From: Actinomyces marmotae
Lineage (GTDB): Bacteria; Actinomycetota; Actinomycetes; Actinomycetales; Actinomycetaceae
NCBI RefSeq assembly: GCF_013177295.1
Contig: NZ_CP053642.1
Span: 1,302,001 to 1,366,000, forward strand
Direction: 5' to 3'
Length of the DNA: 64,000 nt
This document shows positions 1 through 64,000 of this stretch, in pieces. Made by a program: the position numbers and the translations under genes. The notes beneath the pieces are model-generated. The model saw nothing but the letters and a program-made list of their open reading frames with translations. It made no database searches and was not told where the DNA came from. Within the stretch, counting starts at the first letter, position 1; the number at the start of each line of letters is the position of its first letter.

Positions 1-1109
1 ATGACCGCGTTGGACTTCGGCGCGGTGGCCACGGCGAGCGCCGCCTCGGCGAGGACGATGCGGGCCTCGGGCATCCCGATCATGGCGACCGCCTGCTGCG
101 CCGCCACCGCGGTAGCCAGGACCCCGGGATCGGCCAGCCCGACGTCCTCCGCCGCGTGGATGACGATGCGCCGGGCGATGAAGCGCGGGTCTTCCCCCGC
201 GGCGATCATGCGGGCCAGGTAGTGCAGGGCGGCGTCGGGATCCGATCCGCGCATGGACTTGATGAAGGCGCTGGTCACGTCGTAGTGCTGGTCGCCGGCG
301 CGGTCGTAGCGCACGGCGGCGATGTCGGCGGCGCGCTCAACGTCGGCCAGCCCCACCACCGGCGGCCCACCATCCTCGGGGGCGCCGGCGCCCGGCGGCC
401 GGGCCGCGAGGACGGCGCCGGCGGCCGCCTCAAGCACGGTGAGCGACTTGCGCGCATCCGATCCGGCCATGCGCACGATCTGCTCCCGCGCGTCGTCGTC
501 GAGCGCCACCGCCCCCGCGAGCCCCCGCTCATCGGTGACCGCCCGGGACACCAGGGCGCGGATGTCCTGGGGCCCGAGCGGGTGGAGGGTCAGCAGCAGC
601 GACCGGGACAGCAGCGGTGAGACCACGGAGAACGAGGGATTCTCGGTAGTGGCCGCCACGAGGGTCACCCATCGGTTCTCCACGCTGGGCAGCAGGGCGT
701 CCTGCTGGGACTTGGAGAAGCGGTGGACCTCGTCGATGAAGAGCACCGTCTCCTCCCCCGAGGCCGCCAGGCGCCTCCTGGCATCGGCGACCACGGCGCG
801 CACGTCCTTGACCCCGGCGGTGACCGCGGAGAGCTCGACGAAGCGCCGGCCAGAGCCGCGCGCCACGAGGTAGGCGAGCGTGGTCTTGCCCGTTCCCGGG
901 GGGCCCCAGAGGATGATGCTCGACACGCCCGCGCCACCTGAGCCACCGGCCGGCTCGACGAGCCGGCGCAGCGGGGAGCCCGGACCGAGCAAGTGCCCCT
1001 GGCCCAAAACCTCGTTGAGATCGCGCGGCCTCATGCGCACGGCGAGCGGCGCGCGCGCGTCGGAGGGCAGGCCCGCCTCATCGGTGCCGGCAGCGTCGAA
1101 CAGGTCCAC
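1..1109 (-). CDS. rarA: Replication-associated recombination protein A (RarA/MgsA), 3' end cut by window
   Basis: This AAA+ ATPase of the clamp-loader-like RarA family acts at stalled replication forks. The visible part is 369 codons from a GTG start and runs off the left edge, so the C-terminal part is missing. The Walker A motif GPPGTGKT lies at about residues 69-76, Walker [10 protein letters not shown] at about 123-131 and a sensor-like AATTENPSF at about 152-160. These strings are typical of RarA. The GTG at 1107-1109 is the only possible start because an in-frame TAG lies four codons upstream. That TAG belongs to a TAGGGT hexamer six bases ahead of the GTG, which suggests a leaderless transcript. 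The gene is divergent from the MMPL gene. Confidence 0.95.
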
Positions 1110-1115
1110 GGGGTG

Positions 1116-1121
1116 ACCCTA
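1116..1121 (-). promoter_or_regulatory. Putative -10 element of a leaderless rarA promoter
   Basis: TAGGGT on the minus strand is followed by exactly six bases and then the GTG start of rarA. The same TANNNT-N6-start layout recurs before the hydrolase gene at 18963, relA and the DUF3000 gene. No clear -35 was identified. Confidence 0.4.
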
Positions 1122-1182
1122 TCCTCATCCGGGCCCCGCCCCCGGGCGCGCGAGCCGGTTCCATCGGTGGAACAATGCCGCC

Positions 1183-3594
1183 ATGCTCTCCTGGCTCGCC
1201 CGCCGCATAGTCAAGGACGCCTGGTTCGTCGTCGCGACCTGGGCCGTCATCGCCTTCGTGCTGCTCACCCCCGCGCTCGGCGGTGCCGGCATCGATGGGC
1301 TCTTCAACCGCCTCGGACCCACCAAGACCTCCATCGACGGTTCCCAGAGCGCTCAGGGCCAGTCCATCTACTCCGCGCTCCAGGGCGACGGGGTGGCGGT
1401 CACCCTGCAGGTGAGGGGCCTCGACCTCGACACCCAGATCGACGCGGTCGCGGCCGCCCTGGCACCGGTCCACGCCGACCTCAACGACCTCGTCGGCGAA
1501 GTGAACGTGGCCGACCCGTTCGTCGTGCCGGACCCCCTGGGGAACAAGGGGGTCCAGGCCTTCATCGCCCAGGACCACAGTGGCTTCCTGATGTTCGTGA
1601 CCGTCAACCCCAACGGCCGCGAGATCGCCTCCCCCGATGACACCGCCTACGCCCGCAAGCTCCAGCGCGATGTCCAGCGCGTCACGGACCGTCTGCGCCG
1701 CGTGCCCGACGACCTGCGCCAGATCGCGCCGGGGGTCAGCGGCATCGTCACCACGGACGCCCTCGTGTCGGAGGCGGTCAACGACCAGGCCGCGGCCGAT
1801 CTCGCGCGCGGGGAGGCCCTCGCCCTACCCGCGGCGCTCATCCTCATGGTCCTGGTCTTCGGGGGCTTCCTCGTGGCGGGCATGCCGCTGCTCGGCGGGA
1901 TCACCTCGATCGTCTCGAGCCTGGGCGTGCTCTGGCTCGCGAGCCTCATGGTGGATCTGGGAGGGCTGGAGGTCACGGTCATCACGATGATCGGCCTGGG
2001 CCTGTCGATCAACAACGCCCTGCTCATGACCGTCCGCTTCCGCGAGGAGCTCGGACTCGGGCGCGCCGATCCGCGGGCGACCGCGCCCCCCGCCGCCCGC
2101 AGCCGACGGCGCCGCACCGGGCGCCGCGACCCGCTCATCGCCGAGGCCATGGAGCGCACGATGCTCACGGCCGGGCGAACGGTGCTCGTGACCACCGCAG
2201 CGGTGGCGCTGCCGCTGGCGGCGCTGGTGTCCGTGGGCGCCCCCTCACTGCGAGTGACGGCGATCGCGGGGGCGGTCGTCGTGGCGCTGGCCGCACTGTC
2301 GGCGATCACGCTCGTCCCCGCCGCGCTCGTCCTGCTCCACGGATTCATGTCCAGGCCCCCATTGCTCAGCCGGGTGCCGGTGCTGCGCGCCCTCGCCCAC
2401 CCGGTCGACGGCTCCTCCCGCGACGACGGCGCCTTCGCGGCGCTCGCACGCGGGGCGCAGGCCCGCCCCTGGCCGGTCCTGGCGGCCTGCGCGGCCCTCC
2501 TGGCACTGCTGGCGTGGCCGCTGGCGCACCTGCACCCACTGGTCTCCGATCGCGAGCTCCTCCCCCCTAACGCTGACCAGCGGGTGTACCAGCGCGTCCT
2601 GGAGGAGCAGTACCCCAACCTCGCCGCCACCGATGCCGTACTCATCATGCAGGCCACCGGGGATTCCGCGAAGTCGTTCATCGACGAGCAGGTGGCCCAC
2701 GCGCCCGGGGTGTCCAGCGTGACGCAGACCAAGGCGGGCCAGTACACGGTGGCCTACCTCAGTTTGGAGGGCTCGGCATCATCGCTTTCCGCCGAGAGGG
2801 CCGTCGCGGCGGTCCGCGCGCTCAACCCGCCGGCGGACACATGGGTGACCGGCAAGGCGGCGACGCAGGTGGACTTCCGCTCCGCCCTCGTGGGCGCGCT
2901 GCCGATCATGATCGTCATCGGCATGGGCGCGGCCATGCTCCTCATGCTCCTCATGACGGGATCGCTCATCATCCCGTTGCTGGCGCTCCTGACCACGGCC
3001 CTGTCCCTGGCGGCCTCCCTGGGCGCGGCGACCCTCCTGATCCAGGACGGCCACCTGGCGGGCGCCCTGGGCGTGACGCCGATCGGCGGCGTGGAGGGCT
3101 ACGCCGTCGCCACGGCGCTCGCCCTGGGGGCCGGGCTCGCCATGAGCCGAGAGCTCATCGTCCTGACGCACATGAGGGACCGCAGGGCGCGCGGTGAGCG
3201 GGGCGACGCCGTGGTCGCGGCCGGCCTGCAGGGCACCGGGAGGATCCTCTCGGTGGCCGGAGCGGTCCTCCTGCTGGTCCTCGTCAGCTTCACCACCGGC
3301 AGGCTCATCGCGATCAAGGAGGTGAGCCTCATCCTGGCGCTCATGGTCGTCATCGACGCGGTGATCGTGCGCCTCCTCCTGTTCCCCGCGGCGATGAGCC
3401 TGCTGGGCCCGCGTGCCTGGTGGGCTCCGCCCTCCCTGCGGCGCTGGGCGGGCGTCAGGACGGGCGGCGGCTCAGGGGCGCCGGAGCAGAGCGCTGACGC
3501 CCACGAGACCGAGGGCGCCGGGGCGACCGGGGATGCTCGAGAGCCCGGCGCCTGCGATGAGTCAGGGGCCGCCGAGTCAGGGGCCGCCGAGTAG
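1183..3594 (+). CDS. MMPL/RND-superfamily membrane protein, degenerate proton-relay motifs
   Basis: This 803-residue protein has the MMPL layout: one N-terminal membrane segment (about residues 12-34), a soluble extracytoplasmic domain, a bundle of membrane segments (about 205-385), a second soluble domain (about 450-570) and a second bundle (about 575-745). MMPL proteins are proton-driven exporters of lipids or small molecules. The fourth-helix motif, normally G-[IL]-D-Y-A followed by RFREE, reads GLSINNALLMTVRFREE, with N277-N278 in place of Asp-Tyr. The matching motif of the second half reads GLAMSRELIVLTHMRD. Both Asp-Tyr pairs are therefore absent, so proton coupling is doubtful. The last 40 or so residues are a Gly/Ala/Glu-rich tail. 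It stands alone, divergent from rarA. The substrate is unknown. Confidence 0.85.
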   Translation: MLSWLARRIVKDAWFVVATWAVIAFVLLTPALGGAGIDGLFNRLGPTKTSIDGSQSAQGQSIYSALQGDGVAVTLQVRGLDLDTQIDAVAAALAPVHADLNDLVGEVNVADPFVVPDPLGNKGVQAFIAQDHSGFLMFVTVNPNGREIASPDDTAYARKLQRDVQRVTDRLRRVPDDLRQIAPGVSGIVTTDALVSEAVNDQAAADLARGEALALPAALILMVLVFGGFLVAGMPLLGGITSIVSSLGVLWLASLMVDLGGLEVTVITMIGLGLSINNALLMTVRFREELGLGRADPRATAPPAARSRRRRTGRRDPLIAEAMERTMLTAGRTVLVTTAAVALPLAALVSVGAPSLRVTAIAGAVVVALAALSAITLVPAALVLLHGFMSRPPLLSRVPVLRALAHPVDGSSRDDGAFAALARGAQARPWPVLAACAALLALLAWPLAHLHPLVSDRELLPPNADQRVYQRVLEEQYPNLAATDAVLIMQATGDSAKSFIDEQVAHAPGVSSVTQTKAGQYTVAYLSLEGSASSLSAERAVAAVRALNPPADTWVTGKAATQVDFRSALVGALPIMIVIGMGAAMLLMLLMTGSLIIPLLALLTTALSLAASLGAATLLIQDGHLAGALGVTPIGGVEGYAVATALALGAGLAMSRELIVLTHMRDRRARGERGDAVVAAGLQGTGRILSVAGAVLLLVLVSFTTGRLIAIKEVSLILALMVVIDAVIVRLLLFPAAMSLLGPRAWWAPPSLRRWAGVRTGGGSGAPEQSADAHETEGAGATGDAREPGACDESGAAESGAAE

Positions 3595-3596
3595 GA

Positions 3597-3616
3597 CGAC
3601 GGCGCGGGAGCCGTCG
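3597..3616. terminator. Hairpin between convergent genes
   Basis: CGACGGC and GCCGTCG form a perfect 7-bp stem with a 6-base loop. It starts three bases after the MMPL stop and lies before the stop of the convergent yciO-like gene. There is no T tract, as is common in GC-rich actinobacteria. Confidence 0.45.
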
Positions 3617-3637
3617 CGGGGCGATTCGGCGCCCGCG

Positions 3638-4255
3638 TCAGATGAGGCCGGGGTCTCCCGAGCCCTGGCGCACGACCTCGGGGACATCCGACGTGAGGTC
3701 CACGACCGTCGTCGGCTCGACCGAGGCGACCTCGCCCTCGATGACGACGTCGATGAGGTGCCCGAGGCCCTCCTCGACCTCCCAGCCGTGCGACTCGGGA
3801 ACGGTCCTGCCCGGCCGGATGAGGGTGGAGGAGAGGATCGGCGCGCCGAACTCGGCGACGAGGGCCTGGGCCACGGGGTGGTCGGGGATGCGCACGCCCA
3901 AGGTGTGCTTCTTGGCGTGGAGGGTCATCCGGGGCACCTCCTTGGTGCCCTTGAGGATGAAGGTCCAGGGGCCGGGGGTGAGCCGCTTGATGAGGCGGAA
4001 CGCGTTGTTGCCGACGATCGCCAACGGGCCGACCTGGGCGAAGTCGGCGCACACGAAGGTGAAGTTGTGCTTGTCATCGAGCTGGCGGATGGCGCGGATC
4101 CGGTCCAGGCCCTCCTTGTTGCCGGGCGCGCAGGCCAGGGCGTAGCCGGAGTCGGTCGGATAGGCGACGAGGGCGCCGGAGCGGAGCCGCTCGACGACCT
4201 TCGTGATGAGACGGGCCTGGGGGTTGACCGGGTGCAACTCGATGTAGCGCGACAT
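3638..4255 (-). CDS. yciO: YciO-type YrdC-domain protein (L-threonylcarbamoyladenylate synthase family)
   Basis: This 205-residue single-domain YrdC/Sua5 protein has a closer resemblance to the YciO subgroup than to TsaC. Its opening (RYIELHPVNPQARLI), YPTDSGYAL, IRQLDDKHNFT and ILKGTKEVPR match YciO strongly. The family binds ATP and RNA. TsaC and Sua5 make the threonylcarbamoyl-AMP used for the t6A37 modification of tRNA, whereas the activity of YciO is weak or uncertain. The open frame extends to 4507, but the ATG at 4255 is chosen because the family homology starts there. The gene is divergent from arsR and convergent with the MMPL gene. Confidence 0.88.
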   Translation of the reverse strand: MSRYIELHPVNPQARLITKVVERLRSGALVAYPTDSGYALACAPGNKEGLDRIRAIRQLDDKHNFTFVCADFAQVGPLAIVGNNAFRLIKRLTPGPWTFILKGTKEVPRMTLHAKKHTLGVRIPDHPVAQALVAEFGAPILSSTLIRPGRTVPESHGWEVEEGLGHLIDVVIEGEVASVEPTTVVDLTSDVPEVVRQGSGDPGLI

Positions 4256-4324
4256 GTGACCATTGTGCTCCTCCCCCATCCGATCCGGGGCGGATCCGGG
4301 CGGGAGGAGCCGACGAAGCATCGC

Positions 4325-4340
4325 ATGAATCGAATTGCAT
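4325..4340. promoter_or_regulatory. Candidate ArsR/SmtB operator
   Basis: ATGAATcgaATTGCAT is an imperfect AT-rich inverted repeat in otherwise GC-rich DNA. It overlaps the putative -35 of the arsR promoter, where an autorepressor of this family would be expected to bind. The assignment is inferred from position and symmetry only. Confidence 0.4.
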
Positions 4341-4363
4341 ATACGCGTGGGTTGATATAAAAT
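4335..4363 (+). promoter_or_regulatory. Putative arsR promoter, leaderless
   Basis: A -35 TTGCAT (4335-4340) and a -10 TAAAAT (4358-4363) are separated by 17 bases. The -10 ends seven bases before the ATG at 4371, so transcription should begin at or within a base of the start codon. No ribosome binding site precedes that ATG, which fits a leaderless mRNA. Confidence 0.55.
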
Positions 4364-4370
4364 TCTTCGT

Positions 4371-4685
4371 ATGCGGCAGGTTGTGGTGCTTGAGGAGGAC
4401 TCAGCGGTCATCCGTCTGTTCAAGGCGCTGGCGAATCCCGTTCGGGCCACGATCATCCATCGCCTGACCCAGGGCAGCGCAGATGTCACCGAGCTCGTCG
4501 AGCTCACCGGCGTCTCCCAGCCCCTCGTCTCCCACCACCTGCGAGTCCTTCGCGAGGCGCATCTCGTCGAGGCGCGGCGCGACGGCAGGCGGCAGAGCTA
4601 CTCGATCATCGATCAGCACGTCGCCCACATCGTTCTCGACGCCATCAAGCACACCAAGGAGCATGACCATGACTGCCACCATTGA
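4371..4685 (+). CDS. ArsR/SmtB-family metal-responsive repressor
   Basis: This 104-residue winged helix-turn-helix protein carries the family signature: ALANPVRATIIHRL, then the recognition-helix region GVSQPLVSHHLRVLREAHLVEARRDGRRQSYSI. Members are dimers that leave the operator when they bind metal. Metal ligands typical of the C-terminal alpha5 site are plausible here: D-x-H near IIDQHVAHIVLDAIKHTKEH, followed by a His/Cys tail HDHDCHH. This points to Zn(II), or a similar metal such as Cd or Co, rather than to arsenite, since no CxC sits in the recognition helix. The stop overlaps the start of the His/Cys-rich gene by 17 bp, so repressor and metal-binding protein should be co-expressed. 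Confidence 0.88.
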   Translation: MRQVVVLEEDSAVIRLFKALANPVRATIIHRLTQGSADVTELVELTGVSQPLVSHHLRVLREAHLVEARRDGRRQSYSIIDQHVAHIVLDAIKHTKEHDHDCHH

Positions 4686-4992
4686 GCACCGTCCCGCTGA
4701 GGCCCACAACCACACCCACGGCCCCGACTGCGGCCACCTCGCCGTCATCCACGGGGACCACGTCGACTACATCCACGACGGCCACGCCCACCGCGAGGAC
4801 GGCGGCCACTACGACGAGTGCGCCGCGTGCCAGTGCGAGCACTGCTCGGATGCCTGCGCCGTGTGCGAGTGCGCGGACTGTGCCTGCCCCACCTGCAACC
4901 ACAACACCTGCCAGTGCGAGCACTGCTCGGACTCCTGCTCCTCGTGTGCCTGCGCTGACTGCGCCTGCCCCACCTGCGCCCACGCGGCCTGA
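4669..4992 (+). CDS. His/Cys-rich metallothionein-like protein with two 27-residue repeats
   Basis: This 107-residue protein contains 20 Cys and 15 His. The N-terminal half (about residues 1-50) is His-rich, with the string GDHVDYIHDGHAH that occurs in small bacterial metal-associated proteins. The C-terminal half is two tandem 27-residue repeats beginning CQCEHCSD, with C-x-C, C-x-x-C and C-A-C-P-T-C spacings; in the DNA they occupy 4828-4908 and 4909-4989, an exact 81-bp period. That layout suits a cytosolic metal-thiolate cluster for Zn, Cu or Cd. AAGGAG at 4656-4661 sits seven bases before this ATG, so it is preferred over the in-frame ATG at 4663, which is one base from the same site. 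It overlaps arsR by 17 bp and is probably controlled by it. Function is inferred. Confidence 0.85.
   Translation: MTATIEHRPAEAHNHTHGPDCGHLAVIHGDHVDYIHDGHAHREDGGHYDECAACQCEHCSDACAVCECADCACPTCNHNTCQCEHCSDSCSSCACADCACPTCAHAA
4828..4989 (+). repeat. Two tandem 81-bp coding repeats (Cys-rich modules)
   Basis: Units at 4828-4908 and 4909-4989 each encode one 27-residue Cys-rich module. The first 24 bases are nearly identical in both copies, which indicates a fairly recent duplication within the gene. Confidence 0.85.
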
Positions 4993-5020
4993 GGACGGCT
5001 TCTCGCCCACCGCATGTCAG

Positions 5021-5060
5021 ACCGCGGCGGGCGGCGCGAATTCGCGCCGCCCGCCGCGGT
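5021..5060. terminator. 40-bp perfect palindrome, bidirectional terminator
   Basis: Bases 5021-5040 are the exact reverse complement of 5041-5060, with AATT at the centre. Folded as RNA this gives an 18-bp GC stem with a four-base loop. It lies between the convergent His/Cys-rich gene and aspS and can serve both strands. Confidence 0.75.
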
Positions 5061-5085
5061 TCTCCGCGTGGGGATCCTCCTCAGG

Positions 5086-6861
5086 TCAGTCCTTGTCGCC
5101 GGGGACGGCGTCGACACCGGCCTCCTTGCGCTGCTCTGCGGTGATCGGCGCGGGGGCCTCGGTCAGGGGGTCGTAGCCGCCCCCGGACTTGGGGAAGGCG
5201 ATGACATCGCGGATCGACTCGGCCTTGGTGAGCAGGGAGACGATGCGGTCCCAGCCGAAGGCGATACCGCCGTGCGGCGGGGCGCCGAACTTGAACGCGT
5301 CGAGCAGGAAGCCGAACTTCTCGTGGGCCTCCGCCTCCCCGATGCCCATAACCTTGAAGACCCGCTCCTGGACGTCGGGGCGGTGGATGCGGATGGACCC
5401 GCCGCCGATCTCGTTGCCGTTGCACACGATGTCATAGGCGTAGGCCAGGGCGTTGCCCGGGTCGGTGTCGAAGGTGTCGAGGCACTCAGGCTTGGGCGAG
5501 GTGAAGGCGTGGTGGACGGCGGTCCAGGCCGAGGCGCCCAGCGCGACATCACCCTCGGCGCGGGCCTCCGCGCTCGGCTTGAACAGCGGGGCGTCGACAA
5601 CCCACACGAAGGACCAGGCGTCGGGATCGATGAGCCCGCAGCGCTTGCCGATCTCGACGCGGGCGGCGCCCAGGAGCGCGCGCGAGGAGTCGACGGGGCC
5701 GGCGGCGAAGAAGATGCAGTCACCGGGGGCCGCGCCGGCGGCCCGGGCGAGGCCGGCGCGCTCGGCGTCGGTGATGTTCTTGGCGACGGGCCCGCCGAGT
5801 TCGCCGTCATCGCCCACAGTGACGTAGGCCAGGCCCTTGGCGCCGCGTTGCTTGGCCCAGTCCTGCCAGGCGTCGAAGGTGCGGCGCGACTGAGAGGCGC
5901 CCCCGGGCATGACGACGGCGCCCACGTAGGGGTTCTGGAACACGCGGAAGGTGGTGTCCTTGAAGTAGTCGGTGAGCTCGACGAGTTCAAGGCCGAAGCG
6001 GAGGTCGGGCTTGTCGGTGCCGTAGCGCTCCATGGCATCGGCGTAGGTCATGTGCGGGATGGGGGTGGCCAGCTCGTGGCCGATGAGGGCCCACACCTCC
6101 TTGAGCACGTCCTCCGCGACCTCCATGACATCGCCCTGCTCGACGAAGGACATCTCAATGTCGAGCTGGGTGAACTCGGGCTGGCGGTCCGCCCGGAAGT
6201 CCTCGTCGCGGTAGCAGCGGGCGATCTGGTAGTAGCGCTCCATGCCGGCCACCATGAGCAGCTGCTTGAACAACTGGGGGGACTGCGGCAGGGCGTACCA
6301 GGAGCCGGGGGCCAGGCGGGCGGGCACCAGGAAGTCGCGGGCACCCTCGGGCGTGGAGCGGGTGAGCGTGGGGGTCTCGATCTCGACGAAGTCATGGCGG
6401 GCCAGGACTGCGCGCGCGGCCTGGGACACCTTCGAGCGCAGGCGGATGGCGCGCTGCATGGGCGTGCGGCGCAGGTCGAGGTACCGGTGCTTCAGGCGCG
6501 CCTCCTCACCAACCTGCCCGGCGTCCTCGGCGTGGTCGGAGACCTGGAAGGGCAGGGGGGCGGCGGCGTTGAGGACCTCGACGTCGGTGACGACGACCTC
6601 GATCTCACCGGTGGGGAGGTTGGGGTTGGCATTGCCCTCGGGGCGGGCGCTCACCTCGCCTGTGACAGCCAGGACGTACTCGGCGCGCAGGTCGTGGGCG
6701 ATGTCCTCGCGGATGACGACCTGGGCGATGCCCGAGGCATCGCGCAGGTCGATGAAGGCGACGCCCCCATGGTCCCGGCGGCGGTCTACCCATCCGGCGA
6801 GGGTGACCGTGGTGCCGATGTCGGAGGCGCGCAGTGAGCCCGCGGTGTGGGTTCGCAGCAT
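5086..6861 (-). CDS. aspS: Aspartate--tRNA ligase
   Basis: This 591-residue class IIb synthetase charges tRNA-Asp in the cytoplasm. The N-terminal OB-fold anticodon-binding domain (about residues 1-105, with [19 protein letters not shown]) is followed by the catalytic core: [12 protein letters not shown] near 200, motif 2 [19 protein letters not shown], and the bacterial GAD insertion (about 290-420). Motif 3, [14 protein letters not shown], lies near the C-terminus. The length is normal for the bacterial type. AAGGA stands 11 bases ahead of the ATG. Whether it also charges tRNA-Asn cannot be told from this window. Confidence 0.97.
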
Positions 6862-6964
6862 GGAGCTGGGTTCCTTCCCATTCGGGGCACTGAGACCGGT
6901 GCCCGTCGGGGCGCACCGCGAGACGGGCGGGCGCCGGGGGCAAGCCTACCCAGCCGGCGGGGCG

Positions 6965-7780
6965 TCAGTACTCAGGGATGGCGGAGTCGTTGCGACGGCG
7001 CTGCCTGGCCAGGATCCAGCGGTTGGTCCCCACGGTGGCGGCGAGGATGACCAGGAGGACGGACAGGCCCAGGACGCAGGCCCCCACCACGGGGAAGGAA
7101 TCCTCCTTGACCTCGACCGGCGAGGTGTCGCCGGGGTCGCCGGGGTCGCTGCTCGGCTCGGCGATGGCTGGCGCGGTCGTCCCGGGGGCCCCGGTGGGGC
7201 TGCTCGTGGCCCCGGGGCTGTGGGACTCTCCTGGTGAGGCGGACGCCGCCGGCGCGGTGGGGGCCTCACCGCCGATCACGGTGACGGCGCCGACCGTGAA
7301 GTACGGGCTCTTGTTGGTGTAGTCCGCGGTGCGGACCGTGGAGGTCGGCACGTCCGGGCCGCCGATGACGCGGAACCGCAGCCAGTGGGTGCCCGGCGGG
7401 ACGTAGGCGGGGAGCTCGAAGGCGCCGGAGTACGTGCCGTCTGGCTGGACGGTGAACTGGGCGACCGCGCCTCCCGACGGCGAGCCGGTGCTCGCGGCGG
7501 GGCTCTGCTCGGGCCCGACGGCGCCGTCGTCGATGAGTATCTGCACGATGGCCCCGGGTGGGAATCCGGAGAGGGTGTAACTCAGCGAACCGCCCGAGGC
7601 GATCGTCGAGGGGCTGACGGTCGATGCCGTGCCTGTGGTTGATTCTCCGCCGATGAAGTCCGCGGCAGCCGCCGGAGGGGCGGTGGTGGCGCCCACGGCC
7701 GCGGCCGCGCCCAGGGAGAGCATCACCGCCAGTGCGACGGCGCTCCCCAGGCGAGGCCTTCCCATTCGCCCTGTGCTCAC
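6965..7780 (-). CDS. Secreted, membrane-anchored Ig-like surface protein
   Basis: This 271-residue protein has a signal peptide ending near residue 40 (hydrophobic core VALAVMLSLGAAAAVGA, then AAA before DFIGG). An extracytoplasmic beta-sandwich-like domain with TVSPSTIASGGSLSYTLSGF follows (about 50-170), then a Ser/Pro/Gly linker, a C-terminal membrane helix (about 232-255) and a positively charged tail RQRRRN. No LPxTG sorting motif is present. The GTG start overlaps the stop of the upstream surface-protein gene as GTGA, so the two are translationally coupled. An ATG five codons in is an alternative start. It was not recognised as a named family. Confidence 0.75.
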   Translation of the reverse strand: MSTGRMGRPRLGSAVALAVMLSLGAAAAVGATTAPPAAAADFIGGESTTGTASTVSPSTIASGGSLSYTLSGFPPGAIVQILIDDGAVGPEQSPAASTGSPSGGAVAQFTVQPDGTYSGAFELPAYVPPGTHWLRFRVIGGPDVPTSTVRTADYTNKSPYFTVGAVTVIGGEAPTAPAASASPGESHSPGATSSPTGAPGTTAPAIAEPSSDPGDPGDTSPVEVKEDSFPVVGACVLGLSVLLVILAATVGTNRWILARQRRRNDSAIPEY

Positions 7781-9879
7781 TGGACTGGGCGCCTCGCGCG
7801 CGGACGGGCCAGGAACATGTAGGCGGCCGCGCCCGCGGTGAGGATCCCGGCGGCGCTGATGAGCATCCAGTCGTCACCGCCGAGGACGGCCTCCTTGACC
7901 GGGGCTCCGTTCGCCTTGTCCATGAGATCGGTGTTGACCGTGTCCGTGCGGGCGATCTCCAACTGGACCCATCCCAGGAGCTGGGAATCGCGGCCCGCGA
8001 TCGCAAGCTTGTGGGATCCGGCGTCGATGTTGGAGATGTCAACCTTGACGGAGTTGGAGTGGTCGACCTGGACCCACCCGGCGCTCTTGCCACCCGGGTA
8101 GAGGAAGACCGCGACCCAGTCGCCCTCCTTCGCCTTGTCCTTCGGCAGAACGAGGCTGACGCGGTCGCCCTGGCGCCCGCCGGACAGGGAGCCGGCGTTG
8201 TCGGCGGTCAACTGGCTGCCGTCGGCCACGGGGCCGCGGGGCGGGTCCGAGGGCTTGGGCTCAGTGGGCTGAGCGGACGGGCTCGCGCTCGGCGAGGCCT
8301 CGGGCTGCGCGGGGGCGGGCTCCTGCCCGGGCGCGGCGGGCAGGGTGGCGGTGATGGTGGGCGGCGCCACGGGGGCCGCAGGCTCGGCCGCGGGCCCCTC
8401 CGGGCGGGCGCCCGGGACGGCAGGCGCCTCGGGCACGGGCTCCGGGGCGGGCGCCTCGGGAGCCGGGGCCTCCGGCGCCGGGGGCACGGGCTGCATGGTC
8501 GGGGCCGTGGTCGGCTCCGCCGTGGGCGCGGGCTTGGGATCAGCGGTCGGAGCCGGAGCCGTGGGGTCGGCGGTCGGCGCCGGGGGCGCGGGCTTGGGGT
8601 CGGCGGTCGGCGCCGGGGCCGTGGGGTCAGTGGTTGGCGCCGGGGCCGTGGGGTCAGTGGTTGGCGCCGGGGGCGCGGGCTGCGTGGTCGGGGCCGTGGT
8701 CGGCTCCGCCGTGGGCGCGGGCTTGGGATCGGCGGTCGGCGCCGGGGCGGTGGGCCCGCTCGTGGGAGCGGGAGTGCTCGGCCGCGCGGTGGGCGCGTTG
8801 GTCGGCCGGGGAGCGGGCGCGCCCCCCGGGACGAAGGAGAACAGCCTCGACTCGGCCACGCCACCATCGGGCGAGGAGACCCGCAGGCGGAACCACCCGT
8901 TGTCCACAAGATCCTTCGTGGTCAGGTGGAAGAGGGACTCAGCGTCGATCATGGTGGAGAACGCGCCGTTCTCCATCTTGACCGGAATCGTGGCCTTGCG
9001 GTCGATCGCGCCCCCTCCACCGCGCAGGGCCACCGTCATGTTGACGGTGCCGTTGAGGGCATTGCCCTTCGCGTCGGCCCAGTTCGAGCCCTTGAAGGCA
9101 AGCGCCGTCGTGCCGAAGGAGCCCCCGTCGCCCAGACTGAGCCTGGGCTTCCCGGTGATCGCCCGAGGCGACGCCGCGGCGCTCGCGCTGGGAGAGGCGG
9201 ACGGAACGCCGGAAGGCGACGCCTCAGGGGCCCCGTTAGCCGTGGCGGACGGGGAGGCTGACGGCGACGCGGAGAGTGACGCGCTCGGCGCGGCCGACGG
9301 GGAGGCGGTCGGCTCAGCGGACGCGGATGGCGACGGCGAGGCGGTGCCGCTCAGCGAGGGCGCCGCGCTGGATGTGGCGGAAGGAGCCGGAGGCGCGGGC
9401 GTCGGGGACTCGCCCGGGGCCGGCGTCGTGGCCTCGGGAGCGGGCGTCCTACGAGGGAACCCCTCAAGCCGCGGGGCCGGGCTCGGCGCCGCCGTCGCAC
9501 GGCGAAGGTTGTTGACCCGCGGTCCACCCATGGGGGCCGGAGCCGGATCCACGGCATCGGAATCGGCCGCGGCCCTCAGGGGCTCCGCAACGCCGGCAGG
9601 GGCATCGGCGAGTGCCTCGACAGTGTCCCCGGAACGACCGACGATCTGGTCGATGGGGCGGTTGACCCGGGGGGTGGAAGCCTTAGCGCCGTCCACGGCG
9701 GCAGGGGCCGCCCCGGGGGCCTGAGCAGCCTTCGAGCCGAGCTCATCGGCTCCGGCGGTGGGGCTCACGGCGATAGAGCCGAGGCCGAGGCCCGCGGTGA
9801 GGACGATGCCCAGCGCCGCGGGTAGGACCATCGCGGCGCGGGTGGGCTCGAGGCCCGGACGGCACAGGGATCGGGACAT
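7777..9879 (-). CDS. Large Pro/Ser/Thr-rich membrane-anchored surface protein
   Basis: This 700-residue protein has a signal peptide (about 1-45, with Arg-rich start), a Ser/Ala/Pro stalk (about 160-240) and a folded domain (about 243-350). A long repeat of the type APTADPKPAPTAEPTTAP (about 352-500) is followed by a second folded domain (about 563-646; GWVQVDHSNSVKVDISN) and a C-terminal transmembrane helix with an Arg-rich end. The stalk and repeats look like cell-wall-spanning segments that display the two folded domains. The open frame runs on to a TTG at 9942, but the ATG at 9879 gives a proper signal peptide and has AGGAAG upstream. It is coupled to the following smaller surface-protein gene. 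The ligand is unknown. Confidence 0.75.
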   Translation of the reverse strand: MSRSLCRPGLEPTRAAMVLPAALGIVLTAGLGLGSIAVSPTAGADELGSKAAQAPGAAPAAVDGAKASTPRVNRPIDQIVGRSGDTVEALADAPAGVAEPLRAAADSDAVDPAPAPMGGPRVNNLRRATAAPSPAPRLEGFPRRTPAPEATTPAPGESPTPAPPAPSATSSAAPSLSGTASPSPSASAEPTASPSAAPSASLSASPSASPSATANGAPEASPSGVPSASPSASAAASPRAITGKPRLSLGDGGSFGTTALAFKGSNWADAKGNALNGTVNMTVALRGGGGAIDRKATIPVKMENGAFSTMIDAESLFHLTTKDLVDNGWFRLRVSSPDGGVAESRLFSFVPGGAPAPRPTNAPTARPSTPAPTSGPTAPAPTADPKPAPTAEPTTAPTTQPAPPAPTTDPTAPAPTTDPTAPAPTADPKPAPPAPTADPTAPAPTADPKPAPTAEPTTAPTMQPVPPAPEAPAPEAPAPEPVPEAPAVPGARPEGPAAEPAAPVAPPTITATLPAAPGQEPAPAQPEASPSASPSAQPTEPKPSDPPRGPVADGSQLTADNAGSLSGGRQGDRVSLVLPKDKAKEGDWVAVFLYPGGKSAGWVQVDHSNSVKVDISNIDAGSHKLAIAGRDSQLLGWVQLEIARTDTVNTDLMDKANGAPVKEAVLGGDDWMLISAAGILTAGAAAYMFLARPRARRPVQ
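8380..8830 (-). repeat. Imperfect tandem repeats encoding a Pro/Thr/Ala stalk
   Basis: This coding stretch repeats 18-42-base blocks for APTADPKPAPTAEPTTAPT-like peptides at least four times, including near-identical stretches around 8490-8570 and 8680-8750. Such a repeat is prone to change in length between strains. Confidence 0.7.
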
Positions 9880-9901
9880 CTCGGCGGGTGCGCTTCCTGT
9901 C

Positions 9902-9964
9902 TCAGGCGGGCCCGCCGTCTCCGACGGGCCCGGGAACGTCAAGACCGCTCGGGGCTGCGGTCAT
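9902..9964 (-). CDS. Possible 20-codon leader ORF upstream of the surface-protein genes
   Basis: An ATG at 9964 just downstream of the putative promoter opens a 20-codon frame, out of frame with the surface-protein gene, that stops 22 bases before its ATG. It may be a leader peptide or chance. There is no clear ribosome binding site, and no run of one amino acid that would suggest attenuation. Confidence 0.2.
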   Translation of the reverse strand: MTAAPSGLDVPGPVGDGGPA

Positions 9965-9975
9965 GTGGGTACATC

Positions 9976-10005
9976 CTTATATTACCGTCCGAGCCGCGCC
10001 ATTGA
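9976..10005 (-). promoter_or_regulatory. Putative promoter of the surface-protein operon
   Basis: On the minus strand TCAATG (10000-10005) and TATAAG (9976-9981) are separated by 18 bases, in a locally AT-rich spot. The predicted start of transcription is near 9969, about 90 bases ahead of the chosen ATG. Confidence 0.35.
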
Positions 10006-10504
10006 CGTGATCCCGCGGCAGATCAACTTCCGAGCGAAGGCCGATCGTCAGCGAGTCGTCGTCGACCAGGCGATTCTCTCACCGAGAGCTTGGCACATAC
10101 CCGCAGGTGAGGAATGGTGCAACTCAACTCCAGGCGCACCCCTGAGACCTATATCACTTGTGACCTGTTGCAGCGAGTCCCGGTCCCCCTCCCACCCTCA
10201 TCTACGCTGAGCCCAGGAGTGATCCGCGTCCTGAGAACCCCGTTCGGGACTCCCGCGCCCTTCCCCAAGCCCTCCCCGGGCATTCCCCGGGCCCTGCCGC
10301 CCCGCGGCGGCCGGCAGCGCATGGGAAGCGGCGCGGACGAGTGAGCCCGTGAGTCTGTGCGTCAAGCCCCTCAGCGCGCCCGCGCCTTCGCGCGGCGGGC
10401 GCCGGTGGGCGAGTGTGGTGGGCCAGGTGCGGCAAGAGAGGAGGCCGACCGGCGCTCCCCCACACTCCGCGAAGGCCTCACGGCCAGAACCTGGGAAGAA
10501 CTCA
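10006..10504. other. Intergenic region upstream of deaD
   Basis: About 500 bases hold no convincing gene. The open frame that continues upstream of the chosen deaD start into this stretch lacks family similarity. The part nearest deaD (10230-10340) is C- and G-rich with several short complementary blocks and could be a structured 5' leader, which is common for cold-inducible RNA helicase genes. I see no certain promoter. Confidence 0.4.
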
Positions 10505-13033
10505 ATGACCACTCAGAACCCGTCCGCCTCCGACGAGCACGGGCCCCTCAGCCTCGACGACCTCTTCAGCGCCTCCGAGGAGGGGGTCGCCTCACCCGCC
10601 GCGGCGCGCGCCCGTGCTCACGGCACGACTATCTCAGCACTGTCCGCCGGCTCGTCCGCATCAGCGCCCTCCTTCGACACCCCGGCCTCCTCCGACACGC
10701 CCGAGGACCCCGAGGATGTCGAGCACGAGGATGAGGAGGACGACGTCGACCGCGCCCTGCCCGAGGCCGACCCCGAGGACGACGCGCCCGACGAGGCCGA
10801 GCACGCTGACGACGGCGCCGACATCGACGAGGAGGAGGTCGACGGCCACGCGCCCTTCGATCCCACCGACGACGATGACGAGGACGAGGACTCCGCCCGC
10901 GACGATGCCGGCGCGCCGGCCGAGGCCACCTTCTCCGATCTCGGCCTGCCCGCCGACCTGCTCAAGGCCGTCACCGACATGGGCTTCACCACCCCCACCC
11001 CCATCCAGCGCGAGGCCATCCCCGTGCTGCTCGGTGGGCGCGACGTCGTCGGCGTCGCCCAGACCGGCACCGGCAAGACCGCCGCCTTCGGCCTGCCCCT
11101 GCTCGACGCCGTCGACTCGCGCAACGGCACGGTCCAGGCGCTCGTCCTGGCCCCCACCCGCGAGCTGGCCATCCAGAGCGCCGACGCCATCACCGACATG
11201 GCCCAGCGCTCGCGCGGCCTCGACGTCGTCGCCGTCTACGGCGGCGCCCCCTACGGCCCCCAGATCGGCGCTCTCAACTCCGGCGCGCAGGTCGTCGTTG
11301 GCACGCCGGGCCGCATCATCGACCTCATCGAGAAGGGCGCGCTCGCCCTGGACGCGGTGAAGTACTTCGTCCTCGACGAGGCCGACGAGATGCTGCGCAT
11401 GGGCTTCGCCGAGGACGTGGAGACCATCGCCGCCTCCCTGCCCTCCGGGCGCCGCACCGCGCTGTTCTCCGCCACCATGCCGCCCGCCATCGAGCGGGTG
11501 GCCGCCGAGCACCTCGTCGACCCCGCGCGCATCGAGGTCTCCCGCCAGTCCTCCACCGTCGATACGGTTCACCAGACCTACGCGGTGGTCCCCTTCCGCC
11601 ACAAGATCGGCGCGGTGTCCCGCGTCCTCGCGGTCACCGAGGCGGAGGCCGCCATCGTCTTCGTGCGCACCAAGTCCACCGCCGAGGATGTCGCCATCGA
11701 ACTGGCCGGGCGGGGCATCCAGGCCGCCGCGATCTCCGGTGACGTCCCCCAGCGCGAGCGCGAGCGGCTCGTCGAGCGACTGCGCGCCGGCGCCCTGGAC
11801 GTCCTCGTCGCCACTGACGTCGCGGCCCGCGGGCTGGACGTGGACCGCATCGGGCTCGTCGTCAACTTCGATGTGCCCCGTGAGGCCGAGGCCTACGTCC
11901 ACCGCATCGGGCGCACCGGCCGCGCCGGCCGCCACGGCGAGGCCGTCACCTTCCTGACCCCCAAGGAGAAGAGCAAGCTCCGCCAGATCGAGCGCCTGAC
12001 CGGCACGCGCCTGGAGGAGATCACCCTGCCCTCCCCCGCCGACGTCTCCGCGCACCGCGCCCGCAAGCTCCTGGCCAAGGCCGCCGCCCGCCACGAGCGC
12101 GGCCGCCTGGGCATGTACGCCCCGCTCATCGCCGACACCACCGCCGAACTGGACATCGACGCCGAGGGGCTCGCCGCCATCCTGCTCGCCCTCGCGGTGG
12201 GCGACGAGGGACCGCAGCGCCGCCACGACGACGACCGCCCGCGCCGGGGCCGTGAGCGGCGCGAGGTGAGCGTCGACGACGAGGGCGCCTTCGTCTCGGC
12301 CAGTTTCGAGGGGGGCCGCGAGAACCGGCGTCGCGAGCGTCCCGAGGGCAGGCAGGGCGCCGCGCGCGGCGGGCGCCGCGAGCACGAGGGCCCCGGCACC
12401 GTCTACCGGATCGAGGTCGGCCATCGCGACCGGGTCATGCCCGGCGCGATCGTGGGCGCCCTGGCCAACGAGGGCGGGATTGAAGGCTCGGACATCGGCA
12501 AGATCGACATCCTCCAGTCCTTCTCCCTCGTCACCATCTACGCCGACCTGAGCCCCGAGCAGCTCTCCGTCATGGGCCGCGCGACCTTCGCCGGCCGTGA
12601 GCTGCGCATCCGCCCCGATGAGGGCCCGGGCCACGGCTGGTCCAGCCCCAATGACCGCGGCCGACGCGGGGAGCGGGACGATCACGGCTTCCGCGGCGGT
12701 CGGGGCGAGCGCGGCGGGCACCGCTGGGAGGACCGCGGCGAGCGCGGCGAGCGCGGCGATCGCGGCGATCGCGGCGATCGCGGCTTCCGCGGCCGCTACG
12801 AAGACCGCCGCGGCGGGTACCGGGACGATCGTGGCGGCCGTCGTTGGGAGGACCGCGGCGCCCGTCGTTGGGAGGACCGTGGCGGCCGTGACTCGGGCTT
12901 CCGGGACGACCGCGGCTACCGCTCCGGGCGCGACGACCGCGGGGGCAACCGCTTCGGGGGCAACCGCGGCGGCGGCTACCGTGGGAACCGCGACAACCGG
13001 GGGCCCTGGGGCTCGCGGCGCGATGACTCCTGA
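10505..13033 (+). CDS. deaD: DEAD-box ATP-dependent RNA helicase (DeaD/CsdA type)
   Basis: This 842-residue cytoplasmic helicase would act in ribosome assembly, RNA decay or cold adaptation. An acidic low-complexity head (about 1-135) precedes the core: the Q motif FSDLGLPADLL...TPIQ near 142, AQTGTGKT near 184, VLDEADEML near 290, SAT near 322 and HRIGRTGRAGR near 466. A DbpA-like RNA-binding domain follows (about 633-712, starting GTVYRIEVGHRDRV). The tail (about 715-842) is an Arg/Gly/Asp-rich disordered segment with RGERGDRGDRGDRGFRG-type repeats. The ATG at 10505 has GGGAAG about seven bases upstream; the frame is open further up but without homology. Confidence 0.95.
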   Translation: MTTQNPSASDEHGPLSLDDLFSASEEGVASPAAARARAHGTTISALSAGSSASAPSFDTPASSDTPEDPEDVEHEDEEDDVDRALPEADPEDDAPDEAEHADDGADIDEEEVDGHAPFDPTDDDDEDEDSARDDAGAPAEATFSDLGLPADLLKAVTDMGFTTPTPIQREAIPVLLGGRDVVGVAQTGTGKTAAFGLPLLDAVDSRNGTVQALVLAPTRELAIQSADAITDMAQRSRGLDVVAVYGGAPYGPQIGALNSGAQVVVGTPGRIIDLIEKGALALDAVKYFVLDEADEMLRMGFAEDVETIAASLPSGRRTALFSATMPPAIERVAAEHLVDPARIEVSRQSSTVDTVHQTYAVVPFRHKIGAVSRVLAVTEAEAAIVFVRTKSTAEDVAIELAGRGIQAAAISGDVPQRERERLVERLRAGALDVLVATDVAARGLDVDRIGLVVNFDVPREAEAYVHRIGRTGRAGRHGEAVTFLTPKEKSKLRQIERLTGTRLEEITLPSPADVSAHRARKLLAKAAARHERGRLGMYAPLIADTTAELDIDAEGLAAILLALAVGDEGPQRRHDDDRPRRGRERREVSVDDEGAFVSASFEGGRENRRRERPEGRQGAARGGRREHEGPGTVYRIEVGHRDRVMPGAIVGALANEGGIEGSDIGKIDILQSFSLVTIYADLSPEQLSVMGRATFAGRELRIRPDEGPGHGWSSPNDRGRRGERDDHGFRGGRGERGGHRWEDRGERGERGDRGDRGDRGFRGRYEDRRGGYRDDRGGRRWEDRGARRWEDRGGRDSGFRDDRGYRSGRDDRGGNRFGGNRGGGYRGNRDNRGPWGSRRDDS

Positions 13034-13066
13034 GCGGAGACGCCCGCGCTCAGGGCGATAAGGCGT

Positions 13067-13102
13067 GATCGCCCCCGGCCGGAGCACCGGCCGGGGGCGA
13101 TC
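13067..13102. terminator. Strong bidirectional hairpin terminator
   Basis: GATCGCCCCCGGCCGG and its exact complement form a 16-bp stem around an AGCA loop. It lies between the converging deaD and dynamin-like genes. Confidence 0.8.
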
Positions 13103-13174
13103 CGCGTCCCGGCCCCCAAGGCTTGACAGCCCCGACGCGCGGAGCAGCGCTGGTGGGGAGCTGGTTGGGACCCG

Positions 13175-14866
13175 TCAGCGCTCGTGCTGACTGAGGTCCG
13201 AGGCCATCGCGCCCAGTTCGTCCCAGCGCTCGCGCTCGGCGCGCAGGGGCTCGATGAGCCGTGAGTCGACGACGGCGTCGGTCGCCTGCCGCAGGCGCCT
13301 CCTGGCCCGGGCCGCGCGCCGTCCGGCGCCCGCGCGCACGGCCGCCACGCCGATGACCCCCAGCAGGGCGCCGCTGGCCAGGCCGCCTGCGAGGAGGACG
13401 ACGGGCCAGGGCACGAGGCCCCAGCGGGGCGGCTCGACGACGATGAGCAGCAGGTCCCGCATGCCCCACAGCGCGACCAGCCAGAGTCCCCCGGCGATCG
13501 CCACAACCAGGGCGAGCCATTGGAGGGCTGAGGCGGCCGACCACCAGCGAGGAGCGCGCATCCCCAGGTCGGCTCGGGCGACGGCCGCGTCGAGCTCACG
13601 GCCGATCGCCTCGGCGCGCTCATCCATGCGCTGGAGCACGGCGTCCCGGGCCGTCCCCGGCAGGTGGGCGCTGGCGTCCGCGGCGAGCCGGTGCGCCTCG
13701 GTGCGCAGGAGCCCCACGGCCACGGGACTCGGCTCGGGCAGGGATGTGCGCGCGACGGCGTCGATGGGCTTGGGGCCCTCCCCCGCCCTGCTGGAGCGCG
13801 AAGGAGAGGCGCCCCGCAGGTGGAGGGCGGCGAGCGGATCGGCTCGGAATCGGCGGACCCATCGCACCGGCGGCCATCCGACGCTCAGCGCCCCGCGATG
13901 GATCGTGGCCGCGCGGACGGCGCTGGCGACGACCTCGGCACCAGCGGCGCGGAAAGCCGCCTCGGCGAGGCGACGGCCGTCAATGGGCGCCCCGGCCCCG
14001 CCGCCCCCGACGCGCTCGCTCAGACGGGTCGCGGCCCGGCGCGCATCGGCCCGCAGTCGGAGGGCTGAGGCGGTGCGCGCCTGGGCGATGCGCTCCAAGG
14101 CGCCTCTGAGGGCATCGATTCCCTCGCCGGTGCGGGCGGAGGCCAGGATCGGGGCGGCACCGGTCATGCCCTCACGGGCCAGGAGGCGGCGCAGGTCGGC
14201 GCTCACCTGCTCGCGTGAGGCGGCGTCGAGCCGGTCGGCCTGGTTGAGGACCACGAGGGTGACCTCCGCGTGGGCGGCCATGGGCGCGATGAAGTCCTTG
14301 TGGAGGACAGCGTCGGCGTACTTCTCAGGATCGAGCACCCACACGAGGGCGTCGACCTGGGCGGCCATACGCTCAGCGATAAGCCTGTGCTCGGGCGCGT
14401 CGGAGTCGACGTCGGGCAGGTCGAGGATGATCGCATCGGCGGGGACCGCCCCTGCCAGCGGCGCGACGACGCGATCATCAACGCCGAGCCAGTCCAGGAG
14501 CGCGGACGCCTCGCCATCGGCGCGCCCGGCGGCGCGCCCGCCCGGCAGGAGGGCGAGGGGGCGGGTGGTGGTGGGCCTGGTGACGGCGGTCCGGGCGATC
14601 GGCGCGCCGGCGAGCGCGTTGAGGAGGGAGGACTTGCCCGAACCGGTCGCTCCGGCCAGGGCGATGACGGTGCGCCCCGGTGCCAGTGACGCCCGCGCGC
14701 CCGCGCGCGCGACGATCTCGCGGGCCTCGTCGAGATCCTCTCCGAGGCCGAGCCCGTCACCGAGCTCGATGATCCTCCCCAGCGCCCCGAGCGCCTCCGC
14801 GAGGCTCTGGGCCGCGGGGTTCTCGCGCGTGGCGCGCCTGGCGCGCTCGGGCCCGGCCCCGCTCAT
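13175..14866 (-). CDS. Dynamin-like GTPase with C-terminal membrane helices
   Basis: This 563-residue protein is a GTPase of the YfjP/dynamin-like kind. G1 is GATGSGKSSLLNAL (about 72-85), a switch-region PTTTRP follows, G3 is DLPDVDS and G4 is NQAD. The C-terminal third has two or more hydrophobic helices (from LQWLALVVAIAGGLWLVALW) and a charged tail, which would place it on the membrane. The start overlaps the stop of the upstream partner as ATGA. Bacterial dynamin pairs remodel membranes or help at division sites, so a heteromeric complex of these two is the natural inference. The role here is not known. Confidence 0.8.
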   Translation of the reverse strand: MSGAGPERARRATRENPAAQSLAEALGALGRIIELGDGLGLGEDLDEAREIVARAGARASLAPGRTVIALAGATGSGKSSLLNALAGAPIARTAVTRPTTTRPLALLPGGRAAGRADGEASALLDWLGVDDRVVAPLAGAVPADAIILDLPDVDSDAPEHRLIAERMAAQVDALVWVLDPEKYADAVLHKDFIAPMAAHAEVTLVVLNQADRLDAASREQVSADLRRLLAREGMTGAAPILASARTGEGIDALRGALERIAQARTASALRLRADARRAATRLSERVGGGGAGAPIDGRRLAEAAFRAAGAEVVASAVRAATIHRGALSVGWPPVRWVRRFRADPLAALHLRGASPSRSSRAGEGPKPIDAVARTSLPEPSPVAVGLLRTEAHRLAADASAHLPGTARDAVLQRMDERAEAIGRELDAAVARADLGMRAPRWWSAASALQWLALVVAIAGGLWLVALWGMRDLLLIVVEPPRWGLVPWPVVLLAGGLASGALLGVIGVAAVRAGAGRRAARARRRLRQATDAVVDSRLIEPLRAERERWDELGAMASDLSQHER

Positions 14867-16689
14867 GAGCGGCCCTCCCCGGTGACGCCGCTGGTGGCCT
14901 CCAGAGCGGAGGCGGCGGTGCGCGCGGCTCGTCTCAGCTCGGGGCCCGTGGGTGAGGGCTGGCGCAGGGCGGAGACCAGCGCCGTCGCCTGCTCGTTGAC
15001 GAGCGCGTGGACGCGGGCGTCGAGGTCGATCTGCGCGCGCTCGGCCATGGCGCGCATGGCCTGGTCGCCGAAGATCGCCTCCAGCAGCCGCTGGGCGATG
15101 AGGGCGGTGCCCCCGGCGATACCGACCTCTCCCCCCGTCAGGCCCCCGGTGTGGGCGAAGACGACGATCATGAGGGCCACGCCGACCCCGTTGACGCCCA
15201 GTGAGATGAGCCGGGCGGTGAGGCGCTTGTCGGCGCCCTCGGCCCACACCAGGCCCAGGAGTTCTCCCTGCCACTCGTGGACGAGGGCGGTGGCCCGCTC
15301 GGTGAGGGCCTCCTGGCCGGGGAGCGCCGCGCGGGCGGTCTCCAGGGCGGGAGCGGCCGTGCCGGCCCGCTGCCAGGCTCGCTCAGTGGCGATCGAGGCG
15401 CGCTGGGCCTCGGCGACGATGAGGGTGGCCAGGGAGGACTCGATGGCGTCCTCGACGCGCTGGGCGGGGCCCGGCCGGCCGCGCAGCGCGGCGCTGAGGC
15501 GATCGCGGACGCGCCCGACGTGAGTCTCAAGCCCCTTGAGCATCCCGGAGGCGCCGATGTACTCCTGCCAGCGGGCCAGGACCTCGCCGCGCAGCATGGA
15601 TCCGTCAGCGCAGGCGGCGCTGATCCGCCGCGCGGCCTCAGCGTGGGCGGTCAAGGCCGCCTCGGCGAGCTCGTGGCGCTCCTGGGCCTGGGCGTCGAGC
15701 TCGTCGGCCAGCAACTCGATCTGGGCCAAGGCGGCGCCCAGGGCCCCGGTGAGCGTCCGTCGGGCGACGCCGCGGCGGGCCTCGGCGTCGGCGGCCAGGG
15801 TGGTGAGCCAGTCCCGCAGGGGGGCGATGAGTGGGTCGGGCAGGAGGCCCTCGGCGTCCAGGGCGGTCTCGGGGATGGTGATGACGGGGGCCGTGGCGAG
15901 CCCGGCGGAGGCGAGGCGGCGCCGCAGGTCGGCCTCGACGTCGGCGGTGGCGCCGTCGGGGACGCGGTCGAGGACGACGGCGACGACGATGTCCCTCTCG
16001 GCGGCGGCCCGCAGGTGCTGCCAGGGGACGGCATCGGCGTAGCGGGCCGCGGTGGTGACGAACACCCACAGGTCGGCGGAGGCCAGGAGGGTGGCGGCGA
16101 GATCGCGGTTCTCGTCGACGACGGAGTCGACGTCGGGGGCGTCCAGGAGCGCGAGCCCCGGGGGCAGCTCGCGGCAGGAGCGGACCTCCAGCTCCCTCCA
16201 GGAGACGGGGGCCCCGCCGTCGTCGGGGGCGACCGGCGCGCTGGGCGGGGCGTCCTCGGGCACGCGCACGCGGGCCAGGGAGCCCAGGACCCTCTCGGAG
16301 GCGAACCAGGGCTCGTCGGCGGGGGCGTGGAGGAGCAGGGGGCGCCGCGTGGTCGGGCGGATGGCTGAGGCCGCGGCGACGCGCCTGCGGATGAGGGAGG
16401 ACACGAGGGTGGACTTCCCGGCGCCCGTCGAGCCACCGACCACGGCGAGCAGTGGGGCGTCGATGCTGGCCAGGCGGGGCAGGATGTAGTCACCGAGCTG
16501 GTCGGCGACCAGGGCTGCGCGCGCGGCGGCCTCGGCCGCGCCGGGCAGCGCGTAGGGCAGGTCGATGAGGCCCAGTCGCGCCCCCAGCCCCTCCAGGGCG
16601 GTGGTGGCCGCCAGGGCGCCGGGGGCGGCGGGCTCGCCGATGCCGTCGGAGTGGCCCGGTGATCCGGGCGGCGTGCCAGGGGTGGTCAT
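14863..16689 (-). CDS. Dynamin-like GTPase, partner of the following gene
   Basis: This 608-residue protein has G1 GGSTGAGKSTLVSSLI (about 84-99), RPTTRRP in the switch region, G3 DAPDVDS and a G4-like VVLDRVPDG instead of the canonical NKxD. It is long, helical and Ala/Glu-rich in the middle, with a hydrophobic hairpin near residues 500-545 (LGVNGVGVALMIVVFAH). It starts eight bases after the hisS stop and overlaps the second GTPase by four bases, so all are probably one transcript. Its architecture parallels the downstream gene, which indicates an old duplication. Confidence 0.8.
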   Translation of the reverse strand: MTTPGTPPGSPGHSDGIGEPAAPGALAATTALEGLGARLGLIDLPYALPGAAEAAARAALVADQLGDYILPRLASIDAPLLAVVGGSTGAGKSTLVSSLIRRRVAAASAIRPTTRRPLLLHAPADEPWFASERVLGSLARVRVPEDAPPSAPVAPDDGGAPVSWRELEVRSCRELPPGLALLDAPDVDSVVDENRDLAATLLASADLWVFVTTAARYADAVPWQHLRAAAERDIVVAVVLDRVPDGATADVEADLRRRLASAGLATAPVITIPETALDAEGLLPDPLIAPLRDWLTTLAADAEARRGVARRTLTGALGAALAQIELLADELDAQAQERHELAEAALTAHAEAARRISAACADGSMLRGEVLARWQEYIGASGMLKGLETHVGRVRDRLSAALRGRPGPAQRVEDAIESSLATLIVAEAQRASIATERAWQRAGTAAPALETARAALPGQEALTERATALVHEWQGELLGLVWAEGADKRLTARLISLGVNGVGVALMIVVFAHTGGLTGGEVGIAGGTALIAQRLLEAIFGDQAMRAMAERAQIDLDARVHALVNEQATALVSALRQPSPTGPELRRAARTAASALEATSGVTGEGRS

Positions 16690-16697
16690 GATGCCTC

Positions 16698-18092
16698 TCA
16701 GGCCTGGCCGCCGCGGGCCACGAGGCGCGGGGCAAGGTCATCCTCGGGGCACTGCCAGGTGGCGGCGTCGGCGGGAACCTGGTCCCCGGTGCGGATGTCC
16801 TTGACGGAGTCGCCCTCCCCGGGGGCGCCGGGGAACCAGACGAAGGGGATGCCGCGCTTGTCCGCGAAGCGGATCTGCTTGCCGAACTTGGCGGCGTTGG
16901 GGGCGGCGTCGGCGGGGATCCCGCGCTGGCGGAGGCGGTCGGCAACGGCGTCGGAGTCGGCGCGGTGGGCCTCGTCGGTGACGGCCACGAGCACGGCGGT
17001 GGGCACGGCGCGGGTGACCTCGATGAGGCCCGCGCCGATGACGCGGGCGAGGAGGCGGGACACTCCGATCGAGATGCCCACGCCCGGGAAGGTGCGCTTG
17101 CCGTTGGAGGCCAGGGAGTCGTAGCGCCCGCCGGAGCACACCGAGCCGAGGTCCTCGTGGCCGGCCATGAAGGACTCGTAGACGGTGCCCGTGTAGTAGT
17201 CAAGGCCGCGGGCGATCTTAAGATCGGCGATGATCGCTCCGGGGCGCCGCAGGTTGGCGGCGTCGAGGAGGCTGGCGAGCTCGGCCAGGCCCTCCAGGAG
17301 CGTCTCGGAGGGGACGGCCTCGCCCAGGGCCGTGCGCACGGCGGCGTCGATCGCCCTCGGGCTGGTCCCGGTGATGGTGGCGAGGTCGAGGGCGCGCTCC
17401 GCCTGGTCGGCGCTCAGCCCGACCGCCTCGGTGAGCTCGGCGGCCACGGCGTCACGGCCGATCTTGTCGAGCTTGTCGACGATGCGCAGGACCTCGATGA
17501 GCTCGTCGTCGCCCACGCCGATGGATTGGTAGAAGCCCTGGGCGACCTTCCTGTTGGACACGTGGATAGTGACCGGCGGGATGGGCAGGGCTGCCAGGGC
17601 CTCGTGCATGATGAGCGGGACCTCGACGTCGTTGTGCAGCGGGAGGGCGCCGTCGCCGACGATGTCGATGTCGGCCTGGATGAACTCCCGGAAGCGGCCG
17701 TCCTGGGGGCGCTCGCCGCGCCAGACCTTCTGGATCTGGTAGCGCTTGAAGGGGAAGGTGAGGGCGCCGGCGTTGTCGAGGACGTAGCGGGCGAAGGGGA
17801 CGGTGAGATCGAAGTGGAGGCCGAGGCGCTTAGCGGGGTCGGCCTCCTCGGGGCCGTCGGGGTCGGCCTGGAGGCGGTTGAGGAGGTAGACCTCCTTGGA
17901 GGTCTCCCCCTTGCGGGCCAACTCGGACAGGGGCTCGACGGCGCGGGTCTCGATGCTGGAGAAGCCGTGCAACTCGAAGGTGGCGCGCAGGGCGTCCAGG
18001 AAGGACTGCTCGACGATGCGGCCCGCGGGCAGCCACTCGGGAAATCCGGACAGGGACGATTGCGCCTGACGCGCCTGGACGCTCGATGCCAT
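16698..18092 (-). CDS. hisS: Histidine--tRNA ligase
   Basis: This 464-residue class II synthetase charges tRNA-His. Motif 1 lies near the N-terminus (FHG-like ATFELHGFSSIETRAVEPL). Motif 2 is YQIQKVWRGERPQDGRFREFIQAD (about 125-148), followed by the histidine-specific loops, of which LKIARGLDYYTGTVYE is diagnostic. GVGISIGVSRLLA is motif 3, and an anticodon-binding domain closes the protein (about 370-464). The open frame begins at 18158 but the ATG at 18092 gives the usual length. It follows the metallo-hydrolase gene by 43 bases. Confidence 0.96.
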   Translation of the reverse strand: MASSVQARQAQSSLSGFPEWLPAGRIVEQSFLDALRATFELHGFSSIETRAVEPLSELARKGETSKEVYLLNRLQADPDGPEEADPAKRLGLHFDLTVPFARYVLDNAGALTFPFKRYQIQKVWRGERPQDGRFREFIQADIDIVGDGALPLHNDVEVPLIMHEALAALPIPPVTIHVSNRKVAQGFYQSIGVGDDELIEVLRIVDKLDKIGRDAVAAELTEAVGLSADQAERALDLATITGTSPRAIDAAVRTALGEAVPSETLLEGLAELASLLDAANLRRPGAIIADLKIARGLDYYTGTVYESFMAGHEDLGSVCSGGRYDSLASNGKRTFPGVGISIGVSRLLARVIGAGLIEVTRAVPTAVLVAVTDEAHRADSDAVADRLRQRGIPADAAPNAAKFGKQIRFADKRGIPFVWFPGAPGEGDSVKDIRTGDQVPADAATWQCPEDDLAPRLVARGGQA

Positions 18093-18135
18093 GGCGGGCA
18101 TTGTGTCATGGCGCGCTCGCCGGGTGGGTGGCGTG

Positions 18136-18963
18136 TCAGGCGTTGCGATCGCCACCACGGATCTTGGCCTCGGCCAGGTAGGGGTTGCCGTGGTGCTCGT
18201 GCTCCATGGTGGTCACCGCCCCGTGGCCGGGCAGGAGGATGGTCTCAGGGGAGACAGCGCCGGCCAGGAGACGAAGGGTCGCCCACATCTGGACCTGGTC
18301 GCCGCCGGGCAGGTCGGCGCGGCCCACGGAGCCCTTGAAGATGACGTCGCCGGCCAGCGCCATGAGGTAGTCGCGCTCCTCATCGGCGTGGCTGGGGTCG
18401 TCGTCGATGACCTCGGCCTCGGTGAGGAGGTAGTTGTCCGCCAGGCGGGAGTTGAAGAAGAAGAGCGTGGAGCCCTCGGTGTGGCCGGGGGCGGGCACGG
18501 CCTGGAGGCCGAGGCCGGGGAGGATCTCAAAGGCGGCGCCGAATCCCTCGGCGGGGAAGGCCCGGATGTCGGCGGGCCGCTTCCAGGCGGTGCCGGCCAT
18601 GTCGGCGAAGCTCATGCCATTGGCCCTGATGGCGGTGGAGGCATCGGGGTCGTCGAGGCGGTGGAGGTCGGGCCGCGGGACGTAGACGGGGACGGAGGCG
18701 GCCGGGGTGAGCGGATCGGCGATGGAGAGGATCCCCTCATCGCGGGCGGCCTCGATGAGGGTGGCGGCGTCCCACACGTGGTCGGCGTGCCCGTGGGTGA
18801 GGAGGATCGCGCCGAGGGTGAGCCGGTTGGAGCGGAGCAGGGCCATCGCGCCCCGCGCGGATCCCGCGCCCGGGTCGACGACGAGGGCCGGGCCCCCGGG
18901 GGCGGGGGCGAGCACGTAGCAGTTGGCAGCGAAGACGGGGGCGATCGTGCGCTCGAGGATCAT
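18136..18963 (-). CDS. Metallo-beta-lactamase-fold hydrolase (glyoxalase II-like)
   Basis: This 275-residue protein has the metal-binding signature THGHADH (about residues 57-63), a later PAPGHTEGST and a C-terminal PGHGAVTT, with Asp in FKGSVGRADLPGGD. This is the glyoxalase II/YcbL pattern that binds two metal ions and hydrolyses thioesters such as S-lactoylglutathione or its mycothiol equivalent. A metallo-hydrolase next to hisS and relA is conserved in actinobacteria. The ATG is preceded by TACGCT and six bases, so the operon with hisS and the two GTPases may start as a leaderless mRNA. The substrate is inferred. Confidence 0.85.
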   Translation of the reverse strand: MILERTIAPVFAANCYVLAPAPGGPALVVDPGAGSARGAMALLRSNRLTLGAILLTHGHADHVWDAATLIEAARDEGILSIADPLTPAASVPVYVPRPDLHRLDDPDASTAIRANGMSFADMAGTAWKRPADIRAFPAEGFGAAFEILPGLGLQAVPAPGHTEGSTLFFFNSRLADNYLLTEAEVIDDDPSHADEERDYLMALAGDVIFKGSVGRADLPGGDQVQMWATLRLLAGAVSPETILLPGHGAVTTMEHEHHGNPYLAEAKIRGGDRNA

Positions 18964-18969
18964 GGGGCC

Positions 18970-18975
18970 AGCGTA
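18970..18975 (-). promoter_or_regulatory. Putative -10 element of a leaderless promoter
   Basis: TACGCT on the minus strand ends six bases before the ATG of the metallo-hydrolase gene, the same spacing as at relA and rarA. Confidence 0.4.
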
Positions 18976-19047
18976 GTCACCCTCCCCGGGCCGCTCACGT
19001 GATCATCGGCGCTCCCCGAGCACGCGGAGGGGGACCGAGCGCGGCCC

Positions 19048-19713
19048 CTACGCCGTCGGCCAGGCGAACTCCCAGCCGAGAGAGGCGCTGATATCCGCCA
19101 GCGCGGCCATCATGACCGGCGCCGCGAGGAGGGCGCTGGCCCGGGGCTCCTCGGGCAGGGCGGAGGTGGCCCGCTCGAAGAGCACCACCATGGGGCGCCC
19201 CGTCATCGTGGACTCCGCCCACAGCCCGTCCACCGGGCCGAGGCCGTCGTCGGGCTCGGCCCGCGCGATCTCCCGGGCCCAGGCTCGGCAGGCGCCCCGG
19301 GGAGCGGCCATGAGGGAATGACTGGCCCCGTTGCGCAGCAGCCAGGGCGAGTCCTCGGCAAGGAGCGCCAGGAGCCGAAGCGGGCGGACGGGGACGAAGG
19401 TGGTCGCGGCGATGCCCGCCCCCATGGGGTCGACCCGGCGCTGCGCCTGGAAGACCTCGGCGACGGCCGTGCGCAGGTCCGTGGCCGTGTAGAGCACACC
19501 ATGCCCGGGGTGATCGCCGACGGGCCCGGGATGCGGGTCCCAGCGCATGGTGGTCAGGGGGCCGTAGGAGCGGAAGTCGTTCCAGGCCGATGGGAACTCC
19601 CCCGCCGTGCGGTGGATGCGCCACAGCAGGCCCTGATGGGGGTGGATGTCCTCAGGCCCGATCGACAGCGGTGATGGCGGGCGACTGGGGTTCTTCGGCG
19701 CGTCGAGGGGCAT
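19048..19713 (-). CDS. RES-domain protein, probable NAD-degrading toxin
   Basis: This 221-residue protein has the RES-family pattern: an Arg in LLWRIHRTAGEFPSAWNDFRSYG near the start, GHGVLYTATDLRTAVAEVFQ in the middle and a late Ser in LWAESTMTGRP. RES toxins (MbcT, Xre-RES type) degrade NAD+ and arrest growth. It lies 19 bases after a gene for a matching antitoxin. The ATG at 19713 is used because the 40 residues upstream of it are not domain-like. It is somewhat longer than the core RES domain, with a Pro-rich N-terminal segment. Confidence 0.75.
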   Translation of the reverse strand: MPLDAPKNPSRPPSPLSIGPEDIHPHQGLLWRIHRTAGEFPSAWNDFRSYGPLTTMRWDPHPGPVGDHPGHGVLYTATDLRTAVAEVFQAQRRVDPMGAGIAATTFVPVRPLRLLALLAEDSPWLLRNGASHSLMAAPRGACRAWAREIARAEPDDGLGPVDGLWAESTMTGRPMVVLFERATSALPEEPRASALLAAPVMMAALADISASLGWEFAWPTA

Positions 19714-19732
19714 GACGGGAGTGCGGCGGCGC

Positions 19733-20311
19733 TCAGGCGGCGCGGGCGGCGGCGTTGAGGAGCGCGACGACGGCCTCGGCGCCGCCTCCGAGCAGGAGGT
19801 GGTCAACGGGACTGCGGCCGCCCAGCGACTCATCCGGCGAGGTCATGATGGTGGCGATGTCGATCCCGGCCAGGTCCCCCGGCAGCCCGGAGACGACCTC
19901 CCCCAGGTGGGGCAGTGCCCGCCCGGCGGCGAACTGCCAGCGCCAGTAGCGCTTGCGCCCGCCCACCGCCGTGGAGGCCAGCGGCGTGGAGGCGGCGCGG
20001 TGGGACAGGCGGGAGGGGCTGATGCCCAGCTCCTCCGCGGCCTGCGCGGCCGAGAGCGTGAGCTCGAGGGTCCGATTGATGACCATCTCAGCATGGCCCA
20101 CGGCCAGCCTCGCGGCGCTCCGGCCCGACCCGGAGCGCAGGCGCGCGGGCTCGTCCAGGCCTCCGCGCTCCACGAGGTCGGCGAGCATCGCCTCCCCCAC
20201 GGCCATTCCCCGTGGCGCCTTGCGCAGCATGGCCCGGAGCTGGCGGGCGTGGGCCTCCTCGTCGTAGTCGAGGCCCTGCTCGGCGTAGACATCCGCGACG
20301 GTCAGCGTCAT
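19733..20311 (-). CDS. Xre/MbcA/ParS-type antitoxin of the RES pair
   Basis: This 192-residue protein has a helix-turn-helix segment at about 88-108 (LSAAQAAEELGISPSRLSHRA) followed by a region containing RYWRWQFA and a C-terminal LPHLGEVVSGLPG...SPVDHLLLGGGAEAVVALLNAAA. The C-terminal part matches the toxin-binding domain of MbcA/ParS antitoxins, where such ends block the RES active site. Its position upstream of the toxin gene fits: the antitoxin is made first and should repress the shared promoter. It has a longer N-terminal part (about 85 residues) than the usual Xre antitoxin. Confidence 0.7.
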   Translation of the reverse strand: MTLTVADVYAEQGLDYDEEAHARQLRAMLRKAPRGMAVGEAMLADLVERGGLDEPARLRSGSGRSAARLAVGHAEMVINRTLELTLSAAQAAEELGISPSRLSHRAASTPLASTAVGGRKRYWRWQFAAGRALPHLGEVVSGLPGDLAGIDIATIMTSPDESLGGRSPVDHLLLGGGAEAVVALLNAAARAA

Positions 20312-20680
20312 CTCACGCCCCCCTTCCTCTCCGGCCCGTGCTCCAACGGCCTTTCGCGGCCCTTAGCAGCGCCCCGTGGCGCTCTATGGCCACTTCGCGC
20401 TGCGCAACCAATTCTATATAGCTGCGCCAAGATGCGCCAGAGTTCCTCCCGGGCGCAGATCCCGGCCTGACCCGGGCCGAGCGGCGGTCATGGTCCGAGA
20501 TCCTGGCGCCCCATCCGTGAGCAAAAGCGGTCGGGGCTCGGAGTTCAGTGATGTTGCGGGTAGGCTCGACGCGCTGGCGCCTCCCGGGCCAGCGCACCAC
20601 CACCCGGCCGTCAAGGCCGGGCGCGAACGGAACAGGGATCTGGATCCTCCCTCGCCCCGTCAACCACGAAGGAGCACAAC
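20312..20680. other. Divergent control region between the toxin-antitoxin pair and the DUF349 gene
   Basis: About 370 bases hold no gene. A short AT-rich spot (around 20411-20421) is the likely promoter area for the antitoxin side. TAGGCT near 20560 resembles a -10 for the DUF349 gene, and GAAGGAG nine bases before its GTG is a good ribosome binding site. No convincing operator palindrome was found. Confidence 0.35.
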
Positions 20681-22339
20681 GTGACTGAGCAGACGCAGCC
20701 CGCCGCCGAGCTGGAGCCCACCGCCACGTCCGAGTCGGAGCCCGCCTCCGCCACCACCGAGACCACCACCGCCCCCGCGGGCGCGCCGGAGTCGGCCGCC
20801 GCCGAGGCCGCCGAGCCCGCCGAGGCCGCCGAGCCCGCCCAGGCAGAGGCGCCCGCTGGCCCGGCAGCGGCCCGGGCCGCTGAGCCCGAGACGACGGGGG
20901 CCGAGGGCGCCGCCGAACCGGCCGTGCCCTCCGAGGCCCCCGGCTCTCCGGAGGAGGCCGCCGCCGAGGGCTCCGGCGAGACCGCGAGCATCGAGCAGGC
21001 TGACGACGCTGACGACGCCGCGGAATCCGCGGCCCCCGCCCCGGCCGAGCAGCCCTCGCCCGCGGCCGCGAATGAGGCGCCGATCGACCCCGAGGAGGCC
21101 ATGGACGCCGCCAAGTGGGGCCGTGTCGACGGTGAGGGCAGGGTCTACGTCCAGGACGGCGGCGTCGAGCGCGAGGTCGGCCAGTTCCCGGACGCCCCAA
21201 TCGCCGAGGCCATGGCCTTCTACGTGCGCCGCTACCTCGATCTCAAGGCGACGATCGACCTCTTCGCCACGCGCCTGCCGCACCTCTCCGTCCACGACAT
21301 CGACACGACGATCACCTCGATCGAGGCCTCGCTCGTCGAGCCGGCCGCCGTCGGGGACCTCGATGGGCTGCGCGCCCGCTTCTCCGCCCTGCGCGGGGTC
21401 GCCGCGGAGCGCCGCGAGGCCGTTGCGGCCGAGCGTGCCGCGGCCAAGGAGCAGGCCCTCAAGGACCGCACCGCCATCGTCGAGCGCGCTGAGGAGATCA
21501 GTGGGCAGGACCCGGCGCGCACCCAGTGGAAGAACTCCGGCGCCGAGTTGCGCGCCCTGCTGGAGAAGTGGAAGGAGGCCCAGCGTCGCGGGCCGCGCCT
21601 GGACCGCCCCACCGAGGACGCCCTGTGGAAGCGCTTCAGCCACGCCCGCACCGCCTTCGACCGTCACCGCCGCCAGTTCTTCTCCGAGCTCGACGCCAAG
21701 CAGTCGCAGGTCAAGGCCGCCAAGGAGGCCCTTATCAAGCGGGCCGAGGAACTCTCGGGCTCCACGGACTGGGCCGGCACCTCCGCCAAGTACCGCGGGC
21801 TGATGGATGAGTGGAAGAAGGCCGGCCGCGCCTCGCGCAAGGAGGACGACGCCCTGTGGGCGCGCTTCCGTGCCGCCCAGCAGGTCTTCTTCGACGCCCG
21901 CAAGGCGAAGGACGAGGCCGTGGACGCCGAGTTCGCGGAGAACCTCAAGACCAAGGAGGCCCTCGTGGCCAAGGCTGAGGCCCTCCTGCCGATCAAGGAC
22001 ATCAAAGCGGCCAAGAAGGCCCTGCGCCCCATCCAGGACGCCTGGGAGGAGGCGGGGCGCGTGCCGCGCTCGGCCGTGCGCCGGATCGAGGGGCGCATGC
22101 GCGCCGTCGAGGACGCGATCCGCGAGGCGGAGAACGCCGAGTGGCGCCGGACCGACCCGGAGACCAAGGCCCGCGCCGAGGGCCTGGCCGGCCAGTTGCA
22201 GGACTCGATCGCCGAACTCGAGAAGGACCTCGCCGCCGCCCAGGCCGCGGGGGACGCCAAGAAGGTCGCGGAGGCCGAGGCGGCGCTCACCGCCCGTCGC
22301 GCCTGGCTCGACCAGGTCCTGCGCTCGGCCCAGGCCTGA
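20681..22339 (+). CDS. DUF349-domain coiled-coil protein
   Basis: This 552-residue protein has an Ala/Glu/Pro-rich disordered head (about 1-135), then a mostly helical, highly charged body with several DUF349 repeats. Each repeat is a roughly 70-residue unit ending in patterns such as KWKEAQRRGPRLDRPTEDALWKRF and EWKKAGRASRKEDDALWARF. Such proteins lie near relA in many actinobacteria, but their function is not known. The GTG start has GAAGGAG upstream, and a strong terminator follows. Length and repeats are as expected for the family apart from the long head. Confidence 0.85.
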   Translation: MTEQTQPAAELEPTATSESEPASATTETTTAPAGAPESAAAEAAEPAEAAEPAQAEAPAGPAAARAAEPETTGAEGAAEPAVPSEAPGSPEEAAAEGSGETASIEQADDADDAAESAAPAPAEQPSPAAANEAPIDPEEAMDAAKWGRVDGEGRVYVQDGGVEREVGQFPDAPIAEAMAFYVRRYLDLKATIDLFATRLPHLSVHDIDTTITSIEASLVEPAAVGDLDGLRARFSALRGVAAERREAVAAERAAAKEQALKDRTAIVERAEEISGQDPARTQWKNSGAELRALLEKWKEAQRRGPRLDRPTEDALWKRFSHARTAFDRHRRQFFSELDAKQSQVKAAKEALIKRAEELSGSTDWAGTSAKYRGLMDEWKKAGRASRKEDDALWARFRAAQQVFFDARKAKDEAVDAEFAENLKTKEALVAKAEALLPIKDIKAAKKALRPIQDAWEEAGRVPRSAVRRIEGRMRAVEDAIREAENAEWRRTDPETKARAEGLAGQLQDSIAELEKDLAAAQAAGDAKKVAEAEAALTARRAWLDQVLRSAQA

Positions 22340-22364
22340 TCCGGGCGCGCGACGCCTCAGGAAC

Positions 22365-22406
22365 CGGCTGATGCCCGGCACCGATCGAGGTGCCGGGCAT
22401 CAGCCG
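22365..22406 (+). terminator. Strong hairpin terminator after the DUF349 gene
   Basis: An exact 18-bp stem (22365-22382 with 22389-22406) surrounds the loop GATCGA. It begins 26 bases after the stop codon and has no T tract. Confidence 0.8.
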
Positions 22407-22439
22407 TCCCACCACCGTCCGCGCTAGGCCCCGCCCAGG

Positions 22440-22448
22440 TTATCCACA
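22440..22448 (+). promoter_or_regulatory. Perfect DnaA-box-like 9-mer
   Basis: TTATCCACA matches the consensus DnaA box exactly. It lies between the DUF349 terminator and the small orphan gene. A single box may be chance, but it could titrate DnaA or regulate that gene. Confidence 0.35.
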
Positions 22449-22499
22449 GATCCTCCGCGCCCCCTTCCGCGGCGCCGCGCGGGGGCCCAGCATGGTCCC

Positions 22500-23165
22500 A
22501 TGGCAAGGCATCCCCACGTCCCCGCCCGCGCGGCTCTCGCATGGCTACGCCCCCGTCCCATCGAGCCGGCGCTCGGCGCCCTCCCGCCGCAGGACATGAG
22601 GGTGCTGCGCTGCCACGGGCTCGACGACGAGCTGCTCACCCCGCTCCTGGGCGGCCACTACCCCAGCGACCTGCTCACCTCTCCCCCGCTGCGCGCTCGG
22701 GCCCTGGGCCCCCATGTGCCGCGGGGCAACCTGGTCTGCGGCCCCAGTGCGCTGTGGGTGCACACCGGGCTCAGGCCGCCCGAGGTCCTGTCCGTGGCGG
22801 GCGTGGTGAGGCCCGGCGCGTGGCGGGGCCTCGACTCCCACCGCATGTCGCTGCCCTTGGAAGACCGGGTGGTCCTGGCCGGGGTGGAGTGCTCCACCCT
22901 GGAGCGCGCCGCCGTCGACGTGGCGAGGACCGCGCCGCCGACCCGGGCGGTCGAGGCGATCCTGGCGGCCTACGGCGCCGGGGCGACGCGGCGCGGGATG
23001 CTCCTGGCCCTGGGGCACTGCCGTGGCGGGGCGGCGCGCGGCCGCCCCCGGGCCCAGCGGCTCATCCTGAGCGTGGAGCGGGTGCTCTCCGAGCGCGCGG
23101 GGCGGCGGCGGGCCGCGCCGCTCGCCGCGCATCGCGGTTCAGGAGCCGTTGCTCCGGGCGCCTGA
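22500..23165 (+). CDS. Hypothetical protein resembling AbiEi/DUF559 N-terminal regions
   Basis: This 221-residue basic protein has the pattern seen in the N-terminal part of actinobacterial AbiEi-like or DUF559 proteins: a stretch with LLTSPPLRARALGPHVPRG, then GPSALWVHTGL, a middle segment with RVVLAGVECSTLERAAVDVAR and a helical part. The nuclease half typical of DUF559 is absent, and the tail is a run of Arg/Ala-rich residues that looks frameshifted. Its last 27 bases run into the end of relA on the other strand. There is no clear ribosome binding site. It could be a degraded family member. Confidence 0.45.
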   Translation: MARHPHVPARAALAWLRPRPIEPALGALPPQDMRVLRCHGLDDELLTPLLGGHYPSDLLTSPPLRARALGPHVPRGNLVCGPSALWVHTGLRPPEVLSVAGVVRPGAWRGLDSHRMSLPLEDRVVLAGVECSTLERAAVDVARTAPPTRAVEAILAAYGAGATRRGMLLALGHCRGGAARGRPRAQRLILSVERVLSERAGRRRAAPLAAHRGSGAVAPGA

Positions 23166-25466
23166 GGTGGTGCGGCGGGCCTCGTAGACGCCGTCGATCC
23201 TGCGCAGGGAGGCGAGGGTGTGGTCGAGGTGGCTCGCCGCGGCAAGTTCGACGACGAACCGCCCGGTGACCACGCGGTCCCTGGAGGTGGTGATCGTCGC
23301 CGAGATCATGTTGACGTGGTTGTCGGCCAGGACGCGGGTGACGTCGGCCAGGAGGCCGCCGCGGTCGAGCGCCTCGACCTCCAATTGGACGAGGTAGACC
23401 GAGTGCGCGTGCTCGGCCCAGGTCACGGGGAGCATCCGCTCGGGCTCGCGCTGGAGCTGGGCGACGTTGTGACAGTCCGCCCGGTGCACGGAGAGCCCGG
23501 ATCCCCTGGTGATGAATCCGACGATCGGGTCCCCCGGCATGGGCGTGCAGCAGCGGGCGAGCTTGACGTAGACGTCGTCGGCGTCCATGCCCTCGACGAC
23601 GACTCCTGAGTCGCCGCTGCGGCGATGGCTGGAGGAGGCAGAGGCCCGGGTGGGCAGGACGCCCTCGGCAAGGGTCTCCTCGGCGCCGGCCTCACCGCCC
23701 ATGGCGGTCACGAGGGTATCGACGACGTGCTGGGCGGAGATGTGCCCCTCGCCCACCGCGGCGTAGAGCCCGTCGATATCGACCTTGTCGAGGCTCTTGG
23801 CCACATCCGTGAGGGAGTCATGGCTCATGAGCCGCTGGATCGGGAGGTCCTTCTTGCGCAGGGCGCGCGCGATGAGGGACTTGCCCTCCTCGATGGCCTC
23901 CTCGCGGCGCTCCTTGGAGAACCAAGCGCGGATCTTGTTGCGTGCCCGGGTGGAGCCCACGAAACTGAGCCAGTCCCGTGATGGGCCGGCATTAGCCGCT
24001 TTGGAGGTGAAAACCTCGACGGTATCGCCGTTCTCCAGGCGGGTGTCCAGGGGCACGAGGCGCCCGTTGACGCGGGCGCCGACGGTGCGGTGACCGACCT
24101 CCGTGTGGACGGCGTAGGCGAAATCAACGGCTGTGGAGCCACTGGGCAGGGATAGGACGTCTCCCATGGGAGTGAAAACGTAGACCTGTGAGCCGGCCAT
24201 CTCGAAGCGCAGGGAGTCGAGGAACTCGGCGGGGTCCTGCGTCTCCTTCTGCCAGTCGACAAGTTGGCGCAGCCATCCCATCTCGCCGGCGTCCTCGACG
24301 CCGGTGCCGCCCGGGGCCGGCCCGGAGGCGTTGGGGTCCTCCTTGTACTTCCAGTGAGCGGCCACGCCGTACTCCGCCATGCGGTGCATCTCCGCGGTGC
24401 GAATCTGGATCTCGACGGGCTTGCCCCCGGGCCCGAGCACCGTGGTGTGCAGGGACTGGTAGAGGTTGAACTTGGGGACGGCGATGTAGTCCTTGAAGCG
24501 CCCGCTCATCGGCGTCCAGCGAGAGTGGAGGGCGCCGAGGACGGCGTAGCAGTCCCGCACCGAGTCCACGATGACGCGCACGGCGACCAGGTCGTAGATG
24601 TCGTCGAAGTCCTTCCCCCGCACGATCATCTTCTGGTAGATCGAGTAGAAGTGCTTGGGCCGGCCGGTGACGGTACCCTTGATCTTGTTGACCCGCAGGT
24701 CCTCCTCGATCTGCAGGCGGACCTGGCGCAGGTACTCCTCGCGGGCCGGGGCCCTCTCGTGGACCATCCGCTCGATCTCGTCGTAGACGCCGGGGTAGAG
24801 GGCCTTGAAGGAACGGTCCTCGAGCTCCCACTTGATGGTGTTCATCCCGAGCCGGTGGGCCAGGGGCGCGTAGATCTCGAGCGTCTCCTTGGCCTTGCGG
24901 GCGGCGCTTTCGGCGGGGACGTATTTCCAGGTCCGGGCGTTGTGGAGGCGGTCCCCCAACTTGATGAGGAGAACGCGGATGTCGTGGGACATCGCGATGA
25001 TCATCTTGCGCACGGTCTCGGCCTGCGCGGCCTCACCGTACTGGAGCTTGTCAAGCTTGGTGACGCCGTCGACGAGCAGGGCGATGTCATCGCCGAAGTC
25101 CGCGCGCAGCTTGTCGAGGGTGTAGTCGGTGTCCTCCACCGTATCGTGCAGGAGCGCCGCGGCCAGCGTCTGGGGCGTCATGCCGAGCTCGGCGAGGATG
25201 GTCGCCACCGCGACGGGGTGGGTGATGTAAGGCTCCCCCGACTTGCGCGTCTGGCCCTCGTGGGCCTTCTCGGCGACCTCGTAGGCGCGCACGATAAGCC
25301 CGGTGTCCGCCTTGGGGTGGTTGGCCCGTAGGGCGCGCAGGAGCGGGTCGATCGCGGGGGGCGTGGAGTGCCCCCGGGAGCCGAACCAGGCGAGGCGGCT
25401 GCGGACGCGCGAGCCGGGCACGATCGCGTCGTGCCCCGTGTCCGCGGCGCCCTTGGTCTCGGTCAT
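23139..25466 (-). CDS. relA: Bifunctional (p)ppGpp synthetase/hydrolase, RelA/SpoT family
   Basis: This 775-residue protein makes and breaks the stringent-response alarmone. The HD hydrolase domain (about 65-215) keeps its motifs HPVAVATIL, LLHDTVEDTDYT and LGDRLHNARTW. The synthetase domain (about 255-380) has GRPKHFYSIYQKM and HTTVLGPGG. A TGS domain (about 425-490; YVFTPMGDVLSLPSGSTAVDFAY) and a C-terminal ACT domain follow. Both enzyme domains look active. The frame is open to an ATG at 25499, but the ATG at 25466 is chosen because TATGAT lies six bases ahead of it. The end overlaps the convergent orphan gene by 27 bp. Confidence 0.95.
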   Translation of the reverse strand: MTETKGAADTGHDAIVPGSRVRSRLAWFGSRGHSTPPAIDPLLRALRANHPKADTGLIVRAYEVAEKAHEGQTRKSGEPYITHPVAVATILAELGMTPQTLAAALLHDTVEDTDYTLDKLRADFGDDIALLVDGVTKLDKLQYGEAAQAETVRKMIIAMSHDIRVLLIKLGDRLHNARTWKYVPAESAARKAKETLEIYAPLAHRLGMNTIKWELEDRSFKALYPGVYDEIERMVHERAPAREEYLRQVRLQIEEDLRVNKIKGTVTGRPKHFYSIYQKMIVRGKDFDDIYDLVAVRVIVDSVRDCYAVLGALHSRWTPMSGRFKDYIAVPKFNLYQSLHTTVLGPGGKPVEIQIRTAEMHRMAEYGVAAHWKYKEDPNASGPAPGGTGVEDAGEMGWLRQLVDWQKETQDPAEFLDSLRFEMAGSQVYVFTPMGDVLSLPSGSTAVDFAYAVHTEVGHRTVGARVNGRLVPLDTRLENGDTVEVFTSKAANAGPSRDWLSFVGSTRARNKIRAWFSKERREEAIEEGKSLIARALRKKDLPIQRLMSHDSLTDVAKSLDKVDIDGLYAAVGEGHISAQHVVDTLVTAMGGEAGAEETLAEGVLPTRASASSSHRRSGDSGVVVEGMDADDVYVKLARCCTPMPGDPIVGFITRGSGLSVHRADCHNVAQLQREPERMLPVTWAEHAHSVYLVQLEVEALDRGGLLADVTRVLADNHVNMISATITTSRDRVVTGRFVVELAAASHLDHTLASLRRIDGVYEARRTTSGARSNGS

Positions 25467-25472
25467 TGCAAC

Positions 25473-25478
25473 ATCATA
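25473..25478 (-). promoter_or_regulatory. Putative -10 element of a leaderless relA promoter
   Basis: TATGAT, one mismatch from the consensus TATAAT, is followed by six bases and the ATG of relA. No ribosome binding site is present, which supports a leaderless start. Confidence 0.5.
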
Positions 25479-25522
25479 GCCACGAGGGGAGCCATGCATC
25501 GGACATCTGATGCCCTGGGGCC

Positions 25523-25549
25523 CGCCCGGGGCGGGATCCGCCCCGGGCG
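25523..25549 (-). terminator. Hairpin terminator downstream of apt
   Basis: CGCCCGGGGCGG and CCGCCCCGGGCG form a perfect 12-bp stem around a three-base loop. It lies 41 bases past the apt stop and upstream of the relA promoter, so it separates relA from the sec-apt genes. Confidence 0.65.
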
Positions 25550-25589
25550 ATCCCGCCTTCCCCGGGGGCGGGGGCGGGATCAGTGGGGC

Positions 25590-26135
25590 TCAGTAGACGA
25601 CGACCGCGTCGACGTCCCGCCCGCCCAGGTGGGCCCTGCCGCCCAACTCGGCGAGCTCCAGGAGCATGCAGATCGCCTCGACACTGCCCCCGGCGCGCTC
25701 GACGAGCTCGATGGAGGCGGCGGCGGTCCCGCCGGTGGCCAGGACGTCGTCGATGATGAGGATCCTGTCTCCGGCGCGCACGGTCTCGGGGCGCAGTTCC
25801 ATGCGGGCCGTGCCGTACTCCAGGGTGTAGTCGATGCCGATGACGGGTCCGGGGAGCTTGCCGCCCTTGCGCACGGTGAGCATCCCGATGCCCAGCCTCA
25901 CGGCCAGGGGCGCGGCGAGGATGAAGCCTCGCGACTCCAGGCCGGCGACGGCGTCGATCCGCCCCCGGTAGTGCTCGGCAAGGCCTTCGATGAGCTCGGC
26001 GAAGGCCGGGCCGTTGGCCAGGAGAGGCGTGATGTCCCGGAAGAGGACCCCGGGCTCCGGGAAGTCGGGGATCTCCCGGAGGTTGTCGACGACGAGCCGG
26101 GTGAGAGCGGCGGGCAGGGGTGGGGGGACGCTCAT
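25590..26135 (-). CDS. apt: Adenine phosphoribosyltransferase
   Basis: This 181-residue salvage enzyme makes AMP from adenine and PRPP. The PRPP-binding motif is RILIIDDVLATGGTAAA (about 124-140), and the purine side shows FPEPGVLFRDITPLL and LESRGFILAAPLA. The length is normal. Its start overlaps the secF stop by four bases. Apt beside secDF and relA is a conserved actinobacterial arrangement. Confidence 0.96.
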   Translation of the reverse strand: MSVPPPLPAALTRLVVDNLREIPDFPEPGVLFRDITPLLANGPAFAELIEGLAEHYRGRIDAVAGLESRGFILAAPLAVRLGIGMLTVRKGGKLPGPVIGIDYTLEYGTARMELRPETVRAGDRILIIDDVLATGGTAAASIELVERAGGSVEAICMLLELAELGGRAHLGGRDVDAVVVY

Positions 26136-27235
26136 GGGCGCTTCTTCCTCCTCTTAGGCTGGGCGGCGTGTCCGAGGTGGTGGCCGGGGGTGAGGGGCGA
26201 GGCCTTGGGGGCGGCCAGGATCGCCTCGACGGCGTCCTCGTCCTCGCCGGCGGCCTCGATGCGGCTCCTGCGGGCCCGCTCGACGCGCTCGGCCTGCTCG
26301 CGCACGCTCTTCTCCCGGCGCCCCAGGTCGACCAGCAGCGGCGTGGCCAGGAAGATCGAGGAGAGCGTTCCGGCGATCATGCCGATGAAGAGCGTCAGGG
26401 CGATGTCCCGCAGCGTCCCGGCCCCCAGGATGAAGGCGCCGACGAAGAGCAGCGAGGCCACCGGCAGCACGCCGACGATCGAGGTGTTGACGGAGCGGAC
26501 GAAGGTCTGATTGACCGCGAGGTTGGCCAACTCGGCGTAGGTGGAGCGGGTCTGGGTGGTGTAGGAGGCGGTGTTCTCGCGGATCTTGTCGAAGACCACC
26601 ACCGTGTCGTAGAGGGAGTATCCCAGGATCGTGAGCACGCCGATGATCGTGGCGGGGGTGACCTCGAACCCCGTCGCGGCGTAGATGCCCACGGTGACGA
26701 TGATGTCGTGGGCCAGGGCGAGCAGAGCCGCGACCGCCATCTTCCATGCGCGGAAGTAGATCCAGATGAGGGCGCCGACGAGCAGGAAGAACAGCAGGAG
26801 GCCCCGCAGCGCCTTATTCGTGACGTCAGAGGACCAGGTCGGGCCAATGGTCGTCGAGGAGACATCGCCCGCGTCAACCCCGTAGGCGGTGGCCAGCTCA
26901 CTCGACAGGGCGTCGAGGTCCGCCTTGTCCAGCGCGGTGGTCTGGACGCGCACTGAGGAAGAGCCGAGCTTGGTGACCGTCGAGCTCGCGGAGCGGCCCT
27001 GCTCGGACAGGACGGTGTTGGCAGGGCCCTCAGTGGGCGAGGCCAGGCCCGTGATGGTCACCTCCGAGCCGCCCTTGAAATCGATGCCGGTGTTGAGGCC
27101 CACCGTGCCGAGGAGCGTCGCGGAGCCGATGATGATCAGCGCGGCGATCGTGTACCAGATGCGCCGCTTGCCGATGAAGGGGAAGGAGGTCTTGCCGGAG
27201 TAGAGCTCGTTTCCGAGGGTGGCGAGGTTCTTCAC
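26132..27235 (-). CDS. secF: Protein translocase subunit SecF
   Basis: This 367-residue inner-membrane protein works with SecD to pull secreted proteins across the membrane with proton force. It has the expected six membrane helices with a periplasmic domain (about 50-180) between helices 1 and 2. The SecF motif region GFEVTPATIIGVLTILGYSLYDTVVVFDKIREN is intact. A charged C-terminal tail rich in Lys/Arg extends beyond the last helix. It overlaps secD and apt by four bases each, which indicates tight coupling. Confidence 0.96.
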   Translation of the reverse strand: MKNLATLGNELYSGKTSFPFIGKRRIWYTIAALIIIGSATLLGTVGLNTGIDFKGGSEVTITGLASPTEGPANTVLSEQGRSASSTVTKLGSSSVRVQTTALDKADLDALSSELATAYGVDAGDVSSTTIGPTWSSDVTNKALRGLLLFFLLVGALIWIYFRAWKMAVAALLALAHDIIVTVGIYAATGFEVTPATIIGVLTILGYSLYDTVVVFDKIRENTASYTTQTRSTYAELANLAVNQTFVRSVNTSIVGVLPVASLLFVGAFILGAGTLRDIALTLFIGMIAGTLSSIFLATPLLVDLGRREKSVREQAERVERARRSRIEAAGEDEDAVEAILAAPKASPLTPGHHLGHAAQPKRRKKRP

Positions 27236-29223
27236 TTCGACTCACCGTCCTTCCCATCGTGGGCCTGGGAGTCGACGGCGTCGTCCCCCTCGATCGCGTC
27301 ATCCCCTGCGGCGGCGCCATCGGACTGACCGCGCCGAGCGCGGGCCTTGCGACGCGCCAGGGAGTCAACGGCCCCCTCGATGAGGGCGTCCCGGCCCTTG
27401 CCGTAGGCGGCGAGCGAGCGGGCGCCGAGGTGCTCGGGGTCGAGGCCGGAGAGCCGGTGCCCCTCGCCGAAGAAGCGGAAGCGAAGGATCCACACCATGA
27501 GCGGGTGGGTGAAGGCGAAGATGACGGCGAGGTCGACGACGGTGGTCACGCCGAGGGTGAAGGCGAAGCCCTGAACGCCGCCGACAGCCAGGGCGTAGAG
27601 GACCACCGAGGCGACGAGGTTGACGGCGTCTGAGACGACGATAGTCCGGCGCGCGTGCTTCCAGCCCTCATCGACGGCGGCGATGAGGGTGCGGCCGTTG
27701 CGGACCTCGTCGCGGACACGTTCGAAGTAGATGATGAAGGAGTCCACCGTGATGCCGATGGAGATGATGAGCCCGGCCACGCCGGCCAGCGACAGGCGGT
27801 AGCCGATGAGCCAACTCAGCAGCGCGATGACGAGGTAGGTGCCCACCGCGGCGATGACGAGCGAGGCCACGGCCACCACCGACAGGCCCCGGTACTGCCA
27901 GGCGAGGTAGACGATGATGAGGAGGAATCCGATGAGGCCGGCGATGAGGCCGTTGCGCAGTTGCTCGGTTCCCAGCGTCGCCGAGATCTGCTGCTCGGAC
28001 TGGACGGTGAAGTTGATGGGCAGCGCGCCGAAGGAGAGCTGGTTGGCCAGCGTGTTGGACTGGGTCCGGGCCTGCGCTCCCTTGCCGATGTCGATGCGCA
28101 CGCGGCCATCGGTGATCGGCGAGGTGACGGAGTCGCGGAAGCCGGAGGACATGATCGTCAGGCCGTCCAGGACGATGGCGAACTGAGCCTTCTGGGAAGC
28201 GGTGGTGCGGGCCGGCGCGGCATTGGGCCCCGCTGTGGGCCTCGCGGCGGTCTTAGCGGCGTCACGGAAGCCCAGGAGGCGCTTGGAGACCTCGGCGAAC
28301 TGCTCCGTTCCCTTGGCGTTGAACTCGACGGACACGCCCCAGTTGTTGGTGGGCCCTCCTTGCTCGGTGGTCTCAGTGCCGGAGACGGCCTTGTCGATGT
28401 CCGTGCCGGCAATGTCGGCGGGGCCGAGGATGTAGGCGGTGCCGTTGCCCCGCTTGTCACAGGAGATGACGGCCTTGGTGGGATCCTGGGCCTCACCGGT
28501 GAGGTTCTCCGGGGCGGTGCAGTCGAGCATGGCGGCGTCGTAGATCATCTTCTCGGTGATCCACGCGTCCGAGGAGTTGTCATCGCTGGTGGCCGGCAGG
28601 GGGTCCTCGCTGATGGTGCCGTCGCGGTTGACGTCGGCGGCCCGGGTGGCGACCTCCTCGGGCGTGGTCGGCCGGATGGTGGGGGTGGCGGAAGGACTGG
28701 CGCTGGGGGTGGCCGCCTCAGTGGGGGTGGCCGCCTCAGTGGGAGTGGCCGTCTCAGTGGGAGTGGCCGTGGCCTGCGCCTGCTGCCTCGCCGCCAGGTT
28801 GTTCTGCTGCTCCGCGATCCGCGCGGCGCTGACCTGGAAGACGCGGATGACCGGCCGGAAGTAGAGGACCGCCGCCTTGCGCACGAGATCGAGGGTGGCC
28901 TCGCTCGGGGTTCCGGGAAGCGCCACGACGATGTTATGCCCGCCCTGGCGGGAGATCTGGGCCTCGGCCACGCCGGAAGCGTCGACGCGCTGGCGGATGA
29001 CCTCGATGGCCTGGTTGACGTCCTCGTCGGAGATCTCCGAGCCGTCGGTCGTGGTCGGCGTGAGGATGATCTGGGTGCCGCCCTCGAGGTCGAGGGCCAG
29101 GCCGGGGGTTATGGCGGTGCGCTTCGTCGCCGAGCCGAAGGCGAGGGCGCCGAAGCCGACGGCGAGGACGAGCAGCAGGAGGAGGATCCTGGTTCCGGGG
29201 CGCTTGATCTTCTTGGTGGGCAC
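27232..29223 (-). CDS. secD: Protein translocase subunit SecD with Thr/Pro-rich insertion
   Basis: This 663-residue partner of SecF has an N-terminal helix, a large extracytoplasmic part and five C-terminal helices. GLALDLEGGTQI and the helix-4 segment SLAGVAGLIISIGITVDSFIIYFERVRDE are characteristic. Inside the extracytoplasmic part (about residues 145-200) lies an insertion of repeated TPTEAATPTEAATPSASPS-type sequence, followed by an extra domain, which makes the protein longer than most SecD. A charged tail is present. The GTG start has AAAGGG five bases upstream. It overlaps secF by four bases. Confidence 0.95.
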   Translation of the reverse strand: MPTKKIKRPGTRILLLLLVLAVGFGALAFGSATKRTAITPGLALDLEGGTQIILTPTTTDGSEISDEDVNQAIEVIRQRVDASGVAEAQISRQGGHNIVVALPGTPSEATLDLVRKAAVLYFRPVIRVFQVSAARIAEQQNNLAARQQAQATATPTETATPTEAATPTEAATPSASPSATPTIRPTTPEEVATRAADVNRDGTISEDPLPATSDDNSSDAWITEKMIYDAAMLDCTAPENLTGEAQDPTKAVISCDKRGNGTAYILGPADIAGTDIDKAVSGTETTEQGGPTNNWGVSVEFNAKGTEQFAEVSKRLLGFRDAAKTAARPTAGPNAAPARTTASQKAQFAIVLDGLTIMSSGFRDSVTSPITDGRVRIDIGKGAQARTQSNTLANQLSFGALPINFTVQSEQQISATLGTEQLRNGLIAGLIGFLLIIVYLAWQYRGLSVVAVASLVIAAVGTYLVIALLSWLIGYRLSLAGVAGLIISIGITVDSFIIYFERVRDEVRNGRTLIAAVDEGWKHARRTIVVSDAVNLVASVVLYALAVGGVQGFAFTLGVTTVVDLAVIFAFTHPLMVWILRFRFFGEGHRLSGLDPEHLGARSLAAYGKGRDALIEGAVDSLARRKARARRGQSDGAAAGDDAIEGDDAVDSQAHDGKDGESK

Positions 29224-29324
29224 GGGGTCCCTTTCATCAGGTAGCCGCCTGGGCGGCAGGATGCGTCGGGTGAGGGAGGCGCCCGCCGGGCCCTGGGGAG
29301 TGGGCGACGCCGGGCGTTATGGGC

Positions 29325-29702
29325 TCAGGACTCGGTGGCCTCCGAGTCGGCGGTGGCGTGCTCGGCGGTGGCGTGGGCCGCGTCGTCGGCGTCATCAGCC
29401 TCGCCGGCGGTGTCATCGTCCTCGCTGGCGGAGGCGAAGGGGGGCTCCTCGGCGCAGACGATGGCCTTCTTGTTCCACAGGGACTCGTCGCCCAGCTGGG
29501 TGGCGAGCACGACGACGTCGCCGTCGACATCGACCACCTGACCGTAGAAGCCGCCGGTGGTGCGCACCCAGGTCCCCGCCACGAGGGCCTCCTCGCGGCG
29601 CCGGTCCTGCTCGGCGACGATCTTCTGCTGCTGACGGCGGGCGAAGCCGCTGAACAGCCACATGATGATGAGGAACGCGGCGAGCATGATCATGATGGAC
29701 AT
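29325..29702 (-). CDS. yajC: Preprotein translocase accessory subunit YajC
   Basis: This 125-residue protein has one N-terminal membrane helix (MSIMIMLAAFLIIMWLF) followed by the YajC core RRQQQKIVAEQDRRREEAL and VRTTGGFYGQVVDVDGDVVVLAT. The acidic tail is disordered. It associates with SecDF. The ATG at 29702 with GGAG five bases upstream is chosen; the frame is open to 29765. It stands 101 bases ahead of secD. Confidence 0.93.
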   Translation of the reverse strand: MSIMIMLAAFLIIMWLFSGFARRQQQKIVAEQDRRREEALVAGTWVRTTGGFYGQVVDVDGDVVVLATQLGDESLWNKKAIVCAEEPPFASASEDDDTAGEADDADDAAHATAEHATADSEATES

Positions 29703-29967
29703 AGGGACTCCAGTTCCGGAAGTGATCCGCAGCTCCTGCGGCGACGACGCCCCGATGTGGGGCAAACCGCACCGAGTCTAGGTCACCGCCGGGGGCGACG
29801 GGGTGGCCGAAACCCCGACCGGGCTGTGACACGCGCCCCGTTCGGGTCGGGGCGGCTCGGGACGAGACGCGCGCGTGACCGCGCCGTGGCCCGACTGTGC
29901 TCTTCCGCCCGGGGCGGACCCCTGGGGACGGACCCCGGGGACGGACCGGCCGATGGCCGCGCGGCGC

Positions 29968-31008
29968 TCAGACGAGCAGGGCGCCCTCGGCGGGGGGCTC
30001 CAGTCCGAGATGCGCGTAGGCGGCGGGGGTCGCGGCGCGGCCCCGGGGCGTGCGCACCACGAGGCCCTCGCGGACGAGGTAGGGCTCGGCCACGGTCTCC
30101 ACCGTCTCCGGCTCCTCCCCCACGCTCACCGCGAGCGTCGCCAGGCCCACCGGGCCGCCGCCGAATCGGGAGCACAGGGCTTCCAGCACCTGCCGGTCGA
30201 GGCGGTCCAGGCCCAGGGCGTCGACCTCGAAGACCGCCAGCGCGGCGCGGGCGGCCTGAAGATCGAGGATCCCGGGGGTCCCGTGGACCTGAGCCCAGTC
30301 CTGGACGCGCCGCAGGAGCCGGTTGGCGATGCGCGGCGTGCCCCGCGACCGGCTGGCGAGCTCGGAAGCGGCCTCGGGCTCCAGGCCCACGCCGAGCAGG
30401 CCGGCGGAGCGGTTGAGGATCCGCGCCAGTTCCCCTGGCGCGTAGTAGTCGAGGTGGCCGGTGAATCCGAAGCGGTCGCGCAGCGGCGCGGGCAGGAGGC
30501 CCGCCCGGGTGGTTGCGCCGACCACCGTGAAGGGGGGCAGCGCCAGGGGGATGGAGGTGGCGCCCGGGCCCTTGCCGACGACGACGTCCACCCGGTAATC
30601 CTCCATCGCCAGGTAGAGCATCTCCTCGGCGGTGCGGGCCAGGCGGTGGATCTCGTCGATGAAGAGGACATCGCCCTCCTCCAGGGAGGACAGGATCGCC
30701 GCGAGGTCCCCCGCGTGCTGGATGGCGGGCCCGGAGGTGAGCCGCAGTGCCCCTCCGACCTCGGCGGCGATGATCATGGCGAGCGTCGTCTTGCCCAGGC
30801 CGGGCGGGCCGGACAGGAGCACATGGTCCGGGACCGCGCCGCGGGCGAGGGCCGCGCGCAGCACCACGGAGAGTTGGCCGCGCACGACCTCCTGGCCGGT
30901 GAAGTCCTCCAGGCGCTTGGGGCGCAGGGCGGCCTCGGCGGCGCGCTCGGCCTCATCCGCCCCGCCGCCCACAAAGCGGCCCGGCATGTCCTCAGCCACG
31001 GCGGCCAC
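29968..31008 (-). CDS. ruvB: Holliday junction branch-migration DNA helicase RuvB
   Basis: This 346-residue AAA+ motor moves Holliday junctions together with RuvA. Walker A is [12 protein letters not shown] (about 66-77), Walker B is [10 protein letters not shown], the RuvA-contacting hairpin region is [12 protein letters not shown], and [18 protein letters not shown] is sensor 1. The C-terminal winged helix contains RTPRGR. Its start lies 17 bases inside the end of ruvA, so it is co-translated. It is probably SOS-controlled through the box ahead of ruvA. Confidence 0.97.
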
Positions 31009-31633
31009 CGCCCAGCCATCTCAGGGCCGCGCGCAGGATCTCGGGGACGGCCGGGGCCTGGCCGGGGGCGGCCAGGCCGGGCCCGACGGCGAGGACGGCC
31101 TCGCGGGCGCTCGCCTCATTCCAGCCGAGTTGGACGAGCGCGGCGACGACGTCGGGGTGGGGCTCGCCGTCCTCGGCCGCGCCGTCGGCGGCGATGGGCT
31201 CGCCGCGGCTCGCGGGGGGCTCCTGGCCGAGCGGGGGCCCGAGCTTGTCGCCGACGTCGATGATGATCCTCTGCGCGCCCTTGGGCCCCAGGCCGGGGAC
31301 GCGCTTGAGGGCGGCGACATCCTCGGCGGCGATGGCGCGGCGCAGGGCGTCAGGCGTGTGGACCGCGAGCATGGCCAGGGCGAGCTTGGCGCCCACGCCC
31401 TTGGCCCCGAGCAGGACCCGGAAACAGTCGCGCTCGTCGGCCTCGGCGAATCCGTAGAGGGTCAGGGAGTCCTCGCGCACAATGAGCTCGGTGTGCAGGA
31501 GGGCCTCGGCGCCCACGCGCAATGCGGACAGGGTGGTGGGGGTGGCGAGGACGGCCAGGCCCACTCCCCCGGTCTCGATCACCGCCGAGGTCAGCGAGAC
31601 CGCGACGACGGTGCCGCGCAGCGAGGCGATCAT
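30992..31633 (-). CDS. ruvA: Holliday junction branch-migration protein RuvA
   Basis: This 213-residue protein forms the tetramer that holds the four-way junction. It has the N-terminal OB fold ([25 protein letters not shown]), two helix-hairpin-helix motifs ([16 protein letters not shown] and [19 protein letters not shown]) and a C-terminal RuvB-binding domain ([19 protein letters not shown]). The ATG at 31633 has AAGGGAG upstream and an SOS box 16 bases away. The frame is open to 31762 but that part is not homologous. Confidence 0.96.
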
Positions 31634-31648
31634 AGGCGGGGACTCCCT

Positions 31649-31664
31649 TCGAACAATTGTTCGG
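31649..31664 (-). promoter_or_regulatory. LexA-binding SOS box ahead of ruvA
   Basis: TCGAACaattGTTCGG (plus-strand reading) matches the Gram-positive/actinobacterial LexA box TCGAACnnnnGTTCGA at every arm position but the last. It lies in the 65-bp gap between ruvC and ruvA, so ruvAB can be induced by DNA damage apart from the upstream genes. Confidence 0.8.
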
Positions 31665-31698
31665 ATAGTAGCAGGGGTGCGCGAGGCGGGCCCCGCGC

Positions 31699-32385
31699 TC
31701 ATCCGGCGTGGCGGGGATCGACGGCGCCGGTGCGACGGGCCGCCGCCTGGGCGGCCGCCCACTGGCGCTGGGCGGGGGTCCGGGCGCTGGCGCGCACCGC
31801 TCCCCCGGCGGAGACCATCTCGGTGGCGCCGTCCGCCCCGGTGCCCCCGCCGCGCCAGCCATGGCAGATCGCCTGGGCGAGCGCGTCAGCGGCATCGGCG
31901 GGCTTGGGGGGCTCGGCCAGACCGAGAATGCGGGCGACCATGGCCTGAACCTGGGCCTTGCCGGCCACCCCCGACCCGGTGACGGCCGCCTTGGCCTCAC
32001 TCGGCGTGTGCTGGGCGACCTCGATGCCGGCGCGGGCGCCGGCGAGCATCACCACGCCCATAACCTGGGCGACGCCGATGACGGAGCGCAGGTTGTCCTG
32101 GGCGAAGACCCTCTCGACGCTCAGCGCGCTGGGCCCCAGGCGGGCGATCCAGTCGTCGAGGGCCTCGGCGATGGCCAGGATCCGCAACTCGGGGCTCTGA
32201 GCCGGCGGGGTGCGCACGACGCCGACCTCGACGAGCCGGACGCGGCGGCGCGGGTCGATGTCCACGCAGCCGAGCCCGCAGCGCGTGAGCCCGGGGTCGA
32301 TGCCCAGGACGCGCTGCTGGGCGACGGCGGCGCGGCTGGAGGCTGGCCGCCGCGCGCCCCCGGAGGCGCCGGCCGTGGCGCTCAG
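31699..32385 (-). CDS. ruvC: Holliday junction resolvase RuvC, probable CTG start
   Basis: This endonuclease cuts Holliday junctions. All catalytic acids are present if translation begins at the CTG at 32385: D30 in RVLGIDPG, E91 in LSVERVF, and D164 and D167 in [13 protein letters not shown]. Between an in-frame TGA (about 32415) and the GTG at 32265 there is no ATG, GTG or TTG, and starting at that GTG would remove the first catalytic Asp. The CTG overlaps the yebC stop as CTGA, which mirrors the ATGA/GTGA couplings elsewhere. It would give 228 residues with about 24 extra at the N-terminus. A sequencing error upstream is the alternative. Confidence 0.7.
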
Positions 32386-33146
32386 CCCTCGTCCGCCTCG
32401 AGCTCGGCGGCGACCTCAGCGGAGATGTCCACGGAGGTGTAGACGTTCTGGACGTCGTCGAGGTCCTCCAGGGCGTCAACGAGGCGCAGGACCTTGCGGG
32501 CGCCATCGGCGTCGACCTCGATCCGCGTGCCCGCGACGAACTGGGACTCCGCGGAGTCGTAGTCCATGCCGGCCTCGGCGACGGCGGTGCGCACGGCGAC
32601 GAGGTCCTGGGGCTCGGAGATGACCTCGAAGGAGTCGGCGCCCTCAATGACCTCCTCGGCGCCGGCGTCGAGCACGGCCATGAGGATCGTGTCCTCGTCG
32701 ATGCCGTCAGCCTTGGCGATCTCGACGACGCCCTTGCGGGTGAAGTTGTAGGCCACCGAGCCGGGGTCCGCCAGCGACCCGCCGGTGCGGGTGAAGGCGA
32801 CGCGCACGTCGGAGGCGGCCCGGTTGCGGTTGTCGGTGAGGCACTCGACGAGGAAGGCGACGCCGGCGGGTCCGTAGCCCTCGTACATGATGGTCTGCCA
32901 GTCGGCGCCTCCGGCCTCCTCGCCGCTGCCGCGCTTGACGGCGCGGGTGATGTTGTCGGCGGGGACGGAGTTCTTCTTGGCCTTCTGGATGGCGTCGAAG
33001 AGGGTGGGGTTGCCGGCGGGGTCACCGCCACCGGTGCGGGCGGCGACCTCGATGTTCTTGATGAGGCGCGCGAACAGTTTGCCGCGCTTGGCGTCGATGG
33101 CGGCCTTCTTGTGCTTCGTGGTGGCCCACTTGGAGTGACCCGACAT
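32382..33146 (-). CDS. yebC: YebC/PmpR-family translation factor or transcriptional regulator
   Basis: This 254-residue protein of the three-domain YebC family starts [25 protein letters not shown] and contains GYGPAGVAF and [11 protein letters not shown]. Family members help ribosomes through proline stretches and some act as regulators. The position just ahead of ruvC-ruvA-ruvB is conserved. The length is normal. The stop overlaps the proposed ruvC start. Confidence 0.95.
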
Positions 33147-33330
33147 GTGTTCTCCTCGGCGGTAGCGGACTGGCTCGGCGTCCAGGCCCTATGTCTCTGA
33201 CGTGCCGCGAGTGGGCGCGGCGAACCGCGCATATCCTAGCGCGCCGGGGCCCGCCGCCCGCGCCCGCGCGCCTCAGGCCGCGCCCCGCGCCGCGCGCCGA
33301 CTGGCGCCCTTCCCCCTGACAGGTGCCGCC

Positions 33331-33369
33331 AGCACCGAGAGGAGCGGGCAGAGCGCACCACTCGGTGCT
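33331..33369 (-). promoter_or_regulatory. Inverted repeat in the yebC leader or Nudix 3' region
   Basis: AGCACCGAG (33331-33339) and CTCGGTGCT (33361-33369) are exact complements 21 bases apart. A second pairing, CGAGAGG (33336-33342) with CCTCTCG (33375-33381), overlaps the first and excludes it. Transcription is leftward, so this could terminate the Nudix gene or act as a leader of yebC. Confidence 0.35.
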
Positions 33370-33419
33370 ATTGGCGCCTCTCGCCGCGGGCGTACCGCGC
33401 GCCCCGCCGCCCGCGTGCC

Positions 33420-34064
33420 TCAGGACCTCTCGTGGATGGCGCGGACGGCGCCGTCCCATCCGGCCATGAGCTCGCGGGCCAGGATGGGCAGAGACTCGGG
33501 GTAGACGGTCAGGCCCGAGGCGACGGCGTCGTCGAGCTCGTCCAGGCCCCACCAGCGCAGCGAGTCCAAAACGTCGCGCTCCATGTCCGTCCACCCGGCG
33601 CGGTCGAGTTCGCCCAGGTGGCCCTCGAGGGCGGCGGTGTCGGGGCGCTCCAGGCGGGCGAGGTACATCACCTCGTCCTGGCGGCAGGTGACGAGGTTGA
33701 AGACGAAGTCGCTGGATCTCTCGACGACGGGCCCGATGAGCCGGTCGGCCGCCAGGCGGATGCCGGTCTCCTCCCACAGCTCGCGCAGCGCCGCCTCGCG
33801 GGGCCCCTCGCCGTCGGCGATGCCGCCGCCAGGGGTGAAGGCCCAGGCGCGGGCGGCGTCGGCGAAGTCGTGGCCCAGGACCAGGAGGATCCCCGGCTCG
33901 GGATCCTCGCGCAGGGCGATGACGCGGGCGGCGCGCCGGAACGGCAGCCCCTCGGGACCGAGTCGCCACTCCTCGGAGCCGAGCAGCTCGCGCCAGTCGG
34001 CGGGCACTCGCGCGGGGTCGCGCCCATCAGGGGCAAGGCCCGGCGCGCTCCGGGGCGGGGTCAT
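33420..34064 (-). CDS. Nudix hydrolase
   Basis: This 214-residue protein has a complete Nudix box (about 78-100: GGGIADGEGP then REAALRELWEETGI), which binds Mg2+ and hydrolyses nucleoside diphosphates linked to another group. An N-terminal segment and a longer helical tail flank the domain. The substrate cannot be deduced. It follows the PrsW gene by 24 bases and is probably co-transcribed with it. Confidence 0.88.
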   Translation of the reverse strand: MTPPRSAPGLAPDGRDPARVPADWRELLGSEEWRLGPEGLPFRRAARVIALREDPEPGILLVLGHDFADAARAWAFTPGGGIADGEGPREAALRELWEETGIRLAADRLIGPVVERSSDFVFNLVTCRQDEVMYLARLERPDTAALEGHLGELDRAGWTDMERDVLDSLRWWGLDELDDAVASGLTVYPESLPILARELMAGWDGAVRAIHERS

Positions 34065-34088
34065 GCGGGCCCCTCCTGGGCGGCCATG

Positions 34089-35288
34089 TCAGCGCTGCCC
34101 CATGTAGGCGGCGCGCGAGTCCATGACCCGGTCGAGGAGAGTCCTCTCGGAGGCGGCGAAATCGCTCACCGAGTGGCCCTCCATGGCGCCCTGGCGGAGA
34201 TTGGCCAGTTGGACGGAGGCGGCCTGGAAGTCTCGCATGGCGCGCTTGGCGCCCGGGCCGCGCCTCCTGGCCCACCGGCGGGCGGCTCTGCGCCCAGCGG
34301 AGGTGGTGAGCATCGTGACCTCGGCCTCGTGGTACCAGCCGGACTGCCCGTACTCGCGCAGCCTCGCGCGTATCCGGAGCCGCTCACGCCAGCGCAGCAC
34401 CAGGACGAGGGCGATGGCGGCGACGAACAGGGGGACCTCGACGATGAAGTAGAGCATGAGGTCGCTTGACAGCGCGCCGTTCCAGAAGGCGTGGAGGCAG
34501 ATCGCCCCGGCCAGGCCCATCGGGGTGAGCCACAGCCAGGCCAGGCGCGAGCGCATCCGGGCCGAGGCGCCGATCGCCACGCCGGTACAGGCGGTGAACA
34601 TGATGTGCGCGAAGGGCGACATGATGCCGCGCAGCACGAAGGTGCGGGCGAGGTTGTCCTGGTTCTGCAGGAAGTAGAGGATGTTCTCGGAGAAGGCGAA
34701 TCCGGCGGCCACGACGGCCGCGTAGACGATGCCGTCGACGGCGCCGTTGAAGGAGTGCCGCGCGAGCAGGAAGATGAGGAGCACGCCCAGTCCCTTGGTG
34801 CTCTCCTCCACGAGGGGCGCGGTGATGACGGCGCTGACGTACCGGAAGTCGTTGGTGGCGCCGGCCAGGAGCATGGTGGCGCTCGTGTTGGCGACGAGGG
34901 AGACCGCCGTGGACACGCCCACTCCCCACAGGAATGCCAGCAGCAGCATTCCGAGCGGCTCGGGCTCCCAGCGGTCGATCCACCACACGGTGGTCAGCAC
35001 GATGGTCAGGGGGACGAGCGCCAGGAGGGTCATCTGCAGGAGGCTGGAGCCGCTGGAGGCGATGGAGGCCAGCACGTAGAGCATGATGCCCGCGCCGATG
35101 ACGCCGGCCACCACGAGCAGTCCGACGACGACGCGGCGACGGCGGACGCGGCGCATGGCGACGGGATCGGCCCAGTCGGGGGCGGCGGAGGAGGCGAAGA
35201 CGTCCTCGCGGTGGGTGGGGCGGGGGGCCCAGGCCGAGCGCCGGTAGCCCGCGCGCGGCGCCCACCCCGAACTTCCGGGCGCGGTCAT
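34089..35288 (-). CDS. PrsW-family intramembrane metalloprotease
   Basis: This 399-residue multi-pass membrane protein has about eight to nine helices between residues 55 and 305. The PrsW motifs are present: PLVEESTKGLG (the EE motif), GFAFSENILYF and, in later helices, PFAHIMFTACTG and AICLHAFWNG with the metal-binding His residues. PrsW proteins cut anti-sigma factors or other membrane proteins. The tail beyond the last helix (about 310-399) is soluble and basic. It overlaps the LemA-like gene by four bases. The target is unknown and no sigma/anti-sigma pair is nearby. Confidence 0.87.
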   Translation of the reverse strand: MTAPGSSGWAPRAGYRRSAWAPRPTHREDVFASSAAPDWADPVAMRRVRRRRVVVGLLVVAGVIGAGIMLYVLASIASSGSSLLQMTLLALVPLTIVLTTVWWIDRWEPEPLGMLLLAFLWGVGVSTAVSLVANTSATMLLAGATNDFRYVSAVITAPLVEESTKGLGVLLIFLLARHSFNGAVDGIVYAAVVAAGFAFSENILYFLQNQDNLARTFVLRGIMSPFAHIMFTACTGVAIGASARMRSRLAWLWLTPMGLAGAICLHAFWNGALSSDLMLYFIVEVPLFVAAIALVLVLRWRERLRIRARLREYGQSGWYHEAEVTMLTTSAGRRAARRWARRRGPGAKRAMRDFQAASVQLANLRQGAMEGHSVSDFAASERTLLDRVMDSRAAYMGQR

Positions 35289-35926
35289 GCTGCCTCCTGA
35301 TCAGGGGATGGCTCGGCATCGTCGTCGATGTCGAAGGCGCTGGGCATCGGGGCGTGCCCGGCCAGGCGCAGCAGGCGCACCACGGGGGTGGAGCGGAGTC
35401 TGCGGGCCTCGGCGACATGCGTGTTGTGGAAACGGCGGGCCAGGACGACGCGCGCGCTGGCGCGCTCCAGGCGGCCGACGGCGTCCACTCCCATCTCGGT
35501 GGCGCGCAGCTCGGCCCTGGCCTCGCCGTCGACGGCGGTGCGGATGACCCGGGAGAGGTCGGATTCGACTCCGGCCCGGGAGCGCCCCGCACTGCCCTGG
35601 GGAGGCTCGGCGGGGGCCGCCCTCCTGCCCGCGGTATCGAGGGGGTCGAGGCCGTCGGGGACGATCGGGGTCTCGCAGTCGAGGGCCTCATGGGCGGCGC
35701 GCTGGAGGAGCATCGCCGAGGCGGCGTCGAGCAGCCCCGTCGAGGCGAGGTCGACCGCGGCCTGCGCCCGGTAGGCCAGGTGCTTCTCGAGGGTGGCGCG
35801 CGCGCCGAGGACCTGCCGGTGGAGGCGGTCGACCCTCACGGCGATCGCGTAGAGCCTCCAGCCGAGGAGCAGCAGGAGGACAAGAGCGACGATGACCGCT
35901 AGGAGGATGGGGTCGAGCCCGTTCAT
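35285..35926 (-). CDS. LemA-like single-pass membrane protein
   Basis: This 213-residue protein starts with a membrane helix (LLAVIVALVLLLLLGWRLYA), followed by RVDRLHRQVLGARATLEKHL and a helical bundle that ends ARRFHNTHVAEARRLRSTPVVRLLRLAG. The two helical signatures and their spacing resemble LemA proteins, though similarity is too low to be sure. Its end overlaps the PrsW gene by four bases and it follows pimA by ten bases, so it belongs to the pgsA-patA-pimA operon. Confidence 0.55.
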   Translation of the reverse strand: MNGLDPILLAVIVALVLLLLLGWRLYAIAVRVDRLHRQVLGARATLEKHLAYRAQAAVDLASTGLLDAASAMLLQRAAHEALDCETPIVPDGLDPLDTAGRRAAPAEPPQGSAGRSRAGVESDLSRVIRTAVDGEARAELRATEMGVDAVGRLERASARVVLARRFHNTHVAEARRLRSTPVVRLLRLAGHAPMPSAFDIDDDAEPSPDQEAA

Positions 35927-35936
35927 GTGGATCCTC

Positions 35937-37118
35937 TCAATCGTCGAGCGCGTCCCGCAGGCGCCCGAGCGCGGTGCGCTGCCCCGGGGCGACGGTGACG
36001 CGGGTGTGGGCGGTGGACAGCGCCATGTCGTAGACGTCGAGGACGGCGTCGGTCACCCGCGCCCAGTCGTAGCGGCCGACGGCCTCGGTGGCGGCGTGGC
36101 GACGGGCCTCAGCAGCCTCGGCCCGGGTGAGGACGTCGATGATGGCCCGGGCGAGGTCGGCGCTGTCGCCATTGGTGAACAGTGAGCCGAGCCGCCCGCC
36201 CTGGAGGACGTCGGAGAAGGCGGTGAGATCGGAGGCGATGACCCGGGTGCCGGCGGCCATGGCCTCGACGAGCACAATGCCGAAAGACTCCCCGCCGGTC
36301 TGCGGGGCGACGTAGCAGGTCGCCGAGGCGAGCATGGCGGCCTTGTCTTCGTCGCTCACCCCGCCGAGGAAGGTGACGGCGCCCCCGAACCGGGCGAGCT
36401 CGCGCCGCTGGTCATCGGCCTGACCGCGACCGGCGATGAGAAAGCGCGCGCCCGGGACCGCATCGAGGACGGCGGGGATGGCGCCGGCGAGCACGGCCAG
36501 CCCCTTGCGGGGCTCATCGAGCCTTCCGAGGAAGGAGATGGTCGGGGCCCCGGGGGCGCCCGCGAAGCGCGGGTCGTCCTTGGGGGCGGAGGCGAAGGGG
36601 GCGACGTTGACGCCGTTGGGAATGACGACGGCGTCGCCGCCGTGGTACTGGATGAGGGTGCGCCGGGCCTCCTCGGACACGGCGATGCGCGCGGTGATGC
36701 GCTCCATGAGGGGGGTGGCCATCGGGGAGAGCAGCCCCCGGGCCAGCGAGCGGTCCATAGCGGCGTGGAAGGTGCCCACGACCGGGCACGTGGCCGACTG
36801 GAGGGCGAGCATCCCGATGCTCGGCGTGATCGGCTCGTGGATGTGGAGCAGGTCGTACTGGCCGTCGGCCAGCCAGCGCCGCACCCGGCGGGCCACGCGC
36901 GCCCCGAAGCTGAGGCGGGCCACGGATCCGTTGTAGGGGATGGCGACAGAATCCCCGGCGGAGGTCATCCAGTCGGGCAACTCGATGTCCTCCGAGGCGG
37001 GCGCCAGCGCGCCGACGTCGTATCCCCGGTTGATGAGCTCGGTGGAAAGGTCCATGACATGGGCCTGGACCCCTCCGTGGGCGTCCATGGAATAAGGGCA
37101 GACGAGTCCGATCCTCAT
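35937..37118 (-). CDS. pimA: Phosphatidyl-myo-inositol mannosyltransferase PimA
   Basis: This 393-residue GT4-family enzyme transfers mannose from GDP-mannose to phosphatidylinositol on the cytoplasmic face, the first step of PIM synthesis. MRIGLVCPYSMDAHGGVQAHV is the typical opening, the two Rossmann halves meet near residue 190, FLGRLDEPRKGL begins the C-terminal half and ESFGIVLVEAMAAG is the EX7E donor-binding motif. The ATG at 37118 has GGAGG upstream and overlaps the acyltransferase stop. Its place between pgsA and acyltransferase genes confirms the pathway. Confidence 0.94.
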   Translation of the reverse strand: MRIGLVCPYSMDAHGGVQAHVMDLSTELINRGYDVGALAPASEDIELPDWMTSAGDSVAIPYNGSVARLSFGARVARRVRRWLADGQYDLLHIHEPITPSIGMLALQSATCPVVGTFHAAMDRSLARGLLSPMATPLMERITARIAVSEEARRTLIQYHGGDAVVIPNGVNVAPFASAPKDDPRFAGAPGAPTISFLGRLDEPRKGLAVLAGAIPAVLDAVPGARFLIAGRGQADDQRRELARFGGAVTFLGGVSDEDKAAMLASATCYVAPQTGGESFGIVLVEAMAAGTRVIASDLTAFSDVLQGGRLGSLFTNGDSADLARAIIDVLTRAEAAEARRHAATEAVGRYDWARVTDAVLDVYDMALSTAHTRVTVAPGQRTALGRLRDALDD

Positions 37119-38116
37119 GCGGGTTCCTCCTGCTCCCGGGCGTGGCGCCTGGCCAGGCGCTCGTGGTCCAGATCGGCGTCGTAGACGGGTTGGAGCATAT
37201 GCCAGTCCTCGGGATGGGCGGCGAGGCCGGGGGCCAGCGCCGCCACCCACGCCCTCGTCCAGGCGGTGATGAGCGCGCGGGCATCGTCGTCGCCCCGGAC
37301 CCCCTGCCGGCCCTGGGGGGCGGGCACCTTGACGAGGGTGAGGACGATGCCCCAGCGCGCCCCGGCGCGGCGACGGCGCTCGCCGCTGAGGCGCTCGTAG
37401 TGGATGGTGGTCGCGTACAAGGGTGCTCCGAGGCGGTGCGCCAGGGCGGCGGGCCCGGCAGCCACGCGGATCGTGTGGCCGAGGAGGTCGGCCTCGATGC
37501 CCGCCGATGACAGGTCCCTGTCGGCCAGGAGGGCGACGAGGTGGCGCTGCTCGGCGGCAGCGGCGGCGAGCGGCTCGAAGACCCGTTCGCCGTGGCTCTG
37601 CCCGATGACGCGCATGCCGAGGGAGGAGCGGAAGCTGACGAACTGGTCGAAGAGATCGGCGGGCCTCAGGCGCTCGGCGACGGTGAGCACGCCGGCGAAC
37701 TCGGACGAGGCCCAGGCGCCGGCCAGGTCCCAGTTGCCCATGTGGGCGAGGGCCAGGACGACGCTGCCGCGCTGGAGGTCCTCGCGCAGCGTGGGGGGCA
37801 GGTCGGCCCGGACACGGGCGCGGATGCGCTCTTGGCCGGCGCCGGGCAAGGCGAAGGCCTCATAGAAGTAGCGCATGTAGGAGCGCATCCCGGCGCGGGA
37901 CAGCGCGCGGATGCGGCGCCGCGGGGTGCCGGCGGGCATGATCCTGGCCAGGTTGCGCTCGAGCTGGCCCACCCCGCCGCGGGCGGGCAGCACGCGCTGG
38001 CGGGCCCACAGCGCGTCACCGGCGGCGTGGGCGAGGGCGTAGCCAAGGCCGGTGGGCAGGCGCCCGGCGCCCCGCCAGGCGAGGCGGTAGGCGTCCTCGA
38101 CGCGGGGCCGCCTCAC
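37115..38116 (-). CDS. patA: Phosphatidylinositol mannoside acyltransferase (PatA-like)
   Basis: This 333-residue protein of the lipid A biosynthesis acyltransferase family has the catalytic HX4D as AHMGNWDLAGAW. A later LVALLADRDLSSAGIEADLLG and GHTIRVAAGPAALAHR match the family too. In actinobacteria this enzyme acylates the mannose of PIM. The GTG at 38116 overlaps the pgsA stop as GTGA, and its own stop overlaps pimA by four bases. Confidence 0.9.
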   Translation of the reverse strand: MRRPRVEDAYRLAWRGAGRLPTGLGYALAHAAGDALWARQRVLPARGGVGQLERNLARIMPAGTPRRRIRALSRAGMRSYMRYFYEAFALPGAGQERIRARVRADLPPTLREDLQRGSVVLALAHMGNWDLAGAWASSEFAGVLTVAERLRPADLFDQFVSFRSSLGMRVIGQSHGERVFEPLAAAAAEQRHLVALLADRDLSSAGIEADLLGHTIRVAAGPAALAHRLGAPLYATTIHYERLSGERRRRAGARWGIVLTLVKVPAPQGRQGVRGDDDARALITAWTRAWVAALAPGLAAHPEDWHMLQPVYDADLDHERLARRHAREQEEPA

Positions 38117-38763
38117 CCGGCGGCTCCCGCCCTGCCGCCCGCGGGCACTCCGGCGAGCTGGGCCCGAACGGTGAGGACCCTCTGGATCACGGTGATGAAA
38201 GAGGCGGTGACGACGAGCGCGAGCCCCGCGGTGATAACCCACTGGGGCGCGCCCAGGCCCACGGCGAACGCGGCCAGGCCGATGGCAACGAGGCGGTCGG
38301 TGCGCTCGGCGATGCCCACGGAGGCCCTAGCGCCCACAGACTCGGCCCGGGCGCGGGCGTAGGGAACGGCCGCGCCGAGCACGACCGCCGCCAACGCCAG
38401 GGCGATCGTCCAGGTCCTCAAGGGCCCGGGGGCCAGGTGCGTGGCGGCCCACATGGCGAGCGAGCCGAAGACGGCACCATCGGCGAGTCGGTCCATGGTG
38501 GAGTCGAGGAAGGCCCCGAAGGCGGAGGAGGTGCCCGTGGCGCGGGCGAGGATCCCATCGAAGGAGTCGGCCACGAGCAGGCAGGTCAGCAGGATGGGGC
38601 CGAGGATGAAACGGCCCTGGGGGATAGTGAGGACGGCTGCGGCGATAGAGGCGATGGTCCCCGCCACGGTGAGCATGTTGGGGGTGATCCCGGCCTTGGC
38701 CAGGAGCATGGCCGGCTTGGTGAACAGGGCCTTGGTCAGGCCTCTGCCGTGATTTCCGAGCAT
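38113..38763 (-). CDS. pgsA: Phosphatidylinositol phosphate synthase (CDP-alcohol phosphatidyltransferase)
   Basis: This 216-residue membrane enzyme has the CDP-alcohol motif DSFDGILAR followed by GAFLDSTMD (about 66-91). It joins CDP-diacylglycerol to inositol phosphate. Six hydrophobic helices are visible. The ATG at 38763 starts MLGNHGRGLTKALFTKPAM, typical of the family; the open frame above it has no homology. It is the first of three overlapping PIM genes. Confidence 0.92.
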   Translation of the reverse strand: MLGNHGRGLTKALFTKPAMLLAKAGITPNMLTVAGTIASIAAAVLTIPQGRFILGPILLTCLLVADSFDGILARATGTSSAFGAFLDSTMDRLADGAVFGSLAMWAATHLAPGPLRTWTIALALAAVVLGAAVPYARARAESVGARASVGIAERTDRLVAIGLAAFAVGLGAPQWVITAGLALVVTASFITVIQRVLTVRAQLAGVPAGGRAGAAG

Positions 38764-38819
38764 GGGCTGCCTCGTGTCTCGTCTCAGTCGGGTATGGGAT
38801 CGCCGGCGCCGCGCGCCGG

Positions 38820-39422
38820 TCAGGGCTCGCGGGGCGTGGCGGGCGCGGAGTCCCAGGCACCGGCGATCATGTCGCGCTGGTCCCCCAGGAGCTGTGGGAC
38901 GGGCTTGGCGCGCCCGATGATCGGCATGAAGTTCGCGTCGCCGGTCCAGCGGGGCACGACGTGCTGGTGCAGGTGCGCGGCGATGCCCGCTCCTCCGGTC
39001 TCCCCGGCGTTCATGCCGAGGTTGAACCCCTGCGGGCGGCACACGGCGCGCAGGACCTCCATGGAGCGGGCGGAGAGCTGGATGATCTCCAGGCGCTCGG
39101 CGTCGGAGGCCTCGGTCAGTTCCGAAATGTGCCGGTAGGGGCAGACGAGGAGGTGCCCGGTGTTGTAGGGGTAGAGGTTCATGATGACGTAGGCGCGCTC
39201 GCCGCGGTGGACGATAAGCGCGTCCTCATCGCCCCGCCCGGGGGCGGCGCAGAAGGGGCACTGGCCGGGCGTGGAGTCCTTGGGCTTGTCGGCCCCGCCG
39301 ATGTACACCATGCGGTGCGGCGTCCACAGCCGCTGGAAGGACTCCGGCGCCCCCTCGTGATAGGGCGGATCCTCGATCGAGGCGCGCCCGATGGGCGCCA
39401 TCGGGGCGGCGTCGTCAGTCAT
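38820..39422 (-). CDS. HIT-family nucleotide hydrolase/phosphorylase
   Basis: This 200-residue protein has the histidine triad [10 protein letters not shown] (about residues 147-156) and CPFCAAP near residue 55, as in actinobacterial Ap4A phosphorylase-like HIT proteins. [13 protein letters not shown] is a further family mark. It probably breaks dinucleoside polyphosphates. It starts eight bases inside the end of thrS and precedes pgsA by 56 bases. The order thrS-HIT-pgsA is conserved in actinobacteria. Confidence 0.92.
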
Positions 39423-41472
39423 GGGCTATAAGCCTCTCGTCAGCGGGGTCGTTGAGGCGCTCGGCGATGACGCGGCGGATGTGGGCGACGGCCTCGTCCA
39501 CGGGCACGCCGTTGACCTGGTCACCGCCCCTAAAGCGGAAGGAAACGGCGCCGGCCTCGGCGTCCTCGCCTCCCGCGATGAGAGTGAAGGGGATCTTGTC
39601 CTTGGCGGCGTTGCGGATCTTCTTGCCGAAGCGGTCGTTGGAGTGATCGACCTCGACGCGCACCCCGGCGGCGCGCAGCGTCGCGGCCACGCCGTCGACA
39701 TACTCGTCGAAGGCCTCGGCCACGGGGATGAGGCGCGCCTGGACCGGGGACAGCCAGGCGGGGAAGGCGCCGGCGTAGTGCTCGGTGAGCACGCCGATGA
39801 AGCGCTCCACGCTGCCGAGCTTGGCCGAGTGCAGCATGATGGGGCGCTGGTGGGTGCCGTCGGCGGCGGTGTACTCCAGGTCGAAGCGCTCGGGCTGGTT
39901 GAAGTCGTACTGGACGGTGGACATCTGCCAGGTGCGACCGATGGCGTCCTTGACCTGCACGGAGACCTTCGGGCCGTAGAAGGCGGCGCCGCCGGGGTCG
40001 GGAACAACCTCCAGCCCGGAGGCCTCGCAGGCCTCGGCCAGGGCCTGGGTGGCGGTGGACCAGTCCTCGTCGGAGCCGATGAACTTGTCCTTCTTGGCGC
40101 CGTCCTCGTCGCGGGTGGACAGCTCAAGGTAGAAGTCGGTCAGGCCGAAGTCCTCGAGGATGGAGATGAAGAAGGCGATCTGCGCCTTGATCTCCTCGGC
40201 CGCCTGCTCGGTGGTGCAGTAGGTGTGGGAGTCGTCCTGGGTGAAGCCGCGCATGCGGGTCAGGCCGTGCACAACGCCGGACTTCTCATAGCGGTAGTCG
40301 TGCCCCATCTCGAAGAAGCGCAGCGGGAGCTCGCGGTAGGAGCGGCCGCGGGAGCGGAAGATGAGGTTGTGCATGGGGCAGTTCATGGCCTTGAGGTAGT
40401 ACTCCTGACCGGCCTTGATAATGGCGCCCGTCTCGTCGCGCTCCTCGTCGGCGAGCATGGGCGGGAACATGGTGTCCGCGTAGTAGGGCAGGTGGCCCGA
40501 GGTGTGGAAGAGCCCGCTCTTGGAGATCTCGGGGGTGTGGACGAAGTCGAAGCCGTACTGGCGGTGCCGCTCGATGACGTGGCTCTCGATCTCGTGGCGC
40601 AGCATCGCCCCCTTGGGGTGGAAGACGACGAGGCCGGGGCCGATCTCCTCGGGGAAGGAGAAGAGGTCGAGCTCGGCGCCGAGCTTGCGGTGGTCGCGCC
40701 GCTCGGCCTCCTTGACGCGCTCCTGGTAGGCGGTCAGGTCCTCCTTGGAGGCCCAGGCGGTGCCGTAGATGCGCTGGAGGGAGTCACCGGACTGATCACC
40801 CTTCCAGTAGGCCGAGGAGGATTTGGTCAGGGCGAAGCCATTGCCGATCAGCTTGGTGGTGGGCAGATGAGGGCCGCGGCACAGGTCCTTCCAGGCGACG
40901 GTGCCGTCACGGCGGACATTGTCGTACATGGTCAGGCCGCCCGCCCCCACCTCAACGGAGGCGGACTCGGCGCCGGCCCCCTTGGTGGTGATGAGCTCGA
41001 GCTTGTAGGGCTGGTCGGCGAGCTCGGCGCGGCCCTGCGCCTCGGAGATGTCGCGGCGCACGAAGCGCTGGCCCTCCTTGACGATGCGCTTCATGCGCTT
41101 CTCGATGTCGCGCATGAGCTCAGGGGTGACGGCGTCGATCCCCCCGAAATCGTAGTAGAAGCCGTCGGTGATGAAGGGGCCGATGCCGAGGTTGACGTCG
41201 GGGAACATCTCCTGGACGGCCTGGGCCATGACGTGGGTGGCGCTGTGGCGCAGGATGGCCAGGCCGTCCTCGGAGTCCAGGGTGATGGGCTCGACGACGG
41301 CGCCCACGGGGATCTCGCGCGCGAGGTCCCAGGGCTCGCCGTCCACGCGCATGGCGACGACACCGTGACGGGCCTCCTCGGCGAAGAGCTCGGTGCCCGT
41401 CGTCCCCGCCTCGATGGCGCGGGTGGCGCCGTCGATGGTCACGTCGATGGTCTGCGGGATCTGGGAGGGCAC
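39415..41472 (-). CDS. thrS: Threonine--tRNA ligase
   Basis: This 685-residue class II synthetase begins with a TGS domain (about 1-65), then the editing/SAD domain with [11 protein letters not shown] and the zinc ligands of the second HxxxH/Cys set ([24 protein letters not shown]). The catalytic core (about 260-560) shows [23 protein letters not shown] and [13 protein letters not shown], and the anticodon domain closes the protein. The length is normal. Its gene opens the leftward pgsA-pimA transcript. No T-box-like leader is visible. Confidence 0.97.
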
Positions 41473-41549
41473 TGCGGTCTCCTTGGGTCGGGTGAGAGCG
41501 GGGCGCGCCGCCGGCGCACGCGGTGCAGTCTACTCAGACTGACCAGTGC

Positions 41550-41597
41550 CGCTGAGCGCCGTTCGGCGCTGCTCAGCGCGGCCCGGTTGCCCGGGCC
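41550..41597 (-). terminator. Two adjacent hairpins after the FemAB gene
   Basis: GGCCCGG (41580-41586) and CCGGGCC (41591-41597) form a 7-bp stem with loop TTGC. Just beyond it, CGCTGAG-type arms at about 41550-41580 form a second, bulged hairpin. They lie between the FemAB stop and thrS and probably end the FemAB transcript. Confidence 0.5.
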
Positions 41598-41626
41598 CTC
41601 CGCGCCCCAGCGCCTTTCAGCGCCCC

Positions 41627-42694
41627 TTAATGCCGCCCGAGGCGATCACGCAGGGCCTTGTAGGCGCCCCTGCCGGTCTTGGCGGCGCGCAGCGCGGCGT
41701 ACATGGCCTGGTTGACGGGCACGTCCCAGGCGCCGTCGACCTCGGTGGGATGCTTGGCGTAGCGCTTCTTGTACATGCCGACCTGGTAGAGCTCGGGCAC
41801 GCGGGGCGAGTCGGCGCCCATGAGGTCCAGGCCGCGGTAGCCCTCCTCGGCCAGGGTCCGCGCGGCCCACCAGTCGAGGGCCTCGGCGCCGCGGAAGCCG
41901 CGGGACTCGGTGGAGGACGCCCCGTAGTAGGCGGTGGCGTCCTTGCCGGAGGTGGTGATGAGGTCCCAGCAGTGCGGGACGCCGTCGCGGCGCAGCACGA
42001 AGAGCCGGGCGTGCTCGGGACCGAGCGAGGTGAGCATGGACCAGTAGACGTCGGCGGGGTGGGGGCGGAAGCCGTCGCGGCGGGCGGTCTCGGCGAGGAC
42101 CTCGTAGATGGCGGCGAACTCGCCGCGCTCCAAGCCCGTCTCGTCACTGATGGCGCAGCCGGCCTCCTCCGCCACGCGCTGGGCCCGCTTGACGGCGCGG
42201 CGCCCGTCCTTGGGCATGGCGGCAGCGATGGCGTCGGGCGTGCGCGGTGTGAGGTCGATGACGAAGGTGCGGTCGTAGGTGATGGTGTTGAGCAACTCGT
42301 GGAGGTCCGGGGCGTTGTAGCGGGCGTGCATGCGCAGGAAGGGGATCGCGCGGTCGCGACGGCGGATTTCGGCGCGCAGGAGCTCGCGCAGGTGGGCCTC
42401 TCGCTCGGGGGACTGCTCCTTGAGCCAGGTGGGGCCGTGCTTGGCCCACAGGAAGGGGCGGCCGCCGATGGTGTCGGCGTAGATGGCGATGGCGGCCACG
42501 GGCTTGCCGTCCTCGCCGGCGTAGAGGTAGCGGCCCCACAGGGCGTGGCCCTGGGAGGCCTCGTAGCGCTCCCAGGCCTCGGTCTGCTCGATGCCCACCG
42601 GCGTGTTGCCGATGGCCAGGCGCATCTCGCGCCCATCGACCCTCCTGAGGGTCTCGGGGCGCCCGGTGGCGGAGTGATCGTTACTGGTCATCAT
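41627..42694 (-). CDS. FemAB-family peptidoglycan aminoacyltransferase
   Basis: This 355-residue protein has the FemAB/FemX double-GNAT pattern: GRYLYAGEDGKPVAAIAIYAD, GPTWLKEQ, DLTPRTPDAIAAAMPKDGRRAVKRAQ, then ATAYYGASSTESR and the C-terminal LDLMGADSPRVPELYQVGMYKKRY. FemAB enzymes use aminoacyl-tRNA to add L-amino acids to the stem peptide of lipid II. It has GAGGAG just ahead of the ATG. It lies 74 bases after a D-aspartate-ligase-like gene, so the two may build one cross-bridge. The amino acid added is unknown. Confidence 0.85.
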   Translation of the reverse strand: MMTSNDHSATGRPETLRRVDGREMRLAIGNTPVGIEQTEAWERYEASQGHALWGRYLYAGEDGKPVAAIAIYADTIGGRPFLWAKHGPTWLKEQSPEREAHLRELLRAEIRRRDRAIPFLRMHARYNAPDLHELLNTITYDRTFVIDLTPRTPDAIAAAMPKDGRRAVKRAQRVAEEAGCAISDETGLERGEFAAIYEVLAETARRDGFRPHPADVYWSMLTSLGPEHARLFVLRRDGVPHCWDLITTSGKDATAYYGASSTESRGFRGAEALDWWAARTLAEEGYRGLDLMGADSPRVPELYQVGMYKKRYAKHPTEVDGAWDVPVNQAMYAALRAAKTGRGAYKALRDRLGRH

Positions 42695-42768
42695 CGTGCT
42701 CCTCGCGCTGGGTTGACAGGGGTCCGGGTGGGGGCCGCGACGCTGGGCGGGGTGCCGGGCGGCGCGCG

Positions 42769-44007
42769 TCAGTAGGACAGGTCGGTGGGCTCGGGGTAGT
42801 AGCGCTTGAACTTTCGGTAGTGGTTGAGACGCTGGGCCTCGACGAGCGCGGCGCGCACCAGGGAGCGGTCCGTGGGGTCGCGCAGGGGGTCGGCGCCGGG
42901 GGCGAGCGAGCGGATGCGGGCGGCCAGGGCGTCGTCGCGGATGTAGCGCAGCAGCAGGCGCGTGGGCACCAGGGAGTAGAGGATCTCCTCGGTGACCTGT
43001 TTGCGGGGCAGGGGCGCGCCGTCGATGAGGTCGGCGAGCATGGGGACCATGGGATTGGCGCCGGCGGCCGTCATGTAGAAGGAGTTGCGGCCGATGCGTG
43101 GGTTGATCTCAAAGAAGACGGGCTCACCGGTGGCGGGGTCGATCTTGACGTCGAAGTTGGCGAAGCCGCGGTACCCGGCCGCGGTGAGGATGCGCTCCGC
43201 GCCGGCCCACAGCTCGGGGAAGGCCTCTGTGATCATGGCGACGGGGTTGCCGATCATCGTGGGGGCGTGGTCCTCCAGGAGGACGCGGGCCGAGCCGATG
43301 AGCCTGACGGCGCCGTCGGAGCCGACGTAGGCCGTGATGGAGCGCATGGCGGTGTTGTCGCCCGCGATGAGCTCCTGGACGACGAAGGTGGAGCGGAAGC
43401 CGGCCGCGCGCAGGTCGGCCCACAGGGAGTCGAGCTCGGCGGCGCTGTCCATGAACCAGATCTTGCGCTTGCCGGGGAACTCGACGGCGTCATAGGCGGC
43501 GCCCACGGCGGCCTTGGCCACGAGGGGGAAGGGGATGTCGATGGCGGGGGCGGCCCAGTCGGGGCTGTCGGCGCCCGCGAAGTCGACGATGACCTGCCTG
43601 GGGCTGCGCACGCCGGCCTCATCGCAGATACGGCCGAAGGCGCCCTTGTCGGAGACGCGGTCGATGACGTCGACATCCGGGAAGGGCACGGCGTAGACCG
43701 GCTCGAGGTCGCCGCGCAGGGAGGCGAGGATGGTCGCCATGGCATCAGTGTTGGCCATGACCACGGCACTGCGGGGCTCGCGCCCGGCGGCCAGGCCGGT
43801 CAGGGCGTCGCGGATCTGCTCCCGGGTGGCGTGGGCGGGCAGGGGCGCGGTGTCGATGTAGGAGGAGCGGCGAATGGCGTCGATGGGCGCATTGGCCAGC
43901 ACGGTGACCCTCTGGCCCGTGGCCTCATGCAGTTGGCGGGCGATGGCGTAGACGCCGATGTCGCCGCCGATGACGACGGGCAGGATCCGCTCGTGCCGTG
44001 CGGTCAT
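42769..44007 (-). CDS. ATP-grasp ligase resembling D-aspartate ligase
   Basis: This 412-residue ATP-grasp enzyme opens with ILPVVIGGDIGVYAIARQLHEATG and later has GYRGFANFDVKIDPATGEPVFFEINPR, close in pattern to the enterococcal D-aspartate ligase that puts D-Asp on the Lys side chain of peptidoglycan precursors. FEINPRIGRNSFY supplies Mg2+ ligands. AGGAGG is seven bases before the ATG. Together with the FemAB gene this fits a bridge of L- and D-residues, such as the Orn/Lys-D-Glu or D-Asp bridges of Actinomyces walls. The amino-acid preference is inferred. Confidence 0.78.
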   Translation of the reverse strand: MTARHERILPVVIGGDIGVYAIARQLHEATGQRVTVLANAPIDAIRRSSYIDTAPLPAHATREQIRDALTGLAAGREPRSAVVMANTDAMATILASLRGDLEPVYAVPFPDVDVIDRVSDKGAFGRICDEAGVRSPRQVIVDFAGADSPDWAAPAIDIPFPLVAKAAVGAAYDAVEFPGKRKIWFMDSAAELDSLWADLRAAGFRSTFVVQELIAGDNTAMRSITAYVGSDGAVRLIGSARVLLEDHAPTMIGNPVAMITEAFPELWAGAERILTAAGYRGFANFDVKIDPATGEPVFFEINPRIGRNSFYMTAAGANPMVPMLADLIDGAPLPRKQVTEEILYSLVPTRLLLRYIRDDALAARIRSLAPGADPLRDPTDRSLVRAALVEAQRLNHYRKFKRYYPEPTDLSY

Positions 44008-44249
44008 CCGTGGTCCTCCTGGGGATCGTGGTGGGCGGCGCCGGTGGGGCGCGGTCGGCACCCGTGGTTCAGGGCTGGCGGGGCGGGCGCCGTGCCCCCA
44101 CGGGGGCCAGCCTAGCCGCACCCGGGCCGCGTGAGCACGTGAGGGCGGGGAGGGTGGCGGGGCGCGGGCCGCCCGGCGCTCCCGCCAGGCAGCCGCGAGC
44201 GCCGATTCCAGCGCCTCCACGGCCAAGGGACCTGGTCAGACCAATGTAG

Positions 44250-44284
44250 AAGGCCCGGGGCGCTGACGGCGCCACCCGGGCCTT
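44250..44284 (-). terminator. Terminator of the tRNA pair
   Basis: AAGGCCCGGG and CCCGGGCCTT form a perfect 10-bp stem, with an inner GGCGC/GCGCC stem. It begins 10 bases past the 3' end of tRNA-Val on the minus strand. Confidence 0.75.
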
Positions 44285-44294
44285 GATGGGGCAG

Positions 44295-44366
44295 TGGGCG
44301 ATACTGGGTTCGAACCAGTGACCTCTTCCGTGTCAGGGAAGCGCGCTACCGCTGCGCCAATCGCCC
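44295..44366 (-). tRNA. tRNA-Val (anticodon GAC)
   Basis: The minus strand folds as a cloverleaf with acceptor GGGCGAT/ATCGCCC, D arm with GCAGCGGTAGCGC, anticodon stem CTTCC/GGAAG around CTGACAC (anticodon GAC) and T arm with GGTTCGAACC. The discriminator is A. CCA is not encoded. Confidence 0.96.
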
Positions 44367-44367
44367 G

Positions 44368-44440
44368 AGCGGATGACGGGACTCGAACCCGCGACCCTCA
44401 CCTTGGCAAGGTGATGCTCTACCAACTGAGCCACATCCGC
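44368..44440 (-). tRNA. tRNA-Gly (anticodon GCC)
   Basis: The cloverleaf has acceptor GCGGATG/CATCCGC, D arm CTCAGTTGGTAGAG, anticodon stem TCACC/GGTGA around TTGCCAA (anticodon GCC) and T arm GGGTTCGAGTCC. The discriminator is T (U). It lies one base upstream of tRNA-Val and is processed from the same transcript. Confidence 0.96.
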
Positions 44441-44605
44441 ATTTCTCGCACCGCATCGCGGCGCGGCAGAAACGTAGCAGGGGGCGCGCGGCCTTGCCAA
44501 ATCCGCCCCGCCCACCGGCCCATGACCTGCGTCACGCCATGTGATGCGCGAGGTCAATCCGCAAGGTCCCCCTCATCGGCGGCCCGCCGTGGCAAGGTAG
44601 CGCAT

Positions 44606-46969
<2,364 letters not shown>

Positions 46970-47034
46970 TACGGTCCAGGCGAACGCCCTGACCAGACCA
47001 TGAGGCAGTCCTGACCCTCAGGAGGACCGAGAGC

Positions 47035-49742
<2,708 letters not shown>

Positions 49743-49746
<4 letters not shown>

Positions 49747-51554
49747 CCGGCGCGGACAGCCGCGCGGCGGGCGCGCGCCGCCCCTGGGAGAGCCCCGCCC
49801 TGCCCGTCGGCGAGAGGGTCCCCGTGTGGGCGCCCGGCGCCGGCCGCGTGGAGTTGAGCCTTCCCACCACCGGGGAGGCGCTGCCCATGGAGCGCGTCGG
49901 CGACGGCTGGTGGGTGAGCCCCCGCGCGCTCACCCCCGGCACGGACTACGCCTTCCGGGTCGATGGCTCCCCCGACCGCCCCGACCCGCGCAGCGCCCGC
50001 CAGCCATACGGGGTCCACGGCCCCTCCCGCTACATCGATCCCTCGGCCTGGGCCGGGGCGTGGACCGATGACGGATGGGCGGGCAGGGACGTGCGCGGCG
50101 CGGTCATCTACGAGCTGCACGTGGGGACGTTCACGCCCGATGGGACGCTCGACGCGGCCGCGGGGCGCCTGGGGCACCTGGCCCGGCTCGGGGTGGACAT
50201 GGTCGAGCTCATGCCTCTGGCGCCGTCGCCGGGCGCCTCGGGCTGGGGCTACGACGGCGTGAGCCTATGGGCCGTCCACGAGCACTACGGCGGGCCCGAG
50301 GCCCTGGCCCGCTTCGTCGACGCAGCGCACCGCGAGGGGATCGCCGTGTGCCTCGACGTCGTCTACAACCACCTGGGCCCCTCGGGGAATTACCTGGGCG
50401 CGTTCGGCCCCTACTTCACGGCCGCGCACCACACACCCTGGGGCGAGGCGGTGAACTTCGACCAGGCCGGCAGTGAGCAGGTGCGCGCCTACGTCATCGA
50501 CGCCGCCCTGCGCTGGCTGAGGGACTTCCACGTCGACGCCCTGCGCCTCGACGCAATCCACGCCATCGTCGACGACTCCCCCCGCCATGTGCTCGCCGAG
50601 CTCTCCGAGGCCGTGGTGGCCCTGTCCGATGAGCTCGGTCGGCCGCTGGGGCTCATCGCGGAGTCCGATCTCAACGACGTCGGAGTCATCACGCCCGTTG
50701 ATGAGAGGCCGCCGGCGCGCTCGCCCTCACTGGGCATGACCGCTCAGTGGGCCGACGACGTCCACCACGCCCTGCACGCCCGCCTGACCGGGGAGTCCCA
50801 GGGCTACTACGCCGACTTCGCCGCCCCGGGAGCCTGGCTGAGGGCGTACTCCCACGCCTTCCTCCACGACGGGTCCTGGTCGAGCTTCCGGGGGCGCCGG
50901 TGGGGCGCGCCAGTGCCGGAGAGCACGGACCCCCGGCGCTTCGTCGTCTTCTCCTCCAACCATGACCAGGTGGGCAACAGGGCTGTCGGGGACCGGCCGG
51001 CCGCCTCCATGGGCGATGACGCGCTGGCGGCGCAGGCCGCCCTCGTACTGCTCAGCCCCTACACCCCGATGCTGTTCATGGGCGAGGAGTGGGGCACGCG
51101 GCGGCCCTTCCAATTCTTCACCGATCACGACGATCCCGCCCTGGCGGCGGGCGTGAGCCAGGGGCGCAGGCGGGAGTTCGCTGATTTCGGATGGTCGGCC
51201 AAGGACATCCCGGACCCGCAGGCGCCGTCCACGGTGGCTTCCTCCCGCCTGGACTGGGATGAGCCCGGCGCGCCGGACCACTCCCGTCTGCTCCAGTGGT
51301 TCACGCGCCTGATCGCGCTGCGCCGCGAGCTGGGGTGGTCGCAGCGCCGGCGATGGCCCGGGGTCGAGGAAGCCGACGGCGTCATCACGGTGGCCTACGA
51401 CGACGTGATCGTCGCGGTCAACCTGTCTGGCCAGGAGCGCCCGGCGCCGGATCACGGCGAGGCCCTCGCCTCGTGGGAGCCCGGGGAGGCGGGCGCCGGC
51501 CCGCGCCGCCCCGGTGTCCTCGCGGCGGGCCAGACGCTCATCGCCCGACGCTGA
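49743..51554 (+). CDS. treZ: Malto-oligosyltrehalose trehalohydrolase TreZ
   Basis: This 603-residue GH13 enzyme releases trehalose from the product of TreY. The N-terminal E-set/CBM48 domain (about 25-100) is followed by the catalytic barrel with CLDVVYNHLGPSGNY, DALRLDAIHAI (nucleophile Asp), LIAESDLND and FSSNHDQVGNRA. The ATG overlaps the treY stop as ATGA, so the pair is made together. The C-terminal beta domain ends with APGQTLIAR-like sequence. Confidence 0.95.
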
Positions 51555-52315
51555 TCGCCCGGCGCTCATCGCCGCACCCGCCGAGCGCCCAACACCACCA
51601 CCACGCACCCCACCCACGCCATCACCGCGCGCCCCACGCCACCGCCAGGCGCCCCACCCCACCCAACGCCACCGCCACACACCCCGCACCACCGCCGCCA
51701 TCGCTCTTCCTCGATCGCTTTTGTCTCACGACATCCGGGAACGGGGCCGAGAACTACGAGTGGTGGGATTGTCTTGAGAGCTCACTGATAGGCCTCCCGT
51801 GAATGAGGAGCTCCCCCTCGGCAGGCTCATGGAACCGCGGCAGGTACGTACGCATCATGCTCTTTCGACGGCCATCAATGCCGACGAGCGCCATGCCGTA
51901 TCCGCCGTCGACCGGGAAGGAAGCATCATAGAGCGCAAGAAAATCTTCTCCGGGGCGACAGAACCTCGCATTGAGGAACTGATGATAGTTTCCCGCGGAA
52001 CCTATGAGCGCAGCGAGGGCCGACGGACCGACTCGGGTGACGCCAGGGAAGAGGCCCGCAAGCCCGCCACCCCCTTGCCCATCCCCTCCCCGCGATCATC
52101 GCCGCGTGGACGACCGCCCCGGAGCCGGCGAGCGCGGACAGCATTCCAAGGTTCCGGCCCGAGTCAGGGGACTCGCGCCGGGCCCACATGTGATTGAACA
52201 ATTCTCTCTTGACGGCCGCATGTGATCTGATAAGTCATTCTTCCAGCCGGGACAGCCCAGCCTCCTCCTTGGCGCCGCCCCGCATCATATTCATCGCGCG
52301 CGTCGGGGGCACCCC
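51555..52315. other. Gene-poor stretch after treZ
   Basis: About 760 bases hold no intact gene. The first 150 bases are a C/A-rich low-complexity run (CCACC-, CACCGC-like). From about 51700 the GC content falls and a decayed minus-strand frame can be read. Several short open frames on both strands show no family traits. Confidence 0.5.
51754..52095 (-). pseudogene. Decayed gene fragment, family not recognised
   Basis: On the minus strand a 114-codon open frame ends at TAG (51754-51756) and has no start codon at its beginning. It reads like real protein: GVTRVGPSALAALIGSAGNY, then HQFLNARF, GEDFLALYDASFPVDGGYG, MALVGIDGRRKSMMRTYLPR. Another frame just upstream (about 52090-52140) reads SALAGSGAVVHAAMIAG, as if one protein had been frameshifted near 52090. 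Base composition is lower in GC than the neighbours, consistent with decay or transfer. I could not assign a family. Confidence 0.4.
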
Positions 52316-52565
52316 GCAAATACCGTCCCAGCTCGCAAATACCGTCTCGTCCCACAAGTACCGTCCCAGCTCGCAAATACCGTCTCAGCCCGGCGTTGCG
52401 CCCTCAAACTGCGAGAATGAGGGCGCAACGCCGGGCTGAGGCGGTATCTCGGGGATGAGACGGTATCGCGGAGCTGAGGCGGTGTCTTCGAGGCGAAACG
52501 GTATCTCCGCGCTGAGACGGCATCTCGGGGATGAGACGGCATCTCGGGGATGAGGGCGCAGCAGG
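52316..52565. repeat. Inverted array of 19-bp iteron-like repeats
   Basis: Five 19-bp units on the left (52316-52410) face eight on the right (52414-52565), with exact 19-bp spacing throughout and opposite orientation. In the right-hand orientation the consensus is near gggmtgagacggtatctcg, and each unit contains GAGA-N5-TCTC. The two units at the centre and the last right-hand unit are variants with tgagggcgca. There are no spacers, so it is not a CRISPR array. A 19-bp unit shifts frame each copy, so it is not coding. Confidence 0.85.
52384..52440. repeat. 23-bp perfect inverted repeat at the centre of the 19-bp array
   Basis: Bases 52384-52406 are the exact complement of 52418-52440, with an 11-base loop. 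As RNA this is a very stable hairpin; it might end transcription from either side or seed a longer duplex of the whole array. Confidence 0.8.
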
Positions 52566-52823
52566 GGGACCGCCCGCGCCGCCGCGGACCGGAGGACTAG
52601 CGGCAGGGATCGCGCACCTCGCGCACAAGCCGCCCGCACCGGTACGACGTACCACGGCGGTGACACCTAACGATCCCGCTAAGACCGACACGCACCCGCC
52701 ACCACGCGCCGGGCCTCCATATCCGAGCCCGAAGCACCACGACCCGCCCTCGAACGAGCCTGACGAGTCCCCTCGGCTGCGGTTCCTTGCGGCGTGGCAG
52801 CGCGGGCTCGGCCAAAGCGCCGG

Positions 52824-52829
52824 TAGCCT
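52824..52829 (+). promoter_or_regulatory. Putative -10 element of a leaderless promoter
   Basis: TAGCCT ends six bases before the GTG of the DUF3000 gene, and no ribosome binding site is present. Confidence 0.4.
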
Positions 52830-52835
52830 GGGCCT

Positions 52836-53441
52836 GTGAACGACACGAACGGCCCTGCCTCATCCCCGGAGGCGGCCGCCCAGATCCCTGAGCGATTCGA
52901 AGAGGTGCTCTTATCGATGAGGGAGGCCGATCGGCCCCGCGGTCTCGTCCTTGAAGAAGTCCCCGCTCCCCGTCGACTCGCCCCCTATGCCGCCGCCCTG
53001 TCCGCCGAGACGGAGGAGACCGACTCCGGCACGCCCGTGGCCTCGGGCCGCTTCATCATCCTGCACGATCCCGCAGGGCAGGCCGCCTGGGATGGCGACC
53101 TTCGAGTCGTCGTCATGGTGCGGTCCCGGATCGACGACGAGGTGAGTTCCGACCCGCTCCTGGGCCATGCCGCCTGGACATGGTTGTCCGAGGCGCTCGA
53201 TGAGGCCGGCGCGGGACACCGCGCCCTCGTGGGCACCGTCACCAGGGTTGTCTCCGAAACCTTCGGCGGCCTGGACCTCACCGACTCCTGCGCGCACGCG
53301 GAGATCCGCGCCTCCTGGTCGCCCTCGACCACCGATCTCGCCCCGCACCTGACCGCCTGGTACCAAGCACTTCACGCGGCGGCGGGCCATGAGCCGGAAA
53401 TGGCCTTCCCCATGTTCGCCCTCGCGGGATGGGCGAGGTGA
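52836..53441 (+). CDS. DUF3000 family protein
   Basis: This 201-residue protein matches the actinobacterial DUF3000 family: RFEEVLLSMREADRPRGLVLEEVPAPRRLAPYA at the start, ASGRFIILHDPAGQAAWDGDLRVV in the middle and WSPSTTDLAPHLTAWYQAL near the end. The function is unknown. It precedes an RNase D gene and lies near dxs, as in many actinobacteria. Its end overlaps the RNase D gene by 13 bases. Confidence 0.9.
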   Translation: MNDTNGPASSPEAAAQIPERFEEVLLSMREADRPRGLVLEEVPAPRRLAPYAAALSAETEETDSGTPVASGRFIILHDPAGQAAWDGDLRVVVMVRSRIDDEVSSDPLLGHAAWTWLSEALDEAGAGHRALVGTVTRVVSETFGGLDLTDSCAHAEIRASWSPSTTDLAPHLTAWYQALHAAAGHEPEMAFPMFALAGWAR

Positions 53442-54727
53442 GGCGGGCCGTACCGGTCAGCCGATTCGGAACGACCGACGAGCCGGTGCCCGCCGACGAG
53501 GTCGTCCCCTACCGGCGGCCGGCCGATGGGCTCCCCCCTCTGACGGACTCCCCCGCGGCGCTGGCCCGGGCGGCCTCCGAGATCGGCGATGGCACCGGCC
53601 CCATCGCCGTCGACGCCGAGCGGGCATCGGGCTTCCGCTACGGCCAGGACGCCTACCTCATCCAGCTCCGGCGCGCGGGCGCTGGGACCATCCTGGTCGA
53701 TCCGGTCTCAGCCGGGCCCCTCGATGCCCTCGCCGCGGCGCTGGACGGACCCGAGTGGATCCTGCACGCGGCCGACCAGGACCTTCCCTGCCTGGCAGAT
53801 GTCGGCCTGGCCCCCCGGGAGGTCTTCGACACCGAACTCGCGGCCCGCCTGCTCGGCCGCGAACATGTGGGCCTCGGCGCGGTCATCGAGGAGACGCTCG
53901 GCCTGCGGCTGGCCAAGGACCACGCGGCCGCCGACTGGTCCACCCGCCCCCTGCCGGATTCCTGGCTCATCTACGCCGCTCTCGACGTCGAGTTCCTCAC
54001 TGAGCTCAGAGACGCCCTGGCCTCCGAGCTCGCCGACGCGGGGAAGCTCGAGTGGGCCATGCAGGAGTTCGAGGCGGTGCGCACTCGGGGCCCGCGAGCC
54101 CCGAAGGTCGATCCCTGGCGCAAGACGCCGCGCGCGGGAACCGCCGTGCGCTCCCAGCGCTCGCTGGCGGTGCTGCGGGAGATATGGACTGCCCGAGAGC
54201 AACTCGCCGTCGAGCTCGACCGGACGCCGTCGAGGATCCTCCCCCACCGCGCCGTCGTGTCCGCGGCAATCGCCTGCCCGACCTCCCGCCGCAAGCTCTT
54301 CGCCCTCAAGGACTTCTCCTCTCGCCAGGCCCGCCAGCATTCCGAGGTGTGGTGGCGGGCGGTGGAGCGGGGCCTGAGCCTTCCCGACGACGAGCTCCCG
54401 CCGCTGCGCGCCCCGCTCGCGCCCGGCGAGCTGCCCCAGCCCCGGTCCTGGGCGCGCCGCCACCCCGAGGCCGCGCAACTCCTCGATGTCGTCCGCTCCT
54501 GCGTGCGGACGCATGGAGAGAGGATCCGCGTGCCCCAAGAACTGCTCCTCGCCCCCGAGTCCCAGCGCCGGCTCGCCTGGGACCTCGGCCATGAGATGGC
54601 CCGGGGCGGGCACCCCGCGATCGACTCAGACGCGGTCTCGGCCCGACTGGAGGACCTCGATGCCAGGCCCTGGCAGATCGAGCAATGCGCCGATCCCCTG
54701 TCCCGAGCGCTGCGCCGGCTCGTGTAG
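53429..54727 (+). CDS. rnd: Ribonuclease D-type 3'-5' exonuclease with HRDC domain
   Basis: This 432-residue enzyme has a DEDDy exonuclease domain (about 45-210): IAVDAERASG with Asp and Glu, LHAADQDLPCL with the second Asp, and YAALDVEFLTEL with Tyr and the last Asp. An HRDC domain follows (about 235-315), and a second helical segment ends the protein. It trims structured RNA such as tRNA precursors. It is coupled to the DUF3000 gene by a 13-bp overlap. An alternative start some codons further in cannot be excluded. Confidence 0.93.
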   Translation: MGEVRRAVPVSRFGTTDEPVPADEVVPYRRPADGLPPLTDSPAALARAASEIGDGTGPIAVDAERASGFRYGQDAYLIQLRRAGAGTILVDPVSAGPLDALAAALDGPEWILHAADQDLPCLADVGLAPREVFDTELAARLLGREHVGLGAVIEETLGLRLAKDHAAADWSTRPLPDSWLIYAALDVEFLTELRDALASELADAGKLEWAMQEFEAVRTRGPRAPKVDPWRKTPRAGTAVRSQRSLAVLREIWTAREQLAVELDRTPSRILPHRAVVSAAIACPTSRRKLFALKDFSSRQARQHSEVWWRAVERGLSLPDDELPPLRAPLAPGELPQPRSWARRHPEAAQLLDVVRSCVRTHGERIRVPQELLLAPESQRRLAWDLGHEMARGGHPAIDSDAVSARLEDLDARPWQIEQCADPLSRALRRLV

Positions 54728-54862
54728 CGCTCCGCCCGGGCCGCCGGTTCGGCGCCCGTTCGGCGCCCAGGGCCATGGCGAGGGACCGCGCGCGCTGGGC
54801 CCCACCGGGATGTCCCGAGGGCGTTGGCGGGGCCGCTCCGGGAGGGCTCCCTCTTGCGCCCC

Positions 54863-54893
54863 CGCGCGCCCCTCGGGCGCCGATGGGCGCGCG
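54863..54893 (-). terminator. Hairpin terminator after pflA
   Basis: CGCGCGCCC and GGGCGCGCG form a perfect 9-bp stem around a 13-base loop, four bases beyond the pflA stop. It probably ends the pfl operon. Confidence 0.65.
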
Positions 54894-54897
54894 TTCC

Positions 54898-55776
54898 TCA
54901 GTGCACCGTGAATCCGTGGGAGCGGAAGATCGCGCGGGTGGATTCCACGAGCTCGGGCTCAGGGGGCCGCGAGTCGCGCAGCGTGTAGTCCAGCCCCAGG
55001 GCGTCCCATTTGTCGGTGCCCATCTGGTGGAACGGCAGCACCTCGACGCGGCTGACCACGGATCCCCAGCGCTCGACGATCCGTGCGACATTCTCCGCAT
55101 TCTCCGGGCTGTCCGTGAGCCCAGGCACGAGGACGAACCTCGCCCAGATCTCAATGCCCTTGGCGGCCAGGCGGTCGCCGAACTCGATGGTCGGGGCGAG
55201 TTCCCGGCCGGTGACCCGCTTATAGGTCTCCTCGTCCCCGCTCTTGACGTCCAGGAGCACGAGATCGATGTTGTCGAGCATCTCGTCAGTGGCGTTGCGG
55301 CCGAGGTTGCCGGAGGTGTCGATGCAGGTGTGGATCCCCATCGCCTTGGCGCCGGACAGGAGCCGCGCGGCGAAGGCCGGCTGCATGAGCACCTCTCCGC
55401 CGGAGAGGGTGATGCCGCCGCCCGAGGCCCTGAAGACATTCCTGTAGCGCTTCATGCGCCGCAGGAGTTCGTCGGCCTCGACCGGCTCGCCGTCCTTCAT
55501 GAGGAAGGTGTCCGGGTTGTGGCAGTACAGGCAGCGCAGCGGGCAGCCGTTGAGGAAGACGGTCATCCGCGTGCCGGGGCCGTCCACCGCTGTGACGAGC
55601 TCCCAGGAGTGGATGGAGCCCAGGGTTCCCTCGCGCATGCGCGCCAGTCGCTCTGAGCGCTCAATGTCGGAGAGCTCCTCGAGCCCGCCGATACCCGCCC
55701 CGCGCAGACGGGCGGCCGGGGCCAGGAAGTCCTGGTCCCGGCCGCCCAGCGCCGCGGGGGTCATGGTCTCAGTCAT
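54898..55776 (-). CDS. pflA: Pyruvate formate-lyase activating enzyme
   Basis: This 292-residue radical-SAM enzyme makes the glycyl radical on pyruvate formate-lyase. The iron-sulphur motif is CPLRCLYC (CX3CX2C), with GPGTRMTVFLNG before it and GGGITLSGGEVLMQ after it, as in PflA. The extra 40-50 residues at the N-terminus, before GSIHSWELVTAVDGPG, are longer than in E. coli. It is the last of three pfl genes, 22 bases after the small radical-domain gene. Confidence 0.95.
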   Translation of the reverse strand: MTETMTPAALGGRDQDFLAPAARLRGAGIGGLEELSDIERSERLARMREGTLGSIHSWELVTAVDGPGTRMTVFLNGCPLRCLYCHNPDTFLMKDGEPVEADELLRRMKRYRNVFRASGGGITLSGGEVLMQPAFAARLLSGAKAMGIHTCIDTSGNLGRNATDEMLDNIDLVLLDVKSGDEETYKRVTGRELAPTIEFGDRLAAKGIEIWARFVLVPGLTDSPENAENVARIVERWGSVVSRVEVLPFHQMGTDKWDALGLDYTLRDSRPPEPELVESTRAIFRSHGFTVH

Positions 55777-55798
55777 CTGAGCCCTGCCCCGTGCCGGA

Positions 55799-56044
55799 TC
55801 AGGCGCCGGCGTGGAAGGTGCGGTTGAGGACGTCCAACTGCTGCTCGCGCGTCAGCTTGACGAAGTTGACGGCGTAGCCGGAGACGCGAACCGTGAGGTT
55901 CGGGTAGTTCTCCGGGTGCTCCATCGCGTCCTCAAGGGTGTTGCGGTCCAGGACGTTGATGTTGGCGTGGTAGAGGCCCTTGACGCCGCCGTTGCCCTGG
56001 CGCTGCGCCTTCATGGACTCAAGGCGCTCTTCGTAGGTGGGCAT
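55799..56044 (-). CDS. grcA: Stand-alone glycyl-radical domain of pyruvate formate-lyase (GrcA/YfiD-like)
   Basis: This 81-residue protein is a complete C-terminal PFL domain: [20 protein letters not shown], then RVSGYAVNF with the radical Gly at residue 56, and [15 protein letters not shown] at the end. In E. coli the similar YfiD replaces the tail of oxygen-cut PFL. Here the adjoining pflB has no such tail of its own, so this protein should be an obligatory subunit that carries the radical. AAAGGGG is five bases before the ATG. It lies 67 bases after pflB and 22 before pflA. Confidence 0.93.
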
Positions 56045-56111
56045 GTCTGCCCCTTTCTGTGTGGTGAGTTGTGTTCTGAGCCGTGATGGTCCAGGGGATC
56101 GCGCGGTGCGA

Positions 56112-58229
56112 TCAGACCTCGGCGCAGTCGTCCGGGACGAAGCCGGCGTCGAGGATGCCCACGAGGTTGGCCACGCGCTCCTCGAGCGTGCGGCCCAGGC
56201 CCTGCGGGGTGATGGTGTTGGTCAGCGAGATGCCGTCGAGGGCGTCGTTGTAGTCGAGCTTGCCGACGGACAGCATGGAGGCGACCATGCCGTGCGTGTC
56301 CATGCCGTTCTCCGGGTTCGCGCCCGGGGAGAAGGGGGTGCCCTTCTTGTGGCCGGACGGGAAGGAGCCGGTGGCCTTGCCGTAGACGACGTTCGAGGTG
56401 ATCGTCAGAACGGACTGGGTCGGGATCGCGTCGCGGTACATGGGCTGCGCCTTGATCTTGGACATGATCGTGTGGACCACCGTGGCGGCGATGTCGTCGG
56501 CACGGTCGTCGTCGTTGCCGTAGATCGGGAAGTCACCCTCGGTGACGTAGTCGACGACGAGGCCGGTCTCATCGCGCACCGGGGTGACCTTGGCGTACTT
56601 GATGGCGCTCAGGGAGTCGGCGACGATCGACAGGCCGGCGATGCCGCAGCCCATGGTGCGCACGATGTCGGAGTCGTGCAGCGCCATCTCGATGGCCTCA
56701 TAGGCGTAGCGGTCGTGGCACATGTGGATGATGTTGAGGGCCTCGACGTAGGTGGCGACGACCCAATCGAGCATCTTCTCGTACTTGTCCCAGACCTCGT
56801 CGAAGTCCAGGGGGCCGTCGCCCTCAATGCCGGGCAGGCCAGTGACGATCTGCTTGCCGGTCATCTCGTCACGACCGCCGTTGATGGCGTACAGGAGCGC
56901 CTTGGCGGAGTTGACGCGGGCGCCGAAGAACTGCATCTGCTTGCCCACGCGCATCGGGGACACACAGCAGGCGATGGCGGCGTCGTCGCCCCAGTGCTCG
57001 CGGATCTGCTCATCGGCCTCGTACTGGATGGAGGAGGTCGTGATGGAGATGTAGGCGCAGAAGTCCTTGTAGCCCTTGGGGAGCTTCTCATCCCAGAAGA
57101 TGGTGATGTTGGGCTCCGGGGCGGGGCCGAGGTTCACCAGGGTCTGGAGGAGGCGGAAGGAGGTCTTGGTGACCATGTGGCGGTTGTCGTCGGAGAAGCC
57201 GGCGTCGGACCAGGTCGCCCAGTAGGGGTCGCCGGAGAAGATCTGGTCGTAGTCGGTGGTCCGCAGGAAGCGCGTGATGCGCAACTTCATGACGATGTTG
57301 TCGATGAGCTCCTGGGCGCGGGTCTCATCGATGACGCCGGCCTTGAGGTCGCGCTCGAAGTAGCAGTCGAGGAAGGCGGACAGGCGGCCGATGCTCATGG
57401 CGGCGCCGTCCTGGGACTTCACCGAGGCGAGGTAGGCGAAGTACGTCCACTGCACCGCCTCGTGGGCGTTGGTGGCCGGGCCGGAGATGTCGAAGCCGTA
57501 GTCGGCCGCCATCTTCTTGAGCTTCTTGAGGGCCTTGATCTGCTCGGAGTGCTCCTCGCGGTAGCGGGCCCAGTGCTCGGAGAAGGGCTGGTCGGCGACC
57601 TTGTCCTTGGCGATCTCCTTGAGCTCGATGAGGCGGTCGACGCCGTAGAGGGCCACGCGGCGGTAGTCGCCGATGATGCGGCCGCGGCCGTAGGCGTCGG
57701 GCAGGCCGGTGATGATGTGGCTGGAGCGCGCGGCGCGGATGCGCGGGGTGTAGACGTCGAAGACCGCGTCGTTGTGGGTCTTGCGGTAGCGGGTGAAGAT
57801 CTTGGCGACCTCCGGGTCGACCTCCTTGCCGGCCTCCTTGATGGCCTGGGCCACCATCCTCCAGCCGCCGTTGGGCATCATGGCGCGCTTGAGCGGGGAG
57901 TCGGTCTGGAGGCCGACGATGACGTCGTCATCCTCGGAGATGAAGCCGGGGACGAAGGCGTCGATGTCCGAGGGGGTGTGGGTGTCGACGTCGAGGATGC
58001 GGACCTTGCGCTCCTCCTTGAGGTACTTCTCCTCCAGGGTGTTCCACAGACGAAGGGTCTTGTCTGTGGCGCCGGCGAGGAATGAGGAGTCACCGTCGTA
58101 GGGGGTGTAGTTGCGCTGGATGAAGTCGCGGACGTCGATGTCCTCGGTCCACGGGCCGGTGGCGAAGCCCTCCCACGCGTCGGTCCGGGTCCCATCCGCG
58201 GTGGTGGATGAAGTGACCTCAGTTGTCAT
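56112..58229 (-). CDS. pflB: Pyruvate formate-lyase catalytic subunit, lacking the glycyl-radical tail
   Basis: This 705-residue protein is the body of pyruvate formate-lyase, which splits pyruvate with CoA into acetyl-CoA and formate in fermentation. The two catalytic cysteines are C421 and C422 in AIACCVSPM. Other marks are [22 protein letters not shown] and [12 protein letters not shown]. It ends [19 protein letters not shown], just where the normal enzyme continues to the radical domain, and has no RVSGYA motif. The next gene supplies that domain. AGGAGGA is a few bases before the ATG at 58229; the open frame above it is not homologous. Confidence 0.95.
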
Positions 58230-58578
58230 CCGTGTCCTCCTGTATGTGGGCGGCGATCCCGCCCGGCTATGTCGTCGCCCTCGTGAGGCGTGGCGGTACA
58301 TCATTGCGCCGTCGCCCCAAGCGTAGGCCCTTCGGCCCCGGTGCAACCAAGACGATGGGGGCCTTATCGGTGCGATGACTCACACAGCGTTCTAGACCAC
58401 CTCCGTTTAGGCCCTTAGTCCCATGCCGGCTTGGGGCCGGTCCACGCCGTCAGACATCGGATCGCCAGCGGTACTCACCCGCCCCCACAGGCACGCATAG
58501 CGAAGGCGCACGAGCGCGATAGGACGCCCGTCCCATGGGCTGAGGCCTCCTGAGCAGGGCGGCCGCCGGCCCTGCCCC
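58230..58578. other. Upstream region of the pfl operon
   Basis: About 350 bases hold no gene. On the minus strand TGTGAgtcatcGCACC (around 58372-58388) is a weak CRP/FNR-like half-palindrome. I see no good promoter hexamers and no clear Rex site. The dxs terminator borders it on the right. Confidence 0.3.
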
Positions 58579-58621
58579 GCCCCCTTGCGGAGCGCCGGCG
58601 GCACGGCGCCCGTGAGGGGGC
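58579..58621 (-). terminator. Nested hairpin terminator after dxs
   Basis: GCCCCCT (58579-58585) pairs with AGGGGGC (58615-58621), and inside it GCGCCG (58592-58597) pairs with CGGCGC (58604-58609). It begins 11 bases past the dxs stop. Confidence 0.7.
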
Positions 58622-58631
58622 GGCCCACCGG

Positions 58632-60686
58632 TCAGCGCCGCGCGCGAACCGCCGCGGCGATGCCCTCGGCGGTCATGGAGAACTCCTCCAGGAGGGTGGC
58701 CCGGTCGCAGGTCCGCACGAACCGCCTCGGCACCCCGATCCGCGTGGTCGGGGGCGGCGCCGGGACCGCGCCCCGGGAGTCACCCTCGCTACTGGCGGCC
58801 AGGGCGTCGAGGGCGTCATCCATCGCATCGCGCAACTGCGAGCCGATGCCGCCGTCGACCAGCCCGTCCTCGACCACCACGACACGACCGGCCGTCAGAG
58901 CCAACTCGGTCAGGGCGCTCGGGACGGGGATCACCCACCGAGGGGAGGCGACGATGACGTCACGGCCCTCCGCGGCCAGAGCGCGGCCGGCGGCCAGGGC
59001 GGCCGGCGCCATGGCGCCCACGCCGACGATAAGGGCCGGGGCGTCGGGCGCCCGGCCCGCTCCCTCACCGCTGACTCGCCCGCCGTCGTCGCCCGCCCGG
59101 TGCTCCAGCAGCAGATCGACCTGGCCGAAGGCGTCCTCATCGCCCTCGAGTGTCCGCGCCGCGGGCAGCGGGGCGGGCAGCGCCCCCTTGGGGTACCTCA
59201 CGACCGTCGGGCCGTCGTCGACGCCCACCGCCTCGCGCACGCAGGAGCGCAGGGAGGCCTCGTCGCGGGGCGCGGCCAGGCGCAGCCCGGGCACGTGGCC
59301 CAGCAGCGCCATGTCCCACATGCCGTTGTGGCTCGCGCCGTCGTTGCCCGTCAGGCCTGCCCGGTCGAGCATGATCGTCACCCCCGCCCGGTGCAGGCCG
59401 ACGTCCATGAGCACCTGGTCGAAGGCCCGGTTGAGGAAGGTCGCGTACAGCGCCACCACGGGGTGCAGCCCGGCAAAGGCCATGCCGGCGCTGGCGGTCA
59501 GGGCGTGCTGCTCGGCGATGCCTACGTCCACGACCCGGTCGGGCATGGCATCGGCCAGCGGCTGAAGCCCGACCGGCTGCTGCATGGCCGCGGTGATCCC
59601 CACGATCCGCTCGTCGCGGCGGGCCAGCGCCAGGATCTCCTCGGCGAAGACGGCTGTCCAGCCGAAGGCGGAGGGCACGACGGGCAGGCCGGTCTCGGAG
59701 TGGATGCGCCCCACGGCGTGGAAGCGATCGGCCACGTCCTCCTCAGCGGGGGTGTAGCCGCGGCCCTTCTCGGTGATGACGTGGACGATGACGGGCTCGG
59801 AGTACTCCCTGGCCCGTGTCAGCGCGAACTCCAGGGCGGTGATGTCATGGCCGTCCACCGGGCCGGTGTACTTGATCCCCAGGTCCTCGAAGAACGCCGA
59901 GGGGACGAGGACGTCCTTGATGCCGGCCTTAAGGCCGTGGAGGGCGTCGAAGGCGGCGCGGCCCGGGGCCCCCTGCGCCAGCAGGCCGCGCTTGATCCCG
60001 GACAGCATGCGCTCGTAGCCGGGGTTGGTGCGCAGGGCGTCGAGGTGGTGGGCGAGCCCGCCGATGGTCGGGGCGTAGGAGCGGCCGTTGTCGTTGACAA
60101 CGATAACGAGGCGCTTGTCCCCCGAGTCCGCGATGTTGTCGAGGGCCTCCCAGGCCATCCCGCCCGTCATCGCCCCGTCGCCGATGATGGCGACGACGTG
60201 CCGGTCCTCGTTCCCCCGGAGCCCGTTGGCCCGGGCGATGCCGTCCGCCCACGACAACGCGGTGGAGGCGTGGGAGTTCTCCACGACGTCATGGGCGGAC
60301 TCCCCACGGTCCGGGTAGCCCGACAGCCCCCCGCGCGATCGCAGCGCCGAGAAGTCCTGGCGCCCCGTGAGCAGCTTGTGCACATAGGCCTGGTGCCCGG
60401 TGTCGAAGACGAGGGAGTCGGCCGGAGAGCGGAAGGTTCGGTGCAGGGCGATCGTCAACTCGACGACGCCGAGGTTGGGGCCGAGGTGCCCGCCCGTCCG
60501 GGAGACGCTAGCGACCAGGTAGGCGCGGATCTGGGCGGCCAGCTGGACGAGCTGGTCGGAGGTCAGCCTGCGCAGGTCCTCGGGCCCGCGGATCGAGGCG
60601 AGCAGCGGGGCCGGCACGGGGTGCTCGCCGGTGCCCGCCCGGCGCGCCTGATCGCGCTGGGACGACGGGGATGTCGGAGGTGTCAT
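58632..60686 (-). CDS. dxs: 1-deoxy-D-xylulose-5-phosphate synthase
   Basis: This 684-residue thiamine-diphosphate enzyme condenses pyruvate and glyceraldehyde 3-phosphate, the first step of the MEP isoprenoid route. GGHLGPNLGVVELTIALH, the ThDP/Mg motif GDGAMTGGMAWEALDN and GIAEQHALTASAGMA are clear, and the C-terminal transketolase domain is complete. GGAGG lies nine bases before the ATG at 60686 and only three before a GTG at 60692, so the ATG is preferred. An Ala/Gly-rich insertion near residue 520 makes it a little long. Confidence 0.95.
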   Translation of the reverse strand: MTPPTSPSSQRDQARRAGTGEHPVPAPLLASIRGPEDLRRLTSDQLVQLAAQIRAYLVASVSRTGGHLGPNLGVVELTIALHRTFRSPADSLVFDTGHQAYVHKLLTGRQDFSALRSRGGLSGYPDRGESAHDVVENSHASTALSWADGIARANGLRGNEDRHVVAIIGDGAMTGGMAWEALDNIADSGDKRLVIVVNDNGRSYAPTIGGLAHHLDALRTNPGYERMLSGIKRGLLAQGAPGRAAFDALHGLKAGIKDVLVPSAFFEDLGIKYTGPVDGHDITALEFALTRAREYSEPVIVHVITEKGRGYTPAEEDVADRFHAVGRIHSETGLPVVPSAFGWTAVFAEEILALARRDERIVGITAAMQQPVGLQPLADAMPDRVVDVGIAEQHALTASAGMAFAGLHPVVALYATFLNRAFDQVLMDVGLHRAGVTIMLDRAGLTGNDGASHNGMWDMALLGHVPGLRLAAPRDEASLRSCVREAVGVDDGPTVVRYPKGALPAPLPAARTLEGDEDAFGQVDLLLEHRAGDDGGRVSGEGAGRAPDAPALIVGVGAMAPAALAAGRALAAEGRDVIVASPRWVIPVPSALTELALTAGRVVVVEDGLVDGGIGSQLRDAMDDALDALAASSEGDSRGAVPAPPPTTRIGVPRRFVRTCDRATLLEEFSMTAEGIAAAVRARR

Positions 60687-60949
60687 CGCCACGGACCTCC
60701 AGGAATCTCGACGGCGGATGGGTGATAACGGTCAGCATGGCCGCTGGTGGACGTGCCCCGCGGCGGTGCGGCAAGCATAGGCGCCGTCGACGCGGCTGCG
60801 CGTCATCGCGCGCGGTGCTGACGAGCACGTAGTCTTGGCCCGGGACCGGGGCGGGCCCCAGCGCCCGTCCCCGCGGCGTTCCCATGCCGCGCCCGGAGCG
60901 CGTCGGCGCGCGCCCGCGCGCCGACCATCGCCGTCCTCGAGGAGGAAGC

Positions 60950-62962
60950 ATGACCACGATCGCGCCCTACGGCAGTTGGCCCTCGCCCATCTCGCCCGGA
61001 ACGATCACCAGCCGAACGATCGACCTCTCGCAGGTGCGTGTCGACGGCCCCGACACCTACTGGGTGGAGCGGCGCGCCACCGACTCCGGCCGCCAGGTGC
61101 TCCTGCGCCGCGACGGCGCGGGCCGCATCGGGGAGGTCCTTCCCCTGACTCCCGGCGACGAGCTGGTCGACGCCCGCACCCGGGTCCACGAGTACGGGGG
61201 GCGCGCCTACGCCGTCGACTCGGGGATCATCGTGGTCTCCCACGCCGGGGACGGGCGCCTCTACCGCTTCGACGTCGCGCACAGGATGCGCGGCCTGGTG
61301 CCCCTGACGATCTACGGCGACGTGCGCCACGGGGACCTGGAGATCGACACCGAGCGCGGACTCGTCTACGCCGTGCGCGAGGACCACCGCGGCGAGGGCG
61401 AGGCCGTGAACACACTGGTCGCCATCCCCCTGGACGGCTCGGCCGCGCGCGACGACGCCCCGGTGCGCACGATCGTGTCGGGCACCGACTTCATCTCCTC
61501 CCCCACGCTCTCCCCCGACGGGCGCCACCTCGCCTGGCTGGCCTGGGACCACCCGTGGATGCCCTGGGACAACGCCGCCCTGCACGTGGGCGACCTGCTG
61601 CCCGACGGGACCCTGGGAGAGCAGGCGCTGGTCAGCGGCGGCGACGGGCACGGCGCTGCCGAGCCGCGCTGGACCGAGGAGTGCGAGCTCATCCATGTCT
61701 CGGACGCCTCGGGCTTCTGGAACCTCTACCGCACGGAGGGCTTCCCCCGGCGCGGCACCGCCGAGACCGGCTGGAGCGGGCGGCTGCGGACCCGGCCGCT
61801 GCACCCCACGGACGCCACCTTCACCCATCCGGCCTGGCAGCTCGGGCCCCACTCCTTCGACGTCCTCGACGGCGAGCACCTCATCGCCTCGTGGACGAGG
61901 GACTCGGTGTGGCATCTGGGCACCATCAAGCTGGCCAATGGCGAGCTCGAGGAGTGGGCGACGGGCTGGCAGCCCCTGGGCAACGTGGCCGCCGCCGAGG
62001 GGCGGGTCGTCATGCTGGCAGGCAATGAGCGCGAGTTGCCGGGGATCGTCGAGATCTCCGGCGGCGAGGTGACCGTGCTGCGGGGCTCAGGCGATTTCGG
62101 GCCCGCCGATCGCGGCGTGTCCCTCCCGGAGACGCTCTCCTGGCAGTCCTCCGACGGCGTCACCGCGCACGGCTTCTTCTACCCCCCGGCCTCGGTGGAG
62201 CACGCCGGTCCCGAGGGCGAACTCCCCCCGCTCATCGTCCAGGTGCACGGCGGCCCGTCCGCCATGTCCCGCTCGGTTTACGACCTGAAGGTGCAGTACT
62301 GGACCTCCCGGGGCTTCGCCTACCTGGAGGTCAACTACCGCGGGTCGACCGGCTACGGGCGCTCCTTCCGCCGGAGCCTCAACGGCGCCTGGGGCGTGGG
62401 CGAGGTGGAGGACGTCATCGCCGGCGCCCGCCACCTCATCGAGGCGGGCCGGGTCGATGGCTCCAGGGTCGCGGTGCGCGGCTCGTCGGCCGGCGGGTTC
62501 ACCGTGCTCTCGGCGATCACGCGCTCCGACGTCTTCTCCGCGGCGACCTCGCTGTACGGCGTCGCCGACTTGCGGATGCTCATCCAGGAGACCCATAAGT
62601 TCGAGTCGCACTACGTCCAGGAGCTCATTGGTGCGGACTCCGTCGATGACCCCCTGCTGGCCGAGCGCTCCCCCATCAACCACGTGGAGGCGATCCACGC
62701 CCCCCTCCTGCTGCTCCAGGGCTCCAACGACCCCATCGTCCCGGCCGATCAGGCCACCTCGATGTTCGAGGCGGCGCGCGCCAAGGGCCTGCCGGTCGCC
62801 CTCGAGGTCTTCCAGGGCGAGGGCCACGGCTTCCAGCTCGGCGCGAACATCCGCAAGGCCCTGACCGACGAGCTGTCCTTCTACAGCCAGGTGTGGGGCA
62901 TCGCCCGGGACGACGAGGCCACGCCCATCGTGGTGGAGAACCTCGCGCCCCGCGGGGAGTGA
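60950..62962 (+). CDS. S9-family serine peptidase (prolyl oligopeptidase type)
   Basis: This 670-residue protein has a beta-propeller-like N-terminal part (about 1-400) and a C-terminal alpha/beta hydrolase domain. The catalytic Ser is in RGSSAGGFT, the Asp in QGSNDPIVP and the His in GEGHGFQ. LIVQVHGGPSAMSRSVYD and YLEVNYRGSTGYGR are typical of acylaminoacyl/dipeptidyl peptidases. No signal peptide is visible, so it is probably cytoplasmic. GGAGGAAGC precedes the ATG. Its stop overlaps the ClC gene as GTGA. Confidence 0.92.
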   Translation: MTTIAPYGSWPSPISPGTITSRTIDLSQVRVDGPDTYWVERRATDSGRQVLLRRDGAGRIGEVLPLTPGDELVDARTRVHEYGGRAYAVDSGIIVVSHAGDGRLYRFDVAHRMRGLVPLTIYGDVRHGDLEIDTERGLVYAVREDHRGEGEAVNTLVAIPLDGSAARDDAPVRTIVSGTDFISSPTLSPDGRHLAWLAWDHPWMPWDNAALHVGDLLPDGTLGEQALVSGGDGHGAAEPRWTEECELIHVSDASGFWNLYRTEGFPRRGTAETGWSGRLRTRPLHPTDATFTHPAWQLGPHSFDVLDGEHLIASWTRDSVWHLGTIKLANGELEEWATGWQPLGNVAAAEGRVVMLAGNERELPGIVEISGGEVTVLRGSGDFGPADRGVSLPETLSWQSSDGVTAHGFFYPPASVEHAGPEGELPPLIVQVHGGPSAMSRSVYDLKVQYWTSRGFAYLEVNYRGSTGYGRSFRRSLNGAWGVGEVEDVIAGARHLIEAGRVDGSRVAVRGSSAGGFTVLSAITRSDVFSAATSLYGVADLRMLIQETHKFESHYVQELIGADSVDDPLLAERSPINHVEAIHAPLLLLQGSNDPIVPADQATSMFEAARAKGLPVALEVFQGEGHGFQLGANIRKALTDELSFYSQVWGIARDDEATPIVVENLAPRGE

Positions 62963-64000
62963 CGCCGCCCTTACCCGGGCGCGCCGGAACCGCCGCGCGC
63001 GCCCGGAGGGCGGCCCTGCGCCTCGTGCGCTACCACCGCTCAGGGCTCTTCGCCCTGGCGGTCATCGTCGGGCTCGTCTCAGGCGGCGGGGCGGTCCTGT
63101 TCCGCATCGGCATCGACTCCTGGACCCTGCTGCTCACGGGGGCGGAGGACTACACCGAGGCCCTGGGCCCCTCCCAGGGGATCCTCTCCTTCGCCGGACG
63201 GTGGTTCGTCCTCCTCGCGCCAGTCATCTCCGGAGCGCTCGTGGGCCCGCTCATGACGGCCCTCGGGCGCACGACGACGGGCCACGGCGTGGGCGGCGTC
63301 ATCTGGTCGGCGCGGCGGGGCGACGGCACCGTGGCCCCCGTGCCGGCCCTCGCCTCGACGGGAGCGGCCATCCTGACGATCGGGGGCGGCGGGGCGGTGG
63401 GCCCTGAGGGGCCGATCGCCGAGCTCGGCGCCTCAGCCGGCAGCGTCGTCGGACGCGCGCTCGGCCTGCCGATCAGGTCGGCGCGGATGCTCACGGCGGC
63501 GGGGACGGCGGCGGGAATCGCCTCGGCGTTCAACGCGCCCCTGGCCGGCGCCTTCTTCGCCATGGAGGTGATCCTCGTGGACTTCACGGTGGACGCCTTC
63601 GCCTTCGTGGTGCTGGCCTCGGTGTCCTCCTCCGTCCTGTCCCACCACCTCCTGGGGACCACTCTGTCCCTGTCCCTGCCCTCGCTGTCCCTCGACGGCG
63701 ATGCCCAGCTCGGCTGGGTCGCGCTCCTGGGCGTGCTGGGCGGCCTGGTGGGGATCGCCTTCTCCCGCTGCCGCTTCCTCGCCGCCGACTGGTGCCGCGA
63801 CCTCCTTGACGCGACCCGCCTGCCCCAGTGGGCGCGCCCGGCCATCGGCGGCCTCGCCCTCGGGGCGCTGCTCCTGGCCGTGCCCGAGATGTACGGGGAG
63901 TCCTCCGCCGTCCTGGGCCGCGCCCTGGCCAACGAGTACACCACGACGGCGCTCCTCGCCCTCACCGCGGCGAAGATCGCCGCCACCTCGATCACGATGG
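62959..64000 (+). CDS. ClC-family chloride channel/transporter, 3' end cut by window
   Basis: The first 347 codons of a ClC protein are visible. They show many hydrophobic helices and the ion-pathway motifs: GGGGAVGPEGPIAELGA, with the gating Glu in GPEGP, and GTAAGIASAFNAPLAGAFFAMEV. ClC proteins move chloride, some in exchange for protons or, in other subgroups, fluoride. The GTG start overlaps the peptidase stop as GTGA, so the two are coupled. The rest of the gene lies beyond the window. Confidence 0.9.
   Translation, partial: MTPPLPGRAGTAARARRAALRLVRYHRSGLFALAVIVGLVSGGGAVLFRIGIDSWTLLLTGAEDYTEALGPSQGILSFAGRWFVLLAPVISGALVGPLMTALGRTTTGHGVGGVIWSARRGDGTVAPVPALASTGAAILTIGGGGAVGPEGPIAELGASAGSVVGRALGLPIRSARMLTAAGTAAGIASAFNAPLAGAFFAMEVILVDFTVDAFAFVVLASVSSSVLSHHLLGTTLSLSLPSLSLDGDAQLGWVALLGVLGGLVGIAFSRCRFLAADWCRDLLDATRLPQWARPAIGGLALGALLLAVPEMYGESSAVLGRALANEYTTTALLALTAAKIAATSITM

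Follow-up and report, generated by a model that had tools for sequence, protein, structure and literature searches.

Pyruvate formate-lyase (PFL) is a textbook radical enzyme made of one chain; when oxygen cleaves it, the textbook outcome is a dead end with a side rescue. E. coli PflB (TIGR01255) shares the core (~57% identity), the Cys pair, the radical loop and the activase with the locus described here. PflB however is one chain of 759 aa and the present locus encodes two chains.

Separate radical domains that PflA activates and that act in trans on a PFL core are also known from E. coli (YfiD/GrcA) and phage T4 (Y06I) (PMC8683613 and PMC12338860). According to PMC8683613, E. coli PFL truncated at residue 695 and supplied with YfiD displays catalysis on par with wild type once activated; ITC detected no binding between the two engineered partners, activation was 32-fold lower, and the N-terminus of YfiD aids radical loading. 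In PMC12338860, E. coli with a radical-incapable PFL makes formate with GrcA and none without GrcA. The glycyl-radical domain in trans is known already as a spare part; its role as sole radical carrier for a whole group is new within the literature covered. A natural split PFL was not found as the subject of a paper among the titles and abstract openings listed from the open-access literature.

The window is a 64,000-nt stretch of the Actinomyces marmotae genome (contig NZ_CP053642.1, positions 1,302,001 to 1,366,000). Its PFL operon displays the following features:

56112..58229, minus strand: pflB, large subunit of 705 aa, PFL core without the glycyl-radical domain (TIGR01255 positions 1–681 of 744; PF02901)
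56964..56969, minus strand: codons of the catalytic Cys pair (IACCVSPM), aligned to Cys418/Cys419 of E. coli PFL
56139..56189, minus strand: last helix of the large subunit, [17 protein letters not shown] (from sequence; a helix in the proxy model of the relative L211)
56045..56111, minus strand: intergenic gap of 67 nt (from sequence), with the SD-like site AAAGGGG at 56050–56056
55799..56044, minus strand: small radical subunit of 81 aa, NCBIfam GrcA2 (NF008341, 165.5 bits, cut-off 145; TIGR01255 positions 682–741)
55979..56038, minus strand: N-terminal extension of the small subunit (residues 3–22), probable docking helix (conserved in 92 different small proteins; helix in models)
55877..55879, minus strand: codon of Gly56, the radical site (RVSGYAVNF), aligned with Gly102 of YfiD and Gly734 of PFL
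54898..55776, minus strand: pflA, PFL-activating enzyme of 292 aa (TIGR02493, 299.8 bits, cut-off 231.75)

The large open reading frame begins with an ATG at 58229, with AGGAGG upstream, and its TGA ends at 56112; the protein query used for it has 706 aa since it starts one codon 5′ of the ATG. Cys418/Cys419 of E. coli PFL are taken, from the literature, to be the catalytic pair. The glycyl-radical domain is not on the large-subunit chain but is encoded by the adjoining gene, and with the 67-nt gap between them the reading frames of the two genes differ. The two proteins tile TIGR01255 (positions 1–681 and 682–741 of 744), and PF01228, the glycyl radical profile, is divided by the gene boundary, with profile positions 1–65 on the large protein and 65–106 on the small one. 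Against TIGR01255 the large subunit scores 981 bits, slightly below the whole-protein cut-off of 994, with core and Cys pair present; its best PDB match covers only the core. The natural two-gene split of PFL is thus confirmed. A reading of the sequence alone had described a large subunit that ends before the glycyl-radical domain, a separate gene for that domain with Gly56, and then the activase; the open reading frames and the profile tiling agree with this description, including its coordinates.

The host genome (2.42 Mb, one contig) has a single PF02901 match, and a search of the whole genome with the PF01228 profile (E ≤ 0.001) gave no match beyond the two split-PFL open reading frames. 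A hidden full-length PFL is therefore rejected. The sequence-only reading had taken the separate domain for what seemed to be the only radical carrier in the operon. It had named a second, full-length pfl as grounds for refutation, and the one-contig genome has none, which leaves the small subunit as the sole PFL radical carrier found. Splitting as a general trait of the radical enzymes of the host was also considered and is rejected, as the anaerobic ribonucleotide reductase (NrdD) is one unsplit open reading frame (PF13597 2–562 of 562).

The small protein is a member of NCBIfam NF008341, and the name of that model, “autonomous glycyl radical cofactor GrcA2”, suggests a mere spare part for a full-length PFL encoded elsewhere in the cell. 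We regard this as extremely improbable: the host genome has no full-length PFL, and the 189 matching genomes of the family have one PFL match each. The GrcA2 model is named for an autonomous cofactor, but the member in the window is the sole PFL radical carrier found, and the term “cofactor” understates its role. YfiD differs from it in length (127 aa), in its N-terminus and in that it supplements a full-length pflB, which the window's genome lacks; against the YfiD/GrcA model TIGR04365 the small protein scores 83.9 bits, below the cut-off of 170.

An error in the sequence, a pseudogene, or a single protein made by read-through or frameshifting would also give two open reading frames. To this bear 102 different split loci, the window included; six second genome copies, L124 (a MAG with a broken large open reading frame), L127 (partial large open reading frame) and L192 (Clostridium, a broken fused gene) were excluded. 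The small gene lies in the frame of the large gene at 37 loci, as read-through would have it, but in the other two frames at 33 and 32 loci; neither read-through nor frameshifting would be expected to leave the three frames so evenly filled. The stops of the large genes are mixed (TGA 65, TAA 30, TAG 7). The gaps have a median of 55 nt and a range of −1 to 227 nt, and none of the small genes lacks a start of its own (ATG 100, GTG 2) or an SD-like site (102 of 102). The gene order large–small–activase is present in 100 of the 102 loci; at the other two (L112 and L223) no activase was seen within the fetched stretch. The large subunits are kept at 77%–98% identity to that of the window. The best of the named matches listed, from the separate genome of Actinomyces gaoshouyii pika_113 (L123), has an identical layout with 98% (large) and 100% (small) identity. 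The frame counts and L123 contradict a frame error or read-through at 56045–56112, which had been set beforehand as a refutation of the split; on the 102-locus statistics, frame error, pseudogene and read-through are rejected and scarcely deserve further weight.

The split is found widely in the family of the window. TIGR01255 has a match in 189 of 213 genomes (E ≤ 1e-60), one apiece; 32 of these are full-length and 157 are not, a part of the 157 being assigned from the overall tally and lower scores, while open reading frames were read directly in 63 split genomes besides the window. The split is the majority state (157/189) and hence not peculiar to this operon. Among 394 genomes sampled across the class, 43 other than that of the window have pflB: 40 full-length, two split (G588 and G293) and one (G230) ending at 637. 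It should be noted that at the last locus (L115), where the match stops at TIGR01255 position 637, no radical domain was found in the fetched stretch. The genus of G588 has pflB in 66 of 151 genomes, none of them uninterrupted and full-length (0/66), and all ten loci examined there at the level of open reading frames are split; in G1057 of this genus the match stops at 564. Named split records include at least Corynebacterium (seven, among them L127 with its partial large open reading frame), Dermabacter hominis, Brachybacterium squillarum and one Trueperella MAG.

A second type of split was traced from tblastn matches that ended early. Two examples are Collinsella aerofaciens (L271:3004-5392), with an annotated pflB of 683 aa and a grcA3 of 83 aa, and Subdoligranulum variabile (L270:3001-6322), with proteins of 682 aa and 80 aa and an adjoining activase. 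This type, a truncated pflB with grcA3, likewise has a separate radical-domain protein (80–83 aa), but the cut is earlier, after ALGK, so that only the small protein has the last helix; the large subunit of the window keeps this helix (sequence; L211 model). GrcA3 is above its cut-off in 21 of 396 genomes of the phylum, each with a single PFL match that ends at profile position 665–670; the junction was read in six of the 21. All 21 are outside the class of the window and, judging from Collinsella, would be Coriobacteriia. Against the GrcA3 model NF038360 the small protein of the window scores 97 bits (cut-off 158). The large-subunit tails of the second type contain CACEAD in L272 and L275–L277, and CAACEAD in L273 and L274. 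Taken together, the sequences suggest that the split is old and widespread and arose at least twice.

Two entries in the PDB, 38la_A (687 residues) and 38lb_A (739 residues), are PFL chains without a recognisable radical domain and are nearest to the second split type; the tail of 38lb after ALGK is common to this type. A radical-domain chain was looked for in the 38la/38lb entries and none was found. The two chains seem to be solved cores of the second kind of split. In addition, the viral contigs L203, L204 and L205 (19–167 kb, match from position 5001) encode small radical-domain proteins that retain the last helix of PFL, that of L203 being barely above the GrcA3 cut-off (159 vs 158 bits). 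Viruses may thus carry a replacement subunit for hosts with a split PFL.

The history of the split was followed on a tree of 84 PFL cores (53 split, 31 fused), in which some rows come from the same or near-identical genomes. All the split rows fall into a single clade, which has full support and a long stem (0.74 on each side of the root). Because this long-stemmed branch is not the one on which the fused PFLs of the window's own family lie, a recent derivation of the split from them is rejected. Thirteen fused rows are nested in the split clade, six from Bifidobacteriaceae and seven that include Cellulomonas citrea; L134 (Cellulomonas citrea), L249–L254 and L262–L263 are among these possible re-fusions. 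At the junction the fused chains in the clade read [30 protein letters not shown] or similar, and they lack the N-terminal extension that the small proteins of split loci have. The split/fused label needs three changes on the tree, and none of 200 bootstrap trees needs only one. The AU test does not reject a single clade of all split rows (p = 0.26), and it is possible that the fused lineages in the clade never split. Even so, a split that occurred once and was never reversed is less likely on the 84-core tree. The sequences suggest one fission followed by two re-fusions as the best reading, which is favoured because the split small proteins examined have a common extension.

This extension is highly conserved. 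Among 92 different small proteins, R is at position 5 in 92, M at position 9 in 91 and R/K at position 13 in 92, and exactly 20 residues separate the first T/S of the extension from GL[YF]H in 90; the pattern is the same in a 112-row set with repeats. The extension is predicted to be helical in structure models. The proxy model of the relative L211 is based on an alignment with fused rows and cannot prove docking, and its radical loop has pLDDT < 50. With segments that were picked after the sequences had been inspected, the extension over 9 columns matches the collinear last helix TKDEQVTNL better than any other part of the entire PFL core (split cores: rank 1 of 687 segments; outgroup PFLs: rank 1 of 743). 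Over 11 columns the ranks are 2 and 1, and over 13 columns this helix is not first. The large protein still has its own last helix. At most, the match hints at an origin of the small gene from a copied 3′ end of PFL.

The locus very probably encodes an obligate two-subunit PFL with the radical on the small subunit. The gene layout, the profile tiling, the absence of another PFL in the genome and the conservation across families are read directly from the sequences; the complex, the radical transfer and the role of the helix are what we infer from them. The large protein would provide the PFL core and the catalytic Cys pair, and the 81-aa protein the last strand of the barrel, the loop that bears the glycyl radical, and the final helix. 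Gly56 would receive its radical from PflA, and the docked small subunit would hand it to the Cys pair, as occurs within the single chain of E. coli PFL. The conserved N-terminal helix probably anchors the small subunit to the core or presents it to PflA.

The aligned part of the large protein ends at residue 693 of E. coli PFL and that of the small protein begins at 697. Together with the E. coli results on truncated PFL with YfiD and on GrcA, this break indicates that catalysis can survive such a split. The poor binding and 32-fold lower activation of the E. coli pair tell against the two-subunit reading and suggest that natural partners require an additional, better means of recognition, for which the conserved extension would be the obvious candidate.

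Why PFL has been split may be answered in two ways. The radical part may be replaceable, as the sequence-only reading had proposed: oxygen would cut the small subunit at Gly56, the cut copy would leave, and a fresh copy would restore the intact large subunit. Genera that live with oxygen, among them Actinomyces, Corynebacterium, Dermabacter and Brachybacterium, have the split, and the strictly anaerobic Bifidobacteriaceae have the fused form. The chemistry and the YfiD precedent also favour replacement (PMC8683613 and PMC12338860), and it is plausible that an oxygen-damaged small subunit would be swapped. The small gene however is within the same operon as the large gene, and the clade has just two fused groups, too few for a contrast. 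Moreover, fused PFL is also found in Cellulomonas and Microbacterium, which live with oxygen. The second split is in Collinsella and Subdoligranulum, which are gut anaerobes, so that aerotolerance is not the whole story. We consider replacement a reasonable possibility that falls somewhat short of being probable.

Alternatively, the split may bring no benefit today. With a spare-part gene next to pflB, the radical domain of the chain would have become dispensable; once this domain had gone, the cell would have had to rely on the spare part. Silvimonas terrae (L143:3763-3945) displays a possible half-way state: it likewise has a radical-domain gene (61 aa) directly behind pflB, followed by the activase, but its pflB is full-length and the small gene is a spare part inside the operon, whereas the pflB of the window is truncated. 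The 9-column match to the last helix (rank 1), as if from a copied 3′ end, would fit such an origin, although it is not first at 13 columns and the segments were picked after viewing the sequences. The fused relatives nested in the split clade imply that a single chain seems to be tolerated, but re-fusion is uncertain (AU p = 0.26), and the persistence of the split across families hints at a use. An origin without present benefit could well be correct, though we lean slightly against it.

The two answers may also be joined. PFL would have been divided into an obligate core and a radical cartridge on no fewer than two occasions, in two bacterial groups and with different cut points, and rejoined at least twice in Actinomycetes; the cartridge would be a former spare part that is now exchanged after oxygen damage, and the natural pair would already have solved the recognition problem behind the poor binding of the engineered E. 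coli pair. As a whole this is a tentative proposal and rather doubtful.

It appears that a large bacterial group, with many human-associated members, relies on a radical domain supplied in trans. For GrcA2 and GrcA3 in these genomes, the results suggest that the name “autonomous glycyl radical cofactor” misleads. They further suggest, from sequence, that many large subunits which exceed the cut-off of the PFL model as formate C-acetyltransferase should not work alone. The natural pairs make the recognition, loading and possible replacement of a separate glycyl-radical domain testable, and could aid the engineering of radical enzymes that recover from oxygen.
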